Positions 1 to 64,000 of a DNA stretch of 64,000 bases are shown piece by piece (position 1 is the first letter of the stretch; each line of letters opens with the position of its first letter). This stretch comes from Lampris incognitus (lineage: Eukaryota > Chordata > Actinopteri > Lampriformes > Lampridae): contig NC_079216.1 in assembly GCF_029633865.1 (NCBI RefSeq), positions 62,006,915-62,070,914 on the forward strand. Direction: 5' to 3'. A program made the translations under genes and the position numbers. Below the pieces are notes generated by a model. That model made no database searches. It was not told the DNA's origin and saw only the letters and a program-made list of their open reading frames with translations.

Positions 1-2659
1 TAGCGAAGCCTCGCAGTGGAATTAGCTCATTAATGTAATGGTAACAAGATGGAATCAGCCTCCCTGGGGAGAGATATGGCAGGAACATCTCCGCAGCTGC
101 CTCCTTTTTGTAAATCACTCTGCTTATCTGGGAGGAGGAGGAGGTGATCAATACGGCAGCATTACTGTAAACAGATAATGTAGCGTGCTCTGGGGCTCGC
201 GTCTGTCCAGCGGCCCATTACGCCACACAGCCATCCAGATGACGGATAGTGATAAGTAGACGGCCAGGCTGCATCCTTGTGTTGCGTCTTGTCACCAGCT
301 CTCCTCCCCCGACTACACTGACCTGACCCGGCTCCAATGCGAGCGAAGAATTTCACCTCTTTTCCACATTTTGCATCTCTCGACACGATGGAATAAGGGG
401 ACAGGTGTTTTGGCATATTTTAAGAAATTTTCTAAACCTCGATTGGGTGACAGATTTGACAATAATACACCGTTCATTAGCTTGTATTCAAACCTAGAGG
501 ATACTGCAGGCGGTCACTGTAATAATCACTTATATTAAATACAGCAAGACCAAACGGTTAATGTCTTGGTGCAATTGACACTGTGGCACACACGGAGTTT
601 ATGAGGTCAGGCTGGATGTCTCCAAGGGGCTGGATTCATGTTCCTGACAGGGGCAACATTTCTCAGCCTCGCTTTCAGGGATCCAGCGGCAACGACATCA
701 TCCGATAAAATGACCTAAAAGTGAGACTCAGAAGTGAAGGGTCCGCCCTCCCTCCGGAGAATCATCTGAACCAACACAGCAGGTACTAGAGGCAGCAGTC
801 TCTAAAAAAATCACCTTTATGCATATGCAAAACCCTGTAGAGGAACGTGTTTAAACATGGCGAAGTGTAAGTAAAGGAAGCAGCATCACTTCAAGACCAT
901 TCCTTTATCGTTACTCACGGCCCACGCCGCTGTTCAACCGGATAAGCACATGGACGAAAGACATCTCAGATTTCCACCTCCTCTTCCCGTAGCATGTCAA
1001 GAGTATATCTCAAAAGGTGGGGAGTCACTGTGTTTTGTTTGAAATACGGCGGCGCTACACACACAGACACACACACACACACACACATACATGTGACAAG
1101 GAAAAAAATACCCATCATCTAAGTTAATAACCTTGCTCACAATTCAGAAGGCTGCTCGAAATTCCCTCGAATTACAGCGATTGAGGAGCGGAGGGTTTAA
1201 AAAAAAAATCAATATACATGTGATGCCCTGTAAAAGCCTTATAAATATAAGTAGCATTTGTCCATTAGCGGAGGTTCAGGGAACAGCAAATGCTAATGAA
1301 TGGCGGAGCAAGGCCATTCTGGTCCATTAGAGAAGTCCCACTAGTGAGTACGGTGGCCTCTTGGAGGTTATCTACTGGCAAGCAGTGCAAACGCTAGACC
1401 CACAACTCAAAATACTCTGCACTCTAAATGATGGATTGGACAGATGTGCTTTTTGTGTTTCGGGAGGGAAAAAGAATGAACTCAAATTGATTACCAAAAT
1501 GGAAATGCTCTCCATTTCCAAGAGGGCCTACGTTGTTATTCATTAATACATTTTGAGAGTATTTATTGAGAGGAGGCCGTTATAAACAGAAATAAAGTAG
1601 GTTACTTGAGATTAGCTCACTCACTTTATACAACTGCGAAAACATCACAAATAGTAAATAAAGCGGCGCTGTCAGTGAGGTCAGTGAGAGGATAGAGTCG
1701 AAGCCAAAGTCACCGGAGGACCAGAGAACAGCACGCAAGACTCGGCAGCCTACAGAGGTCCATTTTTAATCTCTTTGCCAAGTAAAATATGTCTTCTTGT
1801 TAAATTAACATATCCATATATGCAGAAATAAAGTCAAATAATTAGTTATATTTGCTGTTTGTAAAACTTGAGTTGAACTTAACGCCTGCTGTGTAGCTGT
1901 GCGCTGAAAAACCTGGGAAAAAAAATTGTGACGTTGCACTACAAACTACTGGGACCTTAAACAACTATTTACATTCACTCTGTGTCCCAAGACAATATAA
2001 TTATGAGGATACTCCGACTAAGACACGAGTTCTGTGAATGCTTTGAACAAATTCTGTCATTTGTAGTCGTCGTACAGCAATTAAAACACACAATAATGCA
2101 GCATGTGGAGTGGGATTGTGTTTTAATGTGTAATCTTACATCTTGGCTCGTGAATATTGCACGACCCGTCCGATTAAAACTTGTGGCAGGTGAGTTAGGG
2201 TTGCCAACGGTGTATCTTCTAATCCCATTTATTTCAGACATTCGAAACAAAAACGGAAAATGTATTCATCTATACAAAACATACAGTGACGATGAACCCT
2301 GTTTAATGGTTCAAGTCATCAGTTATAAGCTCATCGTGAGGCTCAACAATGGCTGGCTAATGGTGTGACTGACCACGCCGTCTTGAATCACCACCCCCAG
2401 CGGGTCGGAAAATTAAAACGCAGAGAAACAATAATGAGCTAAAGGCACCTCCGAGCTTTCTAGCATGTAGTGGAAATTTAATCGAATCATCATCGTGAAC
2501 GTAGGGGCATAATCACCGACTCGTTCTGTTTAATGACAACATACCAGCAAGTTGTGGTCACCCGAGCATCGTACTCCTATCCCCCAAAATGCACTGTAGT
2601 TTTCAGATACAGTTATGTAAATGATATGTAAATATCTTTGCAAAAGGGAGGGTACTCAC
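1..2659. other. scaper intron 23 (partial), non-coding and nearly repeat-free
   Basis: No convincing coding exon was found. A short (CA)n run sits at 1054-1087. The rest is unique, moderately AT-rich sequence with many TAAT cores (for example near 27-40, 1262-1300 and 1542) and an octamer-like ATGCATATGCAAA near 820. The absence of transposons in 2.6 kb contrasts with the right half of the window. This is candidate regulatory DNA. Confidence 0.5.
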
Positions 2660-2775
2660 TTGACTGGGATGCGAGGAACCGTGGTGGGCGTGGAGGCGGC
2701 AGTGATGACCTGAAGAATCTGTTCCAAAGCATATAGCCCCCCTCCCACTTGGAAGGCCACCTGATCCGCATTGTT
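2660..2775 (-). CDS. scaper: scaper exon 23, last exon inside the window
   Basis: Encodes [20 protein letters not shown] then [19 protein letters not shown], the start of the helical C-terminal region; human has a DQIAFQAAGGLTALEHILQAV-like stretch here. Acceptor CTGAACAG, donor GTGAGT in phase 2. No later scaper exon was recognised between 1 and 2659, so the next exon lies beyond the left edge. Confidence 0.9.
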
Positions 2776-5700
2776 CTGTTCAGATAAGGGCCGAGAGAAA
2801 GGCAGAGACAGCGAGACAGAGGAGAGAAAAACAGAGGTAGAGCCACCGTCAGGGGCAGACGAGGCACAGGCTGGACTGGGGATTACATTGCTCTTACTGG
2901 GGGGGGGGCTTTTCCTTTTTCTCTAAAGGGGTGAAGGAGTGAAATGTGAAACAAAGTGATCCCTGAAGTATTCCTGTTAAATCTCAAAAGTGCACAACCC
3001 TGCTTTGCCCCCCCCCCCCAACCACGCAACCACCCCCAAGCAGTCAACTTTCAGGGGAAGGACAACTGCTCTGCAGGCTTCGGCCAGCACTGGGGTGGTC
3101 TCTGCAGGCAAACATGGATTTTGAGATAGAGAGAGAGAGAGAGAGAGATAGCGATAGAGAGCGAGAGCGCGAGATGGAGAGAGAGCGAGAAAGGCCAAAG
3201 GGAAACCCAGATAATAGGGAAATCAGAAAGTACCTCCAAATCGAGCACATTAATCTAATAAGAGACAGGGAAGATGCTCTTCATTTTCCTTTGAAAACAA
3301 GTTCAAGTGAACTTCACAGAGGAAGGAATAAAAAAAAATCAAAAAAAAAAAAATCTAGTCTACAGTTTAAGATTTATGAACAAACCTCTTAATAGTTAGG
3401 TGACGTCCTGCCCTCTCACAAGGATCAGAAAGAAAGAAACTGCAGTAATTGGCAGTGGGTCAGAGCCTGTTGCTACGCAGTCGTATAAATCAACAACTAC
3501 AAAGCCAGGAGCAAGTGCTGTTATCAGGCATGTTTGCGCCTGGGTCGACGGGGGATGTAGAGGAGGTGTGTGTGCGTGTGTGTGTGTGTGAATGTGTGTT
3601 GAGGAGGGGCACCGCTGATGGAAGGCTTTCTTCACACACAGTTGTGGAGAGCGTGGACTGTATTTCAACGCAGGTTATTCCTCCGCCCGGGGTTGGAGAC
3701 TTGCTTGCCGGTGTGACGGCATTCAAATCCCGCCACTTCACGGCGCTTTTGTTCCTATAGATGGGAAGTTGCAAACAAGCCCGAACACATGTAGAGAAGC
3801 AGTTTTGCTAAATTACAGATAAGCTCTTCATCTGTCAGTCGTCGTTGTGCTCCTCAAAATCCTGTGACAACAAGGAAAGAAAAGAAAAAAACAGAACTAA
3901 ACAGAGCCAAACAACTGGCTTGTTAAGGGACAGAAGCTTTGAATGAGCTCACACAGAATGGGTACGAAGTCCAATGAGGATTACGAGGGAATTCAGAGAC
4001 GGTCTCCACAGTCCAAGTTCTGTTTGAAAAAAGACTATCGTGACATCCTCTCTGTACACCGCCAGCCGTTTCCAAGCCTAATCAATTAGGTCACAGCCGT
4101 TGAAGCGGGCTTAACCCTTCTCTTAACCCTCCCATCAACACACCTTGCTAAAAGCTTCTACATTAAATGAGAAAAGGCAGCTCTTTCATGGTAGCTTATC
4201 AAATGGTATTAAAGGAGGTAACCGGGACCTGCCCAGCCCTGGCGGTCGCTTGTGAAAAGCCAGCCAAGAGCTCCTTGGCTAGTCGGCGCCTTTCCTGCCG
4301 TGCTGACAGATTTATCTGTTGTGATGACGGAACAATAAGGCTGAGGAGAATTCAATCCTCGAGACGCAAAACTAGCTCAAAACTACCTGTAGACTGTCTA
4401 TGGTCCAACACCTGTAATGGGTCACAGAGAACTACAGGAAACAGACCGAGACACTGCCGTGAAGACGCACACTTCCTCGAAAAGAAACAACCGATGATAA
4501 GGGCTCGTCTCGCCTCAGAAAACGGCTCTACGGTGGGTAAATGTTTATCATTGGCTTGTGCAAAGCAGACGACTTTCTCAGCAAATGGAAACCAACATCT
4601 GGTCATGCTACAACTTTTTATTAAACCTCGCTACAGAGGGGCGACAGAAATCATGTCTGTATGTAATTACTTTGACAGTGACTATACACACTTAGCTGAA
4701 TTTGTATACACACTTGAACGGGATGAAAACAGCCGTTGTCTATGAGAGCGGCGGGGATTCACAGTACATTTCTGAGAAATGGAGTGGTTACAGTCGATCC
4801 CTCTCCCGGTGTTCTTTAGGGCTGCGTATGACCGGCCTGGGTCGGATCACACCCGGATAGATGCTCTGACAAAAACAGCAACGAGATGAGCGGGCTCATT
4901 TCCTTTCGAAAAGAAACACGACATACGTAACAAAAGAGCCCACCAAAGGACTGAGAGGTGAAAGGTCGACGATGACTGAATCTTATCTAATGATTACCCC
5001 GGGTGAGTATTATTACCACTGTCAAATCAGAGGGGCTAAGCAGCTGCTAATTCCTGTGGCTGTGGCAGAGGCGACGGTAGGGTTAAACAGACTGCCCTAT
5101 GTGACTATGTGACACCCCCCCCGCCCCTCCCACCAGCCACTCTGATCAGCCGACATTAAAGCAGAAGAGGAGGGGCCCCAGTCAGTCGCTACACCCTGGA
5201 AACAGATGGACAACCACTGACAAAGTTCATTAAGGATGGGCCCTCGGCCTTCATCTGCAACATCACCTTCAGCCTTTCACCGGCATAGGCCGATCTGACC
5301 GAGAGCGAGTCTCGGCACACAGATTACTCTTTCTACATGTATTCCGGCGTTACGCGGCCTTATAGGAAAGCCTGCGTAGGTTAAACAATATTCGGCGGGC
5401 CGGGCGCACTGTAGACCACAACACAAGCGCTGGAATAAACATTTCAAGGAGGAGTACAAACGTGCGTGTTTACAGGACATAATGGAATATTATTTAGAAT
5501 ACTTCACGATTACCGAGAGAACGTGGAACTAAGCGACACTGCAAATTGTGTTTATTCCATAAAATGAAATAAGATTAATCAAGGGCCCAATGTGGTGCAA
5601 AATCAAGCCAACCACAGAAACCACAGACAGCCCGTAGTTGTTACTATAACACCAAGGAGCCCAAAAACGTTTCGGTCCCTACTGCTCTCGCGGCGAGGAA

Positions 5701-8700
5701 ACCAAAATATGGCTTTTGGTAAAACCCGCGACGGCTTCCACTCTCCCGATTCATCGCCCTCATTGTGAGGTAAGGGTGATTTGTGCTCATGGGACCAACA
5801 CAATAACATACTTTATTAAGAAAAAAAAAATACGATACAACTACATTGATTCATCAATGACTAATTAACGTCTTTGTGCTTGACTCAGGATTTCAACTGA
5901 GTGAGACGGACCAAACTTGGAGTGAGGAAAGGAATGAGACATTTACGTAAGTCGCAACCGATGATGATTTCATAAAGGTACAAAAACAGTGGTAATGTGG
6001 CACTGGAAAAACAATTAGCTTCATTAATGGTCAACGTCAATCAAACATTTGCCGCACAACAGACTACTTTACAAAAACAGCCGTACCGACATACTTGCCC
6101 ATTATGTCAGTTGGGTACTTTGCGAAGGGGTTTCTTAAAACAAACAACACGGGAAGAGTGATCTACAACACTAACACTCGCAATTCAATCCAGGTGCCCC
6201 AGAAGAATGATTTCCCTCATTGAAATGGGGAATTTCTAAACAAAACCGACAAACTCGCTGCGAGTCACCTTTGTTGTTTCTGACAAAGTTCTGACACAGC
6301 TGATCTGGACTGTATCCGTCAGTCTGCTGGAGACCCATATCAGAAAAACACTCCCTTCCTGCTGTGTGTCCCCCCACCCCCACCCCCATATCCCGTGGCA
6401 CAACTCCTTACAAAGCCCACCGGTTGGCTCGACAAGATCCCGACAAGCTGGCAAATGAAAATGTAAATACAGTCTGCCGCCGCTGGCTCTGAGAGCGCGG
6501 TGTTCCTGACGGTTCCTCGGCTGTCATAAACCTTGCCCCCTTTTCTGGCTGGGCTTCGCATGAAAGCGGTGGTAAACAGTTAAGACAGTATATAAATACA
6601 AGGCAAGAGACCAGTAAGTAAAATAAGAAAGAAAAGGAAAAAAAGGCGTTGGGGAGAGGAAAAAAAAGAAAAGTTCTTCTCATTCACCCAATTGTAAAGT
6701 CTGGTTTGATACAAAATAAACCATTAGCGACCACAAAGGGAGAGCTGCGCTAAGGTCAGAGACAGGACTGGGCCCGCAGAGCAGGGGAAGGGGGATTAAT
6801 ACATCAGTTTGGAGAGATTCGGGGGGAGGGGGGGTGTTGTCTGTGGAATTAGCAGTGGAATTAGCAGAGTAAGTAGAGACTGAATCAGATATGTCAGAGA
6901 AAAACAAATCTTTAGGTGAACCAATGACATAAGAGATGATTGTTAGGTCAAATAATCTAAATGGTCGAGACTTGAAGCGACTCAGGGGCCAGACGGCCAT
7001 ACTGATGGAGACTCTATTTATTTGATTTCGCCCAGGGATTACAGAGGGAAGTGCTCCCCAGGCTGCCTTGCTGGCTGACCACTCACACCATCCCGAGGCT
7101 ACACACAACTTCGCGTCGAAGATAAACTGGATGAATCCGCAATGCCAGTAGGGTTTTAAAAAAAATACACAAAAACTTAAAAGCAGTGTGTCTATAAAAC
7201 AGTTTGCAAATATGCAAGATGGAATAAAAGGCCAGAGCTCAAGGACTAAGCCTTGGTGCTGCGTGCCGGTGACATCGATGTTGAATGGAGCTTAGCTCCA
7301 GGCCCCGTGACCTCTAGCCTCCCGTTGGGAGTGTGTGGAGCTGAGGGGAGGGACCCCTGTGTCTTAGTGACAGCTTGTGTGCTACTCACATCATGTTGGT
7401 CTCCTCCTCTCCCCTTACAGTGTGCCATGCCTCCCACCTCGGTCACTTCTTTCTTTGCCTCTCTGGGGAAATTCAGTAATAGCCTGTCCAGCCCACCCAC
7501 TCATCAATGAGAAGACACCATTATCTCTCTATCCTCACGCCCACCGGCACGCACAATGGGATTTATGACGGCTTGAACCACAACCTGGTAGGAAATTTAT
7601 GGCTTGTCACACAAGGGGTGGGGGGGGGGGTTGTGTAAACTTCTCTTTTTAAATATCGTGGCAGGTGTTCAAGTCGCTTCACAGTCTCAAATGAATGCAA
7701 GTTTCACTCCGGAAAAAAAAATGTAATAACACTTGGTTCACTGTTATTAATTTATCGAAAAACATTTCACAATCAACAACTGTTATATGCATCTTGCAAA
7801 AATATGTCACAGACTTAAACAAATATACTGACAAGAAATAAACAACTTAACATGAAATGCTCCTGACAAAGGTCCATAAAGTCTTTTGCATTAATGACAT
7901 TTCATTTGGAAATCCAATTTAACAATCATCTAAACCAATGACATCTGAGCCATCCGAGCCTACGAGACACGAGACAATCCTCTCTCTCGTGATAGGAAGC
8001 TCCTCTATTAGTACCATGTGCACAATGAAAACACAGCTAATCTGGTCTGCATTAGCCAGTAACCGAGGGGCAGGGGGGCTTTGGGGTAAGTGATACGCTA
8101 CGCCGGGAGAGTGAGACAGAGGGAGCAACAGCCAAATACGACCTCTCAGTTGCCAGAGCGCTGGCATACCCTCCGTCCACCTCCCTCCAATCTGTTTTCA
8201 GCTGATGGCACGGCGGCAGATATGATGAGCTGGTGCGCTGTAGGAGAACACCCCCAGAAAATTTGCACATTTTTTTGCAACCAAGAGGAAGGGGAAGTGA
8301 AATTGCATCAGTAAACATTTCAACATACTTCTGTTTAAAAGTAGAATTACGAGGGTGAATAGGGTGCCTTTCTGATCCAAAATATCAGGCCAAAGAATTG
8401 AACAAAAATGTAACTGCAAAGCAAACAACTGGGGGAAAAAAAAACCCCACACCCATTTAGACATTTTCAGTAATTCAGGCATTGCTCTACCATCTTCTCC
8501 AAGATGCGGGAGATCTCTCCCAGCGTCCGGTCCAGACCAGACACTTTGTTGTTGGCCCACTGGCCACTGTCTTGGCCCTGAAGCTGCTTCAACAGGTCCT
8601 TCACCAGACGCTGGAGCCTGATCATAGAAATGAGAATTATTTTAAGTCCTTAAACACTCTTGTTAACACTGTTCCTAAACACTGTCGCACACATGCTATC

Positions 8701-8983
8701 TATCGCAAGCGACCTCGATCCACTGCCAGCATTACCGTAAAAAAATAATAATAATAATAAAAAAAATTCTGAAATTACAAATAATCAATAATGAGCCAAG
8801 ACAAACTTACTTGGCTTTGTATGGGGAGTCAGGGACCTGTGTCTTCGGCTCCATTGACGTCTCATATTCCTTTGCCCTGCAAAGAGGAGGAGAAGGGAGG
8901 AAAAGGCCTTTGAATCCTGCAGGGGGAAAAAAAGGTTGCTTGGCCCGTTAGTGAAGAACATCAGAGGATGAAAAGCATATAGG

Positions 8984-9025
<42 letters not shown>

Positions 9026-9842
9026 TCAAGTTGAATCTGACTGTTTATTTGGCCTGTCAGGCACTCACCAAGTAACTTGGCTTAAAATAATCAGACATCC
9101 GTTCCACAGGGAACCTGCGCCTTGGCTGCCATCTACTCCCCGTCATCCAGACTTTATTCCACCTCTAAATATTTCTTTCCTCAAGTCAGACCTTTAAAAT
9201 GGCGGCTGGATTTTTTTTATTTTACTCACTGTCAAATAAACAGTTAATAGAGGCCTTTTGTAGCCCCTCTGACATGTGACCTACTTGGAGGTCACGGTTA
9301 TTATAGGACCAGTATCTCTGGGTTGCATAATAAGGGGGCACAACTCTGGGATCAGAGAGATCTATTTGTCAATCAGGCATTCCCGGACAAGATAGAAGTA
9401 TTGATCAGTTAGATAGAATTAGATAGAGAGCCTTACGGTCATCCATCCATCCATCCATCCATCAGCTGATAAAATCCAACACTTCCTGGAAGAGGACAGG
9501 TGGATGTGTCCCTGAGGACAGACCCGGACCAAGGAAGGCCCAGTCCAGATTTCTCAAACTCTTCTTTTCAAAGCAAGTCATCCACCAGCACCGGATAACT
9601 AGCATGGAGTATTAGAAGACACTGGTGTGTCATGCAACCCCACCCTCCATTTAAGACTTTTGAAACACAGATATGTGCTCATTTGGTCTCTATTGTTAAC
9701 TTTTCAAAATTTGATTATTCATTCATTATCCAAGCCGCTCGTCCTGCTCTCAGGGTCGTGGGGATGCTAGAGCCTATCCCAGCAGTCATTGGGTGGCAGG
9801 CAGGGAGACACCCTGGACAGGCCACCAGGCCATCACAGGGCT

Positions 9843-9884
<42 letters not shown>

Positions 9885-12800
9885 TTAGTACGGCCAATTC
9901 ACCTGACCTGCATGTCTTTAGACTGTGGGAGGAAACCGGAGCACCCGGAGGAAACCCACACAGACACGGGGAGAACAAGCAAACTCCACACAGAGGACGA
10001 CCCCCAAAGTTGGACTACCCCGGGGCTCGAACCCAGGACCTTTCTTGCTGTGAGGCGACTGCGCCAACCACTGCGCCACCGTAATTTGAGCTAGTTAACC
10101 AAAAATTACCCTGCACTTTGTTTCCAGACCAATGCTGTACAGGAGCATTTGATTAGAATTTAAAATTAAAATTTAAATTTGATTAAAATTTGATAAAAAT
10201 TTGATTAGTTGTGTCAAAATTATTTTTGAGGATGAAAAAGAAATACCCTTGCTTTATCATATCAAATATCCAAATGATCAAAAATGTGAGGATGCAAAGA
10301 AAGCATGAACGGCACACTTATTTTAGCTCAAGGAAAGCTGCAACTGGCTTTGGCGGCAAATTAAATGGTTGAGACGAGGGTAGATTTTTTCTCCCTGAAA
10401 ACTTGACTTGAAACTAGAAAACACTGCAGTAAATGTTAGTTTCTACAATTAAAGTCAACACACAAACTTTTGACTCCCAGTAACAAGATTTGGCTCACTC
10501 TGGATTCAGTTGTCTATCTTATTGCTGAATTGCATTGTATTGTACCAAGCAACCACTGAAGCTGGAAGTGAATGCAAGGTCAAAATGCTTCAGTGCTGCA
10601 GGTATTCTCCAAGTAAATCTGTCTAGCTAAACCATCGCGGAGGTGAGTGGGGGTCCAGTATTTGATAGCATCATTTGCCATGTCCTCTGAGCAGGCCAAG
10701 TAGTGGTGCGGGATCACTTTCATAAGGGCCTGAACTGTACCTGGCCCGTTTGTCATTCTAGATATTACAATATTAATCTCTGACAGGTTTACACCCACCC
10801 AGGTTAAGCGGGGAGCAATTGCTGAGCTATTCATCATGGTCAGCAGCAGGTCCGGCTAAATGGGTTCGGGGCAATAAATATCAGCAATCAGCAAAAAGGG
10901 AAAAAGCACAAATCTACAATGCAGAACTAATAATCAGTTCATCGTGATTTAGGGCTTAATTTATTATGCACCGACGTATTTAACAAGGAGGCAACTGTTA
11001 CACATTTCTCTGGTTTAGCTTGTGTAAGCAGCAAAACAAGTCCACTCTGAAAGACTTATCACAGAATACCCACACAGTACAGGGGCTGACATTACAACAC
11101 ATGGTCAAAACAATAAATAAAACTTGGAAGTCGGGCACTATTACAGCTGTAGTTAGTTTGCAGCTGTAGCTGGACTGGCATTTATAATGCGAGGAAGGAA
11201 CAGAATATATTGTATGCCCGCTAGTGTTTTAAACTATTATTACAGTAAGAGGAAGGAGGTGGAGTAACATATACAAGGGCCTAAAGACAACTGAAAATAA
11301 ATGACAAAAATCAACCTAATACTTAAAATAGCCCGATATGCATGAAATACACTGAGCTTATGTGAGGCGTCTTGGGGCAGCAGGCTGAGTGAAATGAGTT
11401 GGGGCTATGCTCACCTCTGGCTTTTGGATACACACCTCCTTCTGACACACACACACACAACTCTGTTCCCTGCTGAGCAAACCACAGGCAACCAGCGACA
11501 GGCAAACCGCTAACACAAGAGTATAAGTGGCAACTCGGGTTTCCAAGTTCAGAACCCATCCTGACACTAACTGACAGGCTACTTACATGCCATTTATTGG
11601 CCTTTTTTCCTGCCCAGAAGACTTATTACTGAGGTAGGTTAGCCAAGCCACAAAAAAAAAACAAAAAAAAAACAGGTGGGTCAAACTGTGTGCGCATGGC
11701 TTTATGGCAGCACAGGCTGCAAGCCGGCCTTGGGAGTCTAGTGAAAACTTCTCTTGCGTTTTACTGACACCATAAGGTGTTCCAATAAAATGGCTCATTT
11801 CCACCCAGTGGTGGAGCAGCTCACCTTTATACTAACTGGGGCTCTTGTGTTATTTATGACCTCTGAAAGCTTGCTCCCTTTGAGTGCTGGTCTCAGCAGG
11901 CCAGACCAGCAGTGACAGTGAACAGAGGCAGATCATGTTGTCACTTTCTCAGCACCGCTGAGCTCCAGAATGCCAACAGCAGCAGCACAGATAATAAAGC
12001 AGGGTAGCAGAATGGGACAGTTGTTTCAGGCTGTTGGCACCTCTTATTTTTCTTTTCAATATATACACTCTCCTGAAGAGCATAAGCATGCTCATTGTGT
12101 CTGAGGGGGGGAGAAGTAATGCCCTGAAAACGCAGTACCGATAAAGTCATCTCGCTAAGCGAGGTGCAGCTTAAGCCTGTGGCTTTGCAAATACATATCA
12201 GACATTTATGTCATCCTAACCTTGCTTCTATTTTCCCCTTCTTTAACCTGCACCAATGACTGTTGTGAGACAGAACAACTTGGGTGTTGTTGGCATTAGG
12301 CTCCCTCTCTGAACTTCCTCATTCCTGTTGAGACTAAACTGACTGAGCCAGGTTCTAATATCCAGAAGCATTGCCTCCTATTTGTTGATTACTATTGATT
12401 TTCTTTGATACTTTATTTAAAAATCAATACCTCAGAGAAAGAGAAATAGGTTTGGTTTATACGTACTTTAACATACATACTGTACACTGAGGGATGCCTC
12501 AGTTTTGGCAGTGACATGGCAGCAATTTGGGGAAAGCTCTTAACAGGTGAAAGCTGAGGCCCCCAGATCGATTCACAGTTTTGCCCAATCACAGAAAGTG
12601 GTCATAAATTAAGCTCATCAGTTATGCTCCATGGACAGCCAGGATGCACATAACATCTGCTTTCCATCTACTTGTCACTCATAAAATGTCCCTGAAGAGT
12701 GTAATCCTCGGTGCCTCTGAGAGGGTGTGACAGAGAGAGAAACAGAGAGACACACAGAGCAAGCGAGAGCGATAACAAGAAAGAGGGATGGATGGATAAA

Positions 12801-13688
12801 TCACCTGGAGTTCATCCTTGCGCGGAGCTTCTTTGCCTTCTTGCGTGCCTTCTGCCTCTCCTCTCCGTCCTTCAGGCTCTCAGAAGAGACGGAGCCGTCT
12901 GTCACGATATCCACGATGTATTTCTTCAGGGAAAGATGCTCCTTAAGAGGGAAAATAAATCCGCTCATCAGTAATGCTCTCAACAACAAAACATAATTGT
13001 CACTATAAGCCACTAAAACAATTAAAGAATCTATTCAGTTGGGTGCCAACAGAACAAACCAACACGGGAAGACAGATAGTAGACAAAAAAAAAAAGGACA
13101 ATTTGAGAATATGTTGTATCATCTTGGATTGGAACAAGAGCGACAGCACTATATTCTCCATCTAGCCATCTACTTGCCAAGCCGCTTATCCTATTCAGGG
13201 TCGCGGGGAACGGAAAAATCAACTGCCACCTCCTGAGCAGTGATTCATGCCAACGTGTTCCATGATTACGGGCAGCAATTTCTCTTAATTACCACAGACA
13301 CAGAATTAACAGGAACGCTATCACCTGTGGTGGTTCACTGTAACACAAGGACTGTACCCAATGTATTACCACGTGGGTCTACACTATAGTAGCAGATGTG
13401 TATCCACTGTGCATGATGTGGAGCTACACTGTAGTAGCAGATGTGTATCCACTGTCTATGATGTGGAGCCACACTATAATAGCAGATGTGTATCCTTTGT
13501 GCACCATGTGGCTCTACACTTCCACGTGAAGCAATTATATCCTGTAATTACCAAGGTGCTTCTAATATTCTGTGCTTTTCAGAAGGCACATGCCCATGGA
13601 CATGCTAAAGGGCTGGAGGTGTTGCTTCCTCTCTAATGTGCAGCGAGCAGCCCTGTCTGATGATTCCGATGTATCCACTGGGAGAGAG

Positions 13689-13779
<91 letters not shown>

Positions 13780-16700
13780 GAGGGAGGGATGTAACCCAAT
13801 TTGATCAACATGATGTATGTGCAAGAAACCAATTACCCAATTATCCTGTCATCCGGCACCCAAGAGGATAGGATGGCCCGGCAGATAAAGGGGTTTCCAT
13901 TCAGCAGTGTAGCTAAACCTGTGCGTGGGATTCCGTACCCTTCGGTAACATACATCTGCAGTGCACCTGCTGTCTGAATAGAGCTACTCAGGGGGACCCT
14001 TGAAACACAGGTGTCCCTGGGTGAGCAGAACTAGACTAAATTGTCATATGTTTAATTTTTATGACTTACTGACAAATTTGGCACAGGAACTAACGTGGTA
14101 ATTTTGGACTGCTTTCGGAGCCTCATTCAAACATACAATCACTAGAATTAAATGATGTTGTGTATGAAAATAGCATTACAATGTATGGGAGTATTGTATA
14201 CTCTTGATAGGACTTAATCTTTACACGTGTGTTTTAGTGAGCGTGAGTGCACACCTCTACCCTCTTCTCCCTGACGCTACGTGGCTCAGTCATGACTGTA
14301 GCCGTCCTTTGCTGGAGAGGCAGTAATCACCCTGAAAGGCAGCCCGGTTCACTACCGCCCCACTTAATGGAATTGTTTCAGCAACACCTCCAAGATACTA
14401 ACCATATCAAAATCACCGTGGTAACTTCATGGGAGCTTGAATTTTAGGTCCATCAAACACAGCAGAACACAGATAAGTGGATAATGATCACTTAGACATC
14501 AGCATGCATGATACTGATGACCAGATATCATCTTCTACAGCTAAGCAGGGGATTGTTCTCTACTACGGCAATGCCGTAGTGTGTGAGGAGTGTTTCAGAT
14601 GGTCAGACTGGATGACAGACAGGTGTCTACCTCAACCATTGACACAAAGGAGCGACGAGACTGACCTGAAGGCACTGCTACTGCACAATACCGTAGACTG
14701 GCTCTGGAGGGAGTAATACAACACCACTCTAAACATATCTTTCTCTCTGACACACACATACACACTCCAAATGATATGCTCTCCCAGTACTGCTTTTGTC
14801 ACATACAAAAGGCCTGAGAGGTAGGCTTTCCATTTGGTGTGAAACAGACAGCTGTTATTTCATGTTGGCTACTAGGTAAGATATGATGCGACACTGTATT
14901 GAGTTACCATCACGACAGCAGTTCACATGACTTTTTTGTGTTAAATTGAATGCTATCAGTGACATTCAAGGAGTGCCCGGTAATACAGTACAACAACAAA
15001 AAAAAGGGAAAATAAGCCCTGAAACTTAAACAGAAACTTGGTTAAATAAAAATGGTCCAAACCTATCTTACTCTGTGATCCGGTTTCCTCTGCGTTCTTT
15101 TTATAGCATGGTGAACAGTTGCCCTACATGATATCAGTAACGTTCGCTCCTCGACAACCACCGGTTCTCAGAACAGCCTGGGAGGCCCCAGCAAGCTTCA
15201 GCTGGCACACCAGATATTTCATCAGCTTCCTCAATGAGTGGCCATCAGCGTTGCTTTAACTGCAAGACCTTTAGGGCTGTTTGTGGCCTTTGGGAGGTCA
15301 GTGCTGGTACCCAGTGTTTGGCTGATCCCCTTTACAGCCCTAGTGATCCCTCTGCTGGCCAAGCCTGCCCCGACAGGGGCTGACAGTGGAGGGGGATGAG
15401 CCTGCTCTCACAGAGGCCACCAGTGTTTTTGATGTGCCATGTCAAAAGGTGATCCATACAATCATCCCATGTGTCAGATGTCAGGGGTCCTGGACATCAC
15501 CTCCATCATATTAAACCAGGATGGATGATAACGCATGAGTACGAGGAAGGAGAGTGATTGCAATCCCAGGCATTCTCCCTGCACATCTATCTGGCCCTGT
15601 TGATAATCGCATTTTCAATTTAATTTGAGAGTCTTTCAGAATGAGAGAAAGCGACTAAATATGAAGGCGCAGGGCATTTGCTGCCGCTTGCTCTGAAAAA
15701 CTATGGACTGACCCCGGCACAGTTCAGCCAACCATCTTCATTTTAATTAAAAATCTTTCATTGCAGAAAGAGTTATGGAGGCACAGTCTGGAATAGAGTT
15801 GGCAGTTGCGTGAATGAAATAGAGCACACCAAAAATGAGCTCTGACATAAATAATGAGGGGCCAGCTAAACCCATCTAAACAAAGTACTCAGACGTACTG
15901 GATTGGTTGATTACCTTTCACACATCAAATGAAAATGTGGAACAAAAGTATTTCTGTAATCTTCTGATACAGCCACACCAAGTTGGAACTGGCATTCACT
16001 ACGAATATGTGTATTACAGTCTGTTATAAGTACACCATTTAGAAGAGGCTGGAAGTACGATAATTTTAAGGGCATAAGGTGATGTTGGGTTTGGGTTAAA
16101 CCTTCCTTTATTAGCATGCTGATTAACATCTGAGGGAAAAAAACTTCAACAATTACTATTACTTTTTCCCAAAAAGGTTGAATATGAGCATGGTCCACTT
16201 GCATTGATCCACACTCTCTCCAGCAAGAGTGCTGGGTCACAGAAAACTTGGAAAGTGGGACGTTTGAGATCTAGGATCCTGGGTTTTAATATTGATGCGT
16301 CTTTCTCCTCTCTGTATCTTGGGAGTTTCCCCCTAAAAACTTATGTAAAGGTGATGCCTACCTCCTGAAAAATTTCCTAGTAGCATCTAAAAAAGCTGTC
16401 ACCAAATGTTGGCTGCAGAGAAATCCTCCAAATATGGACCTTTTTACTGGAATTATCAATTACATATGCTCCATGGAAAATATGAGTTTCACCCTTCGTT
16501 TACAGAAAGACAAAGGAGAAAAATACTGGAAAAAATGGGACTGCTACTTAAAGGAAAGTGTTGTTGATTGGGGGTTTTTTTCTCCTCTCTCTCTCTTCTT
16601 TCTCATTAGGCAACATTGCTGAAATCGCTGTATATCTGTCTTTGGTGTTGGATGATAACAAGCAAGACCTCTTGTTCTGTACTTTGTTTGTATTTTAAAT

Positions 16701-19700
16701 ACTGTTAAAAATAAAAAGTGCAAAAAAAATAAAAAATCAATTACTATTACTAAAATCATTACAATTAAAAATTCAACAATTTGCTACCAGCAAAGCCATA
16801 TCATAATGAGCAGAATACATTGCCAGTGTATTGGAGGTACTACTCGTATATGAACTGTTTACAGCTCTCTATATTGGTGAGCTGCTTTTCTCTATTGCCT
16901 TATTTATCATACTGTCAAACAGAAAAAAAATGACCTGCATTCGGAAAGGAAATGATTTAGAAGAGGGGAAGGAGCGGGGTATCAATTATTCCTCACTGAA
17001 AGAAGCTTTGAATGAAGGAGGTGCTGGGGCCAAAGGTGCTGCGTATAGCACCAACAGTTGTCAGCTTCACAAAGAGAGCTGTTGAAAAGCCAATCTCATA
17101 TTGCAGCCTGAGAGGTTACCTTGCTTTAACGATCTGCCTTCCCATGGAAAGCACTCCGGGACAAAACAGCCCAGAGAAACAAGGGGGTGATGTCACCCCT
17201 CCACTGAAGCGCTGAACCCTAACTGTGTACATTTCCAGGCCCATTTGTAATCTCGCAAAGCAGGGCAATGGAGACCTCACAATATATGAGGAGATGCATA
17301 AACAATAATAATGACCCTGTCATAAAAGGCAATCACCTTTTATATACAGGTGGCACTAGAGAAGCTTTCTTTTGAGGGGGGTGGGGTGTATAGCTGTTGT
17401 TAGCTTTGTGCTTGCGAGGTGAAGGTGAGGGGTGAGGTGAAGGGGGCGGATACGCACCACTTCCTCGTCAGACAGCTCCCGTCCCTGGATGCTGCTACTG
17501 TCTCGTACAGCCTGCTGGTGCTTCTTGCCCTTGGTGTGACTGAACAGGTGCACCTCTGAGGTGATCTGCAAACACAAACGCAGTGGTCAGAGGTCACCGC
17601 TGAAGACACAATGGAGACAGGGGGAGGGAAGAAAGGGTCAGAGGAGCCCCGTGGGAGGGCTAGGGAAATGATACACTACACAAGACTTTTCAATAGGACA
17701 TGACCTGCTGCCTGTTCTCAATTCTGCAAGCTACACAGTTGACAATTACTCTGCTGTCACATTGTGTAGTACTCGCAATAATGACTAAAAACAATGACTA
17801 AAGCAATTGAAATGTCAAGTATTTCCTAAACCCCATCGTATGACCTTTGCCATAGGGGCAAAGGGGTTGGGTGGTGGTTAGTGATCAGGATGCAGCCCGT
17901 TTCTCTCTCTCTTTTTTTTTTTTTAATATTATAGAAACATCAATGAATATATGTACAAAAGTTATTTTGGACCACCCCCCCCCTTTTTCAGCTATCTTTG
18001 GTCAAAACATCACAACTACAGTTGAGTCACTGCATGTAACAATAATCTCGTGTAGCTAGACCTCTGTTTAGTTTTACACATGATATTAGGTGACGACTGG
18101 CCCACTTGTGTTGCTTATTGGTTTAGCTGAAGTTGATTTACTCAACAGCGCTGAATTGCACACCAACAGTGACTCGAAAATTGAAAGAAACATTGATGAA
18201 AAGAAACATCAACGACGTGAACGATGTTGAAACCTTCCCAGACAACTACTGAAATACCATACACAGCTGATCAGCAAGGGGTTCTTTTTCCTAGGGTGTT
18301 CTTATTCATCCATAGTTGTAGTCTCGCTCACGTTCCAAATAAAAAGGACTGAAGGGATGACAGAATGTGGACTTTCGGGGTTTATCTGCTGTAGCATCCC
18401 CTCACTGTTTTTAGTGATGCGGTTTTGACCAGGAGATGCTTTTTGACCGTGTCATTTGCATGCGAGACGGGTCCGAACGAAACCCGGCTGTACAGTGAAA
18501 AACACATTTTGAGGAATTTTTGAGCAACAATTCTTGCTAAGGCAGCCTGCCTTAACTATAGAGTGCTGGGGGGAACACTGGGGCCCTGGCACGACATTTT
18601 AAATCCGCTTTTTGTGCTCGCCCTGGAATTTGCTTTATTTGTGAGATTAGGTGCCAGACTGCGCTCCAGGATACTGTACATTGGTAAAGTATGTGTGATG
18701 CAATGTGCAATGCTGAGAGATAGCTACGACCAGGGGCAGGTGTGGAGCAGGCAATGGTGCTGTCCTCCCAGTGCTGGAACAAAGCCCACTCAAAGATGGC
18801 CTGTGTTTAATGTCATTAAATAGAGTGCTCACTGCTGACCCATCCATGATCTCTGGTGTCAGATGCTGGCCAAGGTCATCTAACATTTTAACAAGATACC
18901 CCATGTCCCTCCTCCACCCTCCTATTTATCTGATGTTGCTTCGCAGCCGCAAGGTGTCTCACCCTTGTTGCCACAATAGCTGGTCCACGACAGATAAATG
19001 TGTCTGTCTGTGATTTGTTACCCAACACTAGAAAAAATGTAATCACGTCCTGCCATAGTTCGTCATCCAAGAGTTTGGGTTTAATCAATGCAGTTAAATC
19101 CTCATTGAAGCCAGCTCTCATGCTGCCTGCCAAATAACACAAAAGAGCCGCTCCGCCGCAGCCACCTTATCTGTGCCCTATCTCCCGGGTCATCTTCTAC
19201 TTTCGGCTTGTTCCGTTTCTCAGGGGTCGTCACAGCAGATTTTATAGTTTCCATCGCTACCCTTTGAAAGCACAGCACCAATGGTGGTCGTTGTTAACCC
19301 GGGCCTTGACCAATCTGGTATGGCGCCTCGACCGATCCGGTATGGTCTTGTCAATCCACGTAATGGTTTTGCACAATTTTAAACCGGGTCTCCCGAGTGG
19401 CACAAGTAAAACCGCCAACTTCTAAGTTAGCTCATGAGAGGGACGCAGTGATGTGATGAGTGAACGTTTCTCTCGATGGTGAGAAAATAACGCTACACAC
19501 TTATTTTCAATTTCCCATGAAAGCACATTCAGCACCATTCTAGAGTAACATTAGATGTTCAAACTACGGGACAGTTGTCAGATGGTGCATTTCAGTGAGG
19601 TGACACGCTATAAATGAGGGTGTCACAGTATCGCAAATAACACACTCAACGAGTGACATGATGAAACGGTACATACCATGACACTGCAGAGAGAGCACTG

Positions 19701-22700
19701 TTTCTTGCGTTCATATGGCGTCAGTTTGGGTGCATAATCTGTGTTGGCATGTCTACCACTGCTCAGCTCTGCTGCCTTCTCCTTCCTCTGCTCGATCTGC
19801 TCCATGTGCCTCCGACTGCTTTCGTCATGCTGAGGAAAAAAAACAAAAACAAAGTGGGGGATATATATATATAAATAAAGTGAACAGGTGATGGTGGAGG
19901 TGTGATGTAGCAAAGTCCAATTTACTTTCATCTGGATTTTCTTCTGCAACTCCTCCATGGCTTCTTGCTGAGCAGCGCTCAGGGCTGCCAAACGCTCCTC
20001 TCGGTCTCTGAGGAGGACGGAGGAGAACAGTGAAAACCCATTCACAGTGAATCAGAATTTGACATCCAAACAGGACGCAAAAAGTTGTTTCGACCACCTT
20101 GTTTTCCCATGGCAAAAATGTGGTGATAACTACATAAAAAAAAAAAAATTACCGTAACAAACAAAAACTGTTGGAACATGAGAACATTTACATTTCATCC
20201 TAATTTCCATTTACAAAGCTAATTATGATTAGTTACAGTTTTGTTTTCATCGGGACGCTAATGAACATTTACCACTGTAGCTTTTGTAAACACAACGAAT
20301 AGACCATTATACTATGTTTATTAAAAACACAGATGCTTGACGGTCTATTTTATTCTTAATCCCGATAACACCTAAAGGTGGGTTTCATTTCGTTACCAAC
20401 TTATTTGCATCACAGGAAAACAAAAGATATTTGAAGGATTATTTTCATCCCAAAACATTTCCTGCTGCCTCTGAAGCCAGCTTTGAGCTTCTCAGTATAC
20501 TTGTCAGACAACTGATGACTGTAAAAGGGATTGATTCCTGGACCTGGCCCTCTCCCGTGCTGCGTCCTCCCGGGCCCTCTCCTTCTCCTGCTTCTGCTGT
20601 TCGATACGCGCCTCCTGTTCCTTCCTTCGCATCAGCAGCTCCTCCACCCTGGCCTGCCGCTCTGCTTCCAGGGCCCGCTTACGCTCCTGGGGGGATTTGG
20701 GCACAGAAGAGAAGGGAAACCTCGATATACAGATTACTTCTTGAGGGCCTAAGGGGGAAGGGAGGGGGGCATTTCTTATCATCAGTGTTGATACCTGCAC
20801 GGCCTCGTCCCGGGCTTGCTTCTCCTCCTGTCTCCTCTGTCGCTCCTCCTGCAGCTCACTCAGGCGTGTTTCGTACTCATTCAGCTTGGCCAGAACGTCA
20901 TGCCTCTTGTTCTGGGCCTCCAGCGTGTTGATGAAAGCTATTTCGTTAACCTGCAAAGGCAAAAACACAATCATATGAGAGGAAGGGCTACGTGAAGCCC
21001 TTTATATTGGGGAAAAACAAAAGAAGACAATATGCAATCTGTGACAGATATCGATTTCTCCTGATGAAAAAAGTTACAGTGGGACTTTTCAATGGCAAAA
21101 TTTAGACTTAAAAAAAGTCAAATGTTACGTAATGATGTCATATGGACATTTAGGAACCCCCACCCCAAAAATTTTTTAAAATAGAATACAAAATATGACC
21201 GTAAGGATCAGTCTTAATATGGAAAATTCCTGAACAATCAGACATGTGGGGCTCCAGTACTCTGGGGGAATTTCTCCACTACCTTGGCTTCCTCCTCCTG
21301 AGCCTTCTTCACAATAGCCTGGAGCTGCAGCTCCCGCTTGAACTCTGCATGCAACAGCTTCTCCTCCATCATCTTGCGACGCTGATCCAACAGCCCCTCC
21401 TTCCATTTCCTCACCTCCTTCTCCTGGAGAGAGTGAAAAGTGAGCAGTGTGAAGGGGGTTAGAATGAACTTGCCAGAGAAAAAAGAAAAAACTGCAAAGG
21501 TCAGCTCATTTCGCACGATGTACATTCTCCAAGCTGAGAAGACAGACTATGGTTTCTTGATACATCAGTTGCTACCCTCTCCTCTCGCACCCACATGGGG
21601 ATTAATGTGAATATAACCACTTTATGTATTTATGTGGTTAATCCTGATTTATTCTAAGTCTCAATCATCTCACCAGGGCCCGGAGAACAAAAACAAACTT
21701 TATGAAAGGCTGCTGATTTTGGCCTGGGGTCTCCCTCGCAAGTCTCTGCGACCAGCTGGCTTGGATGAGAATGGAGGGCTGTGATTTTTAGTGACTCTAT
21801 CTGGCAGTGTGCTGACAGAGCCTCTCCCCATGGGCCACTCTGAATTTAACTCATGCACAGGGTTTTTGTCAGGATGCTTTCCTTCGATTGCTTACCCGCT
21901 CCAGCAGCTTTTGGAGTTTGTGAGTCTTCTCCTCGCGCAGCTTGTCCCTCAGCTGCTGGGCCTTCAGCTGCTTCTCCTCGTGTTTCTTCTTGGACTCGGC
22001 AATAGTTCTGACAGACAAACAAGATGTTAACCTTATATTGTGTTCTGTGTCCTCACCATTGCTGAGTTTGACCTTCCATTTTTGTGGCAGCGGTAAACTA
22101 AATAGAAGAGATACAGGCCTTTGAGCAGTAGACAGCCGAGGAATAACATTTGCACCTGTCTCACAAAAGGGCAACGAAGGAAAGTTTATGCTATGAAATT
22201 TGCAGCCCACAGTTTTGAGTAGGAGAGTTTACTGTAATGGACAGCCCCAAGATAACAATGAAAGATAAACATGGTAAGATGTAGGTCCCACCTTTTACGT
22301 GAGGGTGAGGACAATTTCTCATGCATGTGGATCCCATGTCCTGGAGGCCGGGCAGGTTCCTCTTCCACCATGTCCCCCCATGAAGTACTTTGACGCCATG
22401 GTTCCCGAGCTACAGGGAACGGCAGCAAATGGAATCAACGAGAAGGTTGGGAGGGGGGATATGCTACAGCCGAGAGTAAGGGCTCAGCTGCCCAAAAAAT
22501 AAACAAAGTAGATGCTCATACCATCATAATCTGCCAGCATATCGTTCCAATCCATGTTGAGTCCACATCCTCCGCTGCCAATGCTAGCCTTTAGGAGAGA
22601 GCAATAGTGATATTAACACAGTGACATCTTACATATGCTTAAAAATCAACCTCAAGCTGTACGCCCAACTCAAAGTCAAAAAGAAAATATAGCATACGCA

Positions 22701-23022
22701 TGGGAAATCTTACTGAGAAGTCACTTTCAGTGTCCGTCTCGAGGTGGTCATTCTCAGCCTGAATTTCTCTAGTCAGCTGCTCCTCCTCAGCAATAGCACT
22801 AGCAATGGCCTCCTCATTGGCCCGCTCCAGGCGGTCAGCCAGCTCCTCTTTCTTAGCAAGGACCTCTGCCATGGACTGGGGCTGGACACACCGGGGCACA
22901 GACACAAACTCAAACATACAGTGTTTCACAACGAAGGTCAATTTTGCAAAACTCATTAGTTGGTCAGAAAAAAAACCTGCTTTGTGTATCAAGAAATTAA
23001 TTTGTTTTGATTTACAGTCTAC

Positions 23023-23112
<90 letters not shown>

Positions 23113-26100
23113 CTTCCCCAATTAGTCTGTCTTATTTTACTGAAATCCAATAGGTCTAAGAAAATCAACCCCATTACAAATTCTACCACACAATCACCAC
23201 AGCAATCACAAGTGAGAAAGCATTCAGGAGTCATGCAAAGACATGTTCACTGTGAGGATGAAGAGATGGTGGGAGGAGGCAGCAGATAACATATCCCTGA
23301 TCGCTTGCTTATAAACCTTGATATATGGTTGACATATCTGTCTTTGAAATGTCTATTTAGATGACTGAACTAAATCCAATCATATCTAAATGAAAGGTGA
23401 CTTTACCCCAATCTTGGAAGAAATTTAAACGTTCTTAAGGGTATGTCTTTATGCATGCTCAATAATCCAGGTAAGAAATCACAGAAAGATGAATCAGTTC
23501 ATCCGGACTCGTTTATTGAGAGAAGCGTTTCATCGCTCATCTAAGTAACCTCTGCGGTCTCAACTGACTGCAGGTACCCCCACCCTTATAAACAATTGCA
23601 GTGACTCGTACATCGAGAAAACTAAATAGACGTCGGCCAAGAGAATGGCACAACAGTCTACACCCATCTACAGGCCAGTGGCCACTCTTTCAAGGGTGAG
23701 GATGTGCACATCCTTGATAGGGAGGAACGCTGGTTTGAACGGGGAGTCAAACAGGCCATCTATGTTACGAGGGAATGACCATCCCTGAACGGGGGAGCTA
23801 ACAATACATCTGTCACCGTGCTGTGATTGTAAACACCCCCCAATCCTCTGTGAATAGTACACATGGCCATTGAAACTCTAGTTAATGGCCATGGCAATCT
23901 GCATATGACACTGATTGTTGTTTTCAGCTTTTATGCCACTGTATTGTTTATAAGAGTGGGGGTAACTGCAGTCAGCTGAGACTGAAGAGGCCACTTAGAT
24001 GAGTGATGAAACGTTTCTCTCAATAAACCTCGTGTCCAGATGAACTGACTCAACCGTCTGTGGTTCTTGAGGGGATTTTCATGACGTGGTGACAGTATGG
24101 GAATGAAAAACGGACTACTCCAGTTCAGACACTATTTTGCATAACCTTAATGAAAGAGCGACAGATTTCCCTCAGCACAGAAGCAGTTGGCTTGAAATCT
24201 AAACAGCAAAGAGCCTGTCTCATTCGCCCAATGTGTGTCTGGCTTTGCCCAGCACAGGGGTCAACGGCACGTCTCCCAAACAATGACGGAAGTCTTTGTC
24301 CAACCACAGCAGTATGACAAATCAAAGAAAGTAACAACCTAGTCATAAGTGTTTCCCCGAAACCACCATCACCATGCTGCCACCATAGTTTGCACCAACG
24401 TAGTTTCACCAACACTGTTAATGACACCATTCAATGAAACACTAAAACATACCTTCAAAACTAATCGTGGCAGGTAAAATACATTCTATAAGGATAGATG
24501 GACAGATAGATAGACAGATGAAAGATAGATTAGAAAGGGATAGGATAGATAGATAGATGAGACAGACAGATAAAAAATAGATGAGATAGACAGGTTAGAC
24601 AGAGAGAAAAATGAGATGGATAGATGAGACAGATAGATTGGACAGAGATAGATGAAATAGACAAAGATTAAAAAGAGATAGACAAGATTAGTAGATGAAA
24701 TAGGCATATGAGGCATAAAGATAGATGAAAGAGAGAGGCAGACAGATAGATAAAATTATGAATAGGCTGACATATCGTATGTTATTAAATCCAACCTCTC
24801 CCATACTTATGACTCAATTTCTGCAAACAAAACGTGCTACAATACAAACGTGTTTAGCCCATGTAACGTTTGGTTGTGAATTGTTTAATGAGTGGAAATT
24901 CTTTACAGAACGTCAGCTGTTTCTAGAGACGTTCCAACAGTAACACCTCTGCTCCTGCAGTTGCCCAACAACATCACCTTTCCAAGCGAAGCAAAGGAGA
25001 TGTAGGGGACCAGCCGGAGGTTTTACACACACACAGTAGCCAACATTTCAAGGGTCCTTATACCCATCCATCCATCCATTATCCGAACCGCTTATCCTGC
25101 TCTCAGGGTCGCGAGGATGCTGGAGCCTATCCCAGCAGTCATTGGGCAGCAGGCGGGGAGACACCCTGGACAGGCTGCCAGGCCATCACAGTTAGTACGG
25201 CCAATTCACCTGACCTACATGTCTTTGGACTGTGGGAGGAAACCCACGCAGACATGGGGAGAACATGCAAACTCCACATAGAGGACGACCTGGGACGACC
25301 CCCAAGGTTGGACTACCCTGGAGCTCGAACCCAGGACCTTCTTGCTGTGAGGCAACCATGCTAACCACTGAGCCACTGTACCGCCGGGCCCTTATCCCTC
25401 AAGACAGAAACATGTCAGGAAAGACTAGCCTGCCGTTAATGTCCAAGTGATCTGCCACCACCATTGTGGCCAAGATAGCCATGAAGCAGCATGCACAATT
25501 CTTTTGTCTGGGACAATTTCACTATTTGCAAGGCAGCTGCGAATGATTTGGGGGGGGTTACAGTATATCCTCTCCAGCTACACATTAAGACGACAAGGTC
25601 AATATGACCCACGCTCAAGCACACTGCATTGTGGGGCGGGAAACTGGGTTTTTTTTTTTAATTTAATGCATCGTTTTACTGCATCAGCAGTGAAATTGCG
25701 CTAAATGTTGTGCTGTTGCTGCTTAACACCATTACTCCTCAGCAGCAGTTAGTCAATGCCGACCTTTCAGAAGAGGAGGACAGGGAGCTTGGTGAAGATG
25801 CTGGCAATGTTTATGTTGACCCATATCAAAATAGGTTGCATCCTGTCGCGTTACTTGTCAGATAATATGTCTTTTGTGTTGTTTCAGGGGGACATTCAAT
25901 ATACCACATGAGAATTGTCTGTTTAAGCCAGGGGTTCTCAACCTTTTTCAACCTGTGACCCACCTTCGGAGATACCCACTAAATATTTTGTGCAGTAAAA
26001 CAAACAACAAACTCTCATTACCTGTCAAAAAGTGAGATAATTAACAATGCTCTCTATATTGTTCATCAGTGCAGTATTTCTTTTTCATGACATACTAATG

Positions 26101-29100
26101 ATCAACTGAAACAAACATGTCAACATTAAACATTATCTTAGTGATATTTTAGAATACAATTTAATCATTGCACTGTTTGCATTGGCTGGAAAAGTATGAA
26201 AATAAAAGATTTCTGATCACATAATAAATAAAAATAAATGTGCCCCTTTTTTCCCCCGTCTCCACACAAAACATCTTTATTGTGGATATCCCTCAACCCA
26301 CCCGGTTGTGGGTCCTGACCCCAGTTTGAAAACCACTGGTTTAAGCATTTCTTATCATCTCCGCCAGGCGGTAGCATGGACGGGATTAAGCGTTTGGTCG
26401 CGTGTGCACACATATGTGTGTCCGCGGCTAATCTCACAAACTACTGGACCTGTCAGCCTAATTTTTTTTTGCGTGCACCATTATCACTGTATGATGAAGA
26501 ACCTCTCCTGGTTGGGGTGATCGAAAAACGCTTGTTCTCGCTATCGCCACTCCCTCTCCTCAGTCACTCTCTAGCTGGCTCGACCAACACTGCTTTCTTT
26601 TGCTGCCCTGAGCCAACCGTGTGCCTGCGCAACTCACATCTACGGTTGAATCAGATCGGGCAGCTACAGAAAGCGGCCTTGGTCATGGGGTTTGTGATGC
26701 TCTAAAAAATTATTCACCGTTTTACAGCTGCACCTTTTCTGATGATTTTGTGTGGGGAAAAATGCTCAACTGTGAGTGCAGCACATGGACAGTCTAGTTG
26801 TAGTCAATCTTCAAAACTTTTGCTAGAAATGTGGACCCGTGTATCTGAAAAAAGTAAGATTTGATTGAAATATTGTGAATGCTTTCTACGCTGTCACTCA
26901 AGAGACGAGCAGAGCAGTGGACTGTAGCAAACGTGACAGGCGGACCAACACATACTGCAGCACAACCAACACTGAGGTGAAGAAAATAACTACTACTACT
27001 ACTACTACTTTCGGCTGCTCCCGTTAGGGGGCGCCACAGCGGATCATCCTTTTCCCATCTCTTCCTGCCCTCTGCATCTTCCTCTGTCACACCAGCCACC
27101 TGCATGTCCTCCCTCACCACATCCATAAACCTCCTCTTTGGCCTTCCTCTTTTCCTCTTCCCTGGCAGCTCCATATTCAGCATCCTTCTCCCAATATACC
27201 CAGCATCTCTCCTCCACACATGTCCAAACCATCTCAATCTTGTCTCTCCTGCTTTGTCTCCAAACCGTCCAACCTGAGCCGTCTCTCTAATATACTCGTT
27301 CCTAATCCTGTCCTTCTTCATCACTCCCAGTGAAAATCTTAGCATCTTCAACTCTGCCACCTCCAGCTCCACCTCCTGTCTTTTCATCAGTGCCACTGTC
27401 TCCAAACCACATAACATAGCTGGTCTCACAACCATCTTGTAAACCTTCCCTTTAACTCTTGCTGGTACCCCTCTGTCGCAAATCACTCCTGACACTCTTC
27501 TCCACCCACTCCACCCTGCCTGCACTCTCTTCTTCACCTCTCTCCTGCACTCCCCGTTACTTTGGACAGTTGACCCCAAGTATTTAAACTCATACGCCTT
27601 CGTCACCTCTACTCCTTGCATCCTCACCATTCCACTGTCCTCCCTCTCATTCACACATAGGTATTCCGTCTTGCGCCTAATAATAATAATAATAAACTTC
27701 ATTTGTATAGCACCTTTCATACATAAAATGCAGCTCAAGGTGCTTTACATTAAAAACAAGGGAAACAATAAAACTCAACAACAATATAGATAAAATAAGT
27801 TAAAAGTAATAAAACACAGACCTAGACAAAAACCATAAAACAAGGCAAGAAATAAAACCACAGTACCAGATAAAAAATAAGAGTAAAAGAAATAAAATGG
27901 AATTAATTAAAAGCAAGAGCATAAAAATGGGTCTTGAGCTGATTCTTAAAAATATCTATGGACGTTGCTTCTCTTATTTGTAGGGGGGAGTCCTACTGAC
28001 TTTCATTCCTCTTCTCTCCCGTGCATACCTCCACCTCTCCAGGCTCTCTCAACCTGCTCCCTACAGATCACAATGTCATCCACAAACACCAGAGTCAACG
28101 CAGACTCCTGCCTGATCTCGTCCGTCAACATGTCCATCACCACTGCAAACAAGAAAGGGCTCAGAGCCGATCCTTGATGTAATCCCACCTCCACCTTGAA
28201 CCCATCCGTCATTCCAGCCGCACACCTCACCACTGTCACACTTCCCTCATACATATCCTATAATAACCCTCTACAAAATATTGGTAATAAAAAATGAATA
28301 AAATAATTGTATGGATTTAAAATTTTTGTTTTCCGTTTAAAAAAAAAAACCTCTGTCATTCCGCTTAAAAGATATGAACAGCAGTCAGTCCTATCTCAGA
28401 ACGGCACCCATAGCAATACGGTCTGTTGAATTTCATGATTGAACAATCAGAATCGAATTGTAGTAAACTACAAAAAAAGAACCAATTTTAAATTCATGGA
28501 CAGTTACTGACTGCGGCATAGAACTTGTGGTTGAGTGAGTGATTCATGCAGCCCGAGCCAGACTTGCAGCTCAGGGAAGGGAGCGGGCTCCGGGATGGAA
28601 GAGCGAGTAGTGAGTGTGAGTAGTGAGTGAGTGAGTGAGTGAGTGAGTGAGTGAGTGAGCGAGCGAGTGAGTGAGTGAGTGAGTGAGTGAGTGAGTGAGT
28701 GAGTGAGTGAGTGAGTGAGTGAGTGAGCGAGCGAGCGAGCGATTTGTGCAGCCCGAGACCTTCAGCTTCGGGCTGGGAGAGCGAGAACCGAGTTGAAAGT
28801 GGTTTCAAAGTGGTTGCCTTTCTCACAGGGCTAGGTTAATACAGCAATTAACTTGACAAATTTCCACAAATACAGTTAATATAAGAGTTGCACAATCTTG
28901 ACACGTTGTCTCCGCACTAGCTAGCGGGAGGGGCGAGTGAACGAGTTAATGGAGACGAGTTGTCACTCCCATCTCAATACAAAAGAGTAGTTCGTTTCGA
29001 ACGATTCGTTCATGACTCGCACGTAACGCGACAGTGTCACAACCAAAACATATTCGGATATGAGTCTTGAAATTACACGAGAGGTCGATCGTATTTCGCA

Positions 29101-32100
29101 CAACAACAAATCATTCATTGCTGATCTCAGCACAGCAGACCTGGAGGAACACTGGATGAACCAAAACTAATTAGCCTTATTCACCTCACCACCACGCAGA
29201 AGTGCCATAGGCTCCAATGTTAAAACTCCACTATAAAATTACAATTTTAGAGTAGGATTAAACAGTCACAGCTGGAAATCATTTCAGTAGCTACAATAAA
29301 ACACTTTCCATGGCTGAGCTGTTTTCTTACTGTTGTTTTATTCTTCAGAATGAATGAAAGTCAATCATTTTATATCACGAAAACCGCGTCAGTTAAACAC
29401 ATTTGACATCTTTTAATAAGGGCTTGGAATTATGATAACCTGATCTCTGTCATTTCATATTAGACTTGGTCGCTTTTGTGCGAGGGTCTACCAAGGAGGC
29501 TGCGCATCCACAGACTGACAGGCAAAATGTTTTCATTGGGTAGATTTTTTTTAGCTTGAGCACTGCATATTAAAAACTTTTTTTCCCATATTTCCCATTA
29601 AATCGACTTTGGCGCTGTGCAAAAGTCTTATAACGTCAGGCTAAACACTTTTTTTTTTCCTGTCCACGTGTGGGTGTACAGAGAAGGGGAGAAATATGTA
29701 GGGCTGGTGGAGATCTGCGCTCTACTGAGTGCAGTGCTTTAGTTGGTTGTGCAGGATTGTTACAAAGATTTTGTTAAATCAATGTCTTTGAATTTCAGTT
29801 GCTCATGTATCTGTTCATAGCAAGGCAACTCATGAAGTCACTTACCAACCTAAAACACCTTACTAACTAGTCCGACGCGTTTGGGAAATGCACCCCAGAT
29901 CAGTGTTCGATCTGACCTCAGACAACATTCTCTACATAGTTGGGAGATTTCCATCACTGTGTTTTTTACTCTCTTGCTGCAACTTATCTTAATACAGTTT
30001 TTTGCAAAATCCAACTGTAGCTATCCTCTACTAACTCCAGAGAGACTGCCGATTCTACTTCCAAGTACTTTGCCATATAGTTCACGCCTGCCATAGGCAA
30101 GGTGCATTCATTGACCCCTGACATTTTAGGTAAAATGCTAACTGAGCGTTAGTGCAAGTTCCCCCATTTCTTTTTTTCTTTTTTTTTTTGGACAGAACTT
30201 AAGAAGAGGAGTAATTAGAATAAAACCCAAATGAGTGAGTTATTCATTTTCACAGTCAACACCTTCCAAGTTCTTACTTTAGTACAAAGACTATCTTCTC
30301 AGCTATTGGCCAACGCCCACACAGTAACTGATCTCCCTGGGCAGAGCTATGCGCTGTTGTCAGCACGTCTGGTCTGGACGTTTCTTTAGATTGACTTTGT
30401 TTAGGCGGTGATGGTCCCTGAGGGGTTCCCTGACTCACCCACCCCCACCCACCCTCCCCTCTGCTCCTCCATCTCTCAGCACTCACAGTAGAAAGCTCTG
30501 TGGGGTCCAGCACACTCTCCAGTTTCACCACTGCCACGGGAGCCTCGGCCTGTCCTGGAGCAGATGTTGCCATGCCCTGTGATGCACCCCCCATGGCCCC
30601 ATCATCCCCCGAGGCTGGCAGAACGCCAAGCCTGTCCGTTTGGGCTGGGTCTGGGGCTACTGTGGGGACTGGGACGGTTATGGATAGGGCTGTGGGAGGG
30701 ACAGGGGCTGAGGATGGGGTGGGTTCTGGGGCTTGGGTGGGGGCGTGAGCTGACACTTGGGGAGGCGCATCTTCACAAGGTGCGTCGACACACTGCCCAG
30801 AATCTTGCACACTCTCTGCCCGGGGCTGCACCGACAGTCACACACAAACACACGCAAACACAGGCAAACAAAATTAAAGACATGCATATTTCAAGCAAAT
30901 TGATGAGAGCAATTCAACAAAAAACAAAACAATCAACAAGCACACATTGCTGGTAACACACATCATGCAGGGAGGCACAAACATGCCCTACACATTCAAT
31001 TTTGATCAAAAGATGCAGATTGAGTGAAAATACAGATTTGTAATTCAAAAATCAACCAAAGCTTGGAATATACCCATACCAAGTGTGTTTGGAGGCGCAG
31101 AGTATTTATTTCATGAGAGTGAAAATGGGATTTCTGCCTCTGAAATGTCAGTGTACAATCAATCGCCTTAAAGCTGATATGCCTGTCTGGACAGCCTGTC
31201 CATGAATACTGTGGAGCCCCAAACAAAAACAATGTGGCTGATAAAACAGTCTAGTGTTTCTCTGCTGCCTGTGAATAATTGATATCTGGGGACTGTGGTG
31301 AAGGATGGAGACGTTAGAAAGTGAGGGAGTGGACCTCAGTACCTCAATCATATGCCCTTTCGCAGGGTCTCTAGCCTCCTCCTCCATCGGGGCAGGATTT
31401 GCAAGGACTGGCTGGGCAGAGTCCGGCTGGGCCCTGTCCTTATCCTGGGGGCAGGGGGGACTGAGTTGTCGCTCCCTGCGGGGCTGCGACTGTGGCTTGT
31501 TGTCCTTGGTACTGTCCTGTTTGGGTGTGACACGAGCTGGGACTGGACTGACCTTAGCAGCTATGGCAGCGGAACGAGGCTTGGTGGGGCGTCCTCTCTG
31601 GACAGTTTCCCATCCTTCAGCATCCTTCTTACCTGGAAAACCCACAGCGAATGCGCTCAGTGAAAGACAGGATGCTTTGCTACAGCGTCTCGGTCAAAGG
31701 GCATACGTACTATTGCCGTATTGATGAAATCAGGTGTCTGTGTGGGGAGACCTTCTTACCAGGTTTCTCTACAGGGGAACTGGAAGGCTGATTGGTAATG
31801 GGGAGGGACTGGGAGGACTTGACTCGGTCAGCCCAGCTGGGGCCTGAGTGGGAGAGCCGAGATGCAGCCAGGCTAGGTGGGGGACCGCTGGAAACCACAC
31901 ACATTAATTAATGGATGAAAGCAAAGATATGGCACCCTGTGCCAGAGCTACGTATGGTGTGAGCCAGTAAGTTTTTCATTATTTTTGTGTCACTGTCACA
32001 ACTCCTTCTCAGTTAAGCACTAATAAAGGTTACAATCTCTGGCCAACTTCTAGAGCCTGTCCAATATGGTATACTTCAGCGGTCTGAAGATAGTGTCTAT

Positions 32101-35100
32101 CTAACCAGATCACCCTTCACTCAGATCACGCTGAGCAACAGGCCTCCGTCATGATCAATATCCATTTCCTGCAGCGTCTGATTACAGAGCAGTGCACATA
32201 TTGAACCAATGCTTCAGCAGTCTTTAACTGACTTTCATCTACACCTCCCACTGATTCCACAGCCAAAGAGAGAGACTCAACAAATCACATTAAACAAATG
32301 CTTTACCATCAATAGCAATCAATCGTCCTGTTAGCCGATAACATAGCATACATTTTGCAACCCCTTTATAAAACAGCCAGGCTCGGCGCAAAATTTGAAA
32401 ATATTGATTTATTAAATTTCAGGATATACTGTAGTATAACTTTCACCAAATAAAAGTTTGCGAGGATCTTTACTATGAGATAAAAGGCGCCTAATGGTGA
32501 GAAAAGAACAGGTTGCATGTTACGCTCACCCAAAGTTGAGGGAGCGTCGTGCACTTGGAGATGGAACCATCCTGTCTGCCGAAGGGCTGGGCATCACGTG
32601 TCGTCCAGGAGACATCTTACGCACCTCCCAGGCTAAGGAGGTGGGTCTGGACCAAACAACAAGTTTCCAAAAAAAAAAAAAAAATCTTAAAAAAAAAAAA
32701 AAACACCCCCCCCCCTTGACCTAGTAGCCAAATGCAAGCCTGGCCCACACTGCTGCAATTTTGTTCAACATCTGATTCACCAGGAACAATCTGTGCGATA
32801 GATGAGGCAGAAGTTTCAAGTTGTCTTATTGATTAACAGTACACTTTAAATGAAGAAATTGGGAAGCAGCAGTGGCCGTTTAATCCCTTAGTCAATTTAT
32901 GGTTACAGTGGTCATTGTGTTAAAGAGAAGCCAATAAACTGGTGGATCTCTTTGAATTAAAGCCAAGGCTATTGATCGACTCTGTTTGTGACTCCAAGCC
33001 AGGGACCAGACACTGGCACTTCCAGTTTCACCTCAGGGAGCAATTGTAAATGGGAAGAGAGAGTGAGTGAGACGAAGAGAGGACGAGAGAAATAGGGGAA
33101 AGCCGTAGATCACCTGTTCTGGGCATCAGTTTTTTCCAACTTCTCCTGAAGCTGGATCCAGTCTATGAGCGCTTTGAAGTCCCGTACATAGTTGTCCAAC
33201 ATCATCAGCACCTCCTGAAGACAGCAGTTATGATGGGGAGATTTAGATCAAACAGCAGACTACATGCATCACCTACAATAATGTGACAATGCACACAGCA
33301 ATGTCCGTGTAGGTTTACAGTTGAAAATACGTTCCTGTAGTTGCAACATAAAGGCAAAAACAATGTCTACATTCAAATTTCCGCATTCATCACGCTGAAA
33401 ACCTCAATGAATCATTCTGAGTATGATATAGGTGATGTGTGGCCGGCGAGACTTCTTTTTCATCTGAAGAGATGAAGATTTTTAAACCCTGATAACATTA
33501 AGATCATCCATATAAAGGCAATCGTTGAAGAGCACCGAGGAGGGGGAACTCACCCTAGCAATCAAAAATAATAATAATCATCATCACAAAGCAAGACTTG
33601 AAAACCAAATTCCATCTTTTCATCATTTTCATCATTCCCATAAGATGCTCTTATATCCCACTTGCTAAACTCCTATAAGTCTTACCTAGGTAGAGAAACA
33701 CATGCAAATTATTAATATAAGGTTGAACCGTAAACAGCAGAGAAGGCTATAGCGGACACAAAACTGATGGCTCAGGCCCACCATCTGTACACAGAGGTGG
33801 CCACTGAGAGGTGGTGAGCTTTGGAGCCTTCTCCCAGAGCTCTAGTAAAAACGGACAGAGGTGATTGATAGGGAGCGTGGAGGGAGTGGTAATTGAGAGT
33901 AAAGCTTCACTGTGCTTTTAGTTAATAGACAAGTCAGGCCAATGAAGGATGTCCCCAGCAACAGGCCCGCTGATTAGAGCTGGTTAACAGGCGAGACCCT
34001 CCGCCTCGGCCCACTGTTCATTTGGTAATGAAGGCGGAGTCGAGGGGAGGCTTGCCGCTGCCCTGACAGACACAGACAGCGAGTGAAGGTGCTATAAAGC
34101 TCTGGCTCCCAACAGCATGTTAACAGGCACACTTACCTAAATACAACCTTCCCATAACATTTCATGGGGAATGACAAAACGCTTAAACCTGCCACAGACA
34201 TGAGACCACAAAGGTGGATAGGCAATAAAAGCCTGTGGTTGCCACATTAGTCTTACTGGTTGGTATTAAACAAGGCCAAACGGATAGATTACATTTAATA
34301 ACGCTAACCATCCAGTCTTACAACATCTAGTTACCATTGAATTTTCTGTTTATTTAATGTCAGCTCAGCCTGTTTGGGTTAAGTCTCCTATATTTGATTT
34401 TCTTTTTTTTTTTTAACAAAGTGTCTCAACTGCCTACAGGTGAAAAAAGGACACTAAAAGCCTTTCTTCCCTCCTGTGAGTGATGTGTCAAATAAATCAG
34501 GAGTCAGGCAGCGGAAAGAATAGTTGATAAGAACTAATTACACCTGGGGGCTGTAGATTAAAGACATGTGGGCATTTTTATGAAGCACATATGAATCATT
34601 TGAGTTGTGTACTATCCAAGAGGTGAACCGGTATCCTGTGGTTCTCCTTCAGAATTACACAACAAGCAGCTCAAGACACGTCTATATCAGCAAGCTTGCC
34701 CTGACAGAGAATTAGCCTGAGCTTCCTGACCAAGATTGTGTCTGTGCCCACAATTTTATGGGTAGAGAATGGAGAGTTGTTTGTATAAGAGCACACAATG
34801 CAGATTGCCCCCCCCGACTACACAGAGGGGGTTGTAGCTATCAGAGCACTCTGCTTCCTCCCCAGATAACTCCATCATCAATCAGTGTCCATTAGGCCTG
34901 AGCTGGGTGGGATGGGATAGGATAGGGATTAGGAGCGGCACCCAGCTGCCTTGCCATTAGGTGCAGTTGTGAGCAAAAAAAAAGAAGAAGAAGAAGAAGA
35001 ACGCAGCACTGTGAGAACTACAGTCTGCTGCAGCCTCGGGTCTGACACAGATCAGCAAACAGTAATGCCGGCCACACCACAGAGAGTTGGGCTCCAGTAG

Positions 35101-36302
35101 GGAAAACATGCCAACCACACCACAGGGAGCTGGGATACGGCACTGACCGCAGGCCACCATAAGAACCATGCTCAGCATAATGCGGCATGGCAGAAGAATC
35201 AATAACAACACAGGCACGGCAACATGTGCCAGTGTAAACACCCAGGCAACATTGCAGCACCGACTCCGCCAATTACCACCTCCGGCAAAACAAAAGTCAC
35301 TGCTTCATGCCCGACGTGGAGGATCGGTTATGTGAAGATTAGTTGCAGCTGGCTGAAAAGCAAGCTTGTTCACAGTCCTCTATTAAGTATGAAATCAGCG
35401 TCATGTCAAGGATGGAGGAAAAACCCACTCCGCTGTCCCCAAAAAGCATCACAACGTGTGATCGAATGAAAAAAAAAGAAAAAAGGAGTGGGACTAGCCA
35501 GGCTGTACTTCTAGTCAGGAAAAGGCTTTACAACCACCATAACACAAAGAATAAAGAAAATTACAGACATTGTAAACACATTCTGTCATCAATATTCCCT
35601 CCCTTCAGGCCGGGCTGCGAGAGAGTTCTGGGATAACTCTCTCACCAGCAAGCCTTAAGAGAGCCCCTCTGACATAAAGCAGAACTTCAGAAGAATGCTG
35701 GGAGGGAGACAGTTGGTAATGAGCTCAATAACCCCCTCCGGTGTTCATAAAGATTTCACATTTCAGTCTCCTCAGAGATATTTTACTAGTTTGTGCTGTC
35801 CACTGACCGCGAATATAAAAAGTTAAGATAATGATTTCACTGATACTGCATTTAAATCTTGTGATTAGATAAGTTTTTTTTGTTTTTTTGTTCAGAAGAG
35901 CCAACCTTGCACTCTACAACACTCTGGTCGGATTCACAGGTGACATAGATCTCGTCAACGGCCCGGCGCAGGTTGTCGAAAAGGAAAGCCCAGTAGCGCG
36001 CTCGCAGGTCCACCTTGCGTGGCTGCCTGGCTTTGGTCGGGCTCTTCTCTGGCCCCTTGTCCAGCAAGGCACCAGCTGTGCTTTTGCTTTCCACACCTGC
36101 ATTCTGGGGAGACAGGGCACAATCAAACGCTGTGGTTAACGGGAGCGAAACTCATCACAGTGTGATCAGGTCAATATCATTTCCACCCATTACCCATACC
36201 GCTTATCCTACTCAGGGTTGCGGGGATGCTGGCACCTATCCCAGCAGTCATTGGGCGGCAGGCGCGGAGGCACTCTGGACAGGCCGCCAGGCCATCAAAG
36301 GG

Positions 36303-36343
<41 letters not shown>

Positions 36344-39300
36344 GGACAATTAAGTATGGCTGATTCACCTGACCTACATGTCTTTGGACTGTGGGAGGAA
36401 ACCGGAACACCCGGAGGAAACCCACACAGACACGGGGAGAACATGCAAACTCCACAGAGAGGACGACCTGGGACGACCGCCAAGGTTGGACAACCTGGGG
36501 GCTCGAACCCAGGACCTTCTTGCTGTGAGGCGACTGTGCTAACCACTGCATCACCGAGCCACCCTCAATAATGTCATTTGCCAGTACTAAAATCACTTGC
36601 ATTGTGATGTCTAAATTAGATAGGCATATGGTGCCCTCTAGTGCTTTTTAAACTCAATGACAACCCTGCAAGATGGTGGCAAGAGGCCAACTGGTTCTAA
36701 ACCAGGCCCATTAAATAATGGGTGAATACGGTTGTTAACATACACAATGGCTGAAGCAAGAACTGTGAAGGCATTCACTCAACTATTGTGGGAACAAGAT
36801 ACAGCATGCATGTGCTTTCTGTGATAACACATCGCTATCTCTTTTTCTCCTTTGTGTTAGACCAACTTCACTTCAAAAGAAGAGACGAACTGGAAATGTT
36901 AGCATATAAAAGGATGATAGCTAAACTGCTAGCCATTACAGAAAACATCGGCTCCCACCCTCGTCAAGGCACACTGCCAAATCAGCGCAGCTCCATCAGC
37001 AACAGGCTGCTACAACCAAGCTGTAACACTGAACATGCACTACTTCATGTCCAATAAGCGCTATGTGCACTATTACAATATGTGCAACATGTCTCATAGT
37101 ACTACTCATTTTTTAACGTATTCTTAGTTTTCCTTTTTTTGCAAGTTTCATCTCTTTTTTCTTTTTAAGATTTACAGTTTCCATGCACATTTTTTCCATA
37201 CACAATCAAAACACATTTTTCTGTGAATATGGCTGCCTTTTCTCTATACTCTGTAGGCCCGGGTAGCTAGTCAAGTATTTTAAATTATATTGTATTTCAT
37301 GTACTGCATTCGTGGTCATTGTCTTCTGCACTGTTAACGTCTGCTTGCTTCGACACAACTCAACTTTCCTTTGGGGTTGGACTGCGTCATCTCATCTTAT
37401 ACCCACCTTGTTCTTATTCCGATGTACCCCAGAGTTGACTCTCTGAGCCCTCGGATTACTGCTGGAGTTGTTTTTGGCCTTTGCTATGAAGTAAAGAGAG
37501 GAATGGAAAAAAGTCATACCCAATACCTGTTGAAAGAAATGCTCTGGCCAATGAGGTGGCAAGCAGCATAGTCTTTATAATAATCTTGGGCATAAACTGG
37601 GGCGTCCGGGTGGAGTGGCGGTCTATTTCGTTGCCTACCAAAACGGGGATCGCCGGTTCGAATCCCCTTGTTACCTCCGGCTTGGTCGGTCGTCCCTACA
37701 GACACAATTGGCCGTGTCTGCGGGTGGGAAGCCGGGTGTGGGTGTGCGTCCTGGTTGCTGCATTATCACCTCCTCTGGTCGATTGGGGTGCTTGTTCAGG
37801 GGGGAGGGGGAAGAAGAGCGTGATCCTCCCACGCGCTACGTCCCCCTGGCGAAACTCCTCACCGTCAGGTGAAAAAGAAGCAGCTGGCGACTCCACATGT
37901 ATCGGAGGAGGCATGTGGTAGTCTGAGGGGGTGGAGCAGCAACCGGGACGGCTCGGAAGAGTGGGGTAATTGGCCGAGTACAATAGCTTGTTTGCAGTCA
38001 CGCGATTCTGATGACGCGCGAGATTCAGATGGAGGGCAGGGAGTGAAAAGCAGAATGGACGAGATGGAGCTAGTTTAGCCCGAACTGTGCTAGTTTAGAC
38101 GATATTATGAGAGAAAGGTATAAACAGAAAGTAAGATATGTTGGACATGATCCTTATGTTATGAAGAGTGATTTTTTTGACGAAGTGGTCACTGCACACA
38201 CGCGCGTTATCCGACTCTGCTCCTCCCGGCCGCAGACGACGGTTCGCAAGCCTTTTTTTTTCGCCGTTTTCGGTCAATTTCTTGCATTTTTTTCCCCCCT
38301 CATGAGCAACAACTTTTGGTACTCAATAAAAACTCCTTGTGGTTACTCAGTTAATGACGCCAAACACAGGCATAACGAAAGTTTGTGATAGTGCTTCCTA
38401 TGTAGATAATCACTTCCTGCCCTCCATCTGTAGTTCGTGACATCATATGAAAACAACCTATTGGGGATAGAAAAAAAAGGGGGGGACCCCCAAACAAATA
38501 AATAAATAAACCAACAAACAAATAAATAAACTTGGCATAAACTAAACCCTTTTTCTTAAAAACATAAAGCCTGCAGAATGAACCAAAGCTCTGGTGACTG
38601 TATACACATGCTCACCAACGGGAAAAAGCAGCAGTCTTATATAACAGCAATGAAATGACCCAAACACCAACCATGCAAGTGGGAATGACCGTGAGAGCAA
38701 AAGCAAGAAAAGTGAGGGGGTGAGGAGTGAATGTGTGTGTGTGTGTGTGGGTTGAGGCGGGGGCAGATTCTCAAACTGCGCGGACCCAATAGAACTTTAC
38801 TTTGGAATATTGCCAATGCAGAAAAGACCACTGTGATAAATGCCAAACACAAGAGTTATTATGGCAACCACAGACGTTTTTCTTTTGATTCTGCTTGTGA
38901 GCTATCAGAGAATTGGAACCATTAGGTTGCAAGGATTGTCCAGTAACGACACAGATGATTAAACAGTCTACTTATCTAACCCTAAATCAGAGGGAGTCAA
39001 ATAACTGACGGTTAGTAGAAGAGAAAAACTGTTAAGTACCCCATAGCTGCTCTTAAGATTTTAACTATATCTTTACAGGGTTTATCAAAATAAATTGTTA
39101 TGTGAGACAAGAGATGACATTTTGCCATAGATGTTATGAAAGGGCAATGTCTGGATTGATATTACCTTGGCATCTCACAACAGCCAGTCTTTGTCAAGAC
39201 CTAGACAAACGACTTCACTGCTCCCACTAACCCAATGTCCAAATTGGTAGCACTCGCCACAGGTGAGATGAAGACCTAGACAATAAAATTACTGAACTCT

Positions 39301-42300
39301 ACCTATTCTGGTAACTACATTGTAAACACCTGATGGGACAGTAATAATCAGAAACCTGCACCGTGCCAGACAAACATTGCACAACACAACATCCACACAA
39401 AGGTTCACTCCACTGTTACCACAAGCGATGTTGTGTTTGAGAGGGCAAGTGGGGAGAGCACGTCTGTGTTTGTAAGTATGAGGAGAAAAACAGCTAAGTT
39501 TTGCTCTGAAGTCACAGACCTTCCTCCTCTTTGTTCTCCAGTGGGACACTCCAGGCGATGAGGTTCCGAGCAGCACGGCCCTCCTCTGCCACTATCTTCC
39601 TCACCTTGTCATGGCTGTTGGATCGCTGGAAGGATGCCTGCACGAACAACAAAGGATGCATTCACCCCATCTGCGGAAAACCTTTTTTCTTTTTCACCAT
39701 TAGTGCTTTGTTGATACACACTTCAAAAACCGACAAAAGAGATGCTCTTGAACAGAAGGGAGTGATGGGACAAAGGTCGTGAGCTGGGTTCAAACCCGCA
39801 ATGCGCCATTGTTTTTTGGGCCAGATGATGCACCCATTATAAGAAATGCACTCACAGTAAGTCTATGGGTGAAGTAACCGACAGGAAAAAGCTAGAGGCT
39901 TTGTACCCAGCATGCATTGTGGTTGACCTGCATATTCCGTATGCATGGGTAAACCTCACTGTGAGCGGAGAAAAATGTCGTCATTTTATTAGTCATATCC
40001 TTCACCTATGAGACACATGCGCGCTCTAAAAATAAGTCATTGGCATACTATAAAGACCACGGAGCATTCAGATGCTTGATCCATCAAATATTCGCTAAGT
40101 AATCCGAGTGCCTTTATGTCCAGCTCTAGTTAGTGTCAGCTGACCAGTCCACCCCCCCCCCACACACACACATCCTCACCATCCCCATTTCAGAAATAAA
40201 CAGTGTCACATCAGTGTTGTCTCAAAGCTCATACAGAAATGCTAACCACAACCTTGTGAGGAATAAGGAAGAACAACCTGCAATGTGTATTATTATGCAT
40301 TCTCAGTTAGATGTTCTATAACTCAAAACATACTGAGTTCCGGTAATCTGGTGGCCAAGTGACACAGAAGCTGATGCCTTGGCAATTATCACACCAGATC
40401 TTCAACTCACTGTATTTTCATTCGTAAAATAATAGCCTGTTGAATTATTTACCATTCCAAGAGAGCCGACACCAATTCTTTTCTGGGTAAACCATTAGAT
40501 ATGGCTTTAGACTTGCCAATGCAAATTTTACTTGACAGGGCTTCTCTTGAAAGCAACAGAATTTGGGCGCAAGCCATTCAATTGGTCTTCTTTGATATCT
40601 CAGGGGAAAAGTTATTCAAATACACAAGCGATCCAGCATTTGAGTTTGAATAAAAGCTAAATAACATATTTCTCTTCAACACCTTCAATTAAAACAAATG
40701 TGCCTACGTAATGACATATTTCACATCCAAGATAATGCCGGGCTATTATACTTAGCCCTAGGCTTTAGGGCTAGGAATCAAAAGGTACTCCCTGATTCAA
40801 TATTACAATAATGAATGCCAACTCCATACATAATGCAGTTTTTCAAATGTCACGATATTATAAGTATTGCCATTCAATATTATGATATTTTAAGGCTTCA
40901 TCCCCTCTTATGTACAGTAAAATGTGAAGAAAGCTACAATGATCCAAAGAGAATGTTCCAAGAAAAAAAATTCAAGCTCAGTGTATTACAAAAGCTAAAA
41001 ACATGAGCTTCCTTGAGTAAACATTAGAATAATTCAAATTCAAACATTCAGAGAAGTAGAAATCATTAAAACAAACCTCTTCAGAGCATCTGGCAATTGT
41101 GTGTCATCATTGCAATTCAGGGGAAACAGTGCAATATTAAAATTGTAACAGCTTAGTTCTGCAATTTTGCACTGAATCAACCCCCCCCCCCGCCCCGCCC
41201 CCTGCCCCTACAAGGCTTATGTAAAAATCCCATGTAAAAAGTCAGAGTAGCATTACAGGTTAAGTGCATGATGTGAATTTGGCTCACTAGATTTTACATA
41301 TGCATAAACAGCATGTAGTTAGTGTTCTGGTCTGCTACTACTCAGTGTCCCAGGGGGAGATATCCAGCTGACCTACTTTTAGTGAGTAAAATTCTTTACA
41401 TATAGAGTATCTTAGGCGTCATCCTCTGCAGAGAAGGACAACTACAAAGATAGCTCAGGACATAAAATGATTTAGGCCTCACTGAAACAGGCTAAAGCAA
41501 CCTTGTCTGGTCACCAGTATACCAATCCATCTCATTACAAACTGTAAGTATTTACTCTGCATTTCCTGAGCTTGGCGGCCATCAAGAGGCAAATGATTAT
41601 TGTGGAAAGAACTTGCCTAGACTATTCACGACTGATGGCTCACTGTATGCAGCAGCCTGACGCAGAAAAGGCTTTACAGCAAGGCTCGCTTGATCCACTT
41701 AATCAGCTACAGACAACCTGTCACCTGTGCTACTTTGTAGAAGAATGCGGTTTCTCTTGAAGCAGTAACTCTCGCTTTAAAATGGCACCGAACTTTTGCC
41801 ATGTTCTCCGCCAACCGATCTTTTACCATGCATAGAACAGAGTTAATGTTCCTGGATTGTGCTGGCTGACAGAGAAGAGGTGTAGGGTTTCTGTTCTAAA
41901 AGGTTTGCAAACAAGACACATGCTGCAAGACTTTGGGTGAAACGTAGTCCGTTAAGATAGACAGAGGGAAAGTGAAAGATTAAAGTTACATACAGAATAG
42001 AAGTAGAGTCTGTAGGTAGGTTCTTCTTCATTATCCTCTCCTGACATACTTTTGCAGCCCATGTCAGACAACCTGTTTCCCTTCGCTGGCATTGCCACTT
42101 GGGCAAGGTGACATCGTCATCTGACAGCAGGACCAAAATAGATTCCTACTGTGCAGCTCGCACTGCTATAGCAACTTGCCCAGCTGTGTCAACTCCTCCA
42201 CCAATGGCGTTTGAAAGAGACAAGTGTTCAGTAGCTTGCCAGTTCTTTCAAAACGACTGCTCATTCCGTACCTCTGTCTGTAATCTAGCCTGAGCCTTCA

Positions 42301-43391
42301 GCACTCTGCTGAGTTAGCGGCCACCCTTTGGGCCTGAGCCTCTGCCTGCTGCTGTCCGTCTGCCTGCCTGCCTGCCACTCCGCTCTGCTGTCCGCTGCAT
42401 ACAGCTTCCCGTGTTTACAGCGTCTCCCCTCTTCACTCCTCGCTCTGCATCAGAGCCCCCCTCTCCCTCGCTTGCTCTTCTTCTGCCACAACGCTGCTGC
42501 GCAGTCATGTGCACACAGTTGGCCTGCTGCTCAGCCCTCACACTCTGTTGCCAGCGATGAGAGAGTGTAGCTGCAGGCTGGATGAGTGTGCTAATGAAAC
42601 CCTGGCTGTGCATTAGCCACATAGGCTGATGCTCTGAATGTGATGTGACTTGGCAGCCAGTGACTCATACACTGCTCGGGGGACAAAACCCAAATCCACA
42701 TGGTTTCACTGGATGAAAGCGGTAAACACTACCACACCCACTCCTACTTCTTCTGGGAAGAAGTTCAGACAATCTCAGAAGAAAAGAAAAAAACAAACCC
42801 CCGAAGAAGACTTTACATACAAGGGTATTACAGGAATCATTACTTCATCGTCGAAATGACGCTCTACTGCGGTGCATAGCAATACTCTGGTACACCAGGC
42901 CAGCATCTTCTCATGAAGGATGATGCGCTGAAGGATGCTTTTTGAGAGTGGTTCGCCATGGAAGATAAGTCAAACGGACTTCCCAGAGGGAGCGGCTGGA
43001 GCCTTGACTCTCAGGCCCACCTTGGACAATTCACCCCCAGATTTGCCATCTTTACTGGGATTGGAGGAGGAGGGGGGGGTGAGGCTGCCCTTTTAGCTAC
43101 TGAATCAAAACGTAACGGCGCTGTGGCTAGCTGAGGGTGCGTGTGGGTGGGTGTCGTGGGCAACTTTTTCAGTCAGCTGTTGTGTTCTGGTCGTTATCGA
43201 CGACCCGTTACGTCGGGGCTTACCTTCAGAGCGGTTAGGGACGTGTTCCTGCTCTTGCCTCCTCCATGCGAGGAGCCCGAGCTATTGCTACCGGACCTCT
43301 CTCTCCCGTCCCCGCCTTGGCCAAGTCTCGCACCGATTCGGTGTTGACCGGCGCCACGCCGTCGTCCATCGTGGCGATTATCTTTTGACAT
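2660..43391 (-). CDS. scaper: SCAPER, S-phase cyclin A-associated protein in the ER (5' part, 23 exons, 3' end outside window)
   Basis: SCAPER is an ER-associated protein that binds cyclin A/CDK2; human loss causes retinal and ciliopathy-like disease (family knowledge). In transcript order the coding exons are 43224-43391, 39520-39637, 37407-37483, 35906-36103, 33114-33214, 32530-32646, 31760-31887, 31343-31632, 30487-30825, 22714-22875, 22522-22588, 22292-22409, 21896-22007, 21283-21423, 20795-20950, 20544-20686, 19926-20007, 19677-19829, 17458-17565, 12805-12941, 8811-8876, 8491-8617 and 2660-2775. All have GT donors and AG acceptors, and the phases agree at every junction. The total is 3224 nt, ending in phase 2, so the C-terminal exons lie beyond base 1. 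Order along the protein: basic Ser/Gly-rich start, SCAPER N domain (about 140-215), disordered Pro/Ser region (about 220-512), long charged coiled coil (about 513-870), C2H2-type zinc finger (884-906), then the start of the helical C-terminal region. Confidence 0.95.
2776..8490. other. scaper intron 22, repeat-poor
   Basis: 5.7 kb without recognisable coding sequence. It holds a G run near 2901-2908, a C run at 3008-3019, an imperfect (GA)n stretch at about 3126-3190 and a (GT)n stretch at 3566-3598. An open frame of 192 codons at 4167-4745 on the plus strand has no recognised domain and sits antisense in the intron. I saw no SINE, LINE or DNA-transposon signature. Confidence 0.5.
8491..12941 (-). 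CDS. scaper: scaper exons 20-22 (12805-12941, 8811-8876, 8491-8617)
   Basis: Exon 20 encodes [13 protein letters not shown] and a basic helix ending [10 protein letters not shown]. Exon 21 encodes [20 protein letters not shown]. Exon 22 encodes [20 protein letters not shown] then [20 protein letters not shown]. Order, phase and content match mammalian SCAPER around residues 880-1000. A 3.9 kb intron separates exons 20 and 21. Confidence 0.93.
8983..9020 (+). repeat. (GA)n microsatellite
   Basis: An almost pure GA dinucleotide run in scaper intron 20, about 100 bases upstream of exon 21 in transcript sense. Confidence 0.9.
9715..10083 (-). repeat. tRNA-derived SINE, V-SINE-like family, copy 1
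   Basis: Read on the minus strand it has a tRNA-like head (GTGGCGCAGTGG, then a GGTTCGAGCCC-type B box), a central body with the conserved 'GGTTTCCTCCCACAGTC' segment, a (CA)n at 9842-9881 and a tail around 'CAGGATAAGCGG'. Three other copies in the window share the whole plan. It lies in scaper intron 20. Confidence 0.8.
13165..13212 (-). repeat. Fragment of the same SINE tail
   Basis: CCAAGCCGCTTATCC and TTCAGGGTCGCGGGG match the 3' tail of the SINE copies at 25.1 and 36.2 kb. The rest of the element is missing. Confidence 0.55.
13379..13513 (+). repeat. 45-base minisatellite, three units
   Basis: Units begin CTACACTATAGTAGCAGATG at 13379, 13424 and 13469. Each has the pattern 'GCAGATGTGTATCC' then 'ATGATGTGGAG', with a few substitutions. 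Because 45 is a multiple of three, the repeat leaves an open frame, which is not evidence of a gene. Confidence 0.85.
13682..13776 (+). repeat. (GA)n microsatellite, long
   Basis: About 95 bases of GA with a few AAAG interruptions at the left end. On the minus strand it is a long (CT)n pyrimidine tract inside scaper intron 19. Confidence 0.95.
17458..19829 (-). CDS. scaper: scaper exons 18-19: zinc finger split by an intron
   Basis: Exon 18 (19677-19829) ends [16 protein letters not shown]. Exon 19 (17458-17565) continues [20 protein letters not shown]. Together they make one Cys2-His2 finger with spacing C-x2-C-x12-H-x5-H (Cys 884 and 887, His 900 and 906 in my model), the U1/matrin-like type annotated in SCAPER. 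The 2.1 kb intron falls between the Cys pair and the His pair. The end, [12 protein letters not shown], is also conserved. Confidence 0.95.
17566..19676. other. scaper intron 18 with a degraded transposon-like stretch
   Basis: Around 19195-19400 the sequence resembles the dispersed teleost 3' segment beginning TTCGGCTTGTTCC and ending near 'CACAATTTTAAACCGGG', related in its first part to the RTE-like tails at about 27.0 and 63.5 kb. The stretch 18380-19190 holds several broken minus-strand frames, probably transposon-derived, but I could not assign a family. Confidence 0.35.
19926..22007 (-). CDS. scaper: scaper exons 13-17: long charged coiled coil
   Basis: Exons 21896-22007, 21283-21423, 20795-20950, 20544-20686 and 19926-20007 encode about 210 residues rich in Glu, Lys, Arg, Gln and Ala. 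Examples are [60 protein letters not shown] and [20 protein letters not shown]. The pattern is a continuous single alpha-helix or coiled coil, as in all SCAPER proteins. Long open frames on the opposite strand here are shadows of this biased codon pattern. Confidence 0.95.
22292..22875 (-). CDS. scaper: scaper exons 10-12 (22714-22875, 22522-22588, 22292-22409)
   Basis: Exon 10 encodes [20 protein letters not shown], then [18 protein letters not shown], the acidic start of the coiled coil. Exon 11 encodes [12 protein letters not shown]. Exon 12 encodes [20 protein letters not shown] then [18 protein letters not shown]. All are highly conserved in SCAPER. The exon 10 acceptor lies about 150 bases from a (TA)n array at 23024-23109. 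Confidence 0.95.
23024..23109 (+). repeat. (TA)n microsatellite
   Basis: About 43 perfect TA units, about 150 bases upstream of the acceptor of scaper exon 10 on the minus strand. Likely to be length-polymorphic. Confidence 0.95.
23461..24068 (+). mobile_element. Palindromic Penelope-like retroelement remnant
   Basis: Inverted arms at about 23461-23603 and 23936-24068 share reversed segments such as CTTATAAACAAT, CTGCAG and GATGAGTGATGAAACG. Between them, the plus strand at 23665-23790 reads [20 protein letters not shown] then AIYVTRE and a stop. That resembles the C-terminal end of GIY-YIG endonuclease ORFs in fish Penelope-like elements. The family call rests on recalled motif similarity. 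The coding part is broken. Confidence 0.6.
24488..24755 (+). repeat. GATA/GACA-rich simple repeat
   Basis: Degenerate array of GATAGA, GACAGA and GATGAGA units over about 270 bases in scaper intron 9. Confidence 0.85.
25060..25384 (-). repeat. V-SINE-like SINE, copy 2 (lacks the CA run)
   Basis: Same body and tRNA-like head as copy 1 but without the internal (CA)n. It is flanked by imperfect direct repeats GGGTCCTTAT (left) and GGGCCCTTAT (right), consistent with a target-site duplication from retrotransposition. Confidence 0.8.
25929..26338. mobile_element. Non-autonomous hAT-type miniature element
   Basis: Starts CAGGGGTTCTCAACC and ends CCAGTTTGAAAACCACTG, so the ends are imperfect terminal inverted repeats of the hAT type. 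Both sides carry the same 8-base duplication GTTTAAGC (25921-25928 and 26339-26346), the size typical of hAT insertion. Length is 410 bases with no transposase frame. It lies in scaper intron 9. Confidence 0.85.
26995..27676 (-). mobile_element. RTE-like LINE, 3' part of the reverse-transcriptase ORF and tail
   Basis: The minus strand encodes [40 protein letters not shown] and [20 protein letters not shown], the C-terminal region of many fish RTE-type LINEs. It is followed by the 3' tail GGCTGCTCCCGTTAGGGGG-CGCCACAGCGG and an (AGT)n end. Not a host gene. Upstream it is cut by another repeat at about 27677. Confidence 0.8.
27677..27990. repeat. Dispersed repeat inserted in the RTE LINE
   Basis: Starts with (TAA)n then 'CATTTGTATAGCACC', continues through 'AAGGTGCTTTACAT' and an A-rich body. 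These are the hallmarks of a common dispersed teleost sequence. It separates the two halves of the LINE coding region and so inserted later. Confidence 0.5.
27991..28260 (-). mobile_element. RTE-like LINE, reverse-transcriptase core fragment
   Basis: The minus strand reads [20 protein letters not shown] then [11 protein letters not shown] and [10 protein letters not shown]. These are the RT 'HQGSALSP' motif and the catalytic DD box, here F-V-D-D. It precedes, in LINE order, the fragment at 26995-27676, so both belong to one interrupted copy. Confidence 0.8.
28617..28745 (+). repeat. (GAGT)n array with GAGC variants
   Basis: About 30 tetramer units, mostly GAGT with GAGC blocks in the middle and at the right end. 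Similar sequence, GCAGCCCGAG, flanks both sides. Confidence 0.9.
30487..30825 (-). CDS. scaper: scaper exon 9: low-complexity Pro/Ala/Thr/Val linker
   Basis: 113 codons in phase 0, opening [12 protein letters not shown] and ending [11 protein letters not shown] before a GTGAGT donor. The middle is Pro/Ala/Val/Thr-rich and shows little family conservation, but the ends match: human SCAPER has a DPSDISNSMAEV-like junction here. Expect strong length and sequence variation between species. The next intron is 7.6 kb and full of transposons. Confidence 0.85.
31343..31887 (-). CDS. scaper: scaper exons 7-8 (31760-31887, 31343-31632)
   Basis: Exon 7 carries [14 protein letters not shown], which matches the conserved SWADKVK motif of SCAPER. 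Exon 8 opens [20 protein letters not shown], the family's signature 'WETVQRGRP' motif, then becomes Pro/Gln/Lys-rich and probably disordered, ending KGHMIE. Phases are 2/1 for exon 7 and 1/0 for exon 8. The intron between them is only 127 bases. Confidence 0.93.
32530..33214 (-). CDS. scaper: scaper exons 5-6 (33114-33214, 32530-32646)
   Basis: Exon 5 encodes [20 protein letters not shown] then [13 protein letters not shown], the helical end of the N-terminal domain. Exon 6 encodes [20 protein letters not shown] and a Ser/Pro segment ending SARRSLNFG. Both are close to mammalian SCAPER. The exon 6 acceptor is preceded by a very long pyrimidine tract: on the plus strand, runs of A and C at about 32669-32716. 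The intron between them is 467 bases. Confidence 0.93.
33215..35905. other. scaper intron 4
   Basis: No exon or transposon recognised. About 33890-34130 is GC-mixed unique sequence with several TAATGA and TTAATAG cores and looks like a candidate conserved element. A short (GAA)n run lies at 34983-35001, and an imperfect direct repeat around 'CCACACCACAG' lies at about 35073-35160. Confidence 0.4.
35906..36103 (-). CDS. scaper: scaper exon 4: core of the SCAPER N-terminal domain
   Basis: 66 codons, phase 0 at both ends. It contains [20 protein letters not shown], then [20 protein letters not shown] and QSVVECK. This is the most conserved stretch of the family's N-terminal domain and continues directly into exon 5. 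The first 16 residues are variable. The acceptor is CCCCAG on the minus strand. Confidence 0.95.
36178..36562 (-). repeat. V-SINE-like SINE, copy 3
   Basis: Full-length copy with an internal (CA)n at 36303-36339 and the tRNA-like head at the right end. It lies 75 bases from the acceptor of scaper exon 4, on the upstream side in transcript sense. Confidence 0.8.
37407..37483 (-). CDS. scaper: scaper exon 3: short, poorly conserved polar exon
   Basis: 77 nt, phase 1 in and phase 0 out, with a TTCATAG acceptor and a GTGGGT donor. It encodes [13 protein letters not shown], then [12 protein letters not shown], which is Asn/Ser/basic. I placed it mainly because exon 2 ends in phase 1 while exon 4 begins in phase 0, and this is the only piece I found that joins them with good splice sites. 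A tRNA-derived SINE lies about 110 bases upstream of it in transcript sense (37.60-38.0 kb). Confidence 0.75.
37597..37990 (+). repeat. tRNA-derived SINE, second family
   Basis: The head has a GTGGAGTGGCGG box A-like site and a perfect-looking B box GGTTCGAATCC near 37654. The body includes GGCGACTCCACATGTATCGG and GGAAGAGTGGGGTAATTGGC. A reversed partial copy lies at 57480-57662. It is not a tRNA gene: the cloverleaf is incomplete and a long unrelated body follows. Confidence 0.75.
39520..39637 (-). CDS. scaper: scaper exon 2: conserved N-terminal motif
   Basis: Encodes [20 protein letters not shown], then [19 protein letters not shown], nearly identical to the recalled mammalian SCAPER N-terminus. 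This is the exon that identifies the gene. It has a GCAG acceptor on the minus strand, and the donor is GT after a phase 1 break (GAA G). Confidence 0.95.
39638..43223. other. scaper intron 1
   Basis: About 3.6 kb of unique sequence between the promoter-proximal exon 1 and exon 2. A C run occurs near 41181-41199 and another near 40151-40160. I found no clear alternative first exon, although a weak ATG plus GTGAGG donor occurs on the minus strand near 40175. No transposon recognised. Confidence 0.4.
43224..43391 (-). CDS. scaper: scaper exon 1: start codon and 56-residue basic Ser/Gly-rich N-terminus
   Basis: The frame opens [13 protein letters not shown] and ends SLTALK at a strong GTAAGC donor in phase 0. 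Exon 2 starts in phase 0 with [11 protein letters not shown] and carries no initiator Met of its own. This exon therefore supplies the start. The reading frame stays open upstream to another ATG at 43610. I prefer 43391 because the peptide from there is compact and SR/SG-rich, but its Kozak context is weak (T at -3), so the longer start is possible. The human start I recall (MMASFQRS) corresponds to the first residues of exon 2, so this tail is either a fish form or an isoform difference. Confidence 0.75.
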
Positions 43392-43893
43392 CGACCCAAG
43401 TTCAGTGCACCGCTCGGCGTAAACGGAGATTCGGCCGTCAGCGGACAAAGTTGCCTTGTTCGCTGAGTTGATGGAGAAGAAACATGTCGAGACGGATGAC
43501 AGCGAGGACAACCTAATCCCAAGCAGGAAGTGCCGGCTTGATTCTTGACAGGCGGTACGCTCGACCAATGAGCGCGGTGCGCAGCGGCGACGGAGGCCCC
43601 ATCTACCCAATCACGCGCATTTGCGATGCGGGGGTCAAAGGGTGGGATACGCCATGGGGCGGGACTCTAACGCTCTACCATGGCAACCATTTAGGTAGGC
43701 GGGACGGTGGACTGTTTTTCTTGTGTGCGGCTCCGACAACTTTTCACGGTACCGTAAAATTATCTTCTGTTTCCAGAATAGACTTTCCCCTACCCCCGTT
43801 TTTTACACTTTTATCCCGCATTGGGCTCCTTTAGTTGTATCGCTCTCGAACGAGGCAGTCTCTGTTTGTTTTCGTTGGCGTCGTCGGTGTGCC
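43392..43893. promoter_or_regulatory. Shared bidirectional promoter of scaper (-) and rcn2 (+)
   Basis: The start codon of scaper and the 5' UTR donor of rcn2 are only about 500 bases apart, head to head. The interval and exon 1 are GC- and CpG-rich. Visible sites: CCAAT at 43565 and 43607 (NF-Y type), a GC box GGGGCGGG at 43656-43663, and an RFX X-box-like TCTACC-AT-GGCAAC at 43674-43687 whose right half is a perfect match. No TATA box seen. These are motif readings, not binding data. Confidence 0.65.
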
Positions 43894-44122
43894 GTAAGTC
43901 AGTGTCCCCACGTTCACTGATAAAGGTCCCTTTCCACACTTGAAAGTCCAAACCCAAATGATTAACCATTCTCCCTTTGCCTCAGCTAGTTCAATTTGGA
44001 GTTTACGACTTCATTTGCTGTGCTTGTTTGGCCAGTTAGCCGGGCTTAGCAATAGTTAATAGTTTGGTATCGTTTTCTAGTCCCGCAAGGCTGCTTACTG
44101 TTCACTCTGTGCTCCCCTGCAG
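43800..44122 (+). other. rcn2: rcn2 5' UTR exon end and 5' UTR intron (43894-44122)
   Basis: The sequence GTGTGCC followed by GTAAGTC (donor GT at 43894) fits a first-exon donor. CTCCCCTGCAG directly before the ATG at 44123 fits an acceptor. Joining them makes GCCATGG, an ideal Kozak context, whereas the unspliced genomic context is CAGATGG. The exact transcription start is not visible; 43800 is an arbitrary left bound. Confidence 0.6.
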
Positions 44123-46457
44123 ATGGCATCCTCCACAGTGGTGACGTTGGCGTTGCTGGTAATGCAGCTCCCCTTGGGGAAAAGCTCGCACAAGCATCTT
44201 AACGAAGGTCATTATGTTGACGAACAGCACAATCCTGAACATGACGTGAATGTTCTGCTTGGAACAAAGGTTGTTAAATGTTTTGTCTGCATCACCTTAA
44301 TTGTCAGTACTGTGCCACCCCTTGCTCCATCGGTTTCTCCCTGACCCCATCCCTCCTTTGTTCCATGCATTTGTAGAACACGGAGGAGATGAAGAAACTC
44401 AGCCCGGCAGAGCAGAAGACAAAAATGATGGAGATCGTAAAGAAAATTGATAAAAACTCTGACAATTTGTTGACTGCAGGTGACATATTTTGCTGTCGTC
44501 GTGACCAAAGATGCTTTCACAAAATACAAACATCGGTCAGAGAAAAATTGAATGTGAGTAACTGAGACATCGCTTGCTCAATGCCGTATTGTTCCTTAAT
44601 ATTTTCTATATCTTAATTACAGAGGAGATCACTTTGTGGATCCAGCGCGTCTATAGAAAATATGCTCTAGATGATGCAGAGGAACAGTTCCCTGGCTACG
44701 ACAAAGACGGAGATGGTGCGGTATCATGGGAAGAATACAACATTGTTGCCCACGAGCAGCTCATTCACTTTGATGACAATGCTGTTCTTGAAGACCCCGA
44801 GCAAGAGTCTCTTAGATATGTAAGCGTTCTGTTGCTGTGCCTCCTTGAAATTTACATTTTATAGCAGGCCATGGTCTGTATCATCTATATTATCTTCACT
44901 TTGACTGTTATTCCCCTTAGCTCCACTTGAAGGAGAAGAGGCGCTTTGATTACGCTGACGTGGATGGCACACCAGGACTTAATGTGACAGAGTTTCTGGC
45001 CTTCACACACCCATCGGAAGTGGATCACATGGCTGTAAGACTGTTTTAACACAACTGTGTGGCTTTTACAAATGTGTGGTTGTTTATTAATACTATTATA
45101 ATGCTACTGAGTAGCATTCTGCCTGCTTGTGGCTTGTAAACACCTCTTGAAAACTTGGCCCTTCCTTCCTGGCACAACTAGATGCAAAGCCTACGACTCC
45201 ACACTGCTTTTCATTCCCATCCACCCTTTCAGTGGTCGCCAGTAATGGAAAGCCAACCCTAGATTCACTTTAGTTTCAGAGCAGGCCTTTGCTGCTTAGG
45301 GTTTAACCTCGGTATAATTTCATTTTTAAGGTCTTGTGTTCGCCATTATGTATCATTTCAGCTGTAACAAACTGTCACACTCACTGACCACTGCAGTTTC
45401 AAATAATCATGCTCTCACAAGTAGTGGTATTGATTGCAGGAGTTGACTGACAGACCCACTGCTAAAATGTTGTCAGCCAGAAATGTCTCAAACTTTCAAA
45501 AAACTAGAGTACACACAGAGGGCAGGGTCTCTTTAGACACAGTCACTGACACAGACTTCCAGTGGGCCATAAGTAATGATTGATAAGTTTATGCTACTTT
45601 AGCAGGGGAATCCTACTTAGATAAATAGTTCAAAGGCATCTGTACATCAATACATCTATACAATGTGAATGTACTCTTTGCATCTCCTGGATTATAAACG
45701 GATGTTCCACCTTTTCCTTAAAGGATTTTGCCATTGAAGATGTTTTGAGTGACTATGACACTGATAAAGATGGGTTCATCAGTCTCAGTGAATTCATTGG
45801 AGATGTTCGTAGTCATGGTAAGGCTGGGGGGGTTGATGTTGAAATACACTATCAGAGACAGCTGTAGTTGGGGATTCATACAATATTCCCTCTCCATGCA
45901 TAACAAACATGTTTTTTTTCTTCTTTGTAATGAGATGGGAGTGCCCCGTCTCAGTGGGAGATTGAAGAAACCGTGCGCTTTAAAGATCTTTACGATCAAG
46001 ATAAGGACGGCAAGTTGAATCGAGATGAGCAGCTCCGCTGGGTTGCACCAAATAGCTATGGTTCAGCAAGAGAAGAGGTGAGGAGCAATTGCTCTAAAAT
46101 AATCCATGGTCTTTTGTCTGGTAATTGTTTGTAGTGGAAGTTAGGTGTCAGTAAACACAGCTAACACTTCGATATTTGTTGATTTTGTGTTTGTTTTAAA
46201 TATCTTGGTCAAAGTTTGATTGGATCACCTCCCTGAATTGTGTGAGTTAGAAAGGCCTGTAAACCAATGATTGCTGCCTAATCCTTTACTTATTATTGCC
46301 TTGTCATCAACAGGCTCTTCATCTCATCAAAGAAATGGATCACGATGGTGACGGGCAAATCTCAGTAGCTGAGGTTTTGAGAAATCAAGACACATTCATG
46401 AACAGTGAAGTGACGGACTATGGTAGACAGCTGCATGTATCACATGATGAATTGTAA
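44123..46457 (+). CDS. rcn2: RCN2, reticulocalbin-2 (ERC-55), ER-lumen calcium-binding EF-hand protein
   Basis: Seven coding exons: 44123-44269, 44377-44479, 44623-44819, 44921-45034, 45724-45817, 45935-46077 and 46314-46457. They total 942 nt, 313 residues plus stop, close to the 317 of human RCN2. An N-terminal signal peptide (about 1-21, [19 protein letters not shown]) and a C-terminal HDEL place it in the ER lumen as a CREC-family calcium binder. Six EF-hand loops start at D74, D110, D162, D199, D239 and D275. Loops 2, 4, 5 and 6 are canonical (for example [12 protein letters not shown]). Loop 1 has Asn and loop 3 Pro at the usual Gly position, so they may bind calcium weakly. All introns are GT-AG and phases agree. 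It is divergent from scaper across a shared promoter. Confidence 0.96.
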
Positions 46458-46523
46458 CTTCAACTTGTACATGCTGGATGGTTCTTATTCATGTTCATAA
46501 AGATTGAATAGTTTATTTGCTGT

Positions 46524-46529
46524 ATTAAA
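46524..46529 (+). other. Candidate rcn2 polyadenylation signal ATTAAA
   Basis: ATTAAA lies 67 bases after the rcn2 stop and is followed by a T-rich stretch. It is a common variant of AATAAA. Other signals further down are possible, so the true 3' end is uncertain. Confidence 0.35.
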
Positions 46530-48631
46530 TTTTATTTGAAGCTTTTTACGAGTTGCATGTTCCTCAAGTAGACTTAATTTTAGCCCTAAACATTTAAGTA
46601 TGGAATTGATTAATATATTCAGTTGAATTATTTGACGTTCATATGTTCCGAAGAGGGTCAGGTGGGCTGTGCAGAAGTGCTGACAAACATTTTGGGCCAA
46701 CTTTCTTGTGATTTAATTCAAACAATCCAGCTGGGTTTTTTTTATCAACCATTTCCGGGTTTGATAAAAGTCCAGAGTGAAACAAGTCTCTGATCGAATT
46801 CATTCTCAGCAAATCTGACTCTCTGCTCTGCATCTGTGTTAGAATAACAAATTTGCCCCACCATCATGCCTAGTTTAGGCTACTATGTTTACTAGCTATC
46901 AGGTGGCTGATGGGTAAAAACACTTTAGCAAAATGATAGTCAAATGCGATATTTGTGGGGAGGTCCTCACAAGCAAAGGAGGAACTGTCCCCTGCTAAAA
47001 CATGTCGCTGCGTCCCATTAGATGAGAGAGTGGCATCTGTTCGACACAAAGTCGAGTGATTTCCAACCTGTGACAATCAGTGCAGTTCATTATCAGGATA
47101 TACACAGCCAACTCGGCGATGTATTTCATTGAAGTTTACTAACTATATATATATTTTTTTCTTTCTTTACACATTATATCAATTTTAGCATATCATGCAA
47201 CAACAGCTATCTAAATATCCAGCCTGAGTGCCGGTATATTAGTATTGTTCATTATATATCTTCCAGATATGAACACTTTGTCTAAAATATTCGATAAGGG
47301 ATTATGAGTTGAAATGCATTTGGGCCCCAGGCCCAATTCAAACTGACCTGTCATTCCCTGCTATCCATAGCTGTCAAATCTGAAAAACCCATCAGTGTCG
47401 GTGTTAAGTTTATGGAACACATTTTATGATGTTATTGCATGCAAATTAAGATTGCAAACAAAATTTGCATTGCAAAGTTTATTAACTACAAAAAAAAAGA
47501 TCCATGATCAGAAGTAGAGACCTCTCAAACTCAAATTTACTTTCTTCTTTTGAACAACTGCAATCACATGTTAATATTTATTTTATGTTCTTTACATGCG
47601 ACTACAACTTGCAGTAACCTTTTCGTTTGACCACCAGTTGGTAATGGAGCGGTGCTTGCATTCATGGGATTTGTGTTTCTGGGTGCTCTGCTGCACTTCT
47701 ACAAAGTAAGAGGCACAGCATCATAGCATAAGCGCTACAAGTACTTTGTCGTGACAAATGGATTAATAATTTAATCCACCTGAGCGATATATTCAGATGG
47801 TTACCTACTTGTTACGACTTGACTAATTAACCTGCATCTATGCCTCAATCCATCCCTGACCTGACCAAAAGAAACAGGCAGAGCCACCGCAGTAACCGGA
47901 CCATGACGCCCACCTCACCCTGTAACTCTCCACTATAAAGTTTTGTTCAGGGAAGGCACTTGCAAATAGTGGGAGAGCAAACTCAAACCCAGAAATGCAA
48001 ATACAAATCTGATGAAATGCAGTATCACCTCATGAATTTACTTGACTTCATCACCATCAGGCGGTCAAATGAAAAGCCTGTGAGAGTAACACAGTGAAAG
48101 CATGACTATGAGATTGCCTGTGTTTGGATGAAGAAAGCAGATTGAGTTTGGGAGGTTTGCAATTTTGATGGAAGATCTTTTTTTTTCATACTTATTATGA
48201 AAAAAAAACGTAGGTCGTCAAATTTTGTTTACCAACATCATTTCTTTGCATTTTAATGAGCTTGGAAGATTCATTCCAGAGTATTGGCTTCAGTACTCTC
48301 ATTCATATGTTTTATTGAAAATTGGTCTTCATAATATTATATGCAGACATGATTTTGTAGTTTTGTAGAAGACTGGAAAATGCCCATGGACCTTTTTTTT
48401 TTTAATTGTAGGTATCTTATCAAAAGCCAAATGACATGACGTGGTTACGTGTGATTCCAGATTGGTTGTGGTTGCTGATGACACATTGCAGCTCTTCCTC
48501 GTTCAAGTCAAATCAGTAGTCGATGATGTGTTTTGGGTGCTCATTTCCTGAGTGTCGTGATCTGTTTCACTAGGACCAACTACCAGCTTGCTTAACAGCG
48601 GTGCTCCGTAAAGAGAAGTGGACTGTTAAAT
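46530..48631. other. Interval between rcn2 and pstpip1
   Basis: 2.1 kb with no recognised transposon. It probably holds the remaining rcn2 3' UTR and the pstpip1 promoter. The one coding-like piece is an exon-like segment at 47638-47705, listed separately. Confidence 0.4.
47638..47705 (+). other. Orphan exon-like segment coding a single hydrophobic helix
   Basis: 68 bases bounded by TGACCACCAG and by GTAAGAGG, phase 1 in and phase 0 out. It reads VGNGAVLAFMGFVFLGALLH then FYK, a 23-residue membrane-like helix ending in a basic residue. If not spliced, the frame reads VRGTAS and stops, which would give a tail anchor. I recognise no family. It could be an alternative last exon of rcn2 (exons 2 and 5 end in phase 1), part of a small unannotated gene, or chance. 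Confidence 0.25.
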
Positions 48632-51600
48632 ATGACTTTACAATTCAAAGATGCCTTTTGGGTGAGTTACTGTGGTGTTACTAATTTATTTGCATCCTCT
48701 GATGTTTGTGTTCGTCACGATAGCTGAGGCTGCCACAACCTTTGAAAGAACGATTTGCACAGACTACGGTGAACACAGTGTTGCTTGGACGTTTTCATTC
48801 AAAAGCAACATTTTTTTCCCAATACCCTCTCTCCATCATTGTCAGTGATACTGTATATATTTTGTAGAAACGGTATTTCCCGGCTCACAATTCGCCAACT
48901 GACTTTTTAACCTACTGGTTTTGGTGTGCGTTTTCAAAGCTTTGCCACGTTTCCTTTCAACTTCCTTGCGGTGTCCACTGGGTTGGAACTGTTGTTGCTA
49001 TGGTAGAGGCCGTCAGGGTGTTACATATCAAATTGTCTCAAGTACAAATGTTTCATTTTTGGGTCGTGGATGAATGAGTCTCCATTTAGATCCGGAGCTT
49101 TAACAATTGACACATCTATGTCTTCATAAGGCATTGGTGTAACGTGCACACTGAGAGGTTGAGTGAAGTGGTTTTGCAATATACTTCCCCTCTGTTCTCG
49201 ATTTCCTGTGTAAGGCTATTCTCACCTCTGTTTGAGCTTTTGATCTTTTTCCTTGCCTCGTAAGAAATCTAATCTACAAATCTCCCGACAGCTTCTGGGT
49301 TGATTTGCATGGGAGGGTCCAAACAATAACCCCCTTCAAACCTTTGCAAATGAACCCGCAGTATGTTTGTGTTATTACTTCGACACTTTACCCTGTATGC
49401 AGTGGTATCAATTAAAAATTCCAGCCCAAGTAATTTCTTGTTCCATTTATATGTTTGATCAAAATTTAAAATGCCACTCAAAGCCGCCTCACACTTTGGT
49501 CACTTGAGTTTCCAGCAGTCATTTTCCTTGTGTGCAGTTACAGAGGTTGCCTCGTTGAGAAAGGCCAAACCACCTACTTGCTGTTGTTTCAGTCAAGGCA
49601 GAGTTGCTTGTCAAAGATTCCTTCCAAACTGACACATCCACACTATAAATAAGTCATTTACCTATGAGGGGTGCTGGCATAAAAATACAACTTGCCATGG
49701 ATGTTACTGATATTATTAACTATGGTTTGATCATTGTCTACAAACTACATTGAGAAGATACTACTACCATGTGGAATACACAAAAGTTAACTTTTTTCCC
49801 CCCTCACATTGGGCACGCATGTTAGATACAGATCATACGCATAATCTAGACTCCTGTGCAACTGGATTAAGAACATTTCAGTTTAGTGACCCGCTCAAGG
49901 TTATCTTAGCAAGATGAATTGCTCCCGCCGAGAGTGAACCTGAGAACTTGGGATGGTCTCCTTAAAGGCAAGGCTACACTGCCACATGTGTAACGGTGTC
50001 ACTGTAACTCAAGACAAACAGTCAGGATGTACGCTTGATTTTTTTCACGTACATTTTAATGATGTAAATTCCAGCTCAAACTCGCAGTGTAAATGTAGCA
50101 TTATGATGGAGCACATGGTCAGTTGGTAAAGGCATGCTACTTTTGGGTTCTAGGGGCTGGATTTTATCAGCAACATAGGGTATGAGACCATAGTCCAAAG
50201 ACTCAGTGATGGCCGACGGACCTGCAAGGACATGGAAGAACTCTTGAAAATGAGGTTGGTGTCCATTAATCAGTACACAAAGATAACCCTCCGTCAATGT
50301 GGTTCAGCTGCATAAATTGTCTTCTATGCAGGGCATCAGCAGAGGAAAAATATGGCAAGGAACTGGTCACAATTGCACGCAAGGCGGGTGGTCTCTATGA
50401 GATCAGGTGAGAGTTACATCTGTGTGCATTTGAGCATGAAGCCTGTGTCACACACGCACACAGGAACTTGTGCAGTTTTGATTGCGTCTTTAAATTGCAT
50501 GGACCGTGATTCAAAGTTTCACCGTGACGGTGCAATAAAATGTTTTTTGACTGCATTCGGTGACCGATAAAATCATTTGTCATTATATTGAATATAGGGT
50601 ATTCATTAGTTGTTATAGGAGGGCTATTTAAAGCATCCATAGCATGGTTTTAAGCTAGATGCTTATAAATAATGTGTTAGGAGGAAGAGGGTTCAGAGTG
50701 CATTTATTTAATTTTATCCAATATTCCCTGTAAAATGTATTGATCTATAAACGATCTATAACCACAACCAGTTAGCCAAATACGGTAACATTTGTTTATT
50801 TCCCCTATTTTCCAGCACTCTGACTGGCTATTGTGTGCAGCCAACCATAAAGCGGAATCACATTTCCAGCAATGCGTTGCAGCCAAGTGGCAAATAGGTT
50901 GCAAGCAATTTCCCAGAGTGACACACAAAGTAATTCAGGAGCAATTTAAGTGCACACATTGTGTGCTGAAGGGTCACTGTGTTGCACAGGTTTAAGTATG
51001 TAGTCTCTGTGTCTGAGCAGGCCTCAAGTGTGGGATTATTCAATTGGGATTACTCAAGAATGCGTGTGCCGTTCTTCAGTCTCCCCTCTAAACGTTGTTC
51101 ATGTTGTTTTTGCAGCACTTTAAGAGCGTCCTTTGAGGGAGTGAGAACACGTATGTATGAATAATATTTCAGCCTTATTTTTCTCCTCGTGTATTGGTAA
51201 AGCTCAGCTTGTTCTTGGTGTGTTTCACTGTTTAGCCTTTTCGCAGGTGTTTCATGCATATCTTCAGGCCATATTTAAGACATCTGTACGAGCGAAAGTC
51301 TGTGTTGTTGTTTAGAGATGGAGAACATTGGGAACCTGCATGTCCAGCTCTCTGGGCTGCTGAAAGAGGAGCTGAAGAGGATGGAGCTGTTTAGAGAGCG
51401 GCAGAAGGAACAGAGGAAAAGGGTGCGAGCACAAGGTTTCCTTTATTTCAACCAGTGGCAAGTGGCAGAAATTTTAACTTTATCAAGTGAAATGTTTTTC
51501 AGGAGGGTTTTAATAATCCCACATGTTCTTTTTCAACCAGATTAATACTTACTGTATTAATCCGGTTTATTATTAATTGCACTTATTGTAAGTCGCTTTG

Positions 51601-54600
51601 GATAAAAGCGTCGGCTAAATGGCTGTAATGTAACGTATAATAACGAGATTTGGGACACAGTGCGAGGTTGGATAAACGTGTCGTAGACTTCAACATGCTT
51701 TTCTTTTTTCTTTTCTTTTTTCAGTGTGAAGTACTCATGGAGAAGGTGCAGAAGACAAAAGTCACTCTGTATAAGAAGACAGTAGAGGTGTGTAGCCCGC
51801 AGTCTGCCTTATTTGAACGGCACAAATGGTCCTCAGCATTCAACCACAGTGTTTTATCCTTCCTGTTGGTAGCAAGAACATGTTTATTATTATCACTCAT
51901 ATATTTTCGTAATGTGTGTGTGTGTGTGCTGTTAGTGTGTGTGTGTTAGTTAGCGTAGATAGCGGGACCAAAAACTAAAACACTTATGATCCTAATTCTT
52001 TTTGGAGGTGGTAGGTATTGTCCCAGAGAGTACGGGGAAAATCCCAGAAAATTAAAATTATGCATAATTATGCATAAATACGCAAAATATGCATTTTTCT
52101 AAAAATGGCTAAAAACCACTTTTCTCGGCATTTCAGAGGATTCTGAGCATTTGGGGGGAGGGAGTTGGAGTGGGGGGGGGGGTTTAGGGGCAGGGGGAAG
52201 GCGGTTAGCTGGCAGGATGAAGAAGAGGCAGATTTAGACTTGTGGATAACCAAACCGCTACATTGTAGCGGGGTTCTTCTAGTGTTCTTATATTTTCACT
52301 TTCATATAACCTTTACCCTCTGCTAGTCAATGGGACAAAGTCATAGTGGTAGCATTGAGGCGACACGATGGGCTACAATGGCGTACGACACTGGTGCGCC
52401 TCGGCGTGTATTCCACCGAAACCTTACCCCTTGCTGCTGAGGATGTGTACGAGGAAGAGGCTTCTGCAAGTTTTTAACAGACAGCCAAGCGTGACCGGGG
52501 CAAAAAGCATTACTTTGTCACCTCAGCTCGGTTTACCATAGTTGCGTCCATGTTTTACTTTTAATTGTGCCACTGTTATACAGGTGTCTCAGCAGAGCTG
52601 AGGTCACTAAGCCTGGTCCTAACTGCCAAATCGGTCTTTGTTAAAACAAGTTGGGGTTTTTGTTGTATTTTTAGAATGGACTTTACGCCAGTCGTGCACC
52701 AACTAAGCCTAGTAGTCGTAACTACATCCGGTCTTGGCGACGCGCGTCCATGCGAACGCGTGCGTTGCTAGGATACCTTCCATTTACGTCAGCTTCCTTC
52801 GATCGACTTTTTGCGATTGCTAAGATACATTTATTTTAACGATCTGCTAATTTGTAGCTCACCATTTCTAATTTGTGGCAACTTTATAGAGGATTGTAGA
52901 ACCTGATAATGTAATAAATTCCCAATAATGTAATAACCCCGATAATGTAATAAAAAAATCTGCTCTTGAGTCCATTGAAAACGCAATAAAACCTGATAAT
53001 GTAATAACTTCCTGATAATGTAATAAAGTGCATGTCCCAATAATGTAATAAACTTTTTACCAATAATGTAATAATGTGTTACATTAACGGGACGTTATTA
53101 GGGTTTAGGGTTAGGGTTAGGGTTTAGGGTTAGCTATGATATATAGTTTATTACATTATCGGGAAATGCACTTTATTACATTATCGGGAAGTTATTACAT
53201 TATCAGGTTTTATTGCGTTTTCAATGGCCTCAAGTGCATTTTTTTACTATATTATCGGGGATGTATTACATTATCAGGTTCTACAAGGATTAAAAAAGTA
53301 AATTTAACGGACATTGAAAAGAAAATTAATGGAGCTGCACAGCCAGGACAAGGAAACGCTGACTGACGAGCTGTCCGACCTAATAACAAATAGGAATTAA
53401 GGGAGGCCATAAATGATTGTTTGTGTAAACTACTAATAAGACACGTTAGCCCCTAGCTAACGGGTCTGACCCTTTAGCTGAGCGGTTAGCCATGTCGCCT
53501 TGTGGTGCAGTACACCCCCGTATCGAATCCCGCACCGGGCAACAAAATAACCGGTTACAGTGGTTTACACAGACGTTGTGTTTGTTTTCTCACATGCTAC
53601 GTGTCGTTTCTCTTCCAGTCCAGACGCGTCTATGAGCAGCGTTGCAGGGAGGCGGATGAGGCAGAGCAGTCTGCAGAAAAGCTGAGCAGCACCGCCACAG
53701 CCACACCCAAACAGACCGAGAAGGTGATCACAACACAACACCTGTACCCCACCGGCCTGCTTCCTCAACCCTGTGCCACGTTTCAAAGCCATGCCCGTGC
53801 TCCGGATTTAACGAGGAAGACATTCAAAATTTACATAATGTGTGCTGATTTAAACAATGTCACTGAAAAGGTTACGGAGAGAAATGTACTGCCTTTAATG
53901 CTTTTCACACAATCGTAGGAATAGAGGTGGTGGCGTGCCTTCTTAGTAATGTCTTTTCTTTCCCCTTTTTTTTTTTAGTTGCAAAACAAATCTAAACAGT
54001 GCAGAGAGGCTGCAGTAGAAGCCGGTAAGAGGAAGTGAGCTGGTGTGTTTTGCTATTTTTTTGTTTGTTTGTTCTTGCACTGCAAAGGACATATCTGGGC
54101 TTGCCTGCACTTCTGATGGACTGAAACATAAAAGAGTTACAAAGGAGAGGAAAAAAAACACTGCCGCAGTATTGCTGCTGTTTTCACCTTAGCAAATGCT
54201 GAGGTTTACCAGAAATTGTCATTGGTGGTCATTTTCACTTCCTGTTTTAGTAAAAATAGCTGAAACCAAATTTATCTATACAGGCATGGTTGCTGAAGAT
54301 CATAAAGACACAGTTTGGGTCACATGTAAAGGGTACAATGAACCTTTAATCCATAACATAGCGTGTGAGACATCTATGCTTGTGGATTTAAGTTAAAAGT
54401 AATATTTAATTCCTCTGCAGAAAAGCAGTATTCGTTGAACGTTGAGCAGCTCGACAAGATTCGTCAAGAATGGGAATCCACACATGAGAGCACATGCGAG
54501 GTAAAGTGAGACACTATAAACTGCCCGGAGAGTTGAATCACTTCATCTGGACGCAACATTTATTGGGAGAAACATCTTGCTGCACGCTCAATAATCCAGG

Positions 54601-55389
54601 TAAGAAAATGAAAGGTTGAGTCAGCTGATCTGGATACAACGTTTATTGACAGATACATGTCATCACTCACAGATGAGTGATGAACCTTCTTTGATAGTGG
54701 GAGAAAAGTTTAATCGCTCGTCTGAGTGACTTTGTCAGTCTCAACTGACTGCAGGTATCCCCACCCTTATAAACAATACAGTGGCATAACAACCGAAAAC
54801 AACTACCGGCTACATATGCAAATTACTGTGGCCCATAGGACGGGTCAAGTCAATTTTATTTGTATAGCCCAATATCACAAATTAAAAATTTGCCTCAGGC
54901 GGCATTACAGCAACACAACATCCTGTTATTACACCCTCGCACCAGATAAGGAACAGCTCCATTAAAAAAAAAAAAAAAAAAAAACTTTAACGGGGTAAAA
55001 ATAGGAAGAAACCTTAGGGAGAGCAACAGAGGAGGGATCTCTCCCAAGGCAGACAACATCCAACGGATGTTGTGTTTACACAATTTACAGAATACAACAT
55101 TTAAAAGGGAATAACAATAATAATGGAATTATAAAATATATGAAGAATATGTTGGTGGGGGGCGACATGGTGGCGCAGTGGTTAGTGCAGTCGCCTCACA
55201 GCAAGAAGGTCCTGGGTTTGAGCCCCGGGGTAGTCCAACCTTGGTGGGTCATCCCGGGTCGTCCTCTGTGTGGCGTTTGCATCTTCTCCCCGTGTCTGTG
55301 TGGGTTTCCTCCGGGGGCTCCGGTTTCCTCCCACGGTCCAAAGACATGTAAGTCAGGTAAATCGGCCGTACTAAATTGTCCCTAGGAAT

Positions 55390-55428
<39 letters not shown>

Positions 55429-56912
55429 GGACCTGTGATGGCCTGGCGGCCTGTCCAGGGTGTCTCCCCGCCTGCCACCCAGTAACTGCTGGGATAGGCT
55501 GCAGCATCCCTGCGACCCTGAGAGCAGGATAAGCGGTTAAGCTAATGGATGGATGTTGAGGAGGATGCTAAGCAGCGTCCAGACGCCGCCGGAACAGCCC
55601 AGGACCCGAGCCACGCAACCAGCATCAGCAACTAGAGTTGGTGGTCACGGCAATTTGCATATGAAACTGATCGTTGGTTTCGGTCATTATGCAACTGTGC
55701 TCTTTATAAGGGTGGGGATACCTGCAGTCAGTTGAGACTGACGAAGTCACTTAGATGAGTGATGCATCCAGATGAACTGATTCAACTTTCTGGGATTTCC
55801 TTACCTGGGTTATTGAGCCTGCATCAAGACACTATAAACTGCCTTTAAAACCTTGCATGAGACATTTTTGGCAGTTAAATGGGCAACATTTGCAGCAAAA
55901 CAATAGAAAGGGGAACAAAAAAGAATATATATATATATATATATATATTTCAGTATCCACAGCAAGAATACCTTCCTAATTAATTAAGGACGACCAGAGA
56001 AGGAAATTTAATTTTAAACATCAGTATGCACGTACTACTTTAAAGCAGATGGGTATTTCGGTATGTGGCGTCAAACTGTGGAATTCTTTAGAGATGGATC
56101 TAAAGGGTTGTATAGATATCTTTCAGTTCAAGAAAATGTATTAGGAAAGAATAACGAGACAATATGGAGTTGTCAGGTAATGGGTATTCAGTTGATGGTG
56201 AATTATTGTGTATGGCTTTTTGATTCTTTCTCATTTCTCATGTTGTAAGTATTAGTTGTTGTGTAACTGACTGACAGACCATCTATTCTGTTGTTTATTT
56301 AGGTTTGAGTAAGGGGCAGGTAAAATAAGATTTTTCTTCTCCCTGCTCCTCTACAATCATGGAACGTGTAAATTGATTTGTGTTTGATTATAAATTGCTT
56401 GTTTCTGCCTGGAGCTGTGCATTGCCATGAGCGGAATAAATAATAATGAAATGAAATAAATTAGCTGCGCTGAGGCAAATGCTTGGACATCATGAGCCAC
56501 TGTCGATGTCCCTCGTTTCTGATGAGCAGTGCAGTGAATGTGCTGGCCTTTGATGATCTGTGAAGAACATTATCATTTCTCCAATCACGCCGACATCATG
56601 GCACAACGGATGTTTGTGTTTCAGGCATTTCAGCAGCAGGAGGAAGACCGCATCGACATCCTAAGGAATGCCCTATGGGTTCACTGCAACCAGTTCTCAA
56701 TGCAGTGTGTCAAAGACGACGAGGTGGGTCTAACTGGATTACGCCACACCCGCAGAGTGGCTCTGCACAGTTTCTCGAAATATGCATTTGAATTTCACAT
56801 AAACCGTTCTTTCAGTGTTATGAGGACGTGAGGAAAATGCTGGAAAACTGCGACATCGTTGTAGACAACAACTGCTTTGTAGAGATGAAACGCACAGGCT
56901 CAAGTCCTCCAG
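48632..56912 (+). CDS. pstpip1: pstpip1 exons 1-11: F-BAR domain
   Basis: Exon 1 is tiny: [10 protein letters not shown] then a GTGAGT donor. Later exons read [78 protein letters not shown]-type helix (as [15 protein letters not shown]), [15 protein letters not shown] and [18 protein letters not shown]. All align by eye to mammalian PSTPIP1 with the same exon order. Introns 6 (51788-53618) and 9 (54501-56624) hold most of the repeats in the gene. Confidence 0.93.
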
Positions 56913-58344
56913 GTAGACATGTATCCTGCTGCCTCCTTTTTTTCCCCTGATTTGAATATGTTCCGGGTTGGAACTTTCATTGTTATCTTTTCAACTGTGG
57001 CTAAACATAGCCGAGAGAATGTTGCATCGCTTTGGAAAGAAGCGATGTAGATAGCCTGGGCTGACACCAGCTGTGTGTGTCGGGCCTTTTTCTCTAATGA
57101 GTTTTTTTTTTTAATTGTTTTACTGAATTCAAATTGTTTCTCCCTAGCGGCCATTGAATTCCAGGATTACTACAAGCGAGAGGCCCCATCGGACAGTAAT
57201 GGCAGTGCTGGTTTTGTGGGTGGAGTCATGAAAAGGTAAGCTCTCCTAGTTTTGTTTTGTTTTTACTTAATTACTGAGTCAAAAAGTTATGATGACAAAA
57301 TGAGTCATTTTTTCCCCCCAGTTGTGTGCATCTCTTGCAAGAATTCCATTGTTTTGTTAATCATCACTTAGTGACTACCATTCACCCTATGTAGGTTTTC
57401 AAATCTGCTGCAGGGGAGCAATTTGAGCAGCTCTAAAACAAGTGAGCCAGTAGCACAACCCAATGGTAAGATGGCAATATTTTTTTTAATTTTTGGGGGG
57501 GGGTTCCCCCTCCCCCTTTTCTCCCCAATTGTACCTGGCCAATTACTCCACTCTTCCGAGCTGTCCCGATCACTGCCCCACTCCCTCTGCTGATCCGAGG
57601 AGGGCCGCAGACTACCACATTCCTCCTCCGATACATGTGGAGTCGCCAGCCACTTCTTTTCATAAGATGGCAATATTAACAAGACGAAACATGATGCTGC
57701 AAACCACTTCCTTCTTTCTGTCAAGGACACGAGCTTAACTTTTATATATTATTGTTGTTGCTGTGAAACCGCTACATAACCAAGCTTGGAGAAATGCTTT
57801 CCAGGTGTCACACAAGTCTACCTAATGATTTGTTGAGGTTTACTCGGATGGGATCAGTTGAATCATATCGTCAGTTCAATAAGACGTGAGACGCAAAATT
57901 CAGGCATTTTCATGCCAGTGTGAACAAATTCTGAATGCACAAATCCTCTCCTGTGTACTCTGTTTCAGTTGAGACATCAGATGGAGTTTATGCCTCCATT
58001 CATGGATTTCATGGGGAGCCAACTCTTCAGCAGAGTGCTGTGGGGTACAAGGCTATATATGACTATGTGGCCCAGGTCAGAGTTGTGGCACTAACATACC
58101 ACCTCTATAGGAGGATTTTCACATCTTTCACTCAACACGTTGAACATATTAAATCAATTAGCTTTCAAAGAACCAATTCATTGATTCGTCTTATCTTTCT
58201 GTCCTTCCTTAGAGCGGGGATGAGCTTTCTGTGTCTGCTGGGGACGTTGTGGTGGTCTTAGACCAGGGTGAAGATGGTTGGTGGACTGTGGGGAGAAACG
58301 GTCAATCTGGACTTGTTCCAGGCTCTTACCTTGGCAAAGAATGA
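48632..58344 (+). CDS. pstpip1: PSTPIP1 (CD2BP1), F-BAR and SH3 adaptor
   Basis: Fifteen coding exons: 48632-48661, 50154-50254, 50332-50406, 51116-51150, 51316-51422, 51725-51787, 53619-53723, 53979-54024, 54421-54500, 56625-56723, 56816-56912, 57148-57235, 57395-57465, 57969-58075 and 58213-58344. They total 1236 nt, 411 residues plus stop, against 416 in human, with consistent phases. PSTPIP1 is a cytosolic scaffold of blood cells: its F-BAR dimer binds curved membrane, and it recruits PTP-PEST phosphatase, WASP, CD2 and pyrin (family knowledge). The N-terminal F-BAR covers about residues 1-280, then a linker, then the SH3 at about 358-411. It follows rcn2 in the same orientation, as in mammals. 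Confidence 0.95.
51546..51641 (+). mobile_element. L2-type LINE 3' tail in pstpip1 intron 5
   Basis: TTGTAAGTCGCTTTGGATAA, then AAGCGTCGGCTAAATGGCTG and TAATGTAACG are the same as the L2 tail at 62538-62592. Only the last roughly 65-95 bases are present, as expected for a severely 5'-truncated copy. Confidence 0.7.
52890..53292. repeat. Foldback element with telomere-like loop in pstpip1 intron 6
   Basis: The left arm (about 52890-53083) and right arm (about 53136-53292) are inverted copies. Both begin at GGATTGTAGAACC / GGTTCTACAAGGAT, and both contain 'CCATTGAAAACGCAATAAAA' in opposite sense. Each arm is built of repeated GATAATGTAATAA units, about seven on the left and five on the right. 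The centre holds TTAGGG/TTTAGGG repeats at 53098-53133. No coding capacity. I do not recognise a named family. Confidence 0.85.
53465..53545 (+). repeat. tRNA-like SINE head fragment
   Basis: TAGCTGAGCGGTTAGCC fits a polymerase III box A, and TATCGAATCCCG fits box B with one mismatch, at about tRNA spacing. No body of a known SINE follows. It ends about 74 bases before pstpip1 exon 7. Confidence 0.4.
54846..55040 (+). repeat. Dispersed teleost repeat ('TTTATTTGTATAGCCC' type)
   Basis: Starts TCAATTTTATTTGTATAGCC and ends with AGAGCAACAGAGGAGGG, with an internal A run at 54965-54984. This is a widely repeated fish sequence, nested in the element above. Confidence 0.5.
55155..55552 (+). repeat. 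V-SINE-like SINE, copy 4 (plus orientation)
   Basis: Head GGTGGCGCAGTGGTTAGTGC, B box-like GGTTTGAGCCC, body 'GGTTTCCTCCCACGGTC', (GT)n at 55389-55427 and tail 'AGGATAAGCGG'. The only copy in forward orientation. Same family as 9.7, 25.1 and 36.2 kb. Confidence 0.8.
57148..58344 (+). CDS. pstpip1: pstpip1 exons 12-15: linker and C-terminal SH3 domain
   Basis: Exon 12 carries [12 protein letters not shown] and ends MKR; exon 13 starts FSNLLQGS, matching the conserved MIKRFSGLL motif. Exon 14 has [10 protein letters not shown]; its Tyr (340 here) is at the place of human Tyr345. The SH3 runs from [11 protein letters not shown] through [29 protein letters not shown] and GSYLGKE to the stop. The ALYDY, WW and P-x-x-Y SH3 signatures are all present. 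A 57480-57662 SINE piece sits in intron 13. Confidence 0.95.
57480..57662 (-). repeat. Second-family SINE, reversed 3' part
   Basis: Reverse complement of the 3' half of the 37597-37990 element: 'CCGATACATGTGGAGTCGCC' and 'GGCCAATTACTCCACTCTTC'. It lies in pstpip1 intron 13, shortly after the exon 13 donor. Confidence 0.75.
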
Positions 58345-58762
58345 GCCTTCTTATCAAGTGTGGGACTAGCACTGCTTTCTTAATGTTGTGCGTAAATGTA
58401 ATATCCCTCCACATTTCCTTACACTGTAATTTTTAATATGGAGTTTCTTGTAGTATTCACTATGTACTGCATAGTATGTTGAGCAATGGGTTATTTATTG
58501 GTTTGGTTTTCAACAACAAATACAGATACAAAATTAAAAAAAAAAAAATTAACCACCTCTCATGGTCACGAAACCAAAGCTTATTTACAATCCCTAGTCT
58601 TGAATAGCTATGAATTTACAGTTCCAACTATATGGAGGGTTTTTTTTTCTCAAGTTGGATTGTTTGTATACTCTGTGTTTATTTTAAGTTTTATTAAAAA
58701 ATACAACCATCTTGAAAAAGTTTTTTTAGCCTGATTTTCTTCTGTGGTTAACTGGTAATATA
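58345..58762 (+). other. pstpip1: Probable pstpip1 3' UTR
   Basis: AT-rich sequence after the stop. Possible polyadenylation signals are ATTAAA at 58532 and 58693. A Tc1-like element starts immediately after, at 58763. Confidence 0.4.
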
Positions 58763-59903
58763 CACCGATCAGCCAAAACATTAAAAACACCTGCCTAATA
58801 TTGTGAAGGTCCCCCTCGTGCCGCCAAAACACCTCTGACCTGTTGAGACATGGACTCCATAAGACCTCTGAAGGTGTCCTCTGGCATCTGGCACCAAAAC
58901 GTTAGCAGCAGATCCTTCAAGTCCTGTAAGTTACGAGGTGGGCCCTCCACAGATCGGACTTGTTTTTCCAGCACATCCCACAGATGCTCGATCGGATTGA
59001 GAGCTGGGGAATTTGGAGGCCAAGGCAACACCTTGAACTCTGTCATGTTCCTCAAACCATTCCTGAACAATTTTTTGCAGTGTGGCAGGGTGCATTATCC
59101 GGCTGAAAGAGGCCGCTGCCATCAGGGAATACCATTGCCATGAAGGGGTGTACTTGATCTGCAATAATGTTTAGGTAGGTGGTACGTGGCAAAGTAACAT
59201 CCACATGAATGCCAGGACCCAAGGTTTCCCAGCAGAATATTGCCCAGAGCATCACACTGCCTCCGGTGGCTTGCCTTCTTGCCATAGTGCATCCTGGTCA
59301 TCTCTTCCCCAGGTAAACAACACACGTACACGGCCATCCACGTGATCTAAAAGAAAACAGAACTCATCAAAGCAGGTGAACTTCTTTGACTGCTCCAAGG
59401 TACAGTTCTGACGCTTGCGTGCCCATTGTAGCCGCTTTCGACGGTGGACAGGGGTCATCATGGGCACTGACCAGTCTGCAGCTATGCAGCGAACTGCGAT
59501 GCACTGTGTGCTGACACCTGTCTATCATAACCAGTATTAACTTTTACAGCAAACTGAGCTACAGTAGCTCTTCTGTGGGATCGGACCAGTCAATGCGCCC
59601 ATGACCCTGTTGCCAGTTCAGCGGTTGTCCTTCCTTGGGCCACTTTTGGTAGGTACTAACCACCGCATACCAGAAACACCCAACAAGACCTGCCGTTTTG
59701 GAGATGCTCTGACCCAGTCGTCTAGCCATCACAATTTGGCCCGTGTCAAAGTCACTCAGATCCTTACGCTTGCCCATTTTTCCAGAACTTGACTGTTCGC
59801 CTGCTGCTTAATATACCCCACCGCTTGACATGTGCCACTGTAACGAGATAACCAGTGTCATTCACTTACCCGTCAGTGGTTTTAGTGTTTTGACTGATCG
59901 GTG
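58763..59903 (-). mobile_element. Tc1/mariner-like DNA transposon with decayed transposase
   Basis: Ends CACCGATCAGCCAAAACATT and its inverted partner ACTGATCGGTG, each next to TA, the Tc1 target. On the minus strand the transposase begins MGKRKDLSDFDTGQIVMARR at 59777. It continues in at least three frames through 'VFPDGSGLFQPDNAPCHTAK' and 'WPPNSPALNPIEHLWDVLEK'. The DDE residue sites are visible, but frameshifts and a stop break the gene, so it is a dead copy. Length 1141 bases, near normal for the family. Confidence 0.9.
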
Positions 59904-61029
59904 TATGGTTGCCGCATATCTATTCAATATTAAACAACAGTTCTAACCTTTCTGTTGCAGCCAAGGCACTTCGAAAAGCTTTCAAAGACTTGACCACAAC
60001 GAGTCTCCATGGTGTCATTTGACCGACTAACAAAAGCCAACCACAAGAGCTGCCTTCCTGTCACAGAACTCCACTCCTGCACGGAGCTAGACTTTGATTA
60101 CAAGCATCGCCGTATTTCTGGCTGAGAATATCCCTGATTGAGTGCCGTTAGCGTGACTGAGTGATCATGTCTAGAGTGACCTAAATAATCATGTCTGCCA
60201 CGATTGGGCCGCTGGATCAGGTGACCAATAACGTTACGGAAGTTACACAATTGGTCGGGCGTCGAGAGGGATGGGGAGAGCACACAGTTAAAGCACCCCA
60301 GATAACAGCCACTCTTGACAGAACAGTCGCTTGGGGAGATCACAGGGTGATTACGCGGCTTCTGTGGCCACTAAACCTGCACAAGTAAGACACAACAAAG
60401 AAACGGCCAGTGGGTCTTATTAGTGGTTTACAATATCATCAGCGCAATATCTTTTTGTGAATAGCGCCTTGAGATGGGGCAGATAACAGTTGCAGGTGAT
60501 GCGCACTTCATGGCGCTATCAGAGGCCACAAGCCTCCGCTGATAGAAACACGAAAAAGGAGACTGCGTTAACTGATCATTTGAATAGGTGTACTTACAAT
60601 AAGTTGTCTTTCAAATCAAACATCCCAAGACTGCATTCATAACCTTTTATGTTACCTGAACGTAGCTTAACCATGTCACGTAATGATAGTTAAGTACACG
60701 TGAACAACAAATATTACTGGGACCACTACAGGAAATTGCAGATGAACATTTAATATCCAGAGAGTCACATTATGGACACTACTACTGACTATCCCAGGAA
60801 CAGATTGGCCACAATTTCTAACATTGACCATACACGGCCCAGCCCAGAGGTTTATTAACTGTTCAGATTTTTATTGTTCAACTTTATTGTTCGTTTTTAT
60901 ATTTTCATTTTTGACCTTGACATCGTGTACTAGCCCTGTACTGTAGGCTAACGTTGGTTGTTCTAACTAGCTTAGCTAGCTAGCTGCTAGCTCCTGTCCT
61001 GTCTTTCGCAATTTTTGCAAAGACGAATT
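59904..61029. other. Non-coding interval, nothing firm recognised
   Basis: AT-rich sequence after the Tc1 element. An exactly repeated TAGCTAGC/CTAGCTAG run lies near 60967-60992. It may be the 5' flank of the hAT-like gene below. Confidence 0.3.
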
Positions 61030-61165
61030 ATGATGGATGCAAACATCGTGGGCCGGATCCTACGGGAATCTGTTCACACTTCCTCCTATGAGGAAAAACT
61101 AGGAGTGAAGGCACATGGGGAGACCAAAGCCACCCGCCATCAAGCTGGTGCAGAGAGTGGGCTCG
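61030..61165 (+). pseudogene. Candidate first exon of a hAT-like (DUF4371) transposase gene
   Basis: Opens MMDANIVGRILRESVHTSSY, continues EEKLGVKAHGETKATRHQ and ends in phase 1 at a GGTAAGT donor. The EEKL-VK--G pattern is like the start of DUF4371 hAT proteins found in fish genomes. Assigned by recall and by the DUF4371 fragment downstream at 62593. Could instead be an unrelated exon. Confidence 0.4.
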
Positions 61166-61212
61166 GTAAGTCGGAGTTTTAAGTGTTCTAGTATGATGAG
61201 GAGGAGTGGCTA

Positions 61213-61600
61213 ATGGGGAGTGTGCTAATAAACCGCTTGTATTGCCGGCCTTGCGTGGTGTTAAGTGTGCTGCTGCAGGAGACGGGTGCTCTTCAAAGTT
61301 TGCAAGAGATGGATTTGAGGATCTACGAGGCTCTGGTCATCTCCCGGCTGGACTACAGCAACTCCCTCCTTGCTGGTGCCCCGGCGTCAGCCATCAGACC
61401 TCTGGAGCTTGTTCAGAAAGTTGCAGCTCGTCTGGTGTTCAACCAGACCCTAAGTTCTCCCACACAACAACTCCCCTTCTCATGTCCCTACACTGGCTCC
61501 CAGGAGCTGCTCGCATCTGGTTTAAGACTCTGGTGCTAGCCTACAGGGCAGGGCAGTGAAAGGAACAGCTTCTTCCTATCTCCAGGCCATGGTCACAAAG
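61213..61600 (+). mobile_element. L2-type LINE fragment, 3' end of reverse transcriptase ORF, copy A
   Basis: The plus strand encodes YEALVISRLDYSNSLLAGAP and LELVQKVAARLVFNQ, then shifts frame to LHWLPGAARIWFKTLVLAYR. This is the conserved region near the C-terminus of fish L2-type RT proteins. It has a frameshift and breaks off around 61600. Confidence 0.75.
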
Positions 61601-62040
61601 AAGCTGGGCCTGAGAGAAGGAACACTGTACGCCGGCCTGATCAAGACGGCCTTGGAGTAGAAGCACTATGTGCACCAACCTCATTAGGACGGCCTTGAAG
61701 CAGGAAGGCCATGCACATAAATCTGATTAAGACATGTGCTACACCTGCAAGACAACTTGAGGGAAACGGGACCGACAGTGACGAAAGGAAACCAAGAAGA
61801 AGATCACGCCTGTCTCCGAAAAGCACCATGCCTTTTTGTTTTAGTATTTAAGATTATGTTCTTCCACTATTTGGCAGACGACTCCCGGTTGCACTGAGGG
61901 TACGTCTCCAGCGCTGCAGCATTACCTGTGAACTATTTGTTGTGTGCCAAATAAAACATCGCGAACCAGCAAGAAGTCGTCTGACTTCTTATTTGCCTAT
62001 GTCGACCTGAATCAAAGAACCGGGTTAGTCTTTTGCAAAA
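61600..62040 (+). other. Insert between two L2 pieces, possibly LTR-like
   Basis: Unique sequence with an AATAAA at 61951 and a following 'GTCGTCTGACTTCTTATTTG', somewhat like an LTR polyadenylation region. No long frame. Origin uncertain. Confidence 0.25.
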
Positions 62041-62045
62041 GCGAA

Positions 62046-62592
62046 GACTCAACAGTCAAGCCCTACCAGTAGCTGCTCGCATCCAGTTTGAGACTCTGGT
62101 GCTAGCCTACAGGGCAGTGAAAGGAACAGCTCCTTCCTATCTCCAGGCCATGGTCAAGCCCTACACCCCCGCCCGACCACTTCGCTCTGCTGCCTCGGGA
62201 CGCCTGGTTGCCCCGTCGCTCAGAGGCCCTTACTGCCGATCGACCCGGTCCCGGCTCTTTTCTGTCCTGGCCCCGCAGTGGTGGAATGAACTCCCCACTG
62301 ATGTCAGGACAGCGGGGTTGCTGCCCATCTTTCGGCGCAGGTTGAAAACTCACCTCTTCAACAACTACTACCCTGTTACTTGTTCTTAGCACTTATTGTA
62401 TTCACTCATTAAAAAAACAAAAACCTCTTTCTTGCACTTTTACTTTAGCACTGGTTTTGCTCTTAGATGCTTGTTTAGATGCACTTATGACCTCTGATGA
62501 CTAGTAGTTCTCCTGATTTCCTACGTTAAATTAACGTATTGTAAGTCGCTTTGGATAAAAGCGTCGGCTAAATGACTGTAATGTAACGTAAT
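62046..62592 (+). mobile_element. L2-type LINE fragment, copy B with 3' tail
   Basis: Encodes ARIQFETLVLAYRAVKGTAP then SYLQAMVKPYTPARPLRSAA and PQWWNELPTDVRTA, ending HLFNNYYPVTCS. The 3' UTR ends TAAATGACTGTAATGTAACG, the usual L2 tail. It repeats about 90 bases already present in copy A (from 'GCTGCTCGCATC'). Confidence 0.85.
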
Positions 62593-62934
62593 GTGCGAAA
62601 TTTTGACAGATCTGTTAAGCTTCATGAAAAGGTCAGTACAGCCGTACAATCAAGTCTGTTGGGAAATGTGAGGATTGATACTCCGATTGATGAAGGCAAG
62701 CGTCTCCAGTTGGCAAAGCATAATGACACGGTCCCGAAAAACTGTGACGTTCTGAAAAGGTTGATTAATTCGGTGTCATTATTGGGTCATCAGCAGCAGG
62801 CATTTAGGGGGCATGATGAGAGTGAAAAGTCCGATAATAAAGGAAACTACAGAGAGACGGAAGAAGGGTTTTCCCGCTATGATGATGTTCTGGCTGTTCA
62901 TTTGAAATCAGTGAGGGATGTTTTAAAAATATAA
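62593..62934 (+). pseudogene. hAT-like DUF4371 transposase fragment
   Basis: Encodes IDTPIDEGKRLQLAKHNDTV, VLKRLINSVSLLGHQQQAFR and GHDESEKSDNKGNY, a clear DUF4371 signature found in hAT-type transposases and their domesticated relatives. The frame begins right where the L2 tail ends and runs to a stop at 62932-62934. The rest of the transposase is not seen, so it is a remnant. Confidence 0.75.
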
Positions 62935-63361
62935 TGGGGGGGGGGGGTTGGTTGGTTGGGTGGTGGCTTCACCAAAAAATGTTGGTCAGCAGCCGCCACT
63001 GGTCCAGCCATAGACTTGGTTTTGACCTCGTCTTGTTTGACTCAACTGCCATGTGGCAGAACATTCTTACCGCTTAGTTCCTATCTGGTTACTCTGCAGG
63101 TCCAACGATCACTGCCTCAATGTCTGTCAAGTCACCAGAGTTGAGCTCTTTATGGTCATGGTTGCAACTTGTGGTTACTGGTTGTGAAAAGTTTTATCTT
63201 TTGCAACTCGCATGTTCTCACACAGTGCCTCTGTGGGTAAAGCCTAGAGTACGACAGACCAAATGTAAGGACCTATAGGTACAAAGCAGCTACCTATACC
63301 ACAGAAGATTAGGGTGAAGACGGGAAAAAAAACCCACATTACTCATTGTGTGAAGCCCCGT

Positions 63362-63448
63362 AAACCCCACCCTCAAGGGAAAACTCAGGAGGGTGGGGTT
63401 TTCATTAGAAATACAAAAAGGCAACCAGGCCTTCTTGTATTTCTAATG
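63362..63448. repeat. Two adjacent perfect hairpins
   Basis: Stem 1 pairs 63362-63374 (AAACCCCACCCTC) with 63389-63401. Stem 2 pairs 63403-63416 (CATTAGAAATACAA) with 63435-63448. Both stems are perfect, 13 and 14 bp, with loops of 14 and 18 bases. No flanking duplication recognised. Confidence 0.7.
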
Positions 63449-63517
63449 ACAACAGCCATTGGGTAATGTGCTGAGTGTCCCGAGAAACCACAGCTTTGGT
63501 GATCACTGCAGCTGCTA

Positions 63518-63567
63518 CTACTACAATCGGCTGCTCCCGTTAGGGGTCGCCACAGCGGATCATCCAT
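63518..63567 (-). mobile_element. RTE-like LINE 3' tail fragment
   Basis: (CTA)n then CGGCTGCTCCCGTTAGGGGT and CGCCACAGCGGATCATCC, nearly identical to the RTE tail at 27010-27048. Only the 3' end remains. Confidence 0.7.
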
Positions 63568-64000
63568 TTTTGCTGAAAAATGGCTAGAAATTTTGCGAAT
63601 GAATTAGCAAAACATTCAGTGCAGAATTTTAAAATGTCATTTAATACCCCCCCCCTTATTTTATTTACAATCTTGGAATTTTCCACTGCTACATATCAGC
63701 TTGTGATACTCTAAATCTATAATGGGCAGGGGGTTCAGACCCTAACAAATACAACAGCTATCGGCCAAAAATGTCTTAAGAATGTTTGAAAATGTTCATG
63801 CAGCAGATTATGTGGCCTTATTCTTGCCAGAAAGAACAGATAAATTAGTGAGATTATTGCCCAATCCTATAGTCATTCATCTGGGTTACCTACAGTCATA
63901 CTATTTTCTGAATGAATACTGCTGGTAAAGGGTGAGGTTCCAAAACAAAACATTCATCATCATCATCTTCAAAGTAGCAGTAGTAGTAGCAGTATTAAAT
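63568..64000. other. Right edge, nothing recognised
   Basis: AT-rich sequence with a C run at 63649-63656 and a (GTA)n-like stretch at 63976-63995. No exon of the next expected gene (TSPAN3 in mammals) was found. Confidence 0.35.

Follow-up and report, generated by a model that had tools for sequence, protein, structure and literature searches.

The window, that is, the whole 64,000-nucleotide stretch of Lampris incognitus DNA analyzed here, contains a complete 391-bp non-autonomous foldback-type DNA transposon at positions 52895–53285 on the + strand. We assign a probability of roughly 0.92 to the reading that this element is a miniature transposon of a Ginger-like family, generated from an integrase- and OTU-encoding parent of approximately 5 kb by loss of its middle. 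The analysis confirms an ordinary mode of origin, that of a non-autonomous transposon, which is combined with two unusual traits: foldback arms of the integrase type and a mobile telomere-like microsatellite, most likely acquired once.

Architecture of the 391-bp element

The element and its flanks comprise the following features.

52890..52894, no strand: left 5-bp target site duplication AGGAT, identical to 53286-53290
52895..53097, + strand: left arm, corresponding to the parent's transposase-proximal end (198/203 positions shared with one end of the long copy L041)
52905..53074, + strand: seven direct 16-bp CCYRATAATGTAATAA units, presumed integrase-binding sites, from the unit scan
53098..53129, + strand: telomere-like TTAGGG/TTTAGGG array with five full units, having the same borders in 15 array copies
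53130..53145, + strand: junction, TTAGC followed by the AT-rich filler TATGATATATA; TTAGC also occurs in the parent (GGTTAGCC)
53146..53285, - strand: right arm, the parent's other end, truncated and with one unit lost, from the signature AAATGCACTTGAGGCC and the L041 comparison
53148..53275, - strand: five inverted CCYRATAATGTAATAA units, two of them decayed, from the unit scan
53286..53290, no strand: right 5-bp target site duplication AGGAT, identical to 52890-52894

The termini read TGTAGAACC at the left and GGTTCTACA at the right, the first bases of the element being TGTAGAACCTGATAATG and the last bases the inverse, CATTATCAGGTTCTACA. The original prediction had placed the feature at 52890..53292; the feature itself stands, while its true limits are 52895-53285 with the AGGAT duplications as flanks. 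The inverted arms described there are borne out by two complementary pairs, one of 109 nt at 91% and an outer one of 56 nt at 80%. As single-stranded DNA, the frame 52892-53282, which lies 3 bases off the true element limits, has a folding energy of −122 kcal/mol versus −30 ± 4 kcal/mol for 100 shuffles (z = −22.8).

Both arms are built of repeated units. A scan for GATAATGTAATAA with up to 2 mismatches located seven units on the + strand (from 52905, 52924, 52941, 52995, 53014, 53039, and 53062) and five on the - strand (at 53148, 53173, 53192, 53244, and 53263), in agreement with the predicted numbers of about seven in one sense and five in the other. With up to 1 mismatch, ATAATGTAATAA occurs at 12 places in the window, 11 of which fall within the element, against an expectation of 0.29. 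The conserved unit spans 16 bp, CCYRATAATGTAATAA (740 TGTAATA sites in 52 elements), and is thus longer than the 13-base subunit initially proposed; the left arm exceeds the right by two units rather than by one.

The two arms correspond to different ends of the parent. When compared with L041, the left arm agrees with the transposase-proximal end at 198/203 positions, against 182/203 for the other end. By a small margin, the right arm is closer to end 1, the other end (137/162), than to end 2 (135/166), and it carries AAATGCACTTGAGGCC, the signature of end 1, while TCTGCTCTTGAGTCC is found in the left arm. Since the arms match different parental ends, the window element is best read as an internal-deletion derivative of the approximately 5-kb parent, and an inverted duplication, one of the origins suggested earlier, is not supported.

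A dispersed family with 5-bp target site duplications

The assembly containing the window (1.48 Gb, 537 contigs) was searched for related copies. A DNA search with the window element yielded at least 39 further places with 81–96% identity over most of its length among the best 40 of 385 candidates scored, the window element itself included. Exact matches to CCTGATAATGTAATAA were found at 869 + 914 places, compared with 4 + 0 for the reversed control, and the terminal TAGAACCTGATAATGTAATAA, with up to 1 mismatch, occurred at 395 + 404 = 799 places, compared with 0 for the reversed pattern. For closer inspection, 66 sequences were assembled: the window, 40 loci taken from the first terminus places of contigs C1–C6, long ones being chosen on purpose, and a further 5 and 20 loci chosen for TTAGGG-type matches. 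Both termini are present in 52 of the 66, the other 14 being without two clear termini.

Perfect 5-bp target duplications flank 38 of the 52 two-ended copies (3 would match at 4 bp and 1 at 6 bp) and are missing from 14, while shuffling the partners as a control produced 1.17 on average and at most 5. The 38 duplicated sites have a purine at the first base in 35 cases and at the second in 36, with G as the third base in 22; the 25 orientable sites read approximately RGSYY and are GC-rich. In the unoriented duplications, left-end purines (35/38) outnumber right-end pyrimidines (24/38), an asymmetry that random orientation should not give.

The window element thus has the properties of a MITE: it is 391 bp long and non-coding, has inverted ends whose termini recur by the hundreds genome-wide, is flanked in its family by target duplications of constant length (38/52 perfect at 5 bp versus a chance mean of 1.17), and shares its ends with transposase-coding elements (as judged from Pfam matches in L039 and L041 and from the listed frames of L040). 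Among the origins listed in the original prediction, the foldback DNA element was the right one in view of the 799 shared termini and the 5-bp target duplications. The check it had proposed, a search for numerous copies sharing their ends and for target duplications, found both.

Coding parents of the family

Three long copies have the same ends as the window element, namely L039 (8085 bp), L040 (4989 bp), and L041 (5054 bp), and are flanked by the perfect 5-bp duplications GGGAG, AGGCA, and AGGTG, respectively. A Pfam scan of L039 and L041, with L040 judged from its listed frames, revealed the retroviral-type integrase domain rve (E = 6.8e-9 in L041 and 8.1e-11 in L039). An OTU domain is present in L041 (E = 8.6e-8), in another family copy, L107 (8.6e-7), and in the relative L105 (9.9e-6), while in L039 it scores E = 0.0049, below the curated cut-off; a search by sequence returned no solved structure for this domain. 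The integrase frame of L039 is similar in sequence to solved chains of foamy-virus integrase (best E = 1.6e-15), and the catalytic residues by position are D136, D199, and E234, corresponding to DD34E. Because the two long copies scanned encode an rve integrase, one of them with OTU above the cut-off, the family is regarded as Ginger-like. It combines the features of the Ginger superfamily in the broad sense: rve, TGTAG ends, and, as far as noticed, no reverse transcriptase belonging to the family itself. A reverse transcriptase open frame (RVT_1, E = 9.1e-34) does lie inside L039 at about 1006-4078, and it is interpreted as the insertion of a non-LTR element, since nothing comparable caught the eye in the open reading frame lists of L040 and L041. 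A fragment of the same kind of non-LTR reverse transcriptase can be discerned by eye at 26794-27744 on the - strand of the window.

A genome protein search with the L039 integrase found at least 13 distinct copies at 87–100% identity and many relatives at 39–62% (100 match rows); these counts are lower bounds, as scoring covered 98 of 17,669 candidates. Stops, frameshifts, or a small deletion break the frames of all five family copies that were read (L039, L040, L041, L104, and L107), and the second catalytic D is also missing from L107. The 50% identical relative L105 contains an 838-residue open frame (399-2915) with integrase and OTU, followed by a conserved C-terminal stretch that appears F-box-like by eye and has no Pfam support. 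The interruption of all five family copies read speaks against the proposed reading, in which the active parent is putative and mobilization of the miniature form in trans by the parental integrase would be presumed. On contigs C18 and C30, 18 near-identical integrase fragments are clustered (query residues 9-260, 55–56% identity, 2 TAA each), suggesting that a relative of this transposase was carried along in a segmental or tandem amplification.

Repeat units in related families

Arms of a similar design accompany more distant integrases. The sibling element L108, whose integrase pieces are 58–62% identical to those of the family, has terminal inverted repeats (TIRs) of about 280 bp at 83% identity, with 10 units on the + strand and 11 on the - strand; no target duplication was seen at its ends. 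The L105 family, with an integrase 50% identical to that of the window family, has 576-bp TIRs at 96% identity built of related CATTATGTAATAA/CGCCGCATTATGTAATAA-type units. The retention of the ATGTAATAA core across transposases that are 50–62% identical suggests a recognition site, and, given this conservation of the unit in related families, the CCYRATAATGTAATAA arm units are probably integrase-binding sites. In L042, L043, and L044, the number of exact TAATGTAATAA matches on one strand reaches 19, 24, and 21, respectively; a single arm is enlarged to about 19–24 units, as in growing foldback arms. Drosophila FB and Galileo elements likewise vary in unit number and have arms of repeated, presumptive transposase-binding units, with other transposases.

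Comparison with known superfamilies

The family was compared with the published descriptions in the portions of the cited sources that were available. Ginger1 is described there as having TGTNR ends, 4-bp CCGG/CCGT duplications, an H2C2 finger, a GPY/F motif, and OTU or Ulp1 (Bao et al. 2010, PMC2836005). The window family resembles it in the TGTNR termini, the integrase as transposase, an OTU on the C-terminal side (after the integrase in L041, L107, and L105), GC-rich targets, and a size within about 2.6-7 kb, but differs in its 5-bp RGSYY-like duplication, as opposed to 4-bp CCGG/CCGT, and in having neither an H2C2 match nor, by eye, a GPY/F motif, as far as that portion of PMC2836005 describes Ginger1. 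Specifically, Pfam Integrase_H2C2 gave no match at E ≤ 5 in L105, where weak matches may escape the HMMER filters, and none at E ≤ 0.1 in L039 or L041; L107 lacks the H2C2 region and is therefore uninformative for the finger. Inspection of the integrase alignment by eye found no GPY/F motif.

For Ginger2, the same portion of PMC2836005 gives TGTNR ends, H2C2, no GPY/F, and 4-bp duplications at AT-rich RTATAY targets, with TDD-4/5 making 5 bp; the TIRs of Ginger2/Tdd elements reach about 300 bp, and Ginger2-1N1_NV is 252 bp long. The window family shares with this group the TGTNR termini, the lack of GPY/F, and, with TDD-4/TDD-5, the 5-bp length (PMC2836005). It departs from the group in its GC-rich targets, in having no H2C2 match, and in its OTU, a domain not given for Ginger2 in that part of the source (PMC2836005). 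IS3EU elements have TA..TA ends and usually 6-bp duplications, and GingerRoot elements have mostly TA..TA and occasionally TG..CA ends (PMC10045372, in part). An integrase-like transposase without an HHCC finger is common to these and the window family, which is distinguished by TG..CA ends and 5 bp versus mostly TA..TA and 6 bp (PMC10045372, in part). Galileo, whose inverted arms are long and repetitive inside, belongs to the P superfamily, and Tetris is likewise a foldback element (PMC3573991, PMC4079207, both in part); the likeness to Galileo lies in the long, internally repetitive inverted arms and the difference in the integrase found here, as opposed to a P superfamily affiliation (PMC3573991, in part). 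Judged by these descriptions, the family appears to work like Ginger elements and, on the features tested, to fall outside both Ginger1 and Ginger2 in the strict sense.

Ginger and IS3EU elements have already been counted in teleosts, according to the available part of PMC4746887. A foldback Ginger element bearing TTAGGG was not encountered in the titles and abstract beginnings searched, subscription papers, Repbase, and Dfam lying outside this search. In the literature text searched, the literal unit sequences were matched in three papers, titled on Edwardsiella and Plasmodium.

The telomere-like core and its distribution

The array at 53098-53129 consists of five complete units and a partial TTAG, one full unit fewer than the six TTAGGG/TTTAGGG units first reported. 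It is found neither in every copy nor only here, the two outcomes that had been contemplated: among the 37 two-ended copies of the 40-locus set (3 mismatches allowed at the ends), 14 contain an array of at least 2 units. When arrays were sought by their units alone, the same borders enclosed 15 of 15, namely those of the 14 copies and that of the window. Since they all lie between the same borders, the array in the window was inherited rather than formed by telomeric repair at this site, as had been suggested. Across the 66 sequences, 37 contain an array detected by units alone, each with the same borders; in three of them (L067, L099, and L102) variant units interrupt the array, and many of the 37 had been retrieved by way of the left border. 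With a gap of up to 30 bp, a search for the exact borders identified 33 copies with about 2–5 units, none with a single unit, and a loose array pattern identified 85 places genome-wide, versus 5 for the reversed control. The array is absent from all 46 copies with the parental right flank. Together with the common borders, this absence points to a single origin of the array as the most likely case, in a lineage with the shared junction TTAGCTATGATATATAG, followed by multiplication through transposition. An explanation as a telomere or telomere-repair scar was rejected because the flanks are not specific to individual breaks (15/15 unit-only arrays, 33 exact-border places).

Adjoining the array, the AT-rich filler is non-parental: the query AGCTATGATATATAGTTT, with up to 4 mismatches, is absent from L040 and L041 and occurs once in L039, within its reverse-transcriptase region. 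A set of 39 copies was picked by a border-containing pattern, so that the claim of shared borders rests on the unit-only searches. In this set the array length ranges from 6 to 71 bp. The 39 copies diverge from their majority sequence by a median of 2.6%, and the window copy by 2.1%; the burst of array copies looks recent. Array length shows no correlation with divergence (Spearman −0.05, p = 0.77, with L092 included). After L092, which is 46% divergent and poorly aligned, had been dropped, a tree of 38 array copies and 3 outgroups was star-like, with 23 of the 38 inner branches open; the single-unit copies L079, L080, and L081 are scattered in it and for this reason do not prove the ancestral state.

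Origin of the array and competing explanations

At the position of the array the parent reads GACGTTATTA-CATTATCA-GGTTAGCC, with the two array borders, GACGTTATTA and GGTTAGC, 7–8 bp apart and separated by CATTATCA or a close variant in 46/46 copies. Because both borders pre-exist in the parent, a deletion of 7–8 bp followed by slippage can give the array, and local deletion plus slippage would be its simplest source. A different beginning, in which telomerase or the copying of a telomere at a break in one founding copy supplied the core before transposition spread it, is possible but rather doubtful. Such a capture would suit the commonest arrays, which are perfect telomere sequence, start after TTA, and adjoin the non-parental filler, and it would agree with the lack of single-unit copies among the 33 exact-border matches; the shared borders would fit a single repair event as well. 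The parental borders nevertheless argue against it, as the short deletion yields TTAGGTTAG or TTAGGGTTAG without an outside source, and so do the three single-unit copies, although these are scattered in the poorly resolved tree. Telomeric repair or an inverted duplication at the window locus itself can practically be dismissed: an inverted structure around TTAGGG, taken alone, resembles a healed break, yet identically bordered copies of it are scattered through the genome with new target duplications.

It is also very improbable that an unrelated foldback or satellite array, moved by another superfamily such as P/Galileo or Mutator, has come to have similar ends by coincidence. The tandem-unit arms are like those of Drosophila FB/Galileo (compare PMC3573991, in part), but those coding copies that share the ends encode an integrase and not P/Galileo or Mutator transposases, and the target duplication is 5 bp. 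A broader reading, which we consider improbable though less so, would make the core more than a passenger: the foldback lineage would make and disperse interstitial TTAGGG seeds, presented in the loop of a long hairpin, on which telomere-binding proteins or telomerase could act, with effects on the element's spread or on chromosome breakage, and its coding parents could be a lineage separate from Ginger1, Ginger2, and IS3EU in view of DD34E, OTU, 5-bp GC-rich targets, and no H2C2 finger found.

Chromosomal position and genomic setting

Within 10 Mb of a contig end lie 60 of 83 array copies and 29 of 44 parental-core copies, against a fraction of 0.30 expected by length; 2 of 85 places on small contigs and 2 of 46 neighbors in a tandem trio were left out, and some places are close neighbors and hence not independent. 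The two classes do not differ (Fisher p = 0.54), which means that the distal bias does not stem from TTAGGG, and telomere-directed insertion by this motif was rejected accordingly. The last 3 Mb of the contigs show no enrichment (6/83 array and 1/44 parental-core copies). Of 13 coding family copies, only 1 is within 10 Mb of a contig end. Non-coding copies are enriched 3–10 Mb from the ends and coding copies are mostly interior; the distal bias concerns mainly non-coding copies. For related integrase families, with C28–C30 and second pieces of the same copies excluded, the count is 10/58, or 18/66 with every C18 cluster row; the idea that these families shun contig ends was dropped, as neither value is clearly different from expectation.

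Just downstream of the element, an exon-like frame at about 53622-53723 on the + strand weakly matches PSTPIP1 F-BAR structures (E = 0.0022, 34 residues), and the element probably lies within a pstpip1 intron. Frames on the - strand between about 19.6 and 31.7 kb resemble scaper by eye; for one of them, a Pfam search gave no informative family match. UnaL2 LINE 3' stem-loops (Rfam RF00436) occur on the + strand at 51575-51628 and 62528-62581. To the right of the element, a tRNA-like stretch at about 53460-53545 is possibly, by eye, a SINE head; ARAGORN found no tRNA there.

Proposed mechanism and implications

In the mechanism that we propose, the Ginger-like parent of about 5 kb would be a cut-and-paste transposon with long, internally repetitive terminal repeats, encoding the integrase (DD34E by position) and then OTU. 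By losing its middle it would have been reduced to an arm from either end with a short junction between them, and this junction would have acquired the TTAGGG array, most likely once. Having kept both termini and many 16-bp units, the miniature form could be bound, excised, and inserted by the parent's integrase, with insertion occurring at GC-rich, RGSYY-like sites through 5-bp staggered cuts. The array would be a passenger, with a length that changes as in a microsatellite.

Where short telomeric repeats occur at interstitial positions, they are often taken for scars of chromosome fusion or of telomerase-mediated break repair. The present findings indicate that about 80 interstitial TTAGGG tracts in one genome most likely stem from a single event within a transposon and were spread by transposition. 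They also show that foldback arms composed of repeated, presumptive transposase-binding units can occur in a Ginger-like family driven by an integrase.
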